Positions 1 through 64,000 of a stretch of 64,000 nucleotides of DNA are shown here, one piece after another. The stretch lies in the NCBI GenBank assembly GCA_030272585.1, contig BSYQ01000009.1:1488001-1552000 (forward strand), written 5' to 3'. The position numbers were made by a program, and so were the translations under genes. The notes beneath the pieces are model-generated. The model saw nothing but the letters and a program-made list of their open reading frames with translations, was not told the DNA's origin and ran no database searches. Position 1 is the stretch's first letter. Every line of letters starts with the position of its first letter. This stretch comes from Bryopsis sp. KO-2023. Its lineage: Eukaryota; Chlorophyta; Ulvophyceae; Bryopsidales; Bryopsidaceae.

Positions 1-48
1 ATCTGGATCCAAGTTCTCAGAGTGAATGTGTGTGTGCATTCTGGACAG

Positions 49-281
49 GTGCCTGCGACGTTTCCCTGGAGGATTTGGATGGCCAGCTGCTTCCCGAGCA
101 TTCCTCCCTCAGTAGATCGTCCCTGATGAGGAGCCTCGGCCAACTGTTTGGCAGAAAACCCACTCCAAGCGAGCCCGAAAAATTCCAGCTGGCGGAAGGC
201 TTCGAAGACTGGGGGATCCCCCCCTACCCCGAGGATTACGTCGATCCTGCCGAGCTACGGGCCGATGATTTTTATTCCTAG
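49..281 (+). CDS. 3'-terminal exon of an unrecognised gene (partial)
   Basis: A coding exon opens after an AG at 47-48 and runs to a TAG at 279-281. The rest of the gene lies left of the window. The 77 visible residues are hydrophilic: an acidic start (VSLEDLDGQLL), a short basic stretch (LFGRKPTP), then a tail rich in Pro, Tyr and acidic residues (FEDWGIPPYPEDY) ending in DDFYS. I recognise no domain. The exon is GC-richer than the AT-rich DNA after it, which supports coding. The product is unknown; the tail looks like a short linear motif region rather than a folded domain. Confidence 0.5.
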
Positions 282-2776
282 AAAATGCAAAGGAAGAATC
301 TAGCATGTGATTTGGTCCGAAAATACATTTCTCAAAGGGGCAGGATCGACCACAGAATCAGGGGAAAAAACAAGGGATATGTGAATTAGTATAACATGGT
401 AGCACAATTAATGAGTCCATGGAAATTCTATGACTAGAAACGGGTCGGGTATGGGGTTCTTCAGAGTTGAAGAATTGGTTTTTTTTTTCTCTATTCTCCA
501 ATCATTTTGTGAAGGATTGGGCAGGGGGGTTCAATGACGTATCGACAGGGCCGGCCTGCAGTTGACATTCAAACCTTGGGGCGGGAAAAATATTTGAATA
601 TTGAATTTTGGAGCTTCATAATTGGGTTTGTACCATCTTGGGGTGGGGTTTGTCTGAAATATGTCTATTTGTTGTACATTTTGCGAATAGAGGGGTAGAG
701 AAAGAGTGAGGAAGATAGAGTAAAGAGTGAGAGAGAGAGAAAGAAAAACCCACAATCAATTTATGGATACTCTCGTTGAGGGGGAAAAAATCAAAACATG
801 AGAAAAAGGCGGAGGAAACGTTTTTGAAAGGGGGAGGAAGAAAAACATGCATGAAGGAGTTTTAAGGAAGGAAAGTTTGTTTAGTGAGCACAGTTCTATG
901 AGAAGAGAAACAATGGGCTATATTGGAAAGAGTGAGTATGACTGGTTTTCTTGTCATATATATTTGCCATGTACAGAACGAGTTGACTCTATCTACCTGA
1001 GTCGATGCAAGATTTCGAAAGAGAGGTGGCGACACCACTTTGCCGGTTCTTCGATTCTGAATAATGGGAAAATTGAAGGGTTTGAGAGAATATATTTTTG
1101 TGCAATTTGCTGATTGATGAGTTGGGGATGAACCCCTAAGAATAGCTGTAATTGAAGAGAGAGAGAAGGGGGAACACAACCACCAAAAGAAAAAAAGAAA
1201 AAAAAAAGGCGAAAAAAAAGAGAAGGGGGGGATGGGGATTTTTACTTTTTCCTAACAAGAGAGACAAAAAAATGAAGCCAAAAGGGACGATGGTGGGGTG
1301 GGGTTCCTACAGGGTGTGTCGATTCTATGTCTGACTGTGCGTTGTCATCTAGACAGGGAATGGAGGCACGTGATTCTTCGTGAGTGCTCAATCTTGAGTC
1401 TGTCATCGAGTTTAAATTGGATGGCTGCGTGTTGGGGCAAACTGTCTAAAAACGTGCTCAATTCCATCAAGATATTTGACGCACAGTATGATCCAAAGGA
1501 TCAAAAAAAGAAAAAAGAAAAGAAATGAGGAAATGGAGACCTGGTGGGGGTTGTTTTTGGCTGAAACAAAAGACGATTCGAAACTCGGGAATTAAGAGTG
1601 AGGAGTGGAGTTCGGGGAAACGTATGCCGCGTGTATGTTTCTCATGTCTGATTTTCAATTCTTATTTTTGGAGATTTTTCTGGGTTTTTTTTGTTTTGGC
1701 TGTCCCTCAGGCGTCCAATCATCGTCCGATTTAACAGAAGTTTGAAAGGGTCCCAAGAAAAAAAGAAAAAGAAAAAGTGGATTTCAGAGCATAAAAAAGA
1801 AAATTAAACAAAATGCAAAAACAGGGTGGGACGGAGAGGGAGAAACTTTGTTCGAAGAGATTTGCGCATTTCTCTTAGTAGTTATGATAACTAAATTCTG
1901 ATATATTTTTTTTTATTTTCTATAAAAAAATTGAAGAGTGTTGTTATTCGAATCCTGTGTTTTTTTGATACGTTTGTTTTCTTTATTGCACAGTCAGTAA
2001 TTGGGAGGGAATTTATTGCAACGAGAAAAAAAAAGGTTGAAAAAAAAAAATCTTGCCGAGCTCTTGGTTTGAAAAAGCAAAAAAGGAAAATAGAGAGAGA
2101 AGAGAAAATAGGGGTTTGGGAAAATTTTACAGAAAAGTTTTCCAAACCCCTTGCTGAAGAGATCATTTCTTATTGCCCTGTTTTCCTGACATGCTTTCAA
2201 ACCTTGCGTCTCAGAATATGTTTTTTGTTGATTATGTTATCGGACCTTTTGCGGTTTATTAGGTCTTCTATTTATGGGCTCTTTGTAATTTCTAGCATTG
2301 ATTGAATGCATCATTGATATGTTGGAAAAAGGAAAACTGTGCCCATCTCCTTTTTTGTCAATTCTATCTGTGGTGAGGTCAAAATCTAATTCGTGGTGGG
2401 ATCAGAATTCAACATCTTTAGAATTCAACATCTTTCCACTGTTAGTGGAGAAGAAGAAGAAGAAACCTGGTCAGACGAGAAAAAAACAATGAATGACTCA
2501 CTCACCCAGAAGTGCAGGATGATTCTTGGAAACCATCCCTGAATAGGCGATTGATTCGTTAGATGCTCATGATTCACCAGCCAAAAATAAAACCTCTTAG
2601 CTGCAAGAGGTGGCCGAACCCACATGAAAACCTTCAAACGATCCCGTTCTTTCTCTCCTCTATTCTCTTGTATTGGAGTCATGTAAATTACATAGCTTGA
2701 AGTTCATTACATAACTGGACACAGAATGGATGTGTAAAGGGATGCTTGTCATCGTATCTTGGTCTTTTTCTGCAAA
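282..2776. other. AT-rich intergenic spacer
   Basis: No supported gene. The stretch is AT-rich with many A and T runs. Its open frames are low-complexity and lack consistent splice sites. It contains a small direct duplication of a 15-base unit near 2404-2435. The left part probably holds the 3' UTR of the gene ending at 281. Confidence 0.5.
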
Positions 2777-2974
2777 ATGTTCGTGCTTGCAACACTCCAG
2801 AAAAAAAAAGCAAACCTGTTTGGTGTGGGTGCTACTTTTATTTGGCCAATTGTTGTGCGTTTTTCGGTCGATCGTTTGGATGAGCGGATCCAGGCTCTTG
2901 AAGATGATGTGTGCGAGCCACCTGGTTGGACCGTCTGTCCACGCTGTGCGTTTTTCCATCCCAACCTTTGCTGA
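2777..2974 (+). CDS. Possible small protein, unrecognised
   Basis: A 65-codon ATG frame encodes a basic N-terminus, a hydrophobic stretch (FIWPIVVRF), an amphipathic acidic helix (DRLDERIQALEDD) and a Cys-rich end (CEPPGWTVCPRC, then a terminal Cys). It lies about 100 bases upstream of the SRP RNA gene on the same strand. The helix and the CxxC end look protein-like, but there is no known family, no intron signature and no clear promoter. It could equally be chance or part of a longer unrecognised gene. Confidence 0.25.
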   Translation: MFVLATLQKKKANLFGVGATFIWPIVVRFSVDRLDERIQALEDDVCEPPGWTVCPRCAFFHPNLC

Positions 2975-3070
2975 CGCGGCACTTTGCAGAACTGACATTT
3001 GCTTTGTACGCCCCACTCAACAATCGCACTGGTTTCCATTTGCGACCTTTTCAAATTCCATATGTAGGTT

Positions 3071-3357
3071 GTCGAGTGGGGTAGCGCCCACCTGTTGCCC
3101 GAGCGGGGACTGTTGAGTGTGGATCAAGGGCTCTTGCCTGCGGTCCCGTGCTGAGCGTGGATGGTTCGTCCTTGCCAAGGGGCGGGTCCACGGGGCCGAC
3201 CAGCCTGAAGGTTGGACGGTGCCGTGGGTGACGAGTCGGGCACAGCGCTAGGCGGGAAACCGAGCAGCGATCACCGGTCGCCTGCCTCGGTGGAAGGATA
3301 CCAACCAGAGCAACGCATGGGAGTCACCAAAGACGGGAACTCCGAGAGACCACTCAA
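3071..3357 (+). ncRNA. Signal recognition particle RNA (7SL/SRP RNA)
   Basis: This is the RNA scaffold of the particle that targets secretory proteins to the ER. The region is abruptly GC-rich and has the landmarks in order. Helix 3 is GTGGG...CCCAC around a GGTAGCG-type loop, followed by a TGTTG (UGUNR) turn and a short helix 4 (CCC GAGC GGG), together the Alu domain. Helix 6 is a long hairpin near 3191-3230 with CCACGG pairing to CCGTGG and CCAGCC pairing to GGTTGG. Helix 8 near 3250-3270 has the diagnostic GGAA loop followed by GAGCAG (read as AGGCGGGAAACCGAGCAGCG). The length of about 290 nt fits eukaryotic SRP RNA. The exact ends are approximate, and no long T-run terminator is visible right after it. 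Confidence 0.85.
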
Positions 3358-3834
3358 TTTATGTCCAACTACACGGAATAGGCTCCAACTATGATTTCCA
3401 GCATTCATTGAAAAGCACCTATGAGTTATTCTTAAAAAACACTGAAATACAATACGAAAAAAATGTGGATCAATAGCTTGTCCAGGAAGGAAGGGGGTGA
3501 CAACGTCTCGGGTTTACTTTCTTCTTCTCTATTTTTTGTAAATACTGGGGGGGGGGGGGTTCCACACTTCATGTTTGGTTTTCCTGACACTGTGGGAGGG
3601 GTGGGAGTTCTTTAAACCAGTCACAGAAACAACACAAGGTACCTTACGCTCATTTTCAACGTCAGGTTTTGTATTCATTGGTGTTGGGTTCACACAACAC
3701 GAAATTCAAAATTCAAACCCACCTTGGACAGCTGACTCACCAGTCCGTAGGCCCAGTCTCACACGCGCAATTGGACCGCCAACCAAAATGCGTAGAATCC
3801 TGCCCTTCCCACTCACCCTGCATCACAGTTGTCG
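3358..3834. other. Spacer upstream of the SbcD-SbcC fusion gene
   Basis: No gene seen. It includes a G-run at about 3547-3559 and a mixed-composition stretch just before the ATG at 3835, which is presumably the promoter and 5' UTR of the fusion gene. Confidence 0.4.
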
Positions 3835-6800
3835 ATGAACAAATCGTGTTTGCGACGGGTTTTGCTGTTCGTTCGTCCTCCCTTTCAAAGCCCCCGCGTC
3901 TCAGAAGCTCGAATTCCACACCTTTCAGCGTTCCCTCGCAGTTTTTCCGGTTCACTCCGCTCCGCCGGTGGCCGGCAAGGAGATGGCCAAATTTGCCATT
4001 CTGTGGCTAAAATCGGCGATGCAGATTTCGTAGCTCGCTGTCGAGATGTGTCTGGATGGGTGGTCTTTTCCGACCTCCACGTTACGAAACGAACGCTCCC
4101 TGCATGCATCGAAACGCTGCGGATCGTTCGACAAGAGGCGGAGGAGCGGGGCGCCGGCGTGCTGATGTTGGGTGGGCGATGACGACAATCATGACGACTT
4201 TTGCTCAGTTCCCCATAGATCGAAATATTCACATGATATTCCTATGAGGTGTTAAAGGAAAAGAATGAATGAACATCCTGCATGCCAAAAGCCCGCTTTT
4301 CCCTATTGTTGATTCACAACTTTTCATCCTTCATCTTTTCTTGCTGCATCTGCTGGACATAAATTTATTCGCTGCTGTTCTGGTTTTTTTTGTGTTTTCC
4401 TCCATGTGTTTAGCATCATGCGTTGTGCTTTTTCTTCCAGGGGATTTTTGGCATCATAAAGGATCATTGCCAGTTGAACCTTTGAATGCCGTGCTATCCG
4501 AGTTGCGGCCCTGGAATTTTCCGATGCTTATGCTCACAGGAAATCACGATCAGGTCAGCACAGTTTTCCTACCAGAGATGCAGCCCCATTTCTTTTTTAC
4601 AAAAAAGTTGCAACCCAATGCCACAGTGAACATCATAAAGCATAATATATAATATAATAATAATTTGTAATATATTAATGGTCATCCTTTCCTGCATGTT
4701 CAAACTTGAGACAAGCATACATACATGCATGCATGTATTCATGCATTTGATCCCTCAATTATTAAGCATCAGATAAAGCCTTACTGCTCAGGTGGATTTA
4801 AAAGGATACCTGCATGCATTGGTGCCACTGGCTGCTGGCTGCCCAAACGTGCATGTCTTCGATGAACCCACCTCATTCATGGATGCGGTGTTTTTATCCT
4901 ATCACAGCGACTCTGTGCTACTGGCAGCCATGATGGAAAAATTGGTGGACCAGAAAACGAAAGCCATGTTTGTGCATGCCGATGTGGTGAGCATCCACTG
5001 TGCGTTTTCAATGAGTGATAAAGATCGACCCCCGAAAAGCTACATTTTCTTGCAATATCATGCATTGAATTAGCATTTTAAGGGATCGATTTTCACATCC
5101 TATTAACCACGACCTTCATTGCTCCTTGATTGTTGGTATCATTGATGGACACACACATGCGATTTTTTTATTTTTAATTGGTGTTGCTCACAGATCGGGG
5201 CAATAATGAACGATACGTTCCGAGCAAAAGAAGGGCTGCATCCTGATACATTCCCCCCTCTTTTGCCAGTGTTCAGCGGTCATTATCACAAACCCCATAT
5301 CGTGGATGGAACCACGATAGAATATGTCGGATCGCCTTATCAAGGTGAGCGTTCCCTCCTTGGATGGAGTCGAGGCGATATGATCTATTGGATTGGGGGT
5401 TCCAATCCTGAAGGGCACCATTTCTTGCTCATTTCTATTCAATTATATTTAACTGCAGGAGGTCATGTGCCTTTTCTTCACCTGGTTCAGAACCCTATCA
5501 TTCCTCTGTTCGATTGCAGTTTCTCAGGCCGAAGCTGGTCAGACCAAGCATCTTTTGATCCTGGACAACGATTGGAGAGTTGTGGAAAGGAAGCCTTTGG
5601 ATGTCGGCCCGAGGCATTTCACCCTAAGAGACGTCAGTTCTGAAATTCCGGAGGACGTGAGGAAAGGCGACAGATTGAGGTGGTACATCGATGCCAGCGA
5701 TGAGGATGAAATCAAAGCTGCCGAGAAAGTGTTGAGAAGAAAAGGTGTTTTGATGGTAAACCTCAAGGGAAACGAAAACCCTCTCACAAAACAGCCCATT
5801 GATTTCTCGCTGATTTTTGGAATCAAAAATCTTTGCATCAAGTTTGAAAATTCTCAGAAGAGTGGGTTTTTTTTTCTCATCGCGTGGAAATCCTTTATTG
5901 AGGGGGTGGTTTGTTGGCAGAGGTGACGGTGGATGTTATCGTCAAACCTTCCAGCAGCGCTCCTCGCATCGAGGAGGCGGAAACTTTGCTGCCTGGTGAA
6001 TTGTTTATGAAATATGCGGAGAGCATCGAAATGACGAGTGGAGCGATCAAGAAGGGGGAACAAGTGGTGAAGGTAGGGGGAAAGCAGGGGGGGGGGGGGG
6101 CGACATATTATTTATTTTTATATAAATAATATATTTATTTATCAGCACACCTTTGACACCTTTGGGTAGCATTTCGAACATTTGGAGGTGCTTGGTCAAA
6201 TATGAGTCCCCAAATGCAGCAAATCTAGGAGGGGGCGCAGTGAATTTTCTCGACGAAAACCGATATGGTTCAATATCACTTCATGTCAGACTCCTGAGGT
6301 GGAGCTGAACGTAATGATCTTTTCGCCTTCGTTTTAAATTGTTTTGATTTCTCCCCAGGCAGTTGGCGGTGGTGACAGCTCGCTTCAGAGGACGGCCACC
6401 ACGATCAACTTCGAATCGGTCGAGGTGGAAGGATTTGGACCTTTTCTGGAAACTGTGAATTATCCGTTGGATGATGGTGGGGTAAGGGTCGTTTGTGGGA
6501 GGAACGAGGACGATTCCAGCTCGCAATCCAATGGAGCTGGAAAAAGCATGTTGGTTTCGGCTCCCTTATGGGCAATCACTGGGAGAATCGATGTTCGAGG
6601 GGAGGTAAATTTTGGCAAGCAAAACAGCAAATTTTTTATATGCACATATTTATGTACTTTTTGATGTGAAAAAATTGGCAGCATAATGATGTGATATGAG
6701 GCAGAGTGGCCAAAGACATATTCTGCATGTGTGAATGAAAACACGCTGCCAAAGGTAAAAAAAGTCCTATATCTTTTCTTATCCACCGACGTTTTTTTCT

Positions 6801-9800
6801 TCTTTCTTTTTTCCTTTTTTTTCTTTTTTCCAAAAAAAGATGAGTGGGCGGCCGACCAATGCTGACATCGTCCATGATGAAGCCAAAAGTGCGAGGGTGA
6901 AAGTCACTGGAACGGCGAACGGGGAGCCTTTCGTGGTGGAAAGGGTGGTCAAGCGAAGGGGGAAAGGGAGCCTCACTTTCTTGATGGGCGAGGAAGATTT
7001 GACCAAGGCAGAGGTCAAGATGACTCAAGCGGAGATCGATGAATTCATCCATGCTGAAACGCTGGCCAGTTTGGCTTTCTTTGGACATGGAAATGTGACT
7101 GCCCTGCTCGATGTAAGAAAAATAGACTGCTTGGTTTGAAAAGCAGCCTGCCTGTTTTTTGGGGACCATGCTTTTCCTCGTTCTATTTTTTTGTCCAAGT
7201 TATTTGAAGATGGATCCTGTTTGGTTTTTTTTTGGCATTATTTCCAGGCGAACGACACTGCGTTCAAAGCGGAGCTAGGGAAAATCGTCGATTTGGAAAT
7301 CTGGAAAAGGGCCAGGGAAGTGACTTGGAATGAGTTGAAAGACAAAGATGCTGAATTCGAGAAAGAGCTGTATGCATCCCAACTGCTGCACACCACGTTG
7401 AAAGAACTGGAAGCCAAACTGGACAGCGCCAGAAACGAAAGCCAACACTGGGAATCACTAAGAACGGAAAGACAGCATGTTTTGCAACAAAGTTGTGAAG
7501 GCAATGCCAGGTGCATGACCTGGAATCGAAATTTCCTTCTCCAAGAAAATTTATGTTCATGATGTGGACCCCCCCCCAATCCCACAAAAATAATAAAGAA
7601 TTGACTTTTAGGGAAAAACGGACTGTTGACGATCGTTGGGTTGTCTTTTTTGAAAGGTCATTGGCCAAGCACCTGATCGAAGGGCTGAACTTGGCGGAAT
7701 CGATCAAATCTTGGCTGAGTTGGGCTGAAACCCAGAACCCAACATCCTCCACACTGAACCCAGTTGCAGAAGAAGGAGCCAATTTTGGCAGCTTTGATAG
7801 TGGTGGGGGTGGCTTTGCAAGAAAAAGGGTGTTCTCTTTCTCGGTGTCTGAAAGGCCACCATGGGATGATGATTATGAATCGGAGGAGGAGAAGGAGGTT
7901 GAACAAGAAGCCGGCTCTTTTTCGGCAGCCCCCTGGGATGTGGATTTCGAATCAGAACGGACGGGAGGGTCAAAAAAACCAAGAAACGTTATGAAAACCC
8001 CCTGGGATGTGGAATTCGAATCAGAACAAGAGGAAGAACAAGAAGCTGCCTCTTCTTCGGCAGCCCCCTGGGATGTGGAGTTTGAACCAGATCAAAAAAT
8101 TGCAGCGAAAGGAAAAAGGAGAAAGTCGGTGAAGGAGGCTAGGGAGGAATCGATGTCTGTTTTGAATGGCGATGCTGGGATCGCTTCTGAAAATGGTAAG
8201 GTGGAATTTATAACTCATGAGGGTGAAAACGCTCTCCATCAAGAACTGTACCAAACAGAACGTTCGGAATAATTTACTTTTCTAGATTGTTTTATTTTCT
8301 TCGGTGTTTTTTCCCCCATGGTGCCCACCCTCTTCCTCCTTACAAATGAGTGATATCCATATATACCACTCATAGATTTTTGGCCCGTCGTTTTATTTGT
8401 ACAGTGGATTATTGCCATTGCATTTTTTAATGTTATATATAAGGAAAGAGTCTTGCATTCATCTGAGCAAAGTGTGATTCTGTTCAGATTTTTTTTTGTG
8501 ATTTTTTTTTTAAATATACTCTTTGGTTGTTGAATCTCAGTGTTTTTACCTAAAATTCGATCTACTAGACATTCTTTCAGAGAAAGTAACATTTGTTTTA
8601 CGCTTAAAAAATACCAAATCATTATTTTTTGGGGGGGGGGAGTGTGAGAGAAAAGAGTGAGAGCAACTTCGTTATTAGAAAAAAAGAAGTTATCTTTGTG
8701 TGTGGCTGAGTGGTGTTTGTGTCCAGTGGAGCTGGAAGCCATGACAGTCCTGAGAGCAAAGCTGGATGATTTTAGGAAGCGACATTTTGATCAAGAGAAA
8801 GATGCCGCCCTAAAAAAGGGTCTATTCGAGGTCAATGACCTTTCCGATCGATTCGCATTCCAATCTTGATTCAAATTTGAGCAAAGATTTTTCCAACTTG
8901 TTGAATGCGGCCAACTCTCTTGGCCACATAATGCAAATGCTGCTCTTTTTTATCTTTTGGGTTTTTTTTTCTTTTCTAAGTTTTATTTCTTTTTGTTGTT
9001 TTTTGGTTGGTCCAGGCAAGTGAAAAGGCCTACAGGTCGTATTTGCAACTGAATGCAGACAAGTCAGACACAGGGACGCTCACCTGCGACAGTTGCTTGC
9101 AAGAAATCGACTCGGCCACCTTCAAGAAAAATTGCAAAAACCTCAAGGTAGAGAAAATAGAGTTTCAAGAGAATCGCTTCTTTCATGAAAATTTTACTTG
9201 TTTCGTTCTTCGTTTTATTATGTTGGGTTTTGTTGCAATTTTCTTTTCTTTTTTTTTTTTTTGGGGGGGGGGGGAAAGAGTTGTTAGGGATGAAAAAAGA
9301 TGATCACAGTCTTCAAAAAAAGTATTGTTGTGTTTTTCCAGTCTTTCCAGTATTTGATTTTCACCTCCTTTTTTTTTTTCCTTTGAACAAAAATTAAACA
9401 ATATATTTAAAACAGATTATATATATCCACTTGCAGCCTCATAATTTTCCTAGTTTGTAGTGCGTCCCTCTGTCTGTCTGTATTCTTTTCATTTGCTTCT
9501 CTCAACAAAACTGAACCTGGTGCATTTTACAGAAATCGATGGATGCTGCCAGCTCAACATACCTCAATTCTCGGTCTGCAGCATCCGATTTATCAGAAGA
9601 GGTGGAGTTAATTTCGGAACAGCTTTCGAAAAGGGTAAAACGTTGGCAGGAAGAAGAGGCCGAATTTCGAAATGCGCAGAGGTTGGCAGAAGAGGAGGAA
9701 AAACGGAAGCGGGAAGAAGAAAAATTGCACCAAATCGAAAGAGAAAGGCGATTGGCAGCACAGCTTGAAACACAAATGAAAGCAATCAGGTGTGCGAAGC

Positions 9801-11931
9801 TGTGGTGTTTTTTTTTCCAATTTTTTTTTCGGGCGGGGGGTCAATTTAAAATTTAATTGGATATGGATTTGACAAAAAATGAGGAGGAAAAAAAAGTAAA
9901 ACTGGAGTAATGGTGCATCTCTTGTTGGATGATCTATTGTGAACAACGAAAAAATTGCTGATTCTGTTGCTTTTTGCTCTGAAAATTTTGTTAATTCGAA
10001 ACAGTCCTCCAATTAATCACCACCACAGTAGCATGCCACATAATGTTTGCAAATTTTTGAACCACATTGTGGTCACATTTTATTATTCTGCAGGGAATTT
10101 GAAGAGAAGCTGGCTCTTGCCAGAGGCAGCGTTGATCGACTTCGGGTGATGCATGGTAGAATGTTCCCAAGACTGACCAGATTTCAGCTAGAAAGCGAAA
10201 GGGTTTCGGAAAGGCAAAAGCAAGGCTCCCGAAAAACCAGCAAAAAAAATCAATGGAAGGAAATTGCAGACGTCGACCCCCTCCTGGAGAACATCCCGGA
10301 GTTGATTTCGCAAGCGGAAGAAGCTGATTATGATCTAGCATTTGAATTGGAAAATTTGTATGTGGTTAAGAAAGAGTCAAACCCACACATCGGTGAAGTC
10401 AGAAGGTGATTTTTTTTTCCCATATCAAAAAGGTATTCTTATGTTTTTGTGGAATTATTCGATCAAGAGTTTTTCGGCTAAGATGAATAATTGCTTCAGG
10501 AAAAAAATGAAATAAAATACACAAGAAATAAGGGGAGAAAAGAAAGCAATGATATTTTATATGTGAGGTTTTTAGAATTGATGTTGTTTGTTGAGGGGGG
10601 GGGGGGGGGAGCAAACTTCCTTCTTACAAAATCTGTTTCAGACGCATCTGCTTGTCATTCGAAGCATTGTTTCTTTGAAGAATGCTTTTTCAGGGAGTTC
10701 TTTTAGATATGTTGAATCCTCCATTCTGCCAGTGAATGGTTTTGCAAGGGTAATTTCTGTCTTGCAAATTCTGCAGATTCACGGAGCTCACACAAGAACA
10801 GAGCAAAAAACTCAAAAAGAGTGAGGAGGAGTCAAAGCGGTTGGGGAAAGAAAAGGAGATCCTTTCCGAGCTGGACAACGCATTCAAGCCTGGAGGGGTG
10901 TCGAGCTTCATCCTGGAAGGCATGATTTCGGATTTGCAACACAGGAGTGCCAGGTTCATCGAGCATCTCTCCCCAGGGACTTTGCTCGAGCTGAAATGCA
11001 CGAAAGCGACCAAAAACGATTCGAATTCTCTGGAACGCATCAGCAAGGTGCGAACAATTGTGGAAGTGCCGTCTGCACTGTTGCTTCAACGAAGGGAGGG
11101 GTGGAATTCGATTTTTTTTTTTCTTTCTAAAAATGGAGAAAATTCAAAGGGGGGTGATGTTCTTGAATAGCCAGAATATCAGTGTCGATGCCAACTGGAT
11201 GTAAGGGTTGCAGTTTTAGAGTTTACATATGAGTTCACATGACATGGAGGAGTGATATATATCTATATATATATATGCACACACACACAAACACATGTAT
11301 ATACATATATTTGAATTTTTGATGCCATGCTTGCAGGAATTTACGATTCGGACGGCCGGCGGTAAAGTCCGAGAGCGATCTTTGCAACAGTTCAGCAGCG
11401 GAGAAGTTCGCAGATTGGCGCTCGGCTTGAGTTTGGGATTCTCCACCCTGATTTCTGAAAGGGGCAGGCTCCGATGCAACATCATTGTGTTCGATGAGGT
11501 TCGAAAAATGCCCAAACTCACTTTTTGTCGCATGATTTTTCCACAAGTTTTTTTTTGGCGAGGATAATTTTTTTCTTCAATTCCACATTTTTTTTTCTGC
11601 TCGGAAAGAAAGCGATTGGTGAAAAGTGAAAATTCTTCTGATGATTCTTTTTGGGTATTTCTTATTTCTTATTTTTAAGTATATTTACTTTTATATATGC
11701 ACATTTCCCAAATTGACGATTTTTGTTGTGTTGTTTCGAAAGGCGTTGGGTCAACTCGACAGGGAAGGCTGTGAAAGAGTGGTTCAATTGATGGAAACCC
11801 TTCCTCAGAGCAGCACCTTTTTGGTCGGCCAAGAAGGTTCTTTTGTCATGCAATCCTTCGATGTCGTAGACTGGGTGGTGAAAAGAAACGGGGCATCCAC
11901 AGTCGAAGTGCATCCTCACAAATCCGGATGA
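3835..11931 (+). CDS. SbcD-SbcC (Mre11-Rad50-like) single-chain fusion, 17 exons, 1306 aa
   Basis: Predicted DNA double-strand-end processing enzyme with nuclease and ATPase in one chain. Exons: 3835-4171, 4441-4553, 4792-4986, 5194-5344, 5520-5744, 5921-6072, 6359-6604, 6840-7112, 7248-7510, 7657-8195, 8727-8830, 9016-9147, 9533-9789, 10094-10405, 10777-11047, 11337-11498, 11743-11931; the frame is continuous throughout. Residues 1-45 are basic and acid-poor, so may be an organelle presequence. The metallophosphoesterase has FSDLHV (78-83), GDFWHH (113), GNHD (146) and GHYH (244). The ATPase half has Walker A SNGAGKS (448-454), a coiled coil with a CDSC zinc hook (890-893), the signature SSGEVRRL (about 1210) and Walker B IIVFDE (about 1239-1244). 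The arms carry a four-copy PWD repeat insert. An AATAAA lies at 11998, 67 bases after the stop. Bacterial SbcD and SbcC are separate proteins. An organellar role is inferred only. Confidence 0.93.
11251..11311. repeat. AT and CA dinucleotide microsatellites
   Basis: Alternating TA tracts flank a CACACACACA tract within the intron before exon 16 of the SbcD-SbcC fusion gene. No function is implied. Confidence 0.7.
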
Positions 11932-12793
11932 ACCTCCCCCTCCCCCCAAAAAAAACTAACAAACAAACATAGAATTGTCAGTTTTGAAAGAAGCCTGAAT
12001 AAATTTAAAAAAAAAAATAATTTTTTTGGCATGATTTCAACATATATTCGCCTCGTTAATTTTCACTCTTTCTAGTTTTTGTTCGTATTTTGGTATGTTA
12101 AGTGTGTTTGGATGCAGATCGATATTGCTTCTACAGATTGTTGTTATAGAATTTTTTGCAGAATCATTTTGCCGGCCGGAGTATATCTGGAAATGGCGGA
12201 ATGGAGTTGTTTTTTTTCGCTTGTTCTACTTGTTGTCGGTGGCTTGCATTTTCAAAACGGATGAGATTTTGTAATGAAATCGAAAGGAATTCGACAAAAA
12301 GAATGAATCTTTTCTCATTGCCAGATCATCCGAAGTTTTTTTGTTTCAACTCTGGGATTTCGATGGAGAAAGGAAACTATGAAATTTTTAAAATAAAAAG
12401 TTAAACTTGAGTTTTTTAAACGCTTGCTGGAGATTTTTTAAAAGCTTGCTGGAGGGAATTCTGACGCAGAGGCACGAAAGCTGACTGTCTGTCTTTTCAG
12501 TAATCCTGGAAGCTTTTGAGAGCACAGCTACCCCTAAATTTGTCAAGAGGAGTCGCCAGAGATTTTTTACTCTTGAGTGGAAAGTATTGATCCAAAACGA
12601 ATGCATACTTCTGTGACCAACTCAGGCTCGTTAATATTTGAGAAATAATTTGCAGCAAAAGCAAGGAAAGACAGATGACGTGTCGGCCACCTCCAACCGT
12701 TACGAAGAAAGTCCTTATGACAGACATGATATTGAATCTGAGCAACTTCGTCCTCCGCTTTGCATTCTGTTCACGTCCCACACTTGAGTTCCG
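11932..12793. other. Spacer between fusion gene and RPN12
   Basis: No gene seen. AATAAA at 11998-12003 probably ends the upstream transcript. A short duplicated phrase (GCTTGCTGGAG) occurs near 12422-12455. The right end, with more GC, is presumably the RPN12 promoter and 5' UTR. Confidence 0.4.
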
Positions 12794-15584
12794 ATGGCTT
12801 CTACCAACACGAGACAGTTCGCCAAAGCAGTGGAGGATTTCAAGGTACAGCCCGTCTTCCCAATTATATCTTTCGCGTTGTCAGGGTTGCGCTCCCTCCT
12901 CTTCGAATCCTGACGTTGGCTGTTTTTGCGCGTGATTTCTCGATCCGTCGGGCCACGTTCTTCGCCTGAACACGCAGACCTTGTTCAAGAAGGGGAAGTT
13001 CACGGAATGCGCGAAACAGCTGACAAACTTGAAGGTGCGGATCTGGGTTGTTCTGCCCCAATGTTTCGAATTTCGTGGTAGTTTGGGTTTGTGTGATCCA
13101 GACTTGTCGATCTGTGCTTCTGTATGGGCACTTTTTGGAAGGCTACCAGAGTCCAAAAAGCATTCTATTTTCGTCCTTTATGATTTTCCAGTGGGGTGTC
13201 TTGGGCTTAAGACAGGAAATTTACATTTTGTTGGTTCATTTTTTTTACCAAATGTGTTGCATCGAGGCAGAAAGCCACTGATAAGAAAAGGCCTTCCACT
13301 GAAATGCAAGTGAGGGATATAACCCACTGCTCAAACAAGAATAGGGTGTGAATTCGAATTTGAATTTGAAATTCTTTGATAATCTGTTTGTAAAAATGTG
13401 CCAAGGTCATGATGACCCAATTTCCTTCCTTGCCTCCAATCTGCAAAAAGAGCCCCTCTTCGGTGCAAGAAAATCAGTTAGCAAGTGAGTTTTTGGAAAG
13501 AGGAGTATATTTGAGGGGACGAAAAAGGGGTTTTGACCAAAAAATTGGGAAATAGATCAGCCCAGATGGGCCAGTTTTTTAGAATCTATTTTTTTTCTTT
13601 TATTATTCTTTTATTAATTTTGTATAGATCGTTGGTAATTGACATCCAAGATTTTGCTGTTCAAATTCTGTGTACAAATTCAAACTTTTTTTTATTTTTG
13701 CTTCTGTTCAGGGGAGGTTCTTGAGCTGGCAGTTTTACTGAGCATCAAGTTGGAGGATGAAAATGCGTTCGAAAGAAATTTCCTTCAGCTGCATTCTTAC
13801 TACTTGGATCAGAAGTGAGGAAAAAAAATCTCGTGCCACCCCATTTCCATTCAAAAAATTAAAAGAAAACCGAACCTCCATGGTTTCGCTTACCAACATT
13901 TGACCTCGATCAAATTTGTCTATTATTTATATTTTTTGATCGATTGTTAATCATTTTTCTATGGTTTTTCTATGTTTTTTACGTGTATATTCTCGATGAT
14001 ATTCTGCTTTCAGGACGCTGCTTCCACCATCAGACAAAGAGTATCTCATATTGGGTTTGAATTTGGTCCGCCTGTTGGTGCAAAAAAGAACGGCCGAGTT
14101 CCACACAGAAATGGAGCTCATCCCTCCAGAGGTAATTTAAAAGCAGAAAAAAAAATCAGAAAAACAAACAAACACCACCTGCTCCTTTCCCTGTCATTTC
14201 ATGTTTCGTAAAATTATCTGTGTGTCGAGAATTCATTGCCAAACTGCTTGTTATGTGTTTGCCTAGGTGCATGATTCTGACATTTACATCAAGCATGCGA
14301 TCAATTTGGAGCAGTGTTTGATGGAGGGTGCATACGACAAAGTTTTGAAGTCAAAACACAACCTGCCCGCTTCGGAGTATTACACTTATTTCATCGATCA
14401 GTTGGCTTCCACAGTGAGGTAACACAGAGTCTTTAAGTTTGGTTGAACCTTTGGGGGGAGGGGGGGGGGAATAAAGAATAAAGAAAGAAATGAAGAAAGA
14501 AAGAATTGATTTTTGAGAAAAGGCCGAGTCAGTGCTTGGTGAAAAATTGTTTATCGGAAAAATATGAATATCTGCGGTGTGGATCTGATGGGTATGAGTT
14601 TCACAATACTAAAACTGAGTGTGGTGTTTTTTTTATGGCGGGGTTTTGTAGAGATGAGATTGCCAGCTGTTGCGAAAAGGCTTACGATCGGTTGAAGGTT
14701 TCGGAAGCAAGGGAGTTGATGCTGTTTCGATCGGACAATGAAGTGGTGGAGTATGCCAACAATGTAGGTTTCCTGATGCTGCACTTGTTTTCGATGTGTG
14801 TGTGTGTGTGTTTTGTTTTAGTACCCATTTGACTTTGAAAGTGTGGTGTTTGGTCTTCCCGGAAGCACTGTTGGTAATGAAAAGCAAAAATAAAAAATAA
14901 AAAATAAAAATCGGGTGGGAAAATTAGATTTTCTGGAAGTTGTGGTGGGTGGTGGTGGTGTTGATTTGATTTGATTTCGTGTTATTGTTTAGATGGTGGA
15001 GGTGCATAGATCGCTACAAGAGGAGGAACGGCAAAGAATGATTGAAGATGGGGATGCTATGGACGAGGACAGCACTCAACCTCAGACAACAGTAAGGGAA
15101 AAACTGACTTCTCTGTGTTTTTGTTTAAAAAAACAAAGTGCTCTTCCCCAACTCATGATACGCAGCAGTCGAGCTGTTAAGCAGGCGCAGTTGGGCATCA
15201 TGCTCGCCACCTTTTTTCATTCATATTCCGAAAAGTCAACCCCAGTGTAAAAAGAAAGGGCTGTTTCAGCGTGTTATGCGATAAACAACTGAAGAGCAGA
15301 TTTCACGTTGAGAAAATGTGGGAAAGAAAAAAAAAATGCTGGAAAGAAAAAGCACATGTCTGAAGGTGACAGTGTTTTAAAATCATCGTTGCTATCGTGT
15401 TTTTTTTTTTTTTTGCATTATATTTATCCTTCATTTTTTTTTTTTGCCTCAGTGTGGTTGGGAGCTTCGTGATGGAGTGCTTACTTTCCAACCCGAAGCT
15501 CAGCCCCCCTCCAAGGAACTCTCCTCCATGGAAGTGATAAAAAGAGCGCTCATATATGCTAAGGAGCTGGAGAGAATTGTGTAG
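12794..15584 (+). CDS. RPN12: 26S proteasome regulatory subunit RPN12 (PSMD8), 9 exons, 300 aa
   Basis: Lid subunit of the 19S regulatory particle, which helps assemble the lid onto the base; it acts in cytosol and nucleus. Exons: 12794-12844, 12978-13034, 13406-13484, 13712-13814, 14014-14131, 14267-14418, 14652-14763, 14993-15091, 15453-15584. Family hallmarks are seen in order: TQFPSLPP, ENAFERNFLQL, ILGLNLVRLLVQ, RTAEFHTEMELIP, IYIKHAINLEQCLMEGAYDKV (the CSN8/PSMD8 core), DEIASCCEKAYDRL, and the C-terminal LIYAKELERIV used in lid docking. The start is the first ATG in exon 1 and gives a normal helical N-terminus. Exon 8 adds about 33 acidic residues (225-257) just before the terminal GWEL strand, a place where other RPN12 proteins are short. 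The rest is the usual family length. Wording of the motifs is closer to plant than to animal RPN12. Confidence 0.96.
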
Positions 15585-16382
15585 ATTAGACAACCATTTG
15601 TGGTGGGCATGGTGTTTTTTTTTTTTTTTCAAAATCTTTTTGGAAGCATCCGAAACGATTAGTGGTGGGTAGGGAGGGAATTACACACGAAAAAAAAAAA
15701 AAAAACAGAATATGAACTATCCAGATGGTGAAGAGAATCAAAAAGAAAAGAAATCATTCTTTCCTTTTGGAATAGGTATTGTGTTGTTTTTTGGGGGGGG
15801 CGATCGATGGACCTGATTCAAACAACCCCAACAGATGTAGCTGGAGTTGCGATATTCTGAAAGAGAATGGGTGGATTTCGATGCTGTGTAAATATTGATG
15901 CGAATTCAAGTTTTGTGGGGAAGGGGAAAATACAGAAGGGAATGCGAACGATGCAAGAGAAATCGTCACAGCACAGGCCTTCGTATTGCGGTGTTTTAGC
16001 TCCACTTAACGAACTGGCGATCGAAAAAAACATAAACCTTTCGTGAACCAGTTCTGTAGAGAGAGGTTTTCCTCGGAGTGCTTTCAGGTCTGTCAGGAGA
16101 ACCAGACAGAACCTGTGTATCGATAAATGGAGTTTCTTGGTGGTCGATTACAGCTAGTTCGATGGTGGCAAAAACTGATTCCAAGTCAAAATATGTTCTT
16201 TTAGAGCAATTGAGCAGCACACTACTCTTGCTCCAAAACTTCCAGTAGGAGATCTTTTGTGTGCATGGAAACAGCGGTCCAGTGAAGAAGTCAGCAGTCG
16301 CCGGCGTTACCACTGGTGCGACTACCGAACATCGGCCGTTACACCCCAATCAACATTCTCACGTCAAAATCATCCACATTGA
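15585..16382. other. Spacer between RPN12 and the AlkB-like gene
   Basis: No gene seen. AT-rich with A, T and G runs up to about 15800. The composition becomes more even toward 16000-16380, which likely holds the 5' region of the AlkB-like gene. Confidence 0.4.
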
Positions 16383-16607
16383 ATGTGTTCTCAGACGGAC
16401 TCAACGCGACGTCTTGATTTGAGTTCTGTGACCTCATACCCAGAAGCAGAACACCCCAAATGGAGTTGTTTTTTTATGCGGGGGGGCTTTTCTGGCGCGA
16501 GCACTCTATACCACAACTGGAGGGCAACGGCGGACCGCTTCGGCGTTACAACTCTTTTCGTATTTGAAACCGTTGGTTGGCGAAGGGGAGGTTCCGGAGT
16601 CGACCTT

Positions 16608-17846
16608 ATGGCCAAGCGAAAGTCTCGAAGCTCGACATCCGTTTCGAAAAGTGGCTCTCTCCCCGGAAAGGACAGTAGAACAGATGTGAATTCATCTGGG
16701 ACCGCCGCCAACGGAGCCAGTTCTGGCAAGGAAGAGACTTCCGCTGGGAAATCGACGTCTCGAGTGCTGGTGGTCGATAGACGTACGGTGGCTTCAGCCC
16801 AATCCTCCCTCCCAGCGTCTCGGTCTGACCCCAGAGATCTTTCTTCTGCTCCCAATTTTCCCGCAAGAACTCGTAGCTCGAATGGTGTGGCTGGAGTGAG
16901 TGATGTTGTCGGGACGTCTCGGAGTGCCACCGCGTCTGGAGCCAGGGGTCGGGGTTCTAGGAACGGATCGGGAAGTGGTCACAGTTATTTCACTCGGAGC
17001 AAGCAGCCACGTCCCGATGCAAATCACAAACCCCCTCCTCCTGAAAAGGGAAAACCAAAATCGTCGAAAAAGACGCCAATCTCTGCCGAAACCGAGCCGG
17101 TTCCGAATCCCTCCAGAATCCCCCCAATACCCGGCAAGGAAGGGGGGTTCATGGAGTTGAGTAAAGGAACGGGGGCCTTCGTGGGTTATTGGAAAGATGT
17201 GTTCAATTCTTCTGAGGAGATTATGGAACAACTGAGAACAGAAGTGGAGTGGTTGGACAAAGAGGTGGTGGTCCGAGGGCAGAGGAAAAAGCAACCTAGG
17301 CTGATTGCTTACATGGCTGACTCGGAGGATCTCACTTACACTTACTCTGGACTGAAACTGTGGCCGAAGGATTACACTCACACGGTCCGAAAAATCAAGG
17401 AAGTCCTCCAGGGGGGTGGCTATGGTGGCGAAAAATTGGATTTCAATTGTGTGCTCATGAATTATTACAGAGATGGGGAGGACAATGTGGCTTGGCATGC
17501 TGACGACGAGCCTTTGTTCGGACAAAACCCCACCATCGGCTCGGTTTCCTTCGGAGCTCGCAGAGATTTCATTCTCCGAAGCAACAGCGATGCGTTGCAG
17601 AAGTTTGTATATAAATTGGGGGGTGGGGACATCCTGGTGATGAAGGGCACCACGCAGGAATTGTACAAGCATTCCGTCCCGAAGCGGAAGAGCATAGGGT
17701 TGGGACGAATCAATTTGACGTTCAGAAAGATAGTGGAAAAGGAGAGGTTGCGGAAGGGTGAGGTGAGCCCTCAGGAACACCAGGGACTGAAATTGAAGAT
17801 ATCGAGTGCCCAGTCCGAAAACATCGACAGCGAGGTGGTTGATTAG
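16608..17846 (+). CDS. AlkB-family 2-oxoglutarate/Fe(II) dioxygenase (ALKBH2/ALKBH3-like), single exon
   Basis: Predicted oxidative demethylase that reverses alkylation damage such as 1-methyladenine and 3-methylcytosine in DNA or RNA, using 2-oxoglutarate, oxygen and Fe(II). With the start used here it has 412 residues. About 180 residues of Ser/Arg/Lys/Pro-rich, probably disordered and nuclear-type sequence come first. Then comes the catalytic core: NYYRDGEDNVAWHADDEP gives iron ligands His297 and Asp299; SVSFGARRDF follows; YKHSVPK gives His355; GRINLTFR gives the 2-oxoglutarate-binding Arg367 and Arg373. The spacing matches ALKBH2/3. The frame stays open upstream to an ATG at 16383, which would add 75 residues. 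I prefer 16608 because MAKRKSRSS starts the basic region, but this is not decisive. It is intronless among intron-rich neighbours, possibly an old retrocopy. Confidence 0.9.
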   Translation: MAKRKSRSSTSVSKSGSLPGKDSRTDVNSSGTAANGASSGKEETSAGKSTSRVLVVDRRTVASAQSSLPASRSDPRDLSSAPNFPARTRSSNGVAGVSDVVGTSRSATASGARGRGSRNGSGSGHSYFTRSKQPRPDANHKPPPPEKGKPKSSKKTPISAETEPVPNPSRIPPIPGKEGGFMELSKGTGAFVGYWKDVFNSSEEIMEQLRTEVEWLDKEVVVRGQRKKQPRLIAYMADSEDLTYTYSGLKLWPKDYTHTVRKIKEVLQGGGYGGEKLDFNCVLMNYYRDGEDNVAWHADDEPLFGQNPTIGSVSFGARRDFILRSNSDALQKFVYKLGGGDILVMKGTTQELYKHSVPKRKSIGLGRINLTFRKIVEKERLRKGEVSPQEHQGLKLKISSAQSENIDSEVVD

Positions 17847-18682
17847 CTGGGGTGAGAGTGCGATGCGGGGGGACTGGTGATGTCTTCCGGGGAAATTTGG
17901 TCTAGAGAACTGTTAGGGAGAACTGTAACTTCTGAACTTAGAAGAATGCTTTTTGGAAAAGTTTGTGCAGTCACACTTTTTTTGAAATTGTGAACTCCTC
18001 CAGATCTCTTCCCCGTGTTCTCTCTGGACTGCTGCTAAACTCAAGGAGTGTCCAGCGCATCCCTTTCAGCACTACAATGCAAGTGTCACGTGTTCAAAAA
18101 GTTGTAGTCCCTTGCCACATCGACATCAGAACAGGCGAATGGTCAATGTCTGCCCCCCCCCCTGCATGGTTGCCACTTACCATGCACTTGTGATCGAATC
18201 ACCACACTAATATTTTTGGTCCAGTACAATGCAATTTTGAGGAATTGCAGTGAGCGTGGGGATCAGATGTACCTTCTGCTTTCTATGGGCTTGCTTCCTT
18301 GACAATTCGACAGACGAATTTTTGAAAAGCCGAAGAATCAAGAACAGGACTTCCTGTAAAATTAAAAAGCGGAGAGGAGGTTCTGTATTGAGGTGTTGGT
18401 ATTTCTTTTCTGCTTTTCTGGGATCGGGAGTCAAATTCTTTTCAACCATTCGCAGAAAGAAGAATTGGGGAAGGAGAGCAGCTTGAACCCTGTCTCTTCC
18501 CCACGTAAGTGAAATGACTGATCTGAAGCTGTCAGAGTCCCACCACCTCGCGACGTTGCAGTCAAGTAAAAAGGGGGGAATCCTTACAAAAGGCGTCTCA
18601 GATCACAAACCGCAGGCCCCGTGTGGAATCGAAGCAAAGAAAGAGGCAGCGTGTGACTTGTGTGACCGAGAGACAGGAAACG
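17847..18682. other. Spacer before the secreted Ala-rich gene
   Basis: No gene seen. It holds the 3' UTR of the AlkB-like gene and probably the 5' UTR and promoter of the next gene. The frame of the next gene stays open upstream of its ATG but has no other ATG start there. Confidence 0.4.
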
Positions 18683-19411
18683 ATGGATCGATGCTCTCGA
18701 ATGGCGGCGCTGGTTGGGCTTTTGCTTCTCCTGGGGGCTGTGGCGCTGGGGCAAGATTCCAACGAATGCGTGGCGAATGCCTCCGCTCAGACGGATCCAA
18801 ACAATGCAACCGGCGAAGCTATCTCCAACGCGGTTGCCCAAGCTTTCACTAAGGCCATCGTATGCGAGAACGGCGTCCAGCCAAACAATCGCGACTCCGC
18901 CGCGCTGGCGATCTCCGTGGCCGTTGCGATTTCAGAATCGCGCGCTGCCGGGGCGGAATGCTTCGCAGACGCAGACGCCGCCGCGGAGGAAGTTTCCAAG
19001 AGAGTTGCTAACAAGGTCGGGGATGGGTTGGTCGGCGGCGCTCCAGGTGGATCGCAGCAGGAGCTGGCTGGGGTTTGGCTGGAGAAGGAGAAGCCGAACA
19101 TCAAGGAGAAAGTCAAACAGGGCGAAATGAATAACAGCGCCCCCGCGAAAGACTCGAGGGGCTGCGTTGATCTGAGCAGCATCACTGGATCGACTCCGAC
19201 TGCGGCGGAGGTGGGTGCTCTCTTGGATCAGGGAATTTCTCAGATTCTGCAGGCTGTCGCATGCGGGACGAACGTGGAAAACACCGAGGATGAATGCGCC
19301 TACAACGGGCAAGTTTTCAAGGGAAGATGTATTGAAGGAGAAGTCGCTGCCGAGGTCGCTGAAAAGAAAACGACTGCAGAGAAGAGAGAGGAAGAAGCTG
19401 GTGGCAAGTAA
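18683..19411 (+). CDS. Secreted Ala-rich, Cys-containing protein, single exon, 242 aa
   Basis: Family not recognised. A strong signal peptide opens the protein (basic MDRCSR, then a Leu/Ala core ending AVALG). The mature part begins with two helical, Ala-rich repeats: AISNAVAQAFTKAIVCENG and LAISVAVAISESRAAGAEC. A longer Ala/Glu segment follows, then a Lys/Glu-rich region, a second small module (GCVDLSSITGSTPTAAEVG...QAVACG), a Cys pair region near the end and a charged tail. Cysteines are spaced roughly one per repeat end, which suggests disulphides. The composition recalls silk-like or wall-matrix Ala-rich repeats, but I see no true silk motif. The start at 18683 is chosen because it places the signal peptide at the N-terminus. 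No intron is needed. Confidence 0.7.
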   Translation: MDRCSRMAALVGLLLLLGAVALGQDSNECVANASAQTDPNNATGEAISNAVAQAFTKAIVCENGVQPNNRDSAALAISVAVAISESRAAGAECFADADAAAEEVSKRVANKVGDGLVGGAPGGSQQELAGVWLEKEKPNIKEKVKQGEMNNSAPAKDSRGCVDLSSITGSTPTAAEVGALLDQGISQILQAVACGTNVENTEDECAYNGQVFKGRCIEGEVAAEVAEKKTTAEKREEEAGGK

Positions 19412-20171
19412 GGGGGGCAAAACTCAATTCCGTCCGTCTGGAGGAGAATCGAGCTGCGACAAATCAGGGCATTGCTGAGAACTGCTATTTCTGTATCTTT
19501 GGAATCTCCAGATTCCAGTCGAAAAGTTAAAAAAAAAGAAAAGGTTGATTCTGCCGGCAGTACTTTTGTAGGAGGGGTAGTTTTTTTGTTTTGTTTTCTT
19601 CTCGTGCCATGATGTCTGATTTTGTTTCTTTTGGATTTTTGTTTAAATAATGAGCTCAAGATCCTGATTTTGATTTTGGGGTTTTACGAGGTTTGTACAT
19701 GAGGGGTTATTGGACATCTCTTCATGGAAAAGTACTTGTGATCTATCTGGCTGGGGTGGAGGAGTGTTTTCTGTTGTCTGTAATCAAATATCAAGATCAT
19801 AGAGACTGGGTTCTATTTCCCCTGTTTTCCTCGGGAGCAGGGCAACCCTTTTCCACCAGTGATGCTTTTACATTCGATATGCTACCTTAACCATGCCCGA
19901 AATATAAAAAATCTAATGCTAGAATTCTTCCTTATCAAGGATTTGAGGTTGAGGTGGCACTTTGCAACCAATAAAACTGTAAAGAAATCAAGGAGAGAAG
20001 CAAGCAACTCGCCGAGCTGTAGTTGCTCAGCTTGCCGATTGCAGCGTTTGGCTGGTTCTTGTTGTTTGGCCTTTCCTCTTCTCTCCAACTCTTATCAACA
20101 TTATTGGACAAATTGAAGTTTTTCTAGATGGAGCTCACCCTTGCAGGAACGGCCCAATCACTGCGACTCAT

Positions 20172-20196
20172 TATTGTCGTAATCACAACGACAATA
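20172..20196. repeat. Perfect 9-bp inverted repeat (hairpin)
   Basis: TATTGTCGT and ACGACAATA are perfect reverse complements separated by AATCACA. A related direct phrase (GTAATCACAAC) recurs about 25 bases downstream. It lies just upstream of the CpG-rich island and could be a protein-binding site, but nothing shows its function. Confidence 0.5.
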
Positions 20197-20304
20197 TCAA
20201 AAGCTTGTAATCACAACAGGCAGTGTCAAAAGCCTACAAACAAAAAATGTAGTTTTGTATGTTCTGTAAGGTTTCTCCACACTGAGAAAACGGTTTGTTG
20301 AGAA

Positions 20305-20454
20305 ATGGATCAAATCGGTCGATTTCGTGTGGCGTTTCGCATGCTTGGCAGAAACTGGGGGAAGCAGATAAGGGAAGTCTTTGAACAACTCTTCGTGGAA
20401 AAGCGATTGGTTCGCGCAACACTGCAACACACCTGGCGACACACCACCGAGTGA
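20305..20454 (+). CDS. Possible 49-codon small ORF in CpG island
   Basis: The ATG frame encodes a strongly basic, helical peptide (RFRVAFRMLGRNWGKQIR then EVFEQLFVEKRLV). It lies about 300 bases before the next small gene on the same strand, so it may be an upstream ORF, a 5' exon, or chance. There is no family match and no other support. Confidence 0.18.
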   Translation: MDQIGRFRVAFRMLGRNWGKQIREVFEQLFVEKRLVRATLQHTWRHTTE

Positions 20455-20760
20455 TCGTGATGGGAAAACGTAATATGGTTGACACATCGCGACCGCGACT
20501 CCAGGACCGACTGGGCAAGGGCTGACGACTATTAGTCATTCGCGAAACTCTACAGAAAGGCTGCCCAAGCCACCTGCGCTTCGGGAAGGAGAGGAGGGAG
20601 GAACTAGACACCGCGACCTACACGACGAAGGCGAGCTAGTCACACGCGATAAGTAATACTCCGCATAAACCTGCTCGCAGCATCACATTGCGGTCGGCAC
20701 GCAAGGCGCAAAGTTTTTGTTATCAGGCGTACGTTTTTTTGGGGCGGATTTCTGTTCAGA

Positions 20761-21171
20761 ATGGAGATACAGTCCAATATTCCCAGGCACTCACCTTTTG
20801 AGAACTTGCCCCCGGGTTTGACGCGACTATCGCCTCCGGTTTTCTCCCCGCCCCCACGGGTATATTTCCCTGAAGTGGTTCCAGCACCTGACGTCGAGCT
20901 TGAAAATGTCGTGACGTTCCCCGTTTGTCAAGAAGAGTCCCCGTGGAATCGAGTCGTGGGTAGAGTGCGACAGGTGAGCTGGGAGCTCAGTAGCTCGATC
21001 ACTCGCAGCGGTTCGCGCTTCAGCCGAGAGGTGGTATCGCCATGCGAACTGGGTGCACGATTGAGTGGGCAACTGAGCAACAGTATCAAAAGCGTCACTT
21101 GTGCGAGATGTCTATCGTGGAAAGCCCTATTAAAATCGGTTTGGGCTGCCTTGAGAATCAAGCGAAAATAA
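20761..21171 (+). CDS. Small unrecognised protein, 136 aa
   Basis: The ATG frame shows three zones. The N-terminus is Pro-rich (LPPGLTRLSPPVFSPPPRVYFP). The middle is Ser/Arg-rich with repeated hydrophobic spacing (VRQVSWELSSSITRSGSRF and GARLSGQLSNSIKSV). The C-terminus is basic and amphipathic (CARCLSWKALLKSVWAALRIKRK, quoted in part: WKALLKSVWAALRIKRK). It sits in a CpG-rich island between AT-rich spacers, and codon composition fits coding. The layout resembles the gene at 23123-23984, including an RLSxQLS phrase before a basic amphipathic tail. I recognise no family; membrane-surface or nucleic-acid binding by the tail is a guess. Confidence 0.4.
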   Translation: MEIQSNIPRHSPFENLPPGLTRLSPPVFSPPPRVYFPEVVPAPDVELENVVTFPVCQEESPWNRVVGRVRQVSWELSSSITRSGSRFSREVVSPCELGARLSGQLSNSIKSVTCARCLSWKALLKSVWAALRIKRK

Positions 21172-23122
21172 CGCCTCTGCGCGGAATGGTGTCGACTTTC
21201 TTGGTGGGTTTTTGATGGCACGAATAATATGACGGCCGAATCGCGATGGTTTTTGGCTCCTTTCTTTTTCGTTTTAGTGTGGTTTGCTTTTTCGTTTTCT
21301 TGTAACTTTATGGGTGAGGGTTTTTTTTAGGGTTTTTTTCCTTTCTAAATGCGAAAAAGTGGAGTATGGTTTGGCCTTTTCTTTGTTTTGTTTTTTTTCC
21401 TGAAGGAAAAAAGAAAAAGATTATTTGAAAAAACCAAAGGCAAAAAGAATCATAGGGTGCTTGGGTGCGTCCCTGAGTGGGGTTCTTTTGTAGGCAGTAA
21501 ATTAGATATTGCTTTTTTTTCTTATTTTCCCCTTATGAAATTGCACACTTTTGACCCTGGTTTGTGATTTTAGTGCGCACGCCTGCATGTGTGTCATTTT
21601 TTTATGGGATTGTATTTTGGGAATTTGGGTTTGAAAAAATCAAAAAAACGCTGGAAGGCTTGGCTGACTCATCGATTGACAGCTTTGTCAATACAGTCTT
21701 ACATGCGATCTTTTTTTTCTTCAGTATTTTTTTTTTTTTTTTGCGCAATAGCAAGACAGCTTCAAGAGTGGATGTGGCATCCCTCTTTGAAGATTCCCCT
21801 TTTTCCACGTTTTTGGTCAAATATTTAAAAGAAAAAAATAGGGAAAGATAAATGTCAAAAGGGAAAAATCGAATTGTTCGATGGGGTTTAATAGAGAAAA
21901 AGAAGGAAAAAAAAAAAAACGAAAAAAACTATGAAAGAAATGTTATGATTATGTATGTTTGATGGTGCTGTCAAGTTTGGGGAATGTAGGTCGAAAAAAA
22001 AGGGGGGGGGGCAAAAAAAAAGGGGGCGAGGGGGGGGGGGAGGGGACGGCTCTTTTCACCTGATTGTGGATGGTATTAGAGAAGCACACTTAATCACGAG
22101 GAAGAAAATTGGATCAAATGCACTGGAAAGACTTCGTCAACTGGGTTAATTGTGAGGGGATAGAGGTATCGAAGCGGAATCACCACTCCAGTGAATGGGG
22201 GATTGGGGTTCCAAGATGATATGTTCCATTGGATGTTGGATAGACTCCATCAGGAGAGGGCTGGCATCTATTTCCTCGGGGGCTAGATTATTGGTAGTTG
22301 ACTTTTTTTGTGCACGCATGGCACTGGTTTGAATCTTGGTGTAAGAACTGTACACGAACACACCCCACTGTCGAAAGAAACAAGATTTTTGGGATCGAGG
22401 GGTCAATGTGGTTTGGAACTGCTGGGAAGAATGAGTCCTGCCCAGTTTAATCATCAATCAACAATTCAGGATGTACGCTCGCAAACAAACATAAGCGTAT
22501 TTAAAACGATGATGCACAGCTAAAAGTCTCATTCGAACTTTCCGACAATCAACATTGACGAACTGTTGAAATAACATTTTTACAGTAAAAAATATGACCC
22601 CTGTTCCAGTCGTAACTGTTCAAACTGCAGCAACTCCCCAACTGAATTACTCCTTTCCACAGAACTCAATCCACACAACGAAGCAGGAAACCCCCTCACC
22701 ATTGAGTTCTCTAAGAGTAAGTTTCACACTGTGAAAGTTCGGAAGGGCTTTCTGCTCGAAGGAGCAGCTCTGAAAAATCAAGACCCTGTTTTGTGGGGAC
22801 CCTGCACTGGGATTGCTACCATGACCACATCCCTGGTGTGGAGAATATTCAAATTTCACATCCCAAGAATAATTATGAACAGCCCGTCTAGCCAAAGTGA
22901 CCAAATTGTAAGCTGTGTCACCAAAATGCCAGATTAGTGTTATCGATTTTACACAACAAACAAAAAAACATCAATTACATTACACAACACTTGTGTGCAA
23001 AAGAGATTTCAGCAGAGCAACCCCTGCATTTCTTTCTCGTAATGGCATCAACTGTGTACGTTGAGAAAAGTGACTAGAATCGAGCCACCCGCGTGGTTTC
23101 CCCCTTCGACGATTGGGCGACG
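21172..23122. other. AT-rich spacer with homopolymer runs
   Basis: No supported gene. It contains T runs near 21700-21745 and a purine-rich block with two G runs at about 22000-22045. Short open frames here are low-complexity. Confidence 0.4.
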
Positions 23123-23984
23123 ATGATATCTGGCGTACCTTGCGGGCCCGTCGAGCGCAGCGGTGAGCGTAAACATCTACGTCGCCCGCGCGCGGATCTC
23201 ATTAGGGCGGAATTCTTTCGATATTCTGCGACTCGTTTGGCTTCTCTGGTTTTCTGCCGCTCATACCTCGTACGTCGTCTTTGACGACGCCTTGGGAACG
23301 GTTGTATTATCCTTGCTAGCGACACTGATGTTGTTCTCCCTTTTCGCAGGTACGTTGCGTGATGTCGTGCCACCTATCGAGATAAACAACGGGGAGCGTC
23401 CAAACGAAAGCGATCTCGCGTCAACGGTAAACGACTCATATCTAGACGAACCACTGTCCCCGCCTCGTCCTGAAAAGCGATCGCCATTTGCAAACGGACC
23501 CCCAGGTGGCACGTTTCCCCCTTTCGCTCCTAAAGTTGCACCGGACAGATCAGTCGGGCCCTCCCTTGTTGCCGATCAACCTGGGCGTCCTCCTCTTTGT
23601 GGTCACGTTGTGGATCACGACAAATCGACGGTCGTGCGTTTTTGGAGGGATGACGCGTGCGAGGAGTGCAGAAACATCCCGAAGTGGCTAAAGGCCATAT
23701 TCCGGTCGCCGCGAAAACCCAGACGGTTAGCTATGGGGACGTTCTTGACTTACAAAAGTTCAACGAGGAAGAGCAGCAAGTTGAGCTCCATCTTAGCCAC
23801 GCATGGATCCAGCTCCAGATTGAGCGCTCAGCTGTCCACCGCGATGGGCTCAGGAATGGAAAATGCTGCAGCACCAGGTCGCAAAGGAACATGGCGCACA
23901 AGAGTCAAATTCACGCTGAGAAATTTGTTGACGAGAAACAAAAAACCAGACCAGCGCCACCAACCCTCCGGGTCGAATCATTAA
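23123..23984 (+). CDS. Small unrecognised Pro/Ser-rich protein, 2 exons, 224 aa
   Basis: Exon 1 is 23123-23162 (MISGVPCGPVERS). A 187-base intron follows with a GTGAGC donor and a CTCCCTTTTCGCAG acceptor, then exon 2 at 23350-23984 in continuous frame. Reading through the intron would instead give a hydrophobic segment that I take as artefact. The protein is Pro-rich in the middle (PLSPPRPEKRSPF, GPPGGTFPPFAP) and has a Cys/His patch (CGHVVDHDK...CEEC). A Ser-rich zone with RLSAQLS follows, and the C-terminus is basic (RTRVKFTLRNLLTRNKK). It lies in a CpG-rich island. There is no recognised domain. It resembles the gene at 20761 in layout, so the two may be distant paralogs. Confidence 0.45.
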
Positions 23985-25259
23985 AAAAAAGCCCAAGTCT
24001 TTTTGGTGGCAAGCTTGCGCACGCATTGATTGAAATTCATACCCCAATCTCCCAGCAATAAGTTGGACAAACATTGAGTTCATTTTTTCTATAACTGATC
24101 CTGAGGGTTTGATGCTGGTTTTGACTTGTACCTATAGCGTGTTGCAGGAAGGGAACGAGAAATGAAAGTTAAGTTTGACCAGAAGAAGTTCTAGAAAGCA
24201 GTAACGCCCGTGTCAGCGCACATAGGGGCAAGGGAAGGGTCTGCAATTTTTTTGGCTATTTTGGGTTCGTGTTGTTTTGATTTCATTGTAGAAAGGAGTG
24301 GGATGAAGTGGGTTCAAAATCAGCAGGGTAGGGTGTTTGGTTTTCTCTTTCGCTTTTGTCTTGTTTTTCAGGGATTCACTCATGGAATAGAATGTAGGAA
24401 TTTTATATGGGGAAAAATGCAAGGGCAAAAAGTTGACTGGATCTGTGAATTCATTGTGGGTGCTTTTCCAATCCCCCCCCCCCCCCACCATTACATGGGT
24501 TTTATTTTACTGGCAAATATGGAAGGGGGGAGAATTAGCGGTTTAGGGGACATGGGGGCTAAGATATTTCACTTCAGGGTTTATATAATCGTTTCGTCGG
24601 GGGCTGCTCGACTAGCATTCTCTCTGTCACCCCTGAAAATAAAATAAAAAATTCGAGGAAGAAAGCTCAGGGAAAATAACTATACTTGGAAATCTAATTC
24701 TGAAAAAAGCAGCAGAGCTTCACCTGGAACCTGTAATGGGAGGTGTCACAAAATGTTGCTGAATAGATGCTTTCGTCTGTTGGAGTACCTGGGGGAGTAT
24801 CCAAATCTATTTATAGATGCTTTTTCGTTTGTTGGAGTGCCTTGGGGAATGTCCAAATCCATTTTTAGTCTTGTAACAACATCGATTCGATCAAAGGAAT
24901 GTGCAAACTATCTGTTTCTGATCAAGGGATCCAATTTTTGGAAGAGATGCAAGAACACCTATTGGGCAAAACTGGAGACGATATCACAATAATGGGTACC
25001 CCAGTTTTTGAACGAATTCAACACATTGCATCTCTTTACATGGCCATACCCCAAAAAATAAAGTCGATTAGAAAAACAAATGAATAAACAATCCCTCAGG
25101 ATGGATTCCCCCTCTTTCTTCTGGAACAATCTATCAAAAATCAACCCAATTGGGGAAAAACGGATGAAAACACCTCAATGGGAAGAAAACCACCCCCGTT
25201 TTTTTCATTACAGTTCTCTTTCCCCCTCCGATTGTGCTTTCTTCTTCTTCTTCTTTCTT
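23985..25259. other. Spacer between convergent genes
   Basis: No gene seen. It should hold the 3' UTRs of the plus-strand gene ending at 23984 and the minus-strand mTERF gene ending at 25260. A C run lies at about 24473-24486 and a diverged tandem duplication at 24763-24868. Confidence 0.4.
24763..24868. repeat. Diverged two-copy tandem repeat, unit about 50 bp
   Basis: Two adjacent copies begin with ATAGATGCTTT at 24763 and 24813, each continuing with a TGTTGGAGT...CCAAATC phrase. They differ by several substitutions and small indels. No coding role is seen; probably slippage in the 3' flank of the minus-strand gene. Confidence 0.6.
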
Positions 25260-25880
25260 CTAGAATTGTGCCCAGCATCTGGAGCATTCTCCCTTGCAAT
25301 CCCCTCTGCAGTCGATCACATTTCCCATGATTTTGGGTTTCCGCATGATAACCTTGGCTTTGATGGGGCCTTTCAGGAAGTACTGCTTCTCCAACAGCTC
25401 CATGTTGGGTTTCAGCCTCTCTTCAATATCGCAACCCAAGACTTCGGGAAATTTCTGAACCGCCGTGGCTGCATCCGCCCCCTTGATCCCCACTTCCTCC
25501 AGATATGCCAACCTCTCCTGAATCTGCAAGACATTCCGCTCCCAAATAAGAAAAAACACTGCCCCTCTCCCTACCATTCAGCTGGACCATATTGCCTGCA
25601 CTTCTTCATCGATTGGATACAATCACAATACCCACCATTGCCGGTTCAGGAACTTCATCCTTCTTTGCCCCTTGCCAATATGCTTGAGACGTCCATCCAA
25701 AACCTCTTGCCAGCAATTTCTCGGCTTTTTCGGCTTCGAAACCAAGGTCCGCCACGATCTCAAGGCTTTTTTCCCATTTACCCAAATCCTCCCCAGACAG
25801 GCGGTCGGAGACCGGCACCACTACAGGTGCATCGGCTGCAGCATTGATTTCTGATCCTTGGGATCGGATCCTAGACCTGC
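25260..25880 (-). CDS. mTERF-domain protein, C-terminal exons (5' end unresolved)
   Basis: mTERF proteins bind organellar DNA or RNA through stacked two-helix repeats and affect transcription, splicing or ribosome biogenesis in mitochondria and plastids. Two exons are clear on the minus strand: 25636 to about 25880 and the last exon 25260-25523, joined in phase 0 across a 112-base intron. mTERF repeats are seen as LGFEAEKAEKLLARGFGW, then LEEVGIKGADAATAVQKFPEVLG, ERLKPNMELLEKQ and VIMRKPKIMG. The protein ends in a Cys cluster (CRGDCKGECSRCWAQF), which I associate with algal mTERF proteins. No in-frame ATG lies in the upper exon, so at least one 5' exon with any targeting peptide must lie further right, probably within 25880-26500. 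Confidence 0.8.
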
Positions 25881-26504
25881 CAACTTTTGAAATGAATACA
25901 CTCGGTGGCTGTCCGTGAATGAGTGCGTTATATTTACATATATGTAAATTTTAGGTATCCCAATCCGCTGCATCACTTTTCCTTTCACAACCTGAGTGAT
26001 CTTTGACTTTCCTGAGTATTAATAATTACTAATCACCAGAACTGTCCGTTCCATTCTAATGGGTTTTACAATATATGCTTTTCTTCCGCTGAGGCCAATG
26101 CTGAAAACATGTTGAACCCAGATAAAGGATGAGAAGAGGTTAAAAAACCTGTGGTGTGGACTCCTGCCTTCATTCCTTGGGATCATGGTAAGGGGAAAGA
26201 AAAAAACCAAAGTTGTGATTTTTCTTAAAGTAACTATCTTTTTTCAGCCTCACCCTCGAAGGGACGCCAGGCTCACACGTTTCTTCGTATGAGACAGAAG
26301 GGAGGGTCGAGGTTTAGCACCAGTTGAGCAGATCTGGCGCTCCATTGTGTCGAGAGGAAGTGCGGTGGGTGGAATTGGCAACCCCTCTGGATGTGGCAGG
26401 TGGATGTAGTTTGAATTCGCCCGCTGCATGGTTGCGCGCGATGTACGGAATTACGTACACCATTCAAGAATCAACGACTCGACGATTGTTGGGGCTTCCT
26501 CGCC
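25881..26504. other. Divergent promoter region, may hold a 5' exon of the mTERF gene
   Basis: The mTERF gene (minus) and the coiled-coil gene (plus) are transcribed away from each other from here. A CpG-richer block at about 26250-26500 is the likely shared promoter. A short minus-strand ATG exon near 26190 is possible but not supported. Confidence 0.35.
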
Positions 26505-29500
26505 ATGGATGTTTCCGCGCAACCCCTAGTTCTCTTGAGAAAACCTGTTCAATTTCTCCCCTGCACGAGATCATGGCGAAGAAGTCGCGCTCGTTTCGAC
26601 GGGTTGCAGCGCTGTCGCGCTGGCGGCGCCGACGCCAAGTCGGACGTCAAAGGCAGACCTGATCACGAGGATGCGACTCCACAAGCGCCCGTAGACGTCG
26701 ACTCGCCCATTTCCGTGGAGGACGACGTTTCGGAAACGATTGAAGTGGGGGGAAAGACTGTAGAGTCGACGGATTCGCGACATGCAGCTGAGGCGCCGGT
26801 GGTGAGGTGCTGCTTGGATTGTGTCCCCATACTGTGTGTGTGTGGTGTAGATATTTTTCTGGGCAGCCCACACTGTCTGGACCAGGTTTCTTTGTCTCTG
26901 CTGGAATTGTGCTGCAACAGAAGATCCCGTATGGATCAAAAAAGGAATTCAGAATTGGGCAAGTGGAATTGAGATCGCTTGCTCCATAATGATCTGATTT
27001 CTTTTTCGATAGAACCCCCCCCCAAAAAAAAAAAAAAAAAAAAAACTGGAGAAGCAATAAAATGAGAAATAGAGCCAAAAAAAATTGACATATTCTGTGT
27101 TGATTCCAAGTTTTCGAACATCAGAGGTTCAGCATTCGTTGTTGTTTTCTTAATCTACTGAGATCCCCACACCTCGCAATTTCAAAATGGAATCGAAAAT
27201 GAAAAATATAGAAAGTCAACAAATAATAATTGAAACAGGATTCTAGAATCGAAAAACTCACAGCACACGTATCAAAGCACCTGTCGATACATCTGCTGGA
27301 AAATCTGATCTTCAATATGGAGGCCATCGCACCGCTTTACTTTTTCTTCCCCCTGTCTGGGCTGCTTTTTTCAGGAAAACGTTTTTTAAAAGTGTCCCTG
27401 TGAACCCACCCCCCACGTATTATCCGTCATGGAATCAATCTCCTGGAGGGTTGATTATGGCATGTGCAGTGTTGGTTTCAATTCGATTGGGCCGCCAGAA
27501 AAGCGAGGAAGATCGACTGGACTGGAGAACGATGCAAGTAAGAAAAGCTTCTAAAGTATATAATCATCAATAAGAAGCTATTTGGGAAAGGGGTTCAAAA
27601 TCGCTGCTTGATATTTTTCGTTCACTGACTCATCCACCGAGAACTATTTCATTTCAAACGGTTGAATCTTTTTTTCTCTTTTGTTTCAAAAGGGGGGGGG
27701 GAGGGAATTATCCAAAACATTATTGATATTTTTTTATTTTTTTTCAATCTGTTGCTTTTTTTGTGTGGATGCCAGTTTTTTTTTTCATGTTTGGCATTTT
27801 AAGGGGATGAATTTGTTTTGTTTTGTTTCGCAACGCAGCTCCGACAGGAGGAATATTTGAATCAAAATCGTGAACTGGTTGAAAAACGAAAGCAATACGA
27901 AATCCAGCAAGCCGAGACCAAAGCAGCTGAAGCAACGAAACGGTGATAAAAATAGATGCACAGAAAAAGCTCGTTTTCCTGCTGATTCCAGCCAAGCATA
28001 TTTCATTTGTAGCAAATCGATGAGATAATTGTGGCAATTGCTTAGCTCTTCCCCCCCCCCTTCCTCTTCATACTGCTTTGTGAACAAGTTTAGATGAAAC
28101 TTACTGTAAGGTTGGGAAAACGGGTGAGGTGGGTTTTCTTACTGTGTGTGTGTGTTTTTCTATTTCCAAAATATGACAGGGTGGCTGAGGTGGAGCGTCA
28201 AGCAAAGATCGATGCAGAAAAAGAAAAAGAGCGATTGAGGAGGTACAAGGAAGAACAAGAAAAGGAGGCTGCACGCATCAAAGCTAAACAGGAAGCCGAC
28301 CGATTGGTAAATATGAAAATCGGAAACCAGATCTGGCATCCACACTGCGTTTTTTTTTTTTTTTTTCTTAATCCGTGATCGAGAGGAAAGTGCTAGTGGA
28401 TCGATCGGTTTATTTTCGTACAACTGGTTGCAGGCTTTCAAGGCTGAAGAAGATTCGATGGCAGACGAATTGGCGAAACGAACAGAAGTGGAGAAGAAAA
28501 TTATCCAGGAAATGGAGGCCAAGAAAAAAGAGGTGGGAGGAAAATTTGGGTCATCAATTTTAGATGAGACATGAATAGCTGTTTTCATGCCCTTTCCCCC
28601 ACCCCTTTTTTTATTTTTTTAAACAAGGATATCATTTTCTTCTTTGTCTGCCAAACGCACCAAGAGCATTAAGTTTTCAATTGGTTTACTCATACAATCG
28701 CTTTTGAGAAAACTGTCTTTTTGAAACGATTGAGAGCAGTGGTAAAAGAAGTGTAGAAAAAATGGTACAAGATGTAACATTCTCAGAAATATATGTTTTT
28801 TATGTTACCAGATATGTAATGAAATAAAAAAAAATGAAAGAATATTTAGCATTCAGCCTTCCTTTCTCTGGAAAAGATCCCTATTTTTTGGTGATGATTC
28901 CTGACTGACCTTCTATCTTCATTCAGTCCTAGCCTTTTTTTTAAACCTAATTTTCAGCCATGAGAAAAACTTTTTTTTGGTGTGTATTGTCTTAATTTTA
29001 TCAGGAGGACGAACGCAAACGAAAGGAAGAGGAGGAACGGCAAAGAATCGAAATGGAAAAGCAAAGAGCTGCCGAAGAAGCCGAACGAAAGAGAATCGAA
29101 GAAGAAAAGCGTAAAAAGGAGGAGGAGCGAAAGCGCATAGAAAAAATGAAAAAAAAGTGAGTCATTTTTTTCTTTGGTATGCACTTCATTCGTGTTCTTT
29201 CTGTTTTTTTTTCTTTGTTCTGGTTCACATCGGCAATCTAGGTGGTAATTAGTCATAGGTGCACCATTTGCGGTTTCCTGCAGGGAATCAGCACTTTTTT
29301 TTCCATCTTCTTTTCACAACAGGGGTATCCTCTTCAGAGAATTGTGCAAGTGATCACAATATCATTTAACCCCCCACCACCACTCGTCGTTTTCTCTAGG
29401 TTTGCAGTTCGAGCTGAAGGGCTTGTGGCTGTGGTGAATGCTCCGAGGGGGAAAATGACCAGAGGGGTTTTGCCAAAAGAAGCGAAAATTTCCGTGGAGG

Positions 29501-31852
29501 TGCAAATGCAAACGGTTTTGGTGCCGGAGCCAGAAACCCTCTTAGATTTCTTTGAAGGCTACGATCAGGCGAGGAAGAGAGTCGGGGACCTAACAGGTCA
29601 TTTCAATAGATATTCACTTTAACAATTAATTGCAATATGTTCATTTATTTACTAATTTTTTTGCGGACTTGGGAAATGTGTGGACACGGCTGCAGGTGCG
29701 AAAGTTTTTTCTTCTTTTTTTGTCGATAATTGGAAAATCGACGCAGACTCATAGAAAACGATAAATAGCAAATCATAGAAAACCCTGCCTGAGCAAAAAT
29801 ATATTCATATGTATGGATTTCATCAAATAAATGCATTTTCTTACCTTCATGCTTCTTTTTTTTTGCCATGTGTGCAACGTTTTGATGTCAAAAAAAAAAA
29901 AAGTCTGAAACCAAATTGCAGCAACGCTTGAAAGGCTGTGAAAAGCTATTTTCCAGGTGTGGTTGCGAGGCAACTGGCTGATAAATACACCTCCAGCGTT
30001 CGAGTGCAGTCCATGGCGAGTTCGGGTCCTTTGGAATTGATGGATGAGCTGGAGCTCGAACATTGGATGAGGAGGGTCTCCATTCGATGTGAATTAGCCG
30101 CCAGTCAGGCTGCAGAAAAAGTGTTGCAGACGCACAAGGATGGCCGAGTTCGGGAAGCCGAAGAAGGCTTTGAGGTGCATATTGTGGCAATAGAGTTTGG
30201 CAAATGTCTATATATATAAATGGGCCTGGATGTTTTTATTTGGTCATTTAGTTTACGCTCCAGGTTTTTTATGTTTTTAATAACTTGGCGTGGTTGTACA
30301 TATGTATATAGAATGGAGAAAACTACCCCTTGAAAGAGATTTACCCCTTGGATCCGTTGCTTGGAGATTGATTTCTTGATCGTTTTTTTTTAGACGTTGA
30401 ATTTGGTGGGGTGTTGTGTGTGTGTGTCTAGATCAGGTCTGAATGGGGGATCCTCCCAAAAGGCAACGAAGGTCGAACCGATTTCTTGTTGGCCAAGGCA
30501 GTCGACTCTCTTCTGAAACCCAATGGGAAAAATTCGGCGAAAAAAATCATCCTGGAAATGGCAGCCTCCGAAGCCACCACCCTCTCCAAAGGCCTGGTAT
30601 CGTCAAAGTTGAATTTCGAAATTCTCGCCTTGGCCACCACACTCGCACATTTCATTGATCGGACAATGGAGCAGAAATCGATAGAGATGGCCGAGAAAGG
30701 CAACGAACTCATGCAGGAGATTTTGCAGGAAGCGGTGGTTTGGGCTCCGAAAGATTCTCTGGCTCCTGTTTCTGAAACGCTGACGAGGGCCTTGGGGATG
30801 GAGAATTCGGTGAGGGCTTGGATGACTGTGTTGGCAGACAGGAATTTGAGCAAAGCCACTAAGCAACTGATCCTGGAGCAGCAGCAATTGATCGAGGCCG
30901 AATTGAAAGCGAAAGTTATGCAACAAGAATGGCCAGATCGACAAGAATTGGCAGCTGCTCGGTAGGAAATCACTTCTCCACCCACTGCTCCATTTCCTTT
31001 TTTTTTGGGCCTGTTCTTGTATACAAGGAGCAAGGTCCTTCTTTCGTCTGTCTGACTCGGTTTTTTACTTTGGCTGAATCTTGTACAGAGCTCAAGAAGC
31101 CGAGGATGCAACCCCAGTTCCTGAACGAGTCTGGGCAATGCGTAACGTCGCTCGGACTCTCTCCATGGGGTCCTCCCTTTCGCAAGCGAAATCCTTGATC
31201 GAAAAAGCTTTGAGACTTCAGGTGGAACACCTGGAAACTAAAGACCACCCTGGGGTGATCCCAGCACTGTTCGATTACGCCCAAGTCTTGTCGAAACTGC
31301 CTGGAGAAGAGCAACAAGCTCAGTCTGTCTGGGAGGATGTGCTGGCCCTGGTGGATTCGGTGGGGGATAGGTACAGGAAGCAGGGGGATTTGGCATCGGC
31401 TGTGATCAGCTGGGAGTGCGGGGTGAAAGGCACTGAGGTCGTTTTGGGGGAGAGGAACCGATTGGTGAAAAGAATGATCCAGAAGGCCGAGAGCTTGGAG
31501 TCGGCCCTGGATGGGGAAGAGGAATCAAAGGTATGTTTTGATAAGCAGTATGTGTCGGCGTGTTTGCTGCTGAAGGTTCTAAAAACAGAACGACCCCAAA
31601 GCAAAATCGGCATTGAATCATCGGGCATGCGTTTTTTGGATGATTCGACTGCTGTGAGTCAGCCTTCATTTGCTGTAATACTGAATGGTTGGCTATTTTT
31701 TTTTCAATCAGGTTACAGCACTGAGGAGGTCTGGCCTGAGCTTCAACACCATAGTTTCTGCATTCACCCCAGATTTAGGGGTGTACAAGGTTCCCGGAAA
31801 GACTGACAGGCTGGAGGAGTGGAGCAGTGGCTCCCAATTGACTCCGTTGTGA
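26505..31852 (+). CDS. Membrane-anchored coiled-coil protein with TPR-like C-terminus, 11 exons, 861 aa
   Basis: Function unknown. Exons: 26505-26806, 27264-27537, 27839-27942, 28180-28306, 28434-28532, 29005-29156, 29400-29596, 29957-30174, 30432-30961, 31089-31530, 31712-31852. The start ATG has a GCCATGG context. Residues 1-40 are Arg-rich with few acids, suggesting organelle import. An acidic linker follows, then two hydrophobic stretches, TALLFLPPVWAAFF (about 124-137) and GGLIMACAVLVSI (about 159-171), flanking a Pro-rich loop. Residues about 185-360 are a highly charged coiled coil (KEKERLRRYKEEQEKEAARI; RKRKEEEERQRIEMEKQR). The rest is helical, with TPR-like pairs near 720-800 (QAKSLIEKALRLQVEHLE; LASAVISWECGV). 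The order presequence, membrane anchor, coiled coil, helical C-terminus resembles MIC60/mitofilin, but I cannot show the mitofilin signature. The exon 1/exon 2 junction is my weakest join. Confidence 0.8.
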
Positions 31853-32391
31853 ATATCGTTGGCATTATTTTTTTCCTGGATTGGGCAATCCACATTTGCA
31901 CAACTTGGAAGGCTGCTGAGGCTGGCCTCATTTATTTTCAAATTTTTGACAGTGATGGATCGAGTCTCAGGTCAAATTTCACTCCGACCCGATAATTGTT
32001 CACACACAAAATCTTGACTCAGATCTTGTATTGCAAAGAATCCCTGACAAGTCTGACTATCGAAATCCATGGCAATCTGTCCATCCCAATCGATTTTTTC
32101 GAGGAGACCAAAATAACCAATGTACAGGCCACCCGACTGAGTCCAAGATTACCCAATTTTTTCCCAAAGCTGGGGACCCCATGAGAACAGTGTATTTTTT
32201 CACAATTTTACTGGACTCAGAGAGGGGTGCAAGATGCAATTTTTGTTTACCAGTTTAACTTATTAATTTTGTTACGTCATTGGAAATTTCTCCCCCAAAA
32301 GAAATACTGGCCCCCAAATACAGGACAGGTTCCACCCTGAGCACTTTCCCCCTTTTTTCTTCGTTCAGAGGACGCTCAAGAAGATCCACGC
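31853..32391. other. Spacer before LCMT1
   Basis: No gene seen. A good acceptor (CTTCGTTCAG) at about 32361-32370 precedes an in-frame extension of LCMT1 exon 1 (reads DAQEDPR before the ATG). An extra upstream exon, coding or 5' UTR, may therefore lie here. Confidence 0.35.
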
Positions 32392-35300
32392 ATGAAAGCG
32401 GACTCCGAAGTTCGCGGCACCAACGACGATGCGCAAGTTAGCAAGCTGTGGGTTTCCATTTTCGGCTCGTCTTGACGTCTCGTCTGGTGTTTGGATCTTT
32501 TTCTTGGAAGCTTTTTGGAGCACGCGCTGAGTGTCACGGCTGGATTTCAGGTCTTGCGTGGAGTTGGGATACTTCAAAGACGACTTCTTGAAGTATTTTG
32601 TGAAAAAGCCGTCACGACGCGCCCCTCTCATCAATCGAGGTGTGTTTCGAAGTCGACGTCACGAAATATTGTGTTTTTTTTTCTATTTTTTTTTGGGGGG
32701 GGGGGGTAAATGCGAGAATTGATGGACATGCATATCTGTAGAAAACAATGTAAGTGTATAGGTCGACTTTCAAAAAAAAAAAGAAAAGGAAAGGATCGAC
32801 ATGATGTTCAACACATAAACAGACCATTCCTGGAGGACCAATTTTCTTTTTGCCCAATTGTTTTATCTACTGACGTTGAATTCCTCAGCAAATTTCAGAA
32901 AAATCCACAGATCTCCTTCCCTTATAATATATTTTTTTATTCCAATTTTTTTTATTTATTAAATTCTCTGGATGTAGGTTATTTTTCTCGCCACGCTGCT
33001 TTGAAAGAGCTCCTTGATCAATTTCTGGCATTGTTTGCTGAGAGGAAGAGCCCTTGCCAAATCTTGTCACTGGGAGCCGGTTTTGACACCACATGGTTCA
33101 ATCTGAAGGCTAATGGGAGGGCTCCATCAAGGTATTTTGAGGTGGACTTCCCGGAGGTACTTATTTAAAAACAAAAAAACAAGGATTATAAATATATATA
33201 TTTACATAGGGAGGAAGGAAAAAAAAAGATTGGATTCGGCAGTACATTTTCACAATCACTGGGACTTGGAATCCACTCACCCTTTTCATTTCTTTTTAGT
33301 TTCTTTTTTTGTTCCAATGAATGTTATTTTGTTTTGTCTTTGTGACTGAACAGATTGAGTCGGTGATTTGTGCTTTCCTTATTGCCGGTCTTAGTTTTAT
33401 TTTTCAGAACGAATTGAATTGTTTTTTTAAAACACTATATGACATATTAGCGTTTATATCACACTGCTTTTTGTTTTTGTTCTATTGTACAGTATCGAAT
33501 CTGATGTTTGTTTCTGTCGTTTGAAAGACTCCCAGCTGGACAGAGTGAAAAAAATTGCAGTAGGCACCTGAAAATTGTTTGCAAGGCCTCTTCTACTGAG
33601 TTTGATTAATGGTGATGCAAAATAATTCAATTTAATTTAATTTAATTTAAAATTTAATTTATTCACTTGTAATTTTCTTATTTCATTAAAATAAATATTT
33701 TTTTTCGCCCCTGCACAAAAAGGTGACGATCCAAAAGGCTTCGATCATATCTGCAACGCCAAATTTGCGAAATTTGGTGGATTCGGGCAAAGGGAAGTTG
33801 TCAGGGAAGATCGAAGAAGGCCAGATTTTGTCTGAGGAGTTTTGCTTGCTTCCCGTGGATTTGAGAAAACTCGATGGTTTTCTCAAACAACTGGAAGAGG
33901 CGAAATTTGACTTCAGGTAAGCGATTGATGGTGGCGATACATTTGTCTGACTTTGCTGTGTGTGGGGGGGGGTGAGTTTTTGATATTTTTTATTCTCGTC
34001 CCGGTTTTGCAGCACTCCAACCTATGTTTTGTCAGAATGCGTTTTGGTATACATGGAACCGGAGGATAGCGCTTCTGTCATAAATTGGTTGGGCAAGCGT
34101 TTGCAGACGGCTGCGTGCGTTGTCTATGAGCAGGTGCTGGAAAAAAAATCACACACACAAGAAAAAGCACGAAAAAAGCAAAAAACACTCTAAGGAGTGC
34201 CACCCTGTTTCATTCTCAGAAATAGAAAATATATATATATATAGAGAATATATATTGTTTCTTCAATTGGTTCAAATCCTGCCATCCTTAATGATGCCAA
34301 GAAACACTTGGGAAATGACCTCAAAAAATTTTGAATGCGAGTGCAATCAAACGAAAACAAATTGTAAGAATACAGTCCAATAGAGAAAAATATTTTGACA
34401 ATATTCACTGTTTGAAACATCGTTTGAATTTTCAAACTTTGACGCAACAGTCCCTGTTATTAGGGGAATTTACATGGTTTTATATATTTTTTTAATCATG
34501 AGGAGCTATACTGACAAAACCCACTTTTTTTTCTCATTTCGGGAACTTATGTTTGAGTCTTGCCTTCGCTGTTTCAGATAAAGCCAGACGATGCATTTGG
34601 TCAGCAAATGGTTCGAAATCTGGAGGTACTAAAACAAACTGTTGTTTTTCAATTCAATTCAATTATTATTTTTTTATTTTTTTGGGGGTGTGTGTGTGTT
34701 CAAAAACAACTTTCTGTGCCTTTGTCGATGTTGAAAAAAAAAAAAAAATTTCAAACATTTCAATGAAAATGAGAGTATTCTTTTTGGATTTCTGTTCAAA
34801 TTGCTGGCTCGTTATCTTTTTGTTTTTCTTTTCTCCTTTTCCTGTTCAGTCGAGGGGTTGTGGTTTGAGAGGTTTGAAAGCGACCCCCACATTGGAAGCG
34901 CACAAATCCAGATTCACAAAAAATGGCTGGTCCAGGTCTGACTCCTGGGACATGGATACGATTTACTCAAAATATTTGGATCCAAAAGAACAGGCCAGGT
35001 AAGGAAACAGGCCTCCTTTTGAACCAGGATTAAATCAGATTGAGGGCCATGATTTTTCTTATCACTGTTTTTTTTTTTATTTATTGCCCTTTATTCCATA
35101 GGGGGGGTATGGTTAACATGCACAATCATCACTTAGCGATTTTGCTGTTGGGGATGTATGCTGAATATTAAAGGAACTGGGGCTTGCCAGTGTTGATGAG
35201 TTTGGTCTGCCTCAGGGAATGGGTGTGATTTGTTCCGAAAAGTAATTAAGTATTTCGTGGGGCTTCTGTTTGCAGAATTTGTCGGATCGAGATATTTGAT

Positions 35301-35661
35301 GAGTTCGAAGAGTGGCACATGATTCAGGTATTGATATTATCTTGTTGGGTTACCTCAAATTCCTGGAGTTCAAGTTTAAAAGAAAAGGAGGATTCACCAA
35401 ATAGGTTTGCAGAAGACATATCCCCAGCTGTGATGTACGATCAAATAGTCTGACTGACAGTCTGTCTGTCAGTCAGATGCGATGCTTCTTCCTTTTGATG
35501 TAGAGAATAAAAAATCAGTTATGATTGTTTTGTAAGACTAAGAATATGTGAAATTCTATATGAATGGTGAATGTTATCTTTTGCAGGAGCACTACAGCGT
35601 GACGGTCGGCATCAATGATGCAGGGGGACTCTTTAACAGTTTTGGATTCGGGAGAGATTAA
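32392..35661 (+). CDS. LCMT1: Leucine carboxyl methyltransferase 1 (PP2A methyltransferase), 9 exons, 320 aa
   Basis: Transfers methyl from S-adenosylmethionine to the C-terminal leucine carboxylate of the PP2A catalytic subunit, promoting holoenzyme assembly; cytosolic. Exons: 32392-32447, 32551-32639, 32978-33156, 33723-33916, 34013-34133, 34578-34625, 34850-34998, 35276-35327, 35587-35661. Family motifs run in order: VRGTNDDA (7-14), LGYFKDDFLKYFV, APLINRGYFSRHAAL, SAM-binding motif I LSLGAGFDTTWFNL, RYFEVDFPE, LPVDLRKLDGF, then PTYVLSECVLVYMEPE (motif IV region), VVYEQIKPDDAFGQQM, and the C-terminal ICRIEIFDEFEEWHMIQ...HY. Length matches the human protein (about 330). The ATG used gives a normal short N-terminus; the frame continues upstream to a splice acceptor, so a few more residues are possible. 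Confidence 0.94.
33625..33660. repeat. AATTT-type microsatellite
   Basis: Runs of TTTAA/AATTT units in the third intron of LCMT1, about 60 bases before the acceptor. Probably neutral slippage. Confidence 0.7.
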
Positions 35662-37366
35662 TTGAGGGAACTCTAGGGTCGGTTTTTTGTGCATTTTAAA
35701 AGCAGTGCCACACTCGATGATCTTCGGGATAAAGATCATCGATGTTTCAGCAGATATTTTTGTTCAGTGAGGCTGTGTTTGTCCCTGGTCCTTTTTTCTC
35801 CTCCGTTCTTTGCTTTGGTTGCTTGTGTAAAAAGATTCTGGCTATGATTTGGTGTCGAAGGGTACAAAAGGGTTTGTTAACGTGCCGATTTTTATATTGT
35901 TGATTGGATGTTTTATTCTGGTGCAAGGATAAATTGTCTACCATCTGTATGAGAACACCTCTTTGTAAGGTCACGATTCGCTTGTCAAAAAGCAACTCTG
36001 TGAAACACCTCAGTTTAAAAGGTTGCAGAGATTGTTACTTGAAGTCGAGGAACGTGGAATCGATCACAGAAAAAAATAAACATAGGTGGGGGGATTGAGG
36101 TGAGCTGGCTGCTCTCTGGCCTGCTGCCCCTTCCCCAAACAAAAAAGAGGCTGTGGACAGCAATGCATGGCTGTTGCCCAAAGATTGTGTGCCCCTCATA
36201 ACCCCCTCCAGAAAGAATGTCTCATCATAGTCAATCATTGGACAGCAAAGATGCTCTCAGTTCAAAGAACTGGCCAGTCTGCTCCAAGAAAAAGAAATAG
36301 AGAAAAAAGCACTTCCTTCCCGAGGAACCTGACGCCAATTTCTCCCAATTTCTCGAGAAACAGCTCATTCTTTTTTACTTTGCATCTAAAAGAACACTTA
36401 CACAAACGTTGCCAACAGAGAATTCATCGAATCTGGATTAGCTAAATCCGCTCAAATAGCTAAGGCACAAATGAAAAAAAGAAAAAAAAAACAAAACAAA
36501 AAAACAAGCGCTTTTCACTTTTTCTTCTTTTTCTTTTTGGAACATACTCTTGGTATCTTGTCGAACAAAATGTATCCTTGATATCCCCTATCGCGACTAA
36601 AATTTCTATCAGCGGCTATCCCTCTTTATACCAACAACTGTTTTCTGCTTTTTTTTCTTTTTTTGGGTTGTGTTTCATTTCCCATCTCCCCCTCCCTCCC
36701 CCAAAACAGGAAGGTGAACAAAAACAATCATTCAAAATAAAAAAAAAACCTCCCCCCCCTCTCTTTTCTTTTCTTTTTTCTTTTCCCATCCCTACCTAAA
36801 AACTACATTATTTCATGCCACTGGATCAGCAAAAGATCCCAAAAAACCCCCATGAAAAAAAAAAAGGAACATTAACCCCCCCCAAAAAAACGAAATAGAC
36901 AATTTACTACCAACCAAGATTGCTCTGCATGACACAATACAGAGTCAACCGTTCATTAAAATTCTCTCTTCTTCCCTTTTTTTTAAACCCAAAAGCAACT
37001 TTAAAAATAAAAAAACAAAACAAAAACAGGTATCAGGAAACAATTCACCCCATGGCTTTATCAACACAAATGCCCAGAAACAAAAAAAAAACAGTTCATT
37101 CTGCGACACTGATTGAGCCTTCATTCTTTTTTCAATTTTGGGGGGGTTGGGTGTTAACCGTGCCATTCTTTCAACTTCAACAAACCAGCCTCCACCCGTT
37201 TCAAAAAAAAACACCTAACACCCTGGAACCCCCTACATTACAAACCAACACATAGCTCTTATATTTACCAAAAAAGACACCCATAAAACTAAATCGAGCC
37301 GAAAAGGAAACCCATCCATGCATGCACATATCGATAATTTTCCAAAACCACGTCCCCCATCAGTCT
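35662..37366. other. Spacer between convergent genes
   Basis: No gene seen. Contains the 3' flanks of LCMT1 (plus) and the MBD-like gene (minus). The plus strand changes from G/T-rich to C/A-rich around 36000, matching the switch in gene orientation. Confidence 0.45.
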
Positions 37367-40300
37367 CTAGATTTCATGAATATTATTTCTGCCTTCTTCG
37401 CAACCCTCTTCGTCGTCTTGCTCCGGCTGGTCGTGTTTCGGCGCCTTGATTAGACCCATGAGTGCAACGTCCCCCTGGTGTGGATGGGGAACGAAGATGA
37501 AATCGAAATTAGCAAGGTGCACAATCGCAGCCAGTCGCATCTCCGAGAGGCGGCGAAGGGCGTGGCGGCCACGCTCCGAAGTCTCTTCGTCCAGTGTCAA
37601 ATCGATGGCTTCCTAACGATCACAGCAAAAAACCACCACGTTTCAGGCTAAGTTTCTCATGTAAATTTAGGTTCATGCACCTTTTAATGAATGAATGTTT
37701 AATCGACATTAGGCAAGGTCTTTGTACTTTGGATCGGAGTTATGAAAAGATGTTTGCAGGTTTCTTTTTCGAGCACACGGGGTGAATCAGAAACAAAACT
37801 TACGCCGTAAACCTTCGTTCAGATTTACCCCAAGTGCTGCTACGCTGTCTATTTGCGCTTCTCACCTCAGTTGGCCAGCAATCCAGCTGCGCTCGGTCCT
37901 CAAACTCAGCCACCGTCATGGTCTCCGGCAATTTCTCAAGCAAATCAGGGCGTACCCATCCAACCACAGTGAACAGCTCCTGGTCCGGTCGTTGAGGGGT
38001 CGGCTTGCTGCGCAAAATGCACTTCCACTCCACCACCCCGGAGCCACTGTTGTCGTGAACCGTTTGGGGTGAATTTTCTTGAGTTTCTTGTGTGGGCAAC
38101 CCTGATTCTCCCCCCATTACTTCGTCAGGAACGACACTCTGCTGCTGTGGTTCCATTGCCACCTCGGGCTGCTCCTCCACAGCCTCTTTCTCGCCTTGGG
38201 GCAATTGAATAAGCACCGGAATTCCATTCAGCATCACTTTCGACCCAGACAATAGCTTCGACAAATCCGCATTGTTATCACCGAGGGGCAGCACCACCTG
38301 TTGCTGCCCCGAGTTCCCCTGCACGCTGACACCGCCTTCATCAGATCCACCCTGAAAACAGACATTGGCCATCTGACTGGCGCTGGTCGACGGGGGTTCA
38401 GGGGAGGTACCCAGCAGCGCATCTTGAATTAATTGATGGCGATCTGCCGACGTCTGCGACCTGAGAATTTTCTGTATTTGTGCGACAGAAGAGGCACTGT
38501 TGCCAGACACCCCCCTCAACCCACTTTCCAATCGTCTGGCATGGTCCACACCATCCATTGCTCCTCCTGCTGACTGGGCATTGTCTGTCAGGTCGATCAC
38601 TTGACGATCTCCCCCCAAATGCCTTAATATCTGGCCTCGTGAAAACACGGCTCCAATCCCAGACCCACCCCGGCCTTGTGGCAAAATAACTCTAGTTCCC
38701 CCCGTGGTGGTCGGGGCAAGCACAGCTTGATGCCGTCTTTCATTCACAGTCGAATTGATTCGTTGGCCTTGTTGCTGTTGACCTTGTGAATTGAGTAAAA
38801 CTCCCTTGCTGTTCTGGCCGCTGCCCTGAGCCATGACTAGGTTCATTCCGTAAGGGTTGGAGTGCACCTGCAGCCCACCGGTTTGGGGCGATCGAACAGA
38901 CAGACCCATTCCACCCTGCAGAGGGGACGAAGCTTGTGGCAAGACAATGAGTTGGTCTTTTCTGGTTTGAATGATTTGGGTTCCCGCCAGGGCATTGCTG
39001 GTCAGACTCGCTCGAGCTCCTTGCATGTGGTGTTGCTGGGGCTGCTGCACCTGAAAACGCAACATCACCACAGGAGTCAGACTTCCGCATCAGCATAGAC
39101 ACAGCCTGCCAACGAATCATGCATTATAGTGTTGGCAAAGATCTCCCAAACATTCAGTGTTCTTTTCTTGACTTGAAAAACAACTTGTGTGTGCTATTAT
39201 GAAAACAGTAGAATCCGGCTAAGGCACCTGAGCTCTTTGCTGAACGTTTCCGCCAAGGTAGGATGAAGGGGATACCATCAACAGCCGTTCCCGTCCGCCC
39301 CCTTTCATCACCATGGGTTGAGGCGATTGTTGCAACCGGGCCACTTGAGCCGGCATTTTCAGAGCATCGTTCACAGCTTGGCCAACATCGGCTCTGTTGA
39401 GAATTCCAGCTTGTTGAGGGTGACTCTGACTGGACCGGCTTTTGCTGCGGAACACCACCGGGCCGTTGTTCTGCGGAATGCGACCCACGTTTTGCTGCTG
39501 GGAAGGAGCGTCGACTGACCGTTGCGCGATAGCTCTGAGGAAAACCAGAAAATGCAGGGGACAACGTCAAGTCACTTTTCTCAGTTTCAAATCACGATGC
39601 ATCTTTCTGCACTATTGAAACCATGGCAAGGTAAAACTTATTTCAGGGAGATATGTTCCAATCAGAAGTCGAAGCCAGGTGGATTGCTGGTAGGAAAACA
39701 ACTAATTGAGTTTGCAGTGCTTCGAAACCTGGACTCCCTCACAGACAAAACAAATTCAAGGGAAGGCAGACCCTCACCGAATTGCAGATTGGTCAGCCAA
39801 GCTGATGATGCGTTGATTTGGAATCATTACCACTTGCTGACCTACACACCACAGATCACAGTCCCTCTTAGCAGGCATGGGTTTTGATTGCTGAGTGCAC
39901 CAGCAATTTTCAACAACTAGCCAAGTGAATCCATTGGACCACCACTGCTAGGAAATGCTTTGCTTTGGGGCAACTCTAGGTGATACTGGCAGGAGTTTCT
40001 CAGAAAACGAGATCATGCAATGGCTGGCTGAAGCCTCACCAACCTTCTGAATCGACCCCAAGCCTCCCTCCACCTCGATTGTTGGTCTGATGCAACACAT
40101 ACGTCCCTTGGGTGCGCAATTGAGCCCCATGCGTCAACCCCATCCCACCCGTCTGAACTCGATTTCCCACGCCGTGATTCTGGCCTTGGTTCTGATTAAC
40201 AACTTGCAGCAGCTGACCTCCTTGACCCACCAGTCTGACACTGGGGCCAATAATTTGGGGCTCAGCCCTGTTCGGAAACGATGGTCTGGGTGGTAGGCAA

Positions 40301-43089
40301 GGCAGGATGGGTGGCGAGGATGCGTGATTCGCAGTTAAGCCGGCTGGTGAACGCATCGACACTTTGACACCAGCATCCTGGTGGGAATTAGCCAGCCGAG
40401 CGGCAAGCCCCAGTGAATTGGGTGCCGCTCCTGCTGCAGAGAAGGACGAGAACAGGGGATTTGATACGGATGTTCCCACCCTGGTGGAGTGCTGTGTCGA
40501 AAAACAATCAAAATAAGCGTCAATACACTTCCACCCACCCCAAAACAAACTCCTAATGACCGATTTCCACAGCATGTCGAAGACAGAAATCGAAATGGAA
40601 CAAAACATCAGCTACCATGTGTGCAACACATTTGAATTCTGAATTCCATCTTTCTTTTTGGCACACACGCAACCCCCCCCCCCCCCCCCACGCACACACA
40701 CACACACAAAAAAAGGCTCAGATTGTAAAATAATAAAGCCAACGTTGATGTTCATGGAGGCAGTCATTTCTTCACCTGTTCTGCAAAAGCTTTCCCAGCC
40801 AATTCCGGCTGGGTACCTTCCGCCAACACGCTCCGGACTTCGTCCAGACTGCCATACCTCTGCTTGGTCACAGGATTCACGTAGTGCGTGACGACGGTGC
40901 TCTTGCCTTGAATGCTTTCGATTCCGATTTCTTTTTTCCATCCCATGAACAAAATCCTCATTTCAAAGTCTGCCGCATCCACTCCGCTCTTCATCAAGAC
41001 TGCACAAATAAGAAATCACCCAAAGAACTCAGTATCTTCACCACTCCACCCTTTCTTTCTCCTCCCACACGAAACGCAAAGCAAAAACCCATACATAATG
41101 TTCGTTCACTGAAAAAAAGGAACCACACTCACAACGATCGGGTTTTCTTTCCGCAATTTTCGACAGTTTCAAATTTGCCAAGGATGCTGTGAATGGTCCA
41201 CACGCACCAGGTTCACGGGAGCCTGCCCCTCCGACTGCCTGGCCGTAGCTGGTTCCAGGCAAGGCTCGAGACGTGGAGTGTTTGGCCACCAGCTGTTTTG
41301 CCACTTGAACCCTTGTTTCGAGGGAAGCACTGTGGCCCAACAGCGTCTCCATAGCTCCAGCCACTTGCTCGTCAGTCCCACCTTTCCCCAAGCGAAGAGC
41401 AGCCAATGCCGACCGCATGCTTTGAGAAAAAGTGGCCTCGGATACGTTCGCCTGATCCGTCATTTGCTTTATAATCGCTTGCCTATTAGCATTCCCACAT
41501 CAAAACAAAAAAAAAGGTCGTTGGCAGATACCCTTTCTGGCCTCTTTCAGTCTCCAAGCCAAAATTGCAAAGGAGGCATACAAAGGTTGGTAGATAGTCT
41601 GACAGTTCTATTCCAGCGAAATTTCACCCCCCCCTTCTCCATACCAGGTCTTATCTTCACTGGCCACAGATTGCTCCGAGGATGACCTCAGCCCCGCTGC
41701 AATATCCTCCACAGGAGTTACACTTCTATGATTTCCGGAGGAGGCTTGCCCATCCCCATCCTCCCCACCAGCATTCTGGCCCTCCTCATTCCCATCTGCC
41801 AATATCAACAAACTATGAGCATCCCTGGTTTCGTCCAGCATTTTGACAGCCGCCTCTTTATCTGTCACATACAGTTCTTTGGCGTGGTTTAAATTGCGAA
41901 CCACATCAGGGTGGGATGCGGAGGCGGCAGCGATGCTTCTGTTTATCAGGGAGCGAATAGTTGGTGAGTCATTTCTGTCAGTCTTGTCGACATCTGCCAA
42001 AATTTCATCCCATCTGAGTTGGTGTGGACCACCTACACGGAGCAGAGCCCTCATAAGCATACGATCACATGCAACACTCGAAAAATTCCATGGCAGCCAC
42101 CAAATAGCCTGACAGACCAAACAAGAAAACGACCCTAATCCTCGAAATGGGTTGAGGAGGCCAGCTTGCTTGACAGGCAGTATTCAAGAGATGGACTTTT
42201 TTTTTTTCAATATATGATTCGCCAAAGCAACAGGGACTTTCAGGAAAGTTTCTTTTCTTTTCTCGGGACCGAGACGGCAACGGGCAGTGGTGTGACCTAC
42301 CCCGACCAGGTTGTCGATCTTGTGAGCCCGATCCAGACGTCCTGGGCCGCTTCGCGTTGAGACGAGAGTCGCTCCCGCTGACAACGGGCGACGACGGCTC
42401 CGCTCTTTTCCTGTGCGATGCGGGGGGCTCGCTCGCCGTCGAGACGTCCGGCATCGACACAGGAGGCGTCTGGACGTCGTCGGGGCATTCTCGCTTGAAT
42501 TTGGCCTCTGGACGCGTCTCGGACGCGGAACCTTCCGCGCCTGCAGAGCACCGCAAGACACACCACTTACGTCACCGATTTGGAATGAGACCGCTCCCTG
42601 AAGCGGGGAAAAAAAACTGGCAAAAGGTCGGAAAAAACGATCTCAGCGGTGTGCATCATCTCGAAATTTCTGTCATCATTCAAGAACTCGGAAACCAAAA
42701 CTCCGCGTTCCCCTGGCCTCCCCAAAAAAATCCTGTACGCCCCCGACGGCACACAGGGGCTTCTTGGAGCCCGTTCGTAACCGACGTCTACCTTTAGCTC
42801 CAGCGCTCCCGTTGGGCTGTCGGACGTCCTTTTTGTCGCTCGGCGCGTTATCGAACTCGACGTTAGGAATTTCGTCCGTTGGACGGGGATTCTCTCCATT
42901 CGCGGGGGCTTCGTCGTCCACGTCCATTGCCCCAGAACCATTCTTCTCAGTTTCGTTCTGTTCGCTCGCCACCATTCCGTCGGCGCCACTTTTGCTCGCA
43001 GGGACTTCTGCAGTCCACGTTATTATTTGGTCTTCGCCCGAATCCATCACGTGCCCATGGGCTTTTTCTGACACCTCCTCGACGTTCAT
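37367..43089 (-). CDS. Nuclear protein with MBD-like domain and Gln/Gly-rich region, 9 exons, 1261 aa
   Basis: Predicted chromatin or transcription coregulator; exact family not recognised. Minus-strand exons in order: 43089-42792, 42540-42301, 42134-41645, 41482-41133, 40999-40776, 40491-40044, 39532-39228, 39050-37866, 37612-37367, all in frame. The N-terminus is acidic and disordered (MDVDDEAPANGENPRP), followed by a basic KRPRTSG signal. A helical region follows (LLRVGGPHQLRWDEILADVD), then another (FSQSMRSALAALRLGKGG). Residues about 475-525 read MGWKKEIGIESIQGKSTVV...YVNPVTKQRYGSLDEVRSVL, the pattern of a methyl-CpG-binding (MBD/TAM) fold. Long Gln/Gly/Ser-rich stretches follow. A compact C-terminal domain (VVEWKCILRS...LFTVVGWVRPDLLEKLP...FIFVPHPHQGDVALMGLI) could be a SPOC- or MED25-ACID-like barrel, weakly. 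The start is MNVEEVSEKAHG. The exon 2/3 and 6/7 joins are less certain. Confidence 0.78.
40673..40689. repeat. 17-base C run plus CA tract
   Basis: A 17-base C homopolymer followed by CACACACACACA lies in the intron between exons 5 and 6 of the MBD-like gene. On the sense strand it is a TG repeat then a G run. Confidence 0.7.
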
Positions 43090-46000
43090 TTTCTCCGGTA
43101 TGTACAAGTCCGCCTGAAGGAAAAGGTTTCTGCCGTTGAAAGTCGTGCTCGCAAAGAACGCCGATAAGAAAAAGCCACGTAGCAAGTTCCGGACGAAAAA
43201 TCTCCAGACCAACTCAAAACCTCGAGAGCTAACCCGTCACGTGAACTGACAAAAATAGAGAAATCCTGTCAACGATAGAACAATTTTTTTTGCCGACCCC
43301 CCAAGCTCGGAGCCCCGCAACAGCAACGACAGCTTCTCGTCACGACACTGCCGACGAGAAAGTCGTACGAAGAAAAAAACAGCGCGCAGGAGCGACACCT
43401 GACGGATATTTCCATAATAGACCAGGGAAAAATGCGACAGAATTCCCGCGAGGGCGACGTGCTGCTCGTCGAAATTCCTGTGTGAAGGACGAACGAAAAG
43501 CGCAGCGCGTTCGCTGACGACCACCGCGCCGCAATAAGCGAATCTCTGGATCGCGGACATCAGGATCACCTTCGTCGTTCCCGGCCCACGCTGTCTCCTT
43601 CGATATTCACCAAGAAAAAAACTTCGTTGGAGCGCGCGTTGGTGTACTTTCACTCGTCCGTGGTTTTCCACCTCGTTGCAGCCCCCCAATAAAGCCAGTC
43701 AAGGTGAGACCTGCGCTTGCTGGTCTGAAGAAAGTACGAGTGAGACGACGGTGTGATTAGTAAACAATTAGTGCAGACCGCTCCAACACCATGCATGACG
43801 GACCTCCAATGAACACAGCAGAGTGTGGGGTTGAAATACACCCCGCTGGGGGGATGAGGAAGCCAGGCCATCTCCCACCAAAATCGATTGTTTAGTGAAG
43901 TTCAACAGGAACACTGACTAATAGCGCGGCACAAAGCAAGACGAGGGTGACAGCGAGAAGTGGCCTAGATTTAAGTGGAACGGACGCAACCCATCATTCT
44001 CTGGAGGTCCGCCACCCGAGGATTCTGTGGTGCGGGCGGATTCAGCTGTAACAGCGCCTGGCAAAATAAACGGTCGTTGATCGCAACACTCAGCACATAC
44101 TACACCGATTTAGACACAATGGGGGGAGGGGAGAGTAACGTGAAAATCTGCGCTGTAAACGTGATCCACGTGTCGAAGGAGTCCATTCGAGGAGGGAATG
44201 GCTGGGGCCGCTGTTGGCCATGCAAACAGCAATTTCATCGAGATCTTCTGGGGTTGGGGAGCGGGGAGATCTTCATAATTCCGACATAATTTCTGCAGCA
44301 CTCTCTGGTATTTTGATGTAGGATTTTTGGAGTTGCCCTCGAAATCTAGCAATCTGTTTGCCCTTGGAACATTGCAACCAATCATGAACACTCCACCAGC
44401 TGGTTTTTCATGAGTTGTGGGTTGCGGCTTGAATTCGATTGGCCCAAGAGATGGAAGAATCGAAGGCACCAGAAAACTCTGGGAGGATTTGAGGCCAGGA
44501 CCCCCAGGTCTCCAGTACAGGTTGCTTGTATCGCAATCTGCTTGGGACGGTGTCATATTCCAGTCTGCAATAAGACGAATCCCCCCCCCCCCCCGCCCCC
44601 CCGGTAGAGTCTTTGAACATTCAACAGCCAGCCTCTTACAAAGTCAGCAATTTTTTTTGCAGCAACAAGAATCAAGCGTCTCTCCGTCCCTTCACATCTC
44701 CTGAAATGCCCACCTGAGTTGTATTGCTCAACCCATTACTTCAAAAATCTGAAAAAATCTGAGGATGAAGTCAGAATTCATCCTGATCTGGAAAAGTTTC
44801 CAAAACCCCACCTTTCCACCACCGTACATCTTTGGTTTTCATCAAATATTCCAAGTTATCTCATTCCTGTAACGAAATTTCTGTACTGACTCATCTAATC
44901 CTTGTGGGCTCATTATCCAACACCCCCACCGTTCAAGCAGACGCTCTGGTCCAGTAAATTCCTTGATAAAAACACTCCCTGCTGCAAAAACAGACTTGCA
45001 AGATGAGGAAATTGTGGGAAATAATACAAAGCCGCCACCACAATGGAGCACGATATCTCTAGTTTTCTTTTCCTTGCAGAACCCCCCCCTTCCCTCCCAA
45101 CAGGCAATCTCCCTGTGAAGTATGATAGATGAAAAAACACACTGACAGCGTTATTATTACACAGATTCTTGTATAAAAAATAGATGCACCTGAACACTGT
45201 CCAGACATCCAAGAGAATAGAACGCTTTGAATAAAGTCCCTATCTTTACATCGAAACGCAACAATAATAATAATTAAAAAAAACCCAAAAAAAACATCGC
45301 TTACACAAGCAAAAGTTAAGAGAAAACAGATTTCCTGCCATTGTTTCTCATCGTTCAACCCAAGGTCGATCCTTTCTTTTCCCTCTTCTTCTTGGTTTAG
45401 GGCAAAACTGCATGACTAAGCAAGCACAAAACCCACTAAAACGAAACATATCCCTTTCTTTATCCACATGAATTCCCCCCCCCCTTCTTTTCCCCATTAA
45501 AAAAAAAAGGAAAGAAATGTTTATGAAGTTTTTGCCCAGGAAAAAAGAATCACAAAAATAAATCCATGGGTCAGTGAAAAGTGCACCACTGCTCCTTTTC
45601 TTTTCCTAAACTAAAGTTTTTTTTGTTTTTTTTTCCCTTCTTTTTCCTGTTTTGAAAGTTGCCACTGATCATTTTCATTTCCTTTCATCTTTTATGCTTC
45701 TCCTTTTAGTTCCTCTTTCTTTTTATATATATCTTACAAAAAAACTTGAAAACAACAATCCTTCCCCCCCCCACCCCCCACCCCTTTCCCCTTCCTCTTA
45801 CAACATTTATATGTGCATGTTTTTTCTTTTTCTTCCCGTTTCTTCTCTAGCTTGCCTAAACTATGGTGCCCTATGGATTAAAAAGAACTCAACACCAATA
45901 CAGTCCAGTGTAAGGGCATGACGCAAGAGGTAAAAAAACAAAAAAGCCGAAATCATCACCCCAACAAGGAAAAAAACAAACATAGAAACCGTATCAACTT

Positions 46001-47691
46001 TTGTTTTTCTCTTTTGAAAAAAAAACAACAAGCAAACCCCATGCAGATATTTCCCATTTGCAAACATATTTATAAATCCACACTTTTTACCTGCAACCCT
46101 CTTCTATCGGAAGAAACCAGGCAAGTCATCCCCCCCTTTCTGAAAAATGTAAGAAAACTACGCACACAAATAATGTCATAATACAACTCTCCCCGTTTTA
46201 ATCCCCCCCACCCCACCCCCTCTCCTCAAAATTCCTTTCTCATTTTTCTCGCTCTAACCATGGTCTGTCATCGTTTCCCTAAAATCATGCTGGAAAGCAA
46301 CATCTTTCCATCTTCATATTTGTCGTTCAACTAAATCCCCTCCCCCCCCCCCCCCAGGAAATTCTTTCTTCACTCGACCACTCGATCGATCTGGGTTTGC
46401 TCCCCACAATGAAAACAGTAGGGTGAAGTTGATAGAAGAATAACTCACCCAAAGGAGAAAGAGAGGGGACAAAAAAAAAAAAAACCTCGACGCGCGCATG
46501 CACCGCTCGTAGGTGCCTTTTTCCCCCCCAACCCATCCATTCCCCCATCAAAAGTAATCCCCATAGAATTCATCCCCGATCAAAAGTAATCCCATAGAAG
46601 GTATGCCATCGTTCCAAATCCCAATAGACGCATTCGATCCAGTAAACAATTTTTTTTTTCCTCTTTCTCTCTCTTTTTTTTTTTTTCCTTTCAAAAACCC
46701 ATCAAGTCATATCCACCCATCGTTCCGAACCCCAACACCCCCCAGCTCCTTTTTTTTTTTTTTATGTTTCCCTTTTTCCTTCCTGACCCAATTTTTTTTT
46801 CCTTCTTCATTTCTTTTCCAAACACCAATATTTGAAAAAAACAACTGAATAAAAAAAAACCTAAAAAAGAAAATGCAAAACTGAAGCACAGTTTTCATTC
46901 AAATCCGCAAGCCATTTGCTCGGTTTCAAGAAAAATATCACCTATGTTTGCACAGAAGCAAAGAAAAAAAGAAAATTCTTTCTTTTTCTTTTGATTTTTT
47001 TTCCGGCTTGGAATTCCTATGTTTCTCTGCCTAGCTAGTTTCTAACATCAATCAGGCTCGTTTCCCCGGCCAGAAAAAAAAGCAAAGGGGCAAAAAAAAG
47101 AAACACCACAAAGTTTCTGCAACACATACATACATACATAAGCCTTCATAAAAAAAAGATCACCTTCTTCTCTGTATGCAGTTTTGTGGATTTACTTCTT
47201 TTTTTTTTCTCACCCCTTCTCAGTTTTTCGGCCTGTCTACACATCAAAATGCATTTCGCAATTCGGGCACTTTGCCCCGACGGAGATCACATCGACTTCC
47301 CTTTTCCTTTCCAAACATGTATATTCTTGCCCCCCCCCCAAAAAAATAAAAACACAAAAAAAAACACAACTACCACCACTTCATCTCAGCTTGATTCAAT
47401 CATTCACATCAGGATTTCTCTAAAAGGTGTGGGGGAGAGGGTGCGTTCGGCAGAATTTTCACGAAACCTCCCACAAGGTTTCCTCCTATCCCCTCCAGCC
47501 AACGTTGCTCAGCATCTCTGAGCTTCTTGCAACCCTTCCCCAACTTTGCTCCTAAAAAAACGCACTCAAAAATCAAATCGCCCCTGGGAGCAGACTGCTT
47601 CACCCCAAAATATCTCATTCCTCCCCGATTGGTTTATCTTCTCCCTAAGGTATTATCCACCACCTCTTTTTCGACTCCATTTCTCAAATTC
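43090..47691. other. Long spacer with one CpG-rich block
   Basis: No supported gene in about 4.6 kb. 43100-43700 is CpG-rich and is probably the promoter of the MBD-like gene. From 44000 to 47690 the plus strand is unusually rich in C, T and A with many C and A runs; it likely includes the long 3' flank of the minus-strand gene at 47692. Open frames are low-complexity. Confidence 0.4.
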
Positions 47692-49296
47692 CTATCTTTC
47701 TTTGGCCTTGCCCCCGATTTCCTCGCGCATGTCACAACCCACAAGCAAGGATGACACCTCACGTTTACGTTGGCCCCCCATCCTAGCATCACCATTTTTT
47801 TCGCTGTATTTTGAAAACTCTAGAGGGCCGTCATTCTCGACTGGGTCGCAATTTGCACTGTCCATCAGCATCCTGATGAACCCTCTCCCACCCTTCCCTC
47901 GACCCCCTTCCGTCGGTTTATCGCTGGAGGGATGGCCAGCTCCTGCTTGCTGTCTGCAGAGCCCACTGTTCGCAGAATCTGCGACAGACATCATGTCCGC
48001 ATTCTGGTTGAACGCGCTGTCGTTGTGGGAAAGCGATCGAACCGTGTGTAGAGCCTCATTCACTTGGGCGTCCAAACTGTCCCTGGCGCAACCGTTTTCG
48101 GAAGAAGTCCCCACTCGGAAGTCATCGCTGCCGTCCTGTTGGCCCCACTCAGAGAACCCCTCCGCTCCGGTGACTTCTATCCCCCCATCCGCGGCTTTTG
48201 CCACCAGAAAGAGTGCGAACCCCCTGGCCCTGTAATGAATGGAGCATTCCAACATCCTTTGAAACAGTTCCAGCAACTCCTCCCCCAAAGCATCTTGCTC
48301 CAAATTCCGTGGGCCGGAGCAGCACATCATGAAAGCCTCCAAATCGTGAATAAAATCCGCAAAGTTGTTCCTCCATACACCTTTGCACGTTTCCAGTTTC
48401 CTTTCAATTTGACTGGTCCCTTCTGCGATCGTTAACCTTTCGCAAGATTCCACCATTTGGAAAAATATCGAATGGAGCCCCTTCGCGGCAGCTTCCGGTA
48501 AAACGCACACAGGGACTACTTTGCATCGAGACGGTTTGCCCTTCACGACCGGAATCAGCAGCACATCCACAACACCATGCTCCTTGAAAGATGGAATTTT
48601 GGCCCTACATCATTTTGATTCGTGAAAAAAGAAAAAGAAAAGATGATGCGGCTACGTTTGTTTCCATCGAGATTGTGGTGGAGCTGAAAACGACCATTTT
48701 TGTTGTTTCTTTTGATTTTTTCTGTCCTGGTAATATTCCTTTTTTTTTTTCTTTTTTTTTTTTGGGGGGGGGGAACCAAAAAACATGTAAACGATTATTG
48801 GGGCAGAAAAAGAAATTGAAAATTCAGAATTGAATTTTCTCTCCCAAACTGACCTTATGATTCCCAATTTAGTTTCTTCAACCGAAACCCTTCTGTCCAG
48901 AAACACTTTGTCCCCGCAGGAGCCTACGACCCTGGTAGCGACCGACATAGGCTCCACCAAAATCTCTATTTCTGCTGGCCTCCCCTGCGTCAAGCATGGC
49001 GGGAGCACCAGCGCAACCCCAGGCGCACACATCTCGTCGTCGAACTCCGTGAAATCGAACCCTTCTCCTGGCGTGAAGGTTGTGAAGCCGTCATCCCCTT
49101 CGACAGCTACTTTTGTCGGTGGACTGCCAGTGCTTAGCCAGTCGAACATTTTAACGGACAAAACGTTGGGTTTGCCAGTTGCGTCAGCGCTTTCCGCTTT
49201 CCCTTCAGCCTCGGGGCCACTATTCCCCATAAAAGCCCGAACAAAATTCAGCAGCGGTCGACCGTAGTCGACCGCAAGATCCGCCATCCACGCCAT
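47692..49296 (-). CDS. Unrecognised two-exon protein, 451 aa
   Basis: Exon 1 is 49296-48854 and exon 2 is 48604-47692, joined in phase 2 across a 249-base intron; the junction reads KLGIIRAKIPSFKEHGVVDVLL, half from each exon. The N-terminal helix (ADLAVDYGRPLLNFVRAFMG) leads to a beta-rich part (CAPGVALVLPPCLTQGRPAE, VATRVVGSCGDKVFLDRRVS, GVVDVLLIPVV) that could be an Ig-like sandwich. A helical part follows (KLETCKGVWRNNFADFIHDL, LGEELLELFQRMLECSIHY), then a Ser/Gly-rich disordered tail ending in basic KAKER. There is no signal peptide or clear membrane span. The frame is open a little upstream of the ATG to an acceptor-like AG, so a further 5' exon cannot be excluded. I do not recognise the family. 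Confidence 0.72.
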
Positions 49297-50898
49297 ACGT
49301 CGCTAGGACGAAGGAGAAGGGGGGATTCGGGAAACACACCACAAAGCCTGACGGACTAATTTCTTCTGCAGACGTGCTGGGGGCTGCGAAGGGTGTCAAA
49401 AACGCTACTTTTGTTTCATTCGGCGTGAAGAAGGGCTGTTGCGGTTTTCCAGCTGAAATGGATCTTGACCCAACCTGAAGCGCCCACACCAAAGACACCC
49501 TTGCCATCACAACATTACTCGCAAATGGAAAAAGGATTGAGTGACAAATCCAAAACATGACAAACACAACCCTCTGTCCTTCCTCCTGCCTGTTGGGATC
49601 GGGTTTCGGTGTTTGCTGGGGTAGGGTCGGGTTGGGTTCGTGTTTGCGCGCTACATTTACGATTTTCCGACATCGGGGGGAGTGCCGTTTTGTAAGTGTA
49701 ATCGTCAGGGGATGCCTTCGTGCACCTTGCTTTGTGGACAGGTGCGTGGGATTTTCGAAGGAACGTGCATCGTCTCGAAAAACAGCGTAACAAATGGTGG
49801 TTTCGGAGAATTTCCTTGCTTGGATCGTTGACGACAAGCGTTTCGTCATGGCGGCAGCTATGACGTAAAAACACGCGCGCGACAACACAGAGACGAACGC
49901 TATCCCCCGAAACGATCTAAATGCCTGCACCCAGACCTCCATTCCATTCGGGTCGTTGCCCCTTTCCCAAAGAGACCCCAAAACTCTCGAAGTATAGGGA
50001 CGCCGATACTGGAACGAAATGGTCGATACCCAGGCGCAATGGCACCGCCCACTGAAAGGGTGTGGAATACAACGAGGAAGCCTACCAGTTCCTCGAGCCA
50101 GTCGTGCGTTTCACGATTTCCACCCAGATATTTTTTCAGAGGCATATTTTGCCCAAGCTTGTTGGAATTTGCATGCTGACATGGGAACTCAGATGACCCG
50201 TGTCTTGACGAATCGGGGAAAAGCGGTTCCGCCTTGTCCGTTACGCAGTCCCGTAATCTGCCTCCTTCGCATCCTCCTTCGCTGGCTTCAGGGCAAAGAA
50301 TCTCAGTCAGTGACTACACATGCCCGCGCGCTGGAAAAAGCACGTCGCAGAGTTGCCCAACCGAAGGGTACGTCGAATAATCGAGAGAAAAAAACTAAAA
50401 CACTGAATGTTTCCCTGAGCGAGGGTGCGGCACTTTAAAGAACTCGCTTCATTCTTTCATGACCATAAATTTTGGACTTGTCTTGAGAGGCCAAGATTCG
50501 CTCCGTGACCTTCGAGTTTTAAACAACCGCATATAATTACATATATGCTTGCTGCTGAAATAAAATAAGGTGTGCCTTCCCCCCACCCAACACGTCGTCC
50601 TCTCTTTCTTTCGGAGAACGCATGTTTTCTGAAGCATAACCCTATCCTGTTCTGCAGCCCAGACCTTTGGCCTTAATGAAGGCCGTCTGAAACGAGTACG
50701 GCGCAGTTCCACGAGGAATTGCCTGTTCAGAACAGAAACTGAACGAGAGAGGTAAACCAGCCAGCCATCCCAGGCAGTCGACTATAGTTTCTGAGTCGAG
50801 CACGTCCCATTATTAAGCTCCCTTAATTTGAGCTCTGGTGTATGTTTGGAACCAGGGGTGCCATCCAACACATTGCAGGTAAAAACTCAATCTATGCA
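49297..50898. other. Divergent promoter region
   Basis: Lies between the minus-strand gene at 49296 and the plus-strand Gly-rich gene. It is CpG-richer than average, especially 49600-50450. It contains the weak small ORF at 50019. A further ATG exon at 50842-50878 (ending GCAG before GTAAAAAC) could be an alternative or untranslated first exon of the Gly-rich gene. Confidence 0.35.
50019..50438 (+). CDS. Possible small unrecognised protein, 139 aa
   Basis: The ATG frame has a neutral N-terminal half with His/Trp/Phe (FHDFHPDIF, CWNLHADMG), a short hydrophobic basic stretch (VICLLRILLRWLQGK) and a Lys/Arg/Ser-rich tail. It lies in a CpG-rich stretch like the small genes at 20761 and 23123 and has a similar basic amphipathic zone. 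Support is weak and it may be promoter DNA with a chance frame. Confidence 0.22.
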   Translation: MVDTQAQWHRPLKGCGIQRGSLPVPRASRAFHDFHPDIFSEAYFAQACWNLHADMGTQMTRVLTNRGKAVPPCPLRSPVICLLRILLRWLQGKESQSVTTHARALEKARRRVAQPKGTSNNREKKTKTLNVSLSEGAAL

Positions 50899-53800
50899 AT
50901 GTGCCGATGGACAGCTCGCACTCTAGCTATTTTCATGGCTTGCTTTGCGGTGGGTATCCAGTACCAGATGCTTGATTTCTTCCATGATGCTCTGCATTCA
51001 TTCAAGAAGTACGTCAATGATTTCTGTGCTTGCAGGTCCTGGTGCTCCTTCAGGGTTGTGGTAAGTATTGCTATTGCCATGTGTGTGCTTGTTTTCGGGC
51101 CTTCCTGTGGAGGATTGCTGGTGACCATCTTCAACTGGCATTTTTTTCCAGCTGGGACTCGCTTATTCCCTGGCAATGGTCACGCTTACGGAGTGTTACA
51201 AGGTGTCTTGATTAGGATGCCAGAGGACAGCAAAGATCTGAAATTACAGTCACAAGGTACTGCAGCATTATTGGTCCCTAGCATGAGTTTCACGCCAAAT
51301 GCATGTGGCATGGAATGCATTGACTTTGTTGGACACAGTGCTAAACTGCGGGTGGTCTCTCAGGAAATGATTGGGGTTGGGATGGAGGGTCAATTCCTCC
51401 TTGGGGCCCTGATGACTCACCATCCCATTCATACACAGTGCCTTCATCTTCAAGCTCAAGCACCGATAGTTCACAGAGAGGCACATCTCGCACAGAGACA
51501 GAAGAGTCCGGCGGGACACCAGTCAAGACACAAATCGAACAGGGCAGTACCAGTTCTCCTGATGCATCAGGCGATACCTTTTCGACTCCAAAATCATGGG
51601 GCTGGTCAGGTCCAAAAGCCTACCAACCCCAAGAGGGGAATCCCCCTCCCGTTGAACAAAAGCCGGCCAGTCACCGGTCTATCTGGTATGGCTGGGACAA
51701 ATCAACTGCACAAGGCTACAAACAGAGTCATTCTGCTGCACGGGAGCAACCAGCTCCGGTACCCTGGCCACCAAGTCCACCAGGCCCATCAGCTCGACAT
51801 GATGCTCCAAGACATCCTCCGCATCCTCCAAATCCGCCAGGCCCGTCTGCCCGACACGAATTTTCAAGACATCCTCCGCATCCACCACACCCACCTGGTC
51901 CGTCAGTGGGATACGAAGCTCCAAGACATCCTCCGCATCCACCTAATCCACCAGGACCATCAGCACGACATGAAGCTCCAAGACATCCTCCGCATCCACC
52001 TAATCCACCAGGCCCATCAGCACGACATGAAGCTCCAAGACATCCTCCGCATCCACCTAATCCACCGGGACCATCAGCAGGACATATAGCCTCAAGACAT
52101 CCTCCGCATCCACGAGATCCACCAGGCCCATCAGCACAGCACAAAGCCTCAAGACATCCTCCTCATCCACCAGATCCCCTGGTTCCATCTCCAGCAGTGG
52201 ATCCATCATCTTCTAAGGGAGTGCATGAAAGAGAACCAGATGAAGGATGTACCTCCTGTGAAGACAAGAAATCTACAGGACCGGTTTCAAGCGGGGGAGG
52301 AGGAGGAGGGGGGGGTGCTTTGCCTGGAGAACCTGGAGCAGGTGGAGGGGGTGGAGGGGGAAGCAAAGGTGGGCAGGGCTCTGGAGAAGGTAGTGGTGGC
52401 TCTAAAGGAGGCGGAGGGGGTGGAAGTGGCGGTTCGAAACCTGGAGAAAAGGGTGCTGGTGGGGGAGGTGGTGGGGGAGGCAGCAGTGGTGGAGGTGGGG
52501 GCGGCAGTGGTCAAACAGAGTCGTCATCTCATCATGTATCCGAAGGGAGTGGCCAATCGGCTGCAGGGTTTGGTAGTGGAGGTTCAGCTGCTGATGGAGG
52601 AGGTGGTGGTGGAGGTGGTGGAGGAAAAAAAGGGGGAGGTGGTGGCGGAGGTGGAGGAGGGGTTGACACTGGCAGTGGTGATTCAGGGCAAGGTAGTGGC
52701 TTAGGTGGTGGCTCTGGGGGATCTGCCGGCCCATCTGGGGGTGGTGGAGGCGGAGGCGGGGGCTCGAGAGGAAGAGGACATCCTCAAGCAAGTTCTGGAG
52801 GTGGTGGTCATGGACAAGGCTCTGATACTCAAGGGGGTGGAGGTGGGGGCTCGGCTGGAGGAGGAGGTTCTGGTGCAGGAGGTGATTTTGGTGGAAAAGG
52901 ATCAGGGGCTCTCCCTCAGTCGCCAGGTGCAGCTACAGGTGGTGGCGGAGGTGGCGGGGCCGGATCATCTGGTGGGGGTGGTGGAGGAGGAGGTAGGTCA
53001 AACAAGCACATGGTGGTATCAGCAAAATGCTGTTTCATATAGCATGGATAGGGTAATTTCTGCGAGCATTAACTATTGCGTGTTCTTTTCTTGCTTCGAC
53101 AAATTTTTGCGATTCAGCCAGGTCGCAAAAATTAGGCTATCACAGGAAAAAAAAAATTGAGTAATTTCTCCAAAAAATTAGTAGCTGAACAGGAACATCA
53201 CTGTTGACACAAGAAAAACACCCAAAAGCAAGGTTACAGGTAACAATGGTGACCGATGCATACGAACACCAAAGCCCGTTCATTCAGCGCGTTCCTGAAA
53301 ACTAATCCCAGTCATCCGACATATGACGCGATTGCACGAAGACCACCCGTTCCCTGAAAATCAATCACAGTCACTCAAGCACTGGACAAGAGAAGGGTCT
53401 TCACCCCTTCTGCTCCACAGAAGCAGCTTCTTTGCTTGCGTTGGTGAAACTCCCGCGTGCTCATTGTTTGCGGTGCTTTAGTTTTTGCAACACTAATTTC
53501 TGCGATTTTTTCCGATCACAAAAAATATTCTATCTGGGGTACCTGGAATTTCGTAGGGAGCTTAATTACTTACATGTTCAAAAATGAGCCCACAAGCTCC
53601 ATCTTGTCGAAATGTGACCTCTATTGAGAAGAATTCCATTTTTTGTGCAACCACCTTTAAGACTCTAGGAAATAGTCAGGATAGTGGGCCATGCGTTTCC
53701 TAAAAGACTATGTTCTGAGATCTAGAGAACTATCAATGCGTTGGCTTTCACATGCAGGTGGATCCTTGCAGGAACAAACTGGCGGAGGTGGTGGTGGAGG

Positions 53801-55902
53801 CGGGGGCTTAAAAGGGGGAACAGGTGGTGGTAGTGATCCCACACAAGGTGGGGGTGGTGGAGGAGGAGGTGGCGGAGGTGCGAAAGATTGTGAAGATCCA
53901 TGCACCACTACCCCTCCTGTGGGGGGCGGTGGCGGGGGTGGGGGAGGAGGGGCTCCTGGTGGGGGGGGCGGAGGCGGCGCTGGGGGAGGTACTGACCAAA
54001 TGGTTCAATTGATTGACAAATGGATCAAGTCACTGTTCAGCGTTGAGATTGTCTTGCACCAGTTGCGCAGGGTTTCAGACATAGTGTGATATGGTTTAGG
54101 AGCTCTTGTTCTACTGAGTAGGCCCAGCAACCTCTTTTGAATACATCGTTAAAAGCATGATCTGATGTGCGAGGTGAAAGCCAGAGAGTAAGGAGCAAAC
54201 TTTGTCAGAGTATTCTTTCCATATAATTTACGTCTCGACGCTGGATAAAGCATGAGATCATTGTGTCTGGACGTGTGAAAGGCTCCTGAAATTTGCAGGA
54301 TCAACTGGAGGAGCAGGAGGTGGATTGGGTGCTGGCGATGATGGAGGGGGTGGAGGTGGGGGTGGGGGTGGCTCATCAGGCGGAGGAGGAGGTGGGGGAG
54401 GTGGTGGGGGTCCCAAAACAGGGGGCGGGGGTGGAGACGGAGGCGGTGTTAAAGGTGGTAGCGGGGATGGAAGCGGGACAAGACACGGCGGATATGGCCG
54501 ATATCATCATGACTCTCCAACCTCAGCGCCCAGTGGAGGTCAAGGTGGAGGAGGTGGCGATGGGGGTGGCGATGGAGGAACTAGCGGAACAGGAATTGGA
54601 GGAGGAGGGGGAGGGGGTGGAGGTAAGTTTCTTGATCATCAACACATAGGAAATTGGAATATGTGATGTAACTTTGAGCCACTATAGGTAAATTTTGGTG
54701 AAAATGTGAGGATGCCACCCTCGAAACTTCTAAATGAATGTCGCACAGGGCAGTAACCATTCGAAGTGGGGTACAAAGCCGGTTCCGTGTTGTGGAATTC
54801 AGACACCATGAACGTCAAATGTCTTGTATTTGCTTCGTCGTTGCCAGAGGAATGCTTTAATCTCCACGGAGACTATCATTGAATCCTCTTGTATTGTCTT
54901 GGGAAGGAGACGTGGCCTCCGTCCCTCCCAACGTTCACTCCATTTGCTCCATCTCTTGCTGCAGCTCCGTGTTTTTAATCCAGGTCGATTCCAGATTCCA
55001 CTTAGGTCGTATTGTGCACGGAATATCATGATTAAGTTTTTTTCTATGTGAACTTCGATATAGGTGGAGGTGGTCAGGGATACTTTGGCCCAGTTGGAGG
55101 AGGGGGAGGAGGGGGGGGCGGAGGTGGTGGTGGGGGTGGATGGAAAGGATATGATGGAGTTGGAAGTCCGGCATGGGGGGGAGCCGCGGGAGCAGGAGGA
55201 GGTGGTGGAGGTGGAGGAGGGGGGGGCGGAGGTGCATGTTTTGGAGGCCATTGCTGGGGAGGGGGTGGAGGAGGTGGCGGTGGGGGAGGAGGAGGTGGAG
55301 GAGGGGGCGGGGGAGGTGCCGCAAGGAGTTGGGATGGAAAATGGACTGGGGGAGGTAGTGGGGGAGGTGGGGGGGGTGGAGGGGGTGGAGGAGGAGGTGG
55401 CGGAGGAGATTGGCCCGCTGTCGAAGAAGAATGCTGGGGTTGCAATGGGATGGGGAAGAGGCATGGGTCGCGGAGAGGCGCACGCCACAGCATCGGCAGA
55501 AATGGTATTAACAAGATTCCTCTCGGTGACATTGCAGGGTGGTGGTGGTCTCACAGGATCTGGGAATCAGATGGTGTTGGTGCTGGCAAGGACGTCTCTG
55601 TCGCTGATGTTCCCCATTGGATCCCACAGATTGACGATAGAGGGGACCGCTCACCTAGGGAGACGGATTCAGACGGTGAAGCGGGAGACTATAAAGATAA
55701 GGTTCAGGGTCCAGGTGGGGCTAAACGAGGACGGTCAGCTGATGACCGCAAATGGAGGAGGGATGCTGACAAAGAAGGCATGTTTCGGGTCAGGCAGGAG
55801 GTGCTCCGAAGACAGTTCTCTCTTCAACATGGACAGGGAGACAGATGGGGGCAAGGAATACCTGTGGCTCCCAAAAGAATCATCCGAAAGCTTATCATTT
55901 AG
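50899..55902 (+). CDS. Secreted Pro-repeat / poly-Gly structural protein, 7 exons, 1024 aa
   Basis: Likely extracellular matrix, wall or adhesive protein; family not recognised. Exons: 50899-50949, 51036-51060, 51152-51202, 51439-52992, 53758-53988, 54299-54622, 55064-55902. The first two exons join to make a signal peptide (MCRWTARTLAIFMACFA + VLVLLQGC). A Ser/Thr/Glu region follows, then seven 19-residue Pro/His repeats (PPGPSARHEAPRHPPHPPN). Then come about 600 residues of poly-Gly blocks broken by short charged or aromatic phrases. Cys pairs recur between Gly blocks (EGCTSCEDKK, KDCEDPC, CFGGHCW, EECWGC), suggesting cross-links. The tail of about 130 residues is charged and not Gly-rich (WESDGVGAGKDVSVADV...RRDADKEGMFRVRQEV). 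All introns but the first are phase 1 and, inside the Gly region, interrupt a Gly codon. The antisense poly-Pro frames are shadows. Confidence 0.75.
51777..52175 (+). repeat. Seven 57-bp tandem repeats coding 19-aa Pro/His units
   Basis: The unit encodes PPGPSARHEAPRHPPHPPN. Copies 4 and 5 are nearly identical in protein and DNA; the outer copies vary at the ARHE and PPN positions. All copies keep the reading frame. An eighth, degenerate start (PLVPS) follows. Recent unequal exchange in the middle of the array is likely. Confidence 0.9.
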
Positions 55903-58308
55903 TCTAAAATTTCACAGTACGGACGAAGAGATTCGTTGACCGATCGCTCAAGAAAAGCATACTGCGTGATCGAAATTAATCTTGTGGTTTTTGTTGTTTG
56001 TCATTTGTTTTTTTTCTCTCCTTTCAATTCAATTTTCCTTTATCATCGGATTTTCAACTCCAAGGATTGGGGAAGGGGGCAGGGGGAAAGGGGAGGGGAG
56101 GGGCTCAGTGTGAGCCACCATTTCCACAGGTTAGTGACCGGTTCTTTCGAGTTATGCAACTTTTCATTGAGGGAAAGGGAGGGGGGGGGGGAAGGGGGGG
56201 GGGCTTCTGTGCTGACTACTGTTGTTGTCTGCGACTGGGAATTGTCGTTGCACTAGCAATGCATGGGTCGAAAGAAGAACCAGGTCAAGTTTTGAATTAC
56301 GAATGTGAAAAGCACACTGAGGCTCATCACCCTGCAATACAATGAGTTTAAAAAGGGCATTCCCTTGGAGAATGAACACCAGAAGATGGGGTGATGGTGC
56401 CATTGATATATGAGTACCTTTAATTTTTATTTCCAATTAACCTTTTTTGGATGAGCATGAATGGAAAGCAGGAAAAAAAAAACAGAAAAGAAAAAAAACG
56501 AAGAGGGTGGGGTTGGGGCGGTGGGGTGGAAGCAATGAAAAAAAAAAGACTTGAATTGTTTCTCCTCTCCGAAAAGAAAAAAAATAACAATAATGGAAGA
56601 GATGGAGATTTTCTTATTTTTTATGTTAAAGCGGAGAAGAAAACGAGGTGTCACGCATGGACGGATTGAGTTCTTCTTCGGTGTTTTTTTTTTTTCTTTT
56701 GTTGGTTTCTCAGTCAGGGAAAGTTTTGTCCTTCGATGGGTATGACGAGGAGAAAACTTGGAAAGAATAGGCTAGCGATGTAGTTTGTGGGGGTCGCACA
56801 AGGATTTTGAAATGTCATTTTGGTGGTGCATATTGTATGACAGACCCTGTGGCTGTAATTTAATTGATGCAGCGAAATTTATTCGTTGCTGCCATTCCGC
56901 TCCACTCATCAATGATAGTGAAGGGGCCGTGGCATTCTCTGGCAAACGCACAAAACCTTGCCAAAGAAACGAAATCGGTAGGGGTGCTCTCCTAAGCAAC
57001 ATGTATGTCCAGCACACTTCCAACTCCCTTGTGACTCCCTTGTGACTGTCTTGCCATTCTAGCAAAAGTCAAGTAAATGGATGCTTGGCTCCAGGATTGC
57101 TGTGTAACACCCATGTACCCCTTCCTGTCCAGGATTTACCTGGGCATGCACATGATTTCAGCCTGACCTGAAGGAATCAACTTTCGAAGAGTGGAGGGGG
57201 GATCGAACAGAGAAAAAAATTTGTAAGATTTCATGATATGAATTGACGCCCAAAATAAAGTGGCCTGCACATCACCAATCAATCTGATTTATTCTGCACA
57301 CCCCATCCTTTTTTTTGCGAAAGAATGTAATAGATGTTTGTTTGTTTTTGCGAAAGAATGTATCGACCTTCATTTCCGGAGTGAACCCCCCTTTGGCTGA
57401 TGGTGAATGAGAAGGAAATCATCGTTCATAGATTGCTGGTGGATGGAGCCGTCACCAACATGACCCCCTTCGGCAACACCAATCGCCCTCAGGCTTGCGA
57501 TTTTTTTTTTATTTTGGACGTTGGGGTGTTTTTTTTTTCTCGTTGTTTTTCTTCCACAGAATTTGACCCGCAGGAAAACTCACCGTCGTTTTATTACTGC
57601 TTGTTTTTGAAAAAGGGGGGGAGGGGTGAGAGCACGTCTTGCATCAGAAGAGATAAACCGAAAAAAGAAAAATGCTCAGAAGAGGCTAGTTAGAGAAATG
57701 TAAGAAATCCTCTCTTTTTTTTTCAGCAAGCAAAACTCTGTCTCTCTCTCAGTCATCTATTCATTTCTTTGCTTGTTAAAAACTGCAACAGAAATATATT
57801 GCCTTGAAATTCCTCTCCACTCTCCATTCTTTTCTAACCTTCGAGAAGGAAAAGTCTGGGAAATTTTAGAAACAAAATTTTATAAAAAACATGCATTTAC
57901 TGCTTCTAAAGAAATCGACACCCTCCTCTCTGTCCATACCCCCCGGGGCCCATCAAGTTCATGTGAAAAATAAAACAAACATGGACTTTCGTTCCTTTCG
58001 AGGGCGGCTGCCTTTTTTTTTTTTCTCTTGCATCGTGTAATCCACAGAATTTTGGGAGAGTCCCCTGTTCTTTTTTTTTCCCAACAACAGGTAGGTGGGC
58101 ACCATGCACCTCACAGCCAGCCATCCCAAAGCAAATCAAACACTATAAAATCAACCTCAACTGCCCACGTTTATCGCTTTCACCACCAAACACTTGATAA
58201 CCAGCGTAAAACGAACTTGTCCTCATAAACACCCCACATGTGGGGTGATTGTACAATCAACAGCCGACCAACGACAGAAAACTCAAAACTTTGTCAGAGA
58301 AGAAACAA

Positions 58309-58524
58309 ATGAATACTTGTAAAGATAACGCAGTGGTGCAACCCAAACTTGACTTTGTTTTTTGGCCGCCGCAAACGATTCGCGAAATGAATTATCCTTG
58401 GGATTGCGCAACAAGCCGCAAGAACGTGCGTTTGGATTTGTTCAACGGATTTCAGGTACGATCCGTTTATGAGCCAAGAGAATTGATTCCCAGTTTTTGC
58501 GTGAAATATACCGCAACAGCATAA
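58309..58524 (+). CDS. Possible small protein, 71 aa
   Basis: The ATG frame in a CpG-rich islet reads in a protein-like way (VVQPKLDFVFWPPQTIREMN, then RKNVRLDLFNGFQVRSVYEP) and ends at a TAA. A CAG/GTACGA donor-like site sits inside it, so it could also be the first exon of a longer gene. No family is recognised. Confidence 0.25.
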   Translation: MNTCKDNAVVQPKLDFVFWPPQTIREMNYPWDCATSRKNVRLDLFNGFQVRSVYEPRELIPSFCVKYTATA

Positions 58525-59700
58525 CGCACGGCGCTACGACCGGAGTCTTGACGAGAAGTATTGTTGCGTGGATACTGTGATTTTTCCTATCCGGTCGACG
58601 GCTGCCCTCGCTGACGTGGGGTAATCTCCGTGCTGTGAAATTCATGCTACATATTTGTAACATTTAAATGATTAAAATCAGAATTCTACGATTCTACGTG
58701 CTATTTTTTAGGTGTGGGGGGAAATCCAGCACAGCAAGAGCACCTGAGTTAGCCAATGGATCGATGCCTCCTGTGTCTGGCATTGTGTGCAACAATGGAA
58801 AAGAGGTTGATATGCAGATTTGAGCCTTGATTGCGTGTTCTTTTTTGACTCCGCACCAACAGGTTTTTCTGTTTTTATTTTAAGAAGCCAAGATGTCTCT
58901 GTAAAATGCATATTGGGAACAACAAAGATAATTTTCCTTGCTACTATCACAAAGAAAAGGGAAAAATCAATCTGTCCAGAGGTTTGGGAAAAACACAGGA
59001 TGGGCAACAAGAAAAAAAAAAACAGTCAAGGTTAGAACCCAGTTGTAATATATTTTGGTGAGTTTTTTTTTGCTGGAGGTCACTGAGCGAAATTTGATAG
59101 GGTAAATGTGAAGGAAGAAAAGGAAAAAGACACCATTGTTTTCATTTTGGAGGGGGTTGGTCTCGAAATCAACCCCCAATTCTGAATTCAGAAAAGGGGA
59201 CAGGATCTTTGCTCTTTTCAAGGATTCTTGAAACCAGTTTTTTCATTGCATGATGGAGTGTTGATCGATTGTGCTGAAACAGTGATAAACAAACATTGCT
59301 GAAAATAAAAAGAACAGCACAAAGCAAAAGTCACCACCACTAAAATGCAATATTGAAATTTGCCTTCAGGAAATAAACATTAAAATAAGCCCAACAGAAA
59401 CTCGAGTGAGGCCTCAATTTTTCCAGCACTCACTGCAAGCTTATTCATATCACTCATCTCACTGAACAAAGGGCACCAGAGGGATAGCTAACCTCAAGCC
59501 ACTCCTTTCTGTGCCAGCTCTTAAGAGCCACTCTGAAAGTTCCTGTGCAATCCCGTCCCTGGAAGTAGATGACCGTTATGTTTTCAGCATTTTATGGAAT
59601 GAATGTGCTGCACTTTGAGCTCAACGAATCACTTTTGTCTTTTCTTGATGCTTTTGAGTCTGGCTGGTTGGAATGGGGGAAAAAGTGGTGTTAAAAAGAT

Positions 59701-59773
59701 TGCCCCGGGCCAGAATCGAACTGGCGTCCCCCCTAATAACGAAGGGGTGCGTGGCCAACAACGCAACCAGGGC
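59701..59773 (-). tRNA. tRNA-like sequence, isotype uncertain (atypical anticodon loop)
   Basis: The minus strand folds as a 73-base cloverleaf. The acceptor stem is GCCCTGG with CCGGGGC (one G-U) plus discriminator A. The D stem is GCGT/ACGC with GG in the loop. The T stem is GCCAG/CTGGC around a canonical TTCGATT loop. The anticodon stem CCCCT/AGGGG is perfect but closes an eight-base loop (TCGTTATT) instead of seven, and the variable loop is four bases. By standard numbering the anticodon would be GTT (Asn) with C at position 33 where U is nearly universal; shifting one base gives other readings. It may be a tRNA pseudogene, a tRNA-derived SINE head, or an unusual functional tRNA. Confidence 0.5.
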
Positions 59774-60164
59774 AGGCTTCACGACCATTTGTGCCGTTGA
59801 AACCAGGTATTCTCAATATTTATTAATAACTGTCAGCACACGTGTGTACATAATCATTGTTTGATACGCAACAGAAACCTGCTCCACAATCCGACCTCAC
59901 GGTCAGGGTTAGGATTGACGCACAACTGTCGAACCCTACTCACCACGTTCATTTTCAATAAAAGCTTCACTCAAGTGTTTTTTTTGTGTGTGTTGGCGGC
60001 TTGGCGTACATGTTTTCAAGATGTTTGCTTGCACTTGGCACATAGATGGGAATGGGTGGGGAATTTTGTCTTTCCATATCCTAGTGGTGCTCAGCAGAAG
60101 AAACTAAACAGCACAGACTCCCAAGACAAAACTTCCCACTAGCTAGAAAGTCTTTACTTTCCAA

Positions 60165-60240
60165 TCTTTATTTGCACTCTTTGTTTTGATATACAAAAAT
60201 TCTCTTTATTTGCACTCTTTGTTTTGATATATAAAAATTC
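60165..60240. repeat. Two-copy 38-bp tandem repeat
   Basis: Two adjacent 38-base copies beginning TCTTTATTTGCACTC differ at one base (C or T in the ATATA-AAAA segment). They lie about 380 bases beyond the stop of the minus-strand secreted-protein gene, within or beyond its 3' flank. Confidence 0.85.
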
Positions 60241-60615
60241 TCTTTGGTCCAAAATTTCACTATCAGACTTCCATGATAACCATTACAAAACAGAAATAGA
60301 AATAGAACTGACAAAAATTACACGATCGATAAAAATACAAGACTGATCGCAGAAACCTTCCTATACTGCTTATACAGCACATTCCCTAGTGGTCCAGAAA
60401 AAAATATCAAGGCACAAACTCCACAACTGCATTGATCCTGGATATGCCAGGATCTATTGCAGCACAATGAATCAAAACCAGTAATGTCACAGATGCAATC
60501 ACTGCACTGCCGTTAATCTTCAGTCAGTAATAAAATCTTCAGCTTCAGTCAATAATAGCAACCAATTTCAATTCATAAAACTGCAAGTAGCAACCCAGAC
60601 GCCCTGATGCTCGAC

Positions 60616-62886
60616 TTAGTTGCGACCGCTCTTCCCATGTCCTTCAGTATAGACGATATATGTTGGACCCCCCTTCCCTGCTTCCAATCCGACAAAAGGA
60701 ATGAGAAAATTTCAGAAGATGACAGATAGAGAAGAGATAGTAGCAAAAAACAGTGTTGGATTCTCACCATACACTGGCTTCACAGGAGGTGGGGTTGGCT
60801 CGGGGACCGGATCGTCCACCACAGTAGTACAGTCGCTCTCCACGTCCCGTGAAGGAGTTGCCTGTCTCCTGCCTGCCAAAGCTTTCCCAGCTGCCGCCTT
60901 GAGCGCCAATGCCCCAATAATCTTCTTCTTCTTCTTCGCCTTCAGCAAGATCTGGGCCTGCATCACAGGCTCCACGGGCGTTTCCTCATCAACTCCAGGG
61001 CAAGTCGTCTTTCCAGCAACAGGGACGCCACACTTCTCGAGCCAGGCAGATCAACACAACATCAAATGGACTATGATCACGAAAACCGACCGTGCTTGGC
61101 AATCCTCGGCTGCACTCACATGTCGATGTACCAAGAACAAGATTCGATATTTATATAGTCTGTATCAGGAGCCACTCCAAGATTTATTGAACTCGAGGAT
61201 TGCTGCTCCTTCCTTGGGTGGGGAGACCATTCCATGTATGATGTTTGCAGATGATACGGGGATACCAGGACATTGTTGGTCTGGGGTAAAGGAAGTGTTG
61301 CAGGTTTTGATTGAATGGGAACAATATTCGGGAATTGGTTTAAATTTTTCCAAAACGATTCTGATGGTTTTTTTTCAGCAGCTTATGTCTTCTTCTTTTC
61401 ATTTTCATGAGCATTCTATACCAATTTCAGAGGACCATACATATTTAGGAATTCGGTTATCATCAAGTTCTCATCATCCTTTTTTGTCGCATATTGATTA
61501 TGTTTTAGCACAGTGTCGGAAAGCAATGGGGTTTGTTTTGTCGCGTCTTTTTGCTCTGAAAATTGAGGATCCAAAAGTAGCATACAATCTTTTTAAGGTG
61601 TATGTTTTGGGCAGTATAGGATATGGGTTTCCTATTTGGGGTCCATTCCTAACAGTTTCTCAGTGGCGTTTGTTGGAAGCAATTCATCTCCAGTTTATGA
61701 GAAGTATCCTCCGTTTGCCTCGATATACGCCAAAGGAGGTTCTGTACGGGGAATTAGGGTGTTATCCATTAGAATTAGCACTTTGGTCGCAATTGTGCCG
61801 ATATTGGAACAAGTTGGTTGGGTTATCAGTTGATCGATTGCATGGAAGATTGTTTTGTTGGGGTTTTGATCAATATCACGCATCTCGATCTTCTTGGTTT
61901 GGGCGTATTTTGGGTTTTTTCAGACGGTTTTGGCCGGAGAAGATATTTTCTTCTACGACTTTGGTGGACATTTCGGAATTTCAGCGTCGTTATAAAGCTA
62001 TGCATGCTGAACATGTTTTCGGTTCATCTGCATCTCGAGTTATATCTTGGTATCGGCATATTAAGTTTTCCCTCAGATTTGAACGGTATTTGACAACTTT
62101 AAAACCAACTTCTCTTCGGGTTTTCTTTACTCGTTTTCGTTGTGGTATTCATTTCTTGGAAGTGGAAGTGGGACGATATAATGGTGTACCAAGGGAAAAC
62201 AGGATTTGTCGGTTGTGTCGGTCCGCGGTGGAAGATGAACGGCATTTTCTTTTTGAATGTCCTTTTTATTCTTCCTTTCGTTCTTTGCATTCAGATGTTT
62301 TTCGATGGGCTAATCCCAAGGATCTTTTTAGTAGGGTGCCATCGGGCAAATTAGCTTTAGTTATCAGCAAAATGGCTTCAATACGTTCAGCAGGTTTACA
62401 ATCCTAAGGTTTTTGTTTTGTTTTTGTTTTTTTTTTTTGTTTTTCTCTTTCTTTTCTTTCCTTTTTGTCTTTGTTCCAGCATCATAGAGGGTGATGGCTC
62501 TCTTTTGCTGTGGGTTGTAATTATGATTATGATAAGAACAAGATTCGATTGCAAGAACCAACGGTGTTTTCATTTCCAAAAACATCCCAAAGACTGCAAT
62601 GTAAACGGGCAGCAGACAACGAGATCACCTGTTCGCAGCACCCGCCCTTGTTTTCAGCGCCGATACAACTCGCGTCACCTCCCAGGGCTCGCAGGACGAA
62701 ATCATCGGCACCCATGGCCATTGCGGAAGTATCACATGCTTCCGAGGTGGGTACTTCGCCCGCTTGAACTGCCGCCAGCACACCTGCGATCGCGAATCGA
62801 AGGACAGCGTTTCCTTTCCTGCAGAATCCATGTTGAGAAGCACGAGCAAAGGGGCGAGAGCTTGAGGGAACTCACTGGCAAACCAT
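60616..62886 (-). CDS. Small secreted Cys-containing protein, 4 exons, 176 aa, with a LINE in intron 2
   Basis: Unrecognised secreted protein. Minus-strand exons: 62886-62876, 62818-62629, 61035-60768, 60677-60616; the frame closes exactly. The first two exons make a signal peptide (MVCQKGNAVLR, then hydrophobic FAIAGVLAAVQAG). The mature part has a Cys-rich head (ACDTS, DASCIG, GGCCEQKCGVPVAGKTTC). A run of five Lys beside a hydrophobic Ala-rich helix follows (AKKKKKIIGALALKAAAGKA), then GRRQ, a Pro-rich linker (DDPVPEPTPPPVKPVYG) and an aromatic tail (PTYIVYTEGHG). The Lys-run helix could be membrane-active or matrix-binding; this is a guess. An ATG at 62907 in the same frame would lengthen exon 1 but weaken the signal peptide. 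The intron 2 acceptor (CTCGAG) is poor in pyrimidines. Intron 2 is 1593 bases, but only about 190 without the inserted LINE and its duplicated target. Confidence 0.68.
61133..61148. repeat. Left target-site duplication of the LINE
   Basis: AAGAACAAGATTCGAT, identical to 62535-62550, marks the 5' edge of the LINE insertion. Confidence 0.88.
61149..62534 (+). mobile_element. 5'-truncated non-LTR retrotransposon (LINE)
   Basis: A 1386-base insertion lies in intron 2 of the minus-strand secreted-protein gene, in opposite orientation. It is bounded by a perfect 16-base target-site duplication (61133-61148 and 62535-62550). The left edge enters directly within a reverse transcriptase frame, typical of aborted target-primed reverse transcription. 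The right edge ends in short ATTATG-type repeats (ATTATGATTATGAT) instead of a poly-A tail, as in some LINE clades. Intact duplication suggests a fairly recent insertion. Confidence 0.88.
61151..62407 (+). pseudogene. Reverse transcriptase C-terminal fragment of the LINE
   Basis: About 418 codons stay open to a TAA. The sequence enters near RT motif B/C (SLYQEPLQDLLNSR), keeps the catalytic box as FADD (MMFADDTGIPG), then has the GLNFSKTILMVF and thumb-like YLGIRLSS...SHIDYVLAQCRKAMGF segments. It ends with the zinc-knuckle type motif common at LINE ORF2 C-termini (CRLCRSAVEDERHFLFECP). The endonuclease, the RT fingers and motif A are missing because of 5' truncation, so the copy cannot move by itself. 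The frame also runs open upstream to 60701, but that part is antisense to an exon of the host gene and not part of the element. Confidence 0.88.
62535..62550. repeat. Right target-site duplication of the LINE
   Basis: AAGAACAAGATTCGAT, identical to 61133-61148, directly follows the ATTATG-repeat tail of the LINE. Confidence 0.88.
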
Positions 62887-63084
62887 GAACAATGCAAAAG
62901 CCGACATAACGCCTCCTTGAGCTGGGAGTGAACGGTGGCTGGAAGAGTGGCTCGTTTTCTTTTTGATTTATTTCGGTTTAGGGTTCATTTGATGACGACT
63001 GGGTAGGTCGCATTCTTTGGTTTGGTATGATCTTTATATAAGGAATTTTTTTCGTTGCAATAGAGGCGTTATTACACCGGTCCG
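62887..63084. other. Short promoter gap between host gene and retroelement
   Basis: About 200 bases with a TATA-like sequence and the likely transcription start of the minus-strand secreted-protein gene. The retroelement ends at 63085, so it has inserted immediately upstream of this promoter. Confidence 0.4.
63034..63041 (-). promoter_or_regulatory. Possible TATA box for the secreted-protein gene
   Basis: The palindromic TTATATAA lies about 150 bases upstream of the minus-strand ATG at 62886, between that gene and the end of the retroelement at 63085. It can be read on either strand; assignment is by position only. Confidence 0.3.
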
Positions 63085-63180
63085 TTTCCTTCGACTGCTA
63101 CGTTTTCTTCCACACCCAGAGATCGAAAAACCTTTACAGAAATGTAACCCTCGTTTAACCCTTCAAACAAATAGTGCCAA
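63085..63180 (-). repeat. 96-bp direct repeat copy 2 (B2), probable element end
   Basis: Identical to 63483-63578. The flanking bases differ, so the repeat edge at 63085 is the likely right-hand terminus of the element in its own orientation. Confidence 0.93.
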
Positions 63181-63482
63181 TTTCTGCCAAATTGTGCATC
63201 CCAAGCACCACAAAAGTAAATCAAAATATCCCTATTAGCTCTATATAAAAAAACTCCCAAATCCCACCAAAAAATAATCTCCAAAAAGGGAGGGAAGAAC
63301 ACAGTTCCGGGATGGGTGAAAAACCGAGTAAAGAAAGACCAACTGAGTGAGCTTAAGAACCCAAACTACTGAGATCCAAAACTCCAAAAGATACCCCTAC
63401 AGACCACCTCAGCAATCAGTCCTTTCAATCGTCCCACCCTAAAACTCCGCAAAAGGAACCGCGCTTCCTGCGGAACCGTAAA

Positions 63483-63578
63483 TTTCCTTCGACTGCTACG
63501 TTTTCTTCCACACCCAGAGATCGAAAAACCTTTACAGAAATGTAACCCTCGTTTAACCCTTCAAACAAATAGTGCCAA
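63483..63578 (-). repeat. 96-bp direct repeat copy 1 (B1)
   Basis: Identical over 96 bases to 63085-63180, starting TTTCCTTCGACTGCTACG on the plus strand and ending AGTGCCAA. It begins 35 bases after the recombinase stop codon. Confidence 0.93.
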
Positions 63579-63613
63579 AAAAACAAAGCACCTAAAAATA
63601 GAACGTTCGTTCG

Positions 63614-64000
63614 TTAAACTGGCGAAAACACCGCCCCCAACTCACGCCGAAGCTGTTCCGCAGGAAGCACCATCCATCCAAAAACACGAAAATCCCAGGG
63701 GGAAGGCTGGCGCTGCCGATTGATATACTGAAAGATTGCCTGAGAAGAAGGCGACCAACCTCCCCAATCACAGAGCTTCGGTAACGGCACAAGTAAATTG
63801 AAGGCGCTGGAAACCCCAGTGCGACGAACTGAGTGATGAGTATGGTCTGAACCATGATCCTTCATCACCCGTGCAAACCAACGCGCTACGCTGCCCGCTG
63901 TTGGAACACTCGGATCACCAGGTAAAAACCAAAACTGCTCCGATTTGTCGTCATGGCCGTCCCAGTCACGCACTCGAAATCCTTCATAGCGATCCAACAC
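63614..64000 (-). CDS. Tyrosine recombinase, C-terminal part (partial)
   Basis: Integrase-type enzyme that inserts circular element DNA by recombination. The frame is open from the window edge to the TAA at 63614. The C-terminal catalytic box is clear: HSVRRTG gives the His-x-x-Arg, GGWSP gives the Trp, and FQYINRQ gives the nucleophile Tyr, at normal spacing (HSVRRTGVSSAF...LCDWGGWSPSSQAIFQYI). The upstream catalytic Arg and Lys lie beyond the window. The frame has no stops and all visible catalytic residues are present, so this copy may be intact. About 40 residues follow the Tyr, ending RRELGAVFSPV. Confidence 0.85.
   Translation of the reverse strand: MLDRYEGFRVRDWDGHDDKSEQFWFLPGDPSVPTAGSVARWFARVMKDHGSDHTHHSVRRTGVSSAFNLLVPLPKLCDWGGWSPSSQAIFQYINRQRQPSPWDFRVFGWMVLPAEQLRRELGAVFSPV

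Follow-up and report, generated by a model that had tools for sequence, protein, structure and literature searches.

A gene at positions 3835-11931 on the forward strand of the window (the 64,000-nucleotide stretch of the Bryopsis sp. KO-2023 genome analyzed here) probably encodes a single-chain Mre11-Rad50 protein of a phage-like, fused type, which the alga carries in its nuclear genome beside ordinary MRE11 and RAD50, and for which we propose the usual Mre11-Rad50 head, a nuclease role and a role in an organelle.

Gene structure and the joining of the two halves

The spliced model of the gene comprises 17 exons and 3921 nucleotides including the TGA stop at 11929-11931, and it encodes 1306 amino acids with no internal stops; all 16 introns begin with GT and end with AG, the splicing being that predicted by the gene model. 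A preliminary description of this DNA had reported a single continuous 1306-residue frame over 17 exons with complete sets of phosphoesterase and ABC-ATPase motifs. The predicted spliced model bears out the former, and every one of the motifs was located in the spliced protein. Chance and a pseudogene were rejected as explanations, as the frame is open across 17 exons and the motifs are intact.

Exon 1 (3835-4171) encodes a 77-residue N-terminal extension followed by phosphoesterase motif I, FSDLH (4066-4080; residues 78-82). Exon 2 (4441-4553) carries motif II (GDFWHH, residues 113-118), which it shares with exon 1, and motif III (GNHD, residues 146-149). The phosphoesterase continues in exon 3 (4792-4986), whose terminal motif is VHADV (residues 211-215), and in exon 4 (5194-5344), which holds the metal-binding motif GHYH (residues 244-247) together with YVGSPYQ. 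Exon 5 (5520-5744) encodes what we take to be the SbcD capping region. The nuclease half (D half) ends in exon 6 (5921-6072) with a presumed helix-loop-helix (5986-6072) that, by analogy with published proteins (PMC3175470), may bind the Rad50 arm.

A 13-residue linker (AVGGGDSSLQRTA) at the start of exon 7 (6359-6397) separates the halves, and the remainder of that exon (6398-6604) opens the ATPase half (C half) with a P-loop containing a 10-residue insert and Walker A SNGAGKS (region 6494-6547; ending at residue 454). The ATPase N-lobe extends through exon 8 (6840-7112), where FFGHGN occupies the Q-loop position (7077-7097), and ends in exon 9 (7248-7510), which also encodes the presumed first coiled-coil arm. 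Four PWD[DV] repeats (7856-8092) lie in an acidic insert encoded by exon 10 (7657-8195); exon 11 (8727-8830) encodes presumed coiled-coil, and exon 12 (9016-9147) the zinc hook CDSC (9085-9096; residues 890-893). Presumed returning coiled-coil occupies exons 13 (9533-9789) and 14 (10094-10405), and in exon 15 (10777-11047) the coil gives way to the start of the ATPase C-lobe. The signature motif FSSGEVRRL (11391-11417; residues 1209-1217) and Walker B IIVFDE (11481-11498; residues 1239-1244) follow in exon 16 (11337-11498), with the D-loop, LVGQEG at the H-loop position (11818-11838) and the stop in exon 17 (11743-11931).

The motifs by which the fusion family is recognized are thus all present (DxH, GD, GNHD and GHxH; Walker A, CxxC hook, signature and Walker B). 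When the protein was aligned with seven D-type relatives, the invariant columns were GD, GNHD, the VHADV histidine and the last histidine of GHYH; with six C-type relatives, they were the N, G and K of Walker A, CxxC, S-x-GE and DE. The algal fusion is nevertheless peculiar in having His at the Q-loop position (H556) and Gln at the H-loop position (Q1274). It lacks these two members of the usual ABC-ATPase catalytic set (Q-loop Gln, H-loop His) and retains the Walker B Glu and the signature, and because of the two replacements ATPase activity is not assured. The acidic insert is a further peculiarity, and no second copy of its PWD repeats was found in the genome in a search up to E 1.

That the D and C halves are joined in one predicted chain is well supported. 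By predicted splicing, a Mre11-like domain is followed by a Rad50-like domain in a single chain, and the linker of 13 residues reaches the length of at least 9-12 residues deemed sufficient in published fusions (PMC3175470). We regard it as very improbable that the exon model has falsely joined adjacent SbcD and SbcC genes. Although the exon join is itself predicted splicing, and relatives often have D and C as neighbors (C starts -200 to 500 nt from the D end in 60 of the 87 D frames with a same-strand C frame, duplicates counted), the first in-frame ATG of exon 7 (6548) lies 3' of the Walker A GAGKS (6533-6547). The ATPase half is thereby left without a start of its own ahead of Walker A, and the separate-gene reading was rejected for this reason. 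The exon 7 frame is, in addition, closed upstream by a TAA at 6335, the intron between the halves (6073-6358) is GT-AG and of phase 0, and neither AATAAA nor TGTAA starts between 4667 and 7111.

Phage-type affinity beside canonical MRE11 and RAD50

The best family match was a PHROG SbcD-like profile. With the first 546 residues past the extension as the query, PHROG_100 gave E 4.6e-36 and PHROG_77 5.1e-14, as against 1.2e-5 to 2e-4 for the NCBIfam SbcD/SbcC models and the full protein, these values coming from separate libraries and queries of unequal length. Scores stayed below the NCBIfam cut-offs for canonical SbcD (TIGR00619, 21.2 against 77.65 bits) and SbcC (TIGR00618, 23.5 against 478.5 bits). 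In Pfam, AAA_23 was above its cut-off (E 9.6e-8), and SbcC_Walker_B (2.4e-5) and Metallophos_2 (1.1e-3) were both under theirs. The likeness is not due to chance, because SbcD/gp47-like proteins can be aligned along the D half, and phage SbcC/gp46-like proteins along the C half. No significant match was found among solved structures (best E 0.042, with an SbcD at 0.094), an anti-phage defense library yielded two weak matches, each within the ATPase part, and a single-protein scan of viral sequences returned five pattern matches and no relatives.

A P-loop insert of at least eight residues is present in 76 of the 86 C-type sequences examined (algal fusion counted); it measures one residue in E. 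coli SbcC, Lachnospiraceae SbcC, T4 gp46 and a cyanophage, and the P-loop of the alga's own RAD50 reads VGQNGAGKT, without the ten-residue insert. In trees that each held two canonical rows only, the remaining rows having been picked by likeness to phage proteins, the algal D half fell on the phage side (100/100), apart from the two canonical SbcD rows, and the C half joined a long plasmid branch (90/67), the canonical rows not being set apart. Eight long rows were dropped from the careful D tree, and a sister relationship to Myxococcales bin5 seen in the quick D tree (SH-aLRT 87) was lost there. Judged from sequence, with the PHROG and NCBIfam scores in agreement, the algal protein appears to fit a non-canonical, phage-like type, which would place it outside the three canonical clades. 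The earlier label "SbcD-SbcC" is better given as "phage-type SbcD/SbcC", as distinct from the canonical bacterial pair.

Genome searches with TIGR00583 (MRE11) and TIGR00606 (RAD50) listed, as best candidates, four matches each, on C5 and C13; the fused locus was absent among the matches listed and does not qualify as canonical eukaryotic. The gene is thus distinct from nuclear MRN, as had been proposed, the canonical MRE11 and RAD50 matches sitting elsewhere in the genome. No second copy of the fused gene was found in the 91-Mb genome.

An affinity of this kind, the unusual Q- and H-loop residues and the viral origin that Yoshida et al. proposed for such fusions (PMC3175470) could all be accommodated by a captured viral gene, a giant virus or phage relic that has no host function and is decaying. 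However, the gene occupies one locus, its frame is open over 17 exons and its nuclease residues are intact, which suggests that it is old and has been maintained, and we consider such a relic improbable.

Relation to known fusions

The preliminary description had assumed that Mre11 and Rad50 are otherwise always separate. This does not hold: Yoshida et al. (2011) described fusions in moss, diatom, Micromonas, slime molds, bacteria, a phage and Mimivirus, mostly coexisting with canonical genes in the same genome (PMC3175470), and we found further fused frames, one in Listeria phage LMTA-57 and another at IMG/VR locus L042, with L145 a probable third on a by-eye reading. A claim to a new architecture fails, and the algal gene is a further example of a known, little-studied kind of fusion; our literature search found no functional study of Mre11-Rad50 fusions in any eukaryote. 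Nor is much gained from the argument that fusion fixes a 1:1 stoichiometry, since the two subunits of the usual complex are present 2:2 in any case.

By published description, the fusions of Physcomitrella (A9RK34), Phaeodactylum (B7FXD6) and Micromonas (C1N0B1, C1FJU6) resemble the algal one in their nuclease-to-ATPase order, short linker, non-canonical type and coexistence with canonical MRE11 and RAD50 (PMC3175470). The moss, Micromonas and this alga all belong to the green lineage; unlike the earlier fusions, the present one appears to be an ulvophyte's. Mimivirus R555 is described as likewise fused, nuclease first, with 1351 amino acids and a His in motif II, but is reported to have Asp in place of one metal-binding His, whereas the algal GHYH keeps both (PMC3175470).

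Among the closest phage sequences is the Herelleviridae SbcD/SbcC-like pair of Brochothrix phage A9 and Bacillus phage Eldridge. Phage A9 matches the algal D half at 31% over 237 amino acids and has a P-loop insert of identical length. In both phages the D and C genes adjoin in the order of the algal fusion but encode two proteins, with a shorter C protein and without the N-terminal extension or acidic repeats. Listeria phage LMTA-57 (KJ591605) has a single, intronless CDS, a 1009-residue frame with D before C; as the annotation of its relative A511 gives two genes, this frame may reflect stop loss or a sequencing slip. Canonical bacterial SbcCD and eukaryotic MRN have the domain types, nuclease residues and zinc hook in common with the algal fusion, but differ in their separate subunits, the absence of the P-loop insert (in the rows read) and a weak sequence match.

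N-terminal extension and proposed function

The basic character previously ascribed to the N-terminal extension was confirmed, since it is rich in Arg and poor in acidic residues: the first 46 residues contain one acidic residue (7.9 expected) and seven Arg (3.0 expected). At 3937-3966 lies RSFSGSLRSA, which is presumably an R-10-like motif. The hydrophobic moment is unremarkable, being reached by 279 of 2000 shuffles, and the highest Kyte-Doolittle mean over 11 residues is 1.04, indicating that a strong hydrophobic core is absent. Such a composition suggests organelle import, and the extension probably directs the protein to an organelle, the mitochondrion being likelier than the plastid. A plastid signal of the stramenopile kind (a SAF motif read by eye) was dropped because the LHC genes mark the host as a green alga and the start lacks a strong hydrophobic core. 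A rhizarian (chlorarachniophyte) host was rejected too, since the polyubiquitin repeats lie 228 nt (76 codons) apart and so lack the additional residue of Rhizaria; the genome has a bryopsidalean look.

It is somewhat unlikely that the protein is instead an extra nuclear end-processing factor working alongside canonical MRN, its extension being no targeting peptide. A hydrophobic moment no higher than that of shuffles would agree with this, but matches to canonical MRE11 and RAD50 are already present in the genome, and the Arg-rich, acid-poor start with its presumed R-10-like site speaks for targeting.

Two chains would dimerize into the usual head of two nucleases and two ATPases, with the short linker tying each nuclease to the root of the coiled-coil. 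As ATP drives the head open and shut, the metal-dependent nuclease would receive DNA ends or hairpins, blocked or palindromic ends would be trimmed for recombination, and the N-terminal extension would probably steer the protein to an organelle. We infer the splicing and expression of the algal fusion, as well as its activity, dimerization, localization and substrate. A more specific proposal, that this is a virus-derived organelle DNA-end nuclease in which the Q-loop Gln and H-loop His have been swapped yet still work and the acidic PWD insert in the arm recruits a partner, is offered tentatively and is unlikely to hold in full.

In summary, a well-assembled example of such a fusion, from an alga with MRE11 and RAD50 as well, lets one ask what the extra machine does, whether its place of action is an organelle and whether it came from a virus. 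The paired changes at the Q- and H-loops are, besides, a small, testable oddity of ABC ATPase chemistry.

The predicted single chain and its join

The preliminary description gave the gene's structure and length exactly: 17 exons at 3835-11931 on the forward strand, introns all GT-AG, 1306 residues and a single stop codon. All of the nuclease and ATPase motifs that it claimed were found in the protein, and the observation of a fused gene is real and was well read. With Pfam, AAA_23 scored above its cut-off, while SbcC_Walker_B and Metallophos_2 fell below theirs. When the Mre11/SbcD-like nuclease half (D half, exons 1-6) was aligned with five phage proteins, one plasmid protein and the E. coli protein, the invariant columns were GD, GNHD, the VHADV histidine and the last GHYH histidine; the DxH stretch is missing from one phage row because its annotated start lies later. 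Alignment of the Rad50/SbcC-like ATPase half (C half, exons 7-17) with six phage proteins left invariant the Walker A residues N, G and K, the CxxC, the signature S-x-GE and the DE of Walker B. Upstream on the same strand lies an SRP RNA gene (3071-3360; Rfam Plant_SRP, 117.7 bits against a gathering score of 105); 474 bases separate its end from the fused gene's start codon.

The halves are separated by a phase-0 intron (6073-6358) with GT and AG ends. Read upstream, the frame of exon 7 reaches a TAA at 6335 with no ATG on the way, and its first downstream ATG (6548) lies past the Walker A GAGKS at 6533; unspliced read-through from exon 6 terminates at 6127. Neither AATAAA nor TGTAA begins anywhere in 4667-7111, and an AATAAA occurs at 11998, 3' of the fused gene's stop codon, the use of these motifs as signals in the Bryopsis alga being an assumption. 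Five ATGs lie inside the intron, so that an unseen upstream exon could conceivably serve the C half. As read from the genome, these features are strong evidence, short of proof, that the two halves are joined in one predicted chain.

Phage-type relatives and earlier fusions

A 546-residue piece, running through the D half into the beginning of the C half, matched phage SbcD-like and SbcC-like families at E 4.6e-36 and 5.1e-14, respectively, and the whole protein matched the NCBIfam SbcD and SbcC models at 1.2e-5 to 2e-4, far below their cut-offs; since libraries and query lengths were unlike, just the wide gap is meaningful. By tblastn, 813 phage records were matched, none at 60% identity or more, and the three records examined among the best-placed ones belong to Herelleviridae. 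Plasmid records numbered 420, and 19 among the 20 listed match the ATPase part. Scans with a four-sequence alignment recovered 12 relatives in bacterial genomes and 127 in viral contigs (80 kept). In pairwise comparison the D half came closest to a Myxococcales MAG (31% over 244 residues), followed by Brochothrix phage A9 (31% over 237 residues).

For the D half, 108 sequences were reduced to 42 by removal of near-duplicates. A quick tree placed the fused protein beside the Myxococcales row (support 87). A careful tree of 34 rows, from which eight long rows had been dropped, placed it among phage-type rows, separated at 100/100 from two canonical SbcD rows and with no resolved sister. The C tree (37 rows out of 86) was poorly resolved around the fused protein and did not separate canonical rows; it paired the protein at 90/67 with a plasmid row, a grouping flagged for long branches. 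The P-loop of the C half carries a ten-residue insert. Inserts of at least eight residues at the same two columns occur in 76 of the 86 C-type sequences, the fused protein counted, a proportion that is no survey because the set was picked by likeness to phage proteins and holds near-duplicates; the spacing is one residue in eight (including E. coli, Lachnospiraceae SbcC, T4 and a cyanophage), and two were unreadable. What counts is how the insert sets the fused protein apart from E. coli, T4 and the RAD50 of the same genome, whose P-loop reads VGQNGAGKT. The D-half tree and this P-loop together support a phage-type affinity, without singling out a donor.

The preliminary description made more of the fusion's novelty than is warranted, as Mre11/Rad50-type fusions were published in 2011. 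Yoshida, Claverie and Ogata described Mimivirus R555, mentioned also in PMC6466248, and twelve further fusions from Physcomitrella, Phaeodactylum, two Micromonas, two slime moulds, five bacteria and one Bacillus phage, placed outside the canonical clades (PMC3175470). The Bryopsis gene has the same D-then-C order and a linker of 13 residues, compared with the 9-12 judged enough in the published cases. It is a new member of this set, from an algal group outside those listed above.

Among 101 fetched loci, some of them mutual duplicates, two open frames matched both profiles, in Listeria phage LMTA-57 and in an IMG/VR contig (L042). The LMTA-57 frame (L022:3902-6931) is annotated as one 1009-aa D-C protein; its relative A511 has two genes. 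In a deltaproteobacterial MAG (L145:1436-3217), the D frame continues into what was judged by eye a probable ATPase start, with a P-loop GKNFNGKS; this start gave no C-profile match at E 0.01, and the fetched stretch ends there. The C start lay -200 to 500 nt from the D end in 60 of 87 same-strand pairs, duplicates counted. A lost stop codon or small shift would fuse such adjoining genes, which agrees with the idea of repeated fusion.

Genomic setting

The genome (91.1 Mb, 28 contigs) also holds canonical genes: own-genome profile searches matched four exons of MRE11 on one contig (C5) and four of RAD50 on another (C13), all below whole-protein cut-offs that are out of reach for single exons. 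In this, Bryopsis resembles the published cellular carriers, all of which except Deferribacter also have normal genes (PMC3175470). No second copy of the fused gene appeared among the best candidates scored, from which a distant copy could escape: the nine matches to the 546-residue query and the three to the last 207 residues all fell at this locus.

Chlorophyll a/b-binding proteins are abundant (107 exon-level matches); one, joined from two exons, best matched the siphonaxanthin light-harvesting protein Bry-Lhcb1 of Bryopsis (502 bits over 218 residues), which points to a bryopsidalean ulvophyte as the host, probably Bryopsis. Elsewhere in the window, a forward-strand open frame at 16383-17843 encodes an AlkB-like 2OG-Fe(II) oxygenase domain (PF13532, E 2e-27), and an ARAGORN tRNA at 59700-59774 on the reverse strand, whose anticodon tta would read a stop codon, is likely a false or decayed call.

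Probable targeting, mechanism and peculiar residues

FSDLH begins at residue 78 in the fused protein and near the N-terminus in the four aligned phage proteins that have the motif. Relative to the remainder of the protein, the first 46 residues hold one acidic residue against 7.9 expected (P 0.0018) and seven arginines against 3.0 (P 0.03); their amphipathic moment was equalled in 279 of 2000 shuffles. By this N-terminal composition, the protein is probably imported into an organelle, with the mitochondrion ranked above the plastid on account of a putative R-10-like site in the extension. No functional or localisation study of a eukaryotic fusion was found in open-licence PubMed Central, and the one mention of MRE11 and RAD50 found in a review on how plants maintain their organelle genomes concerns the nuclear MRN complex (PMC8383295).

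In the general mechanism of the family, drawn in part from PMC3175470, the ATP-bound dimer is closed and binds a DNA end, hydrolysis gives the nuclease access to that end, and cutting occurs near blocked ends and hairpins. Two fused chains would form the same head as the usual complex. The suggestion that fusion fixes a 1:1 stoichiometry loses its force, since the usual ratio is already 1:1 and unchanged by fusion. What fusion would guarantee is joint import and assembly of nuclease and ATPase, which could be of advantage should the protein have to pass through an organelle membrane.

The ATPase has further peculiarities. At the Q-loop column (7077-7097) the fused protein has His, unique among the 86 sequences, with Gln in 54 and other letters or a gap in 31, so that the alignment there is not firm throughout. 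At the H-loop column (11818-11838) it has Gln, where 72 have His; four viral rows share this Gln but retain the Q-loop Gln, leaving the fused protein as the sole case of the pair. Compared with phage A9 (FFGHGNV against FFGQGNV; LVGQEG against VITHNE), the pair looks swapped. The coiled-coil arm also contains an acidic stretch, encoded by exon 10, with four PWD[DV] repeats (aa 719-797; 7856-8092) that are not in the six relatives of the C alignment and of which a genome search up to E 1 gave no other copy.

The interest of this new fusion is modest, and is raised slightly by its host, by the comparison that may be made with canonical MRN and by the apparent Q/H exchange.
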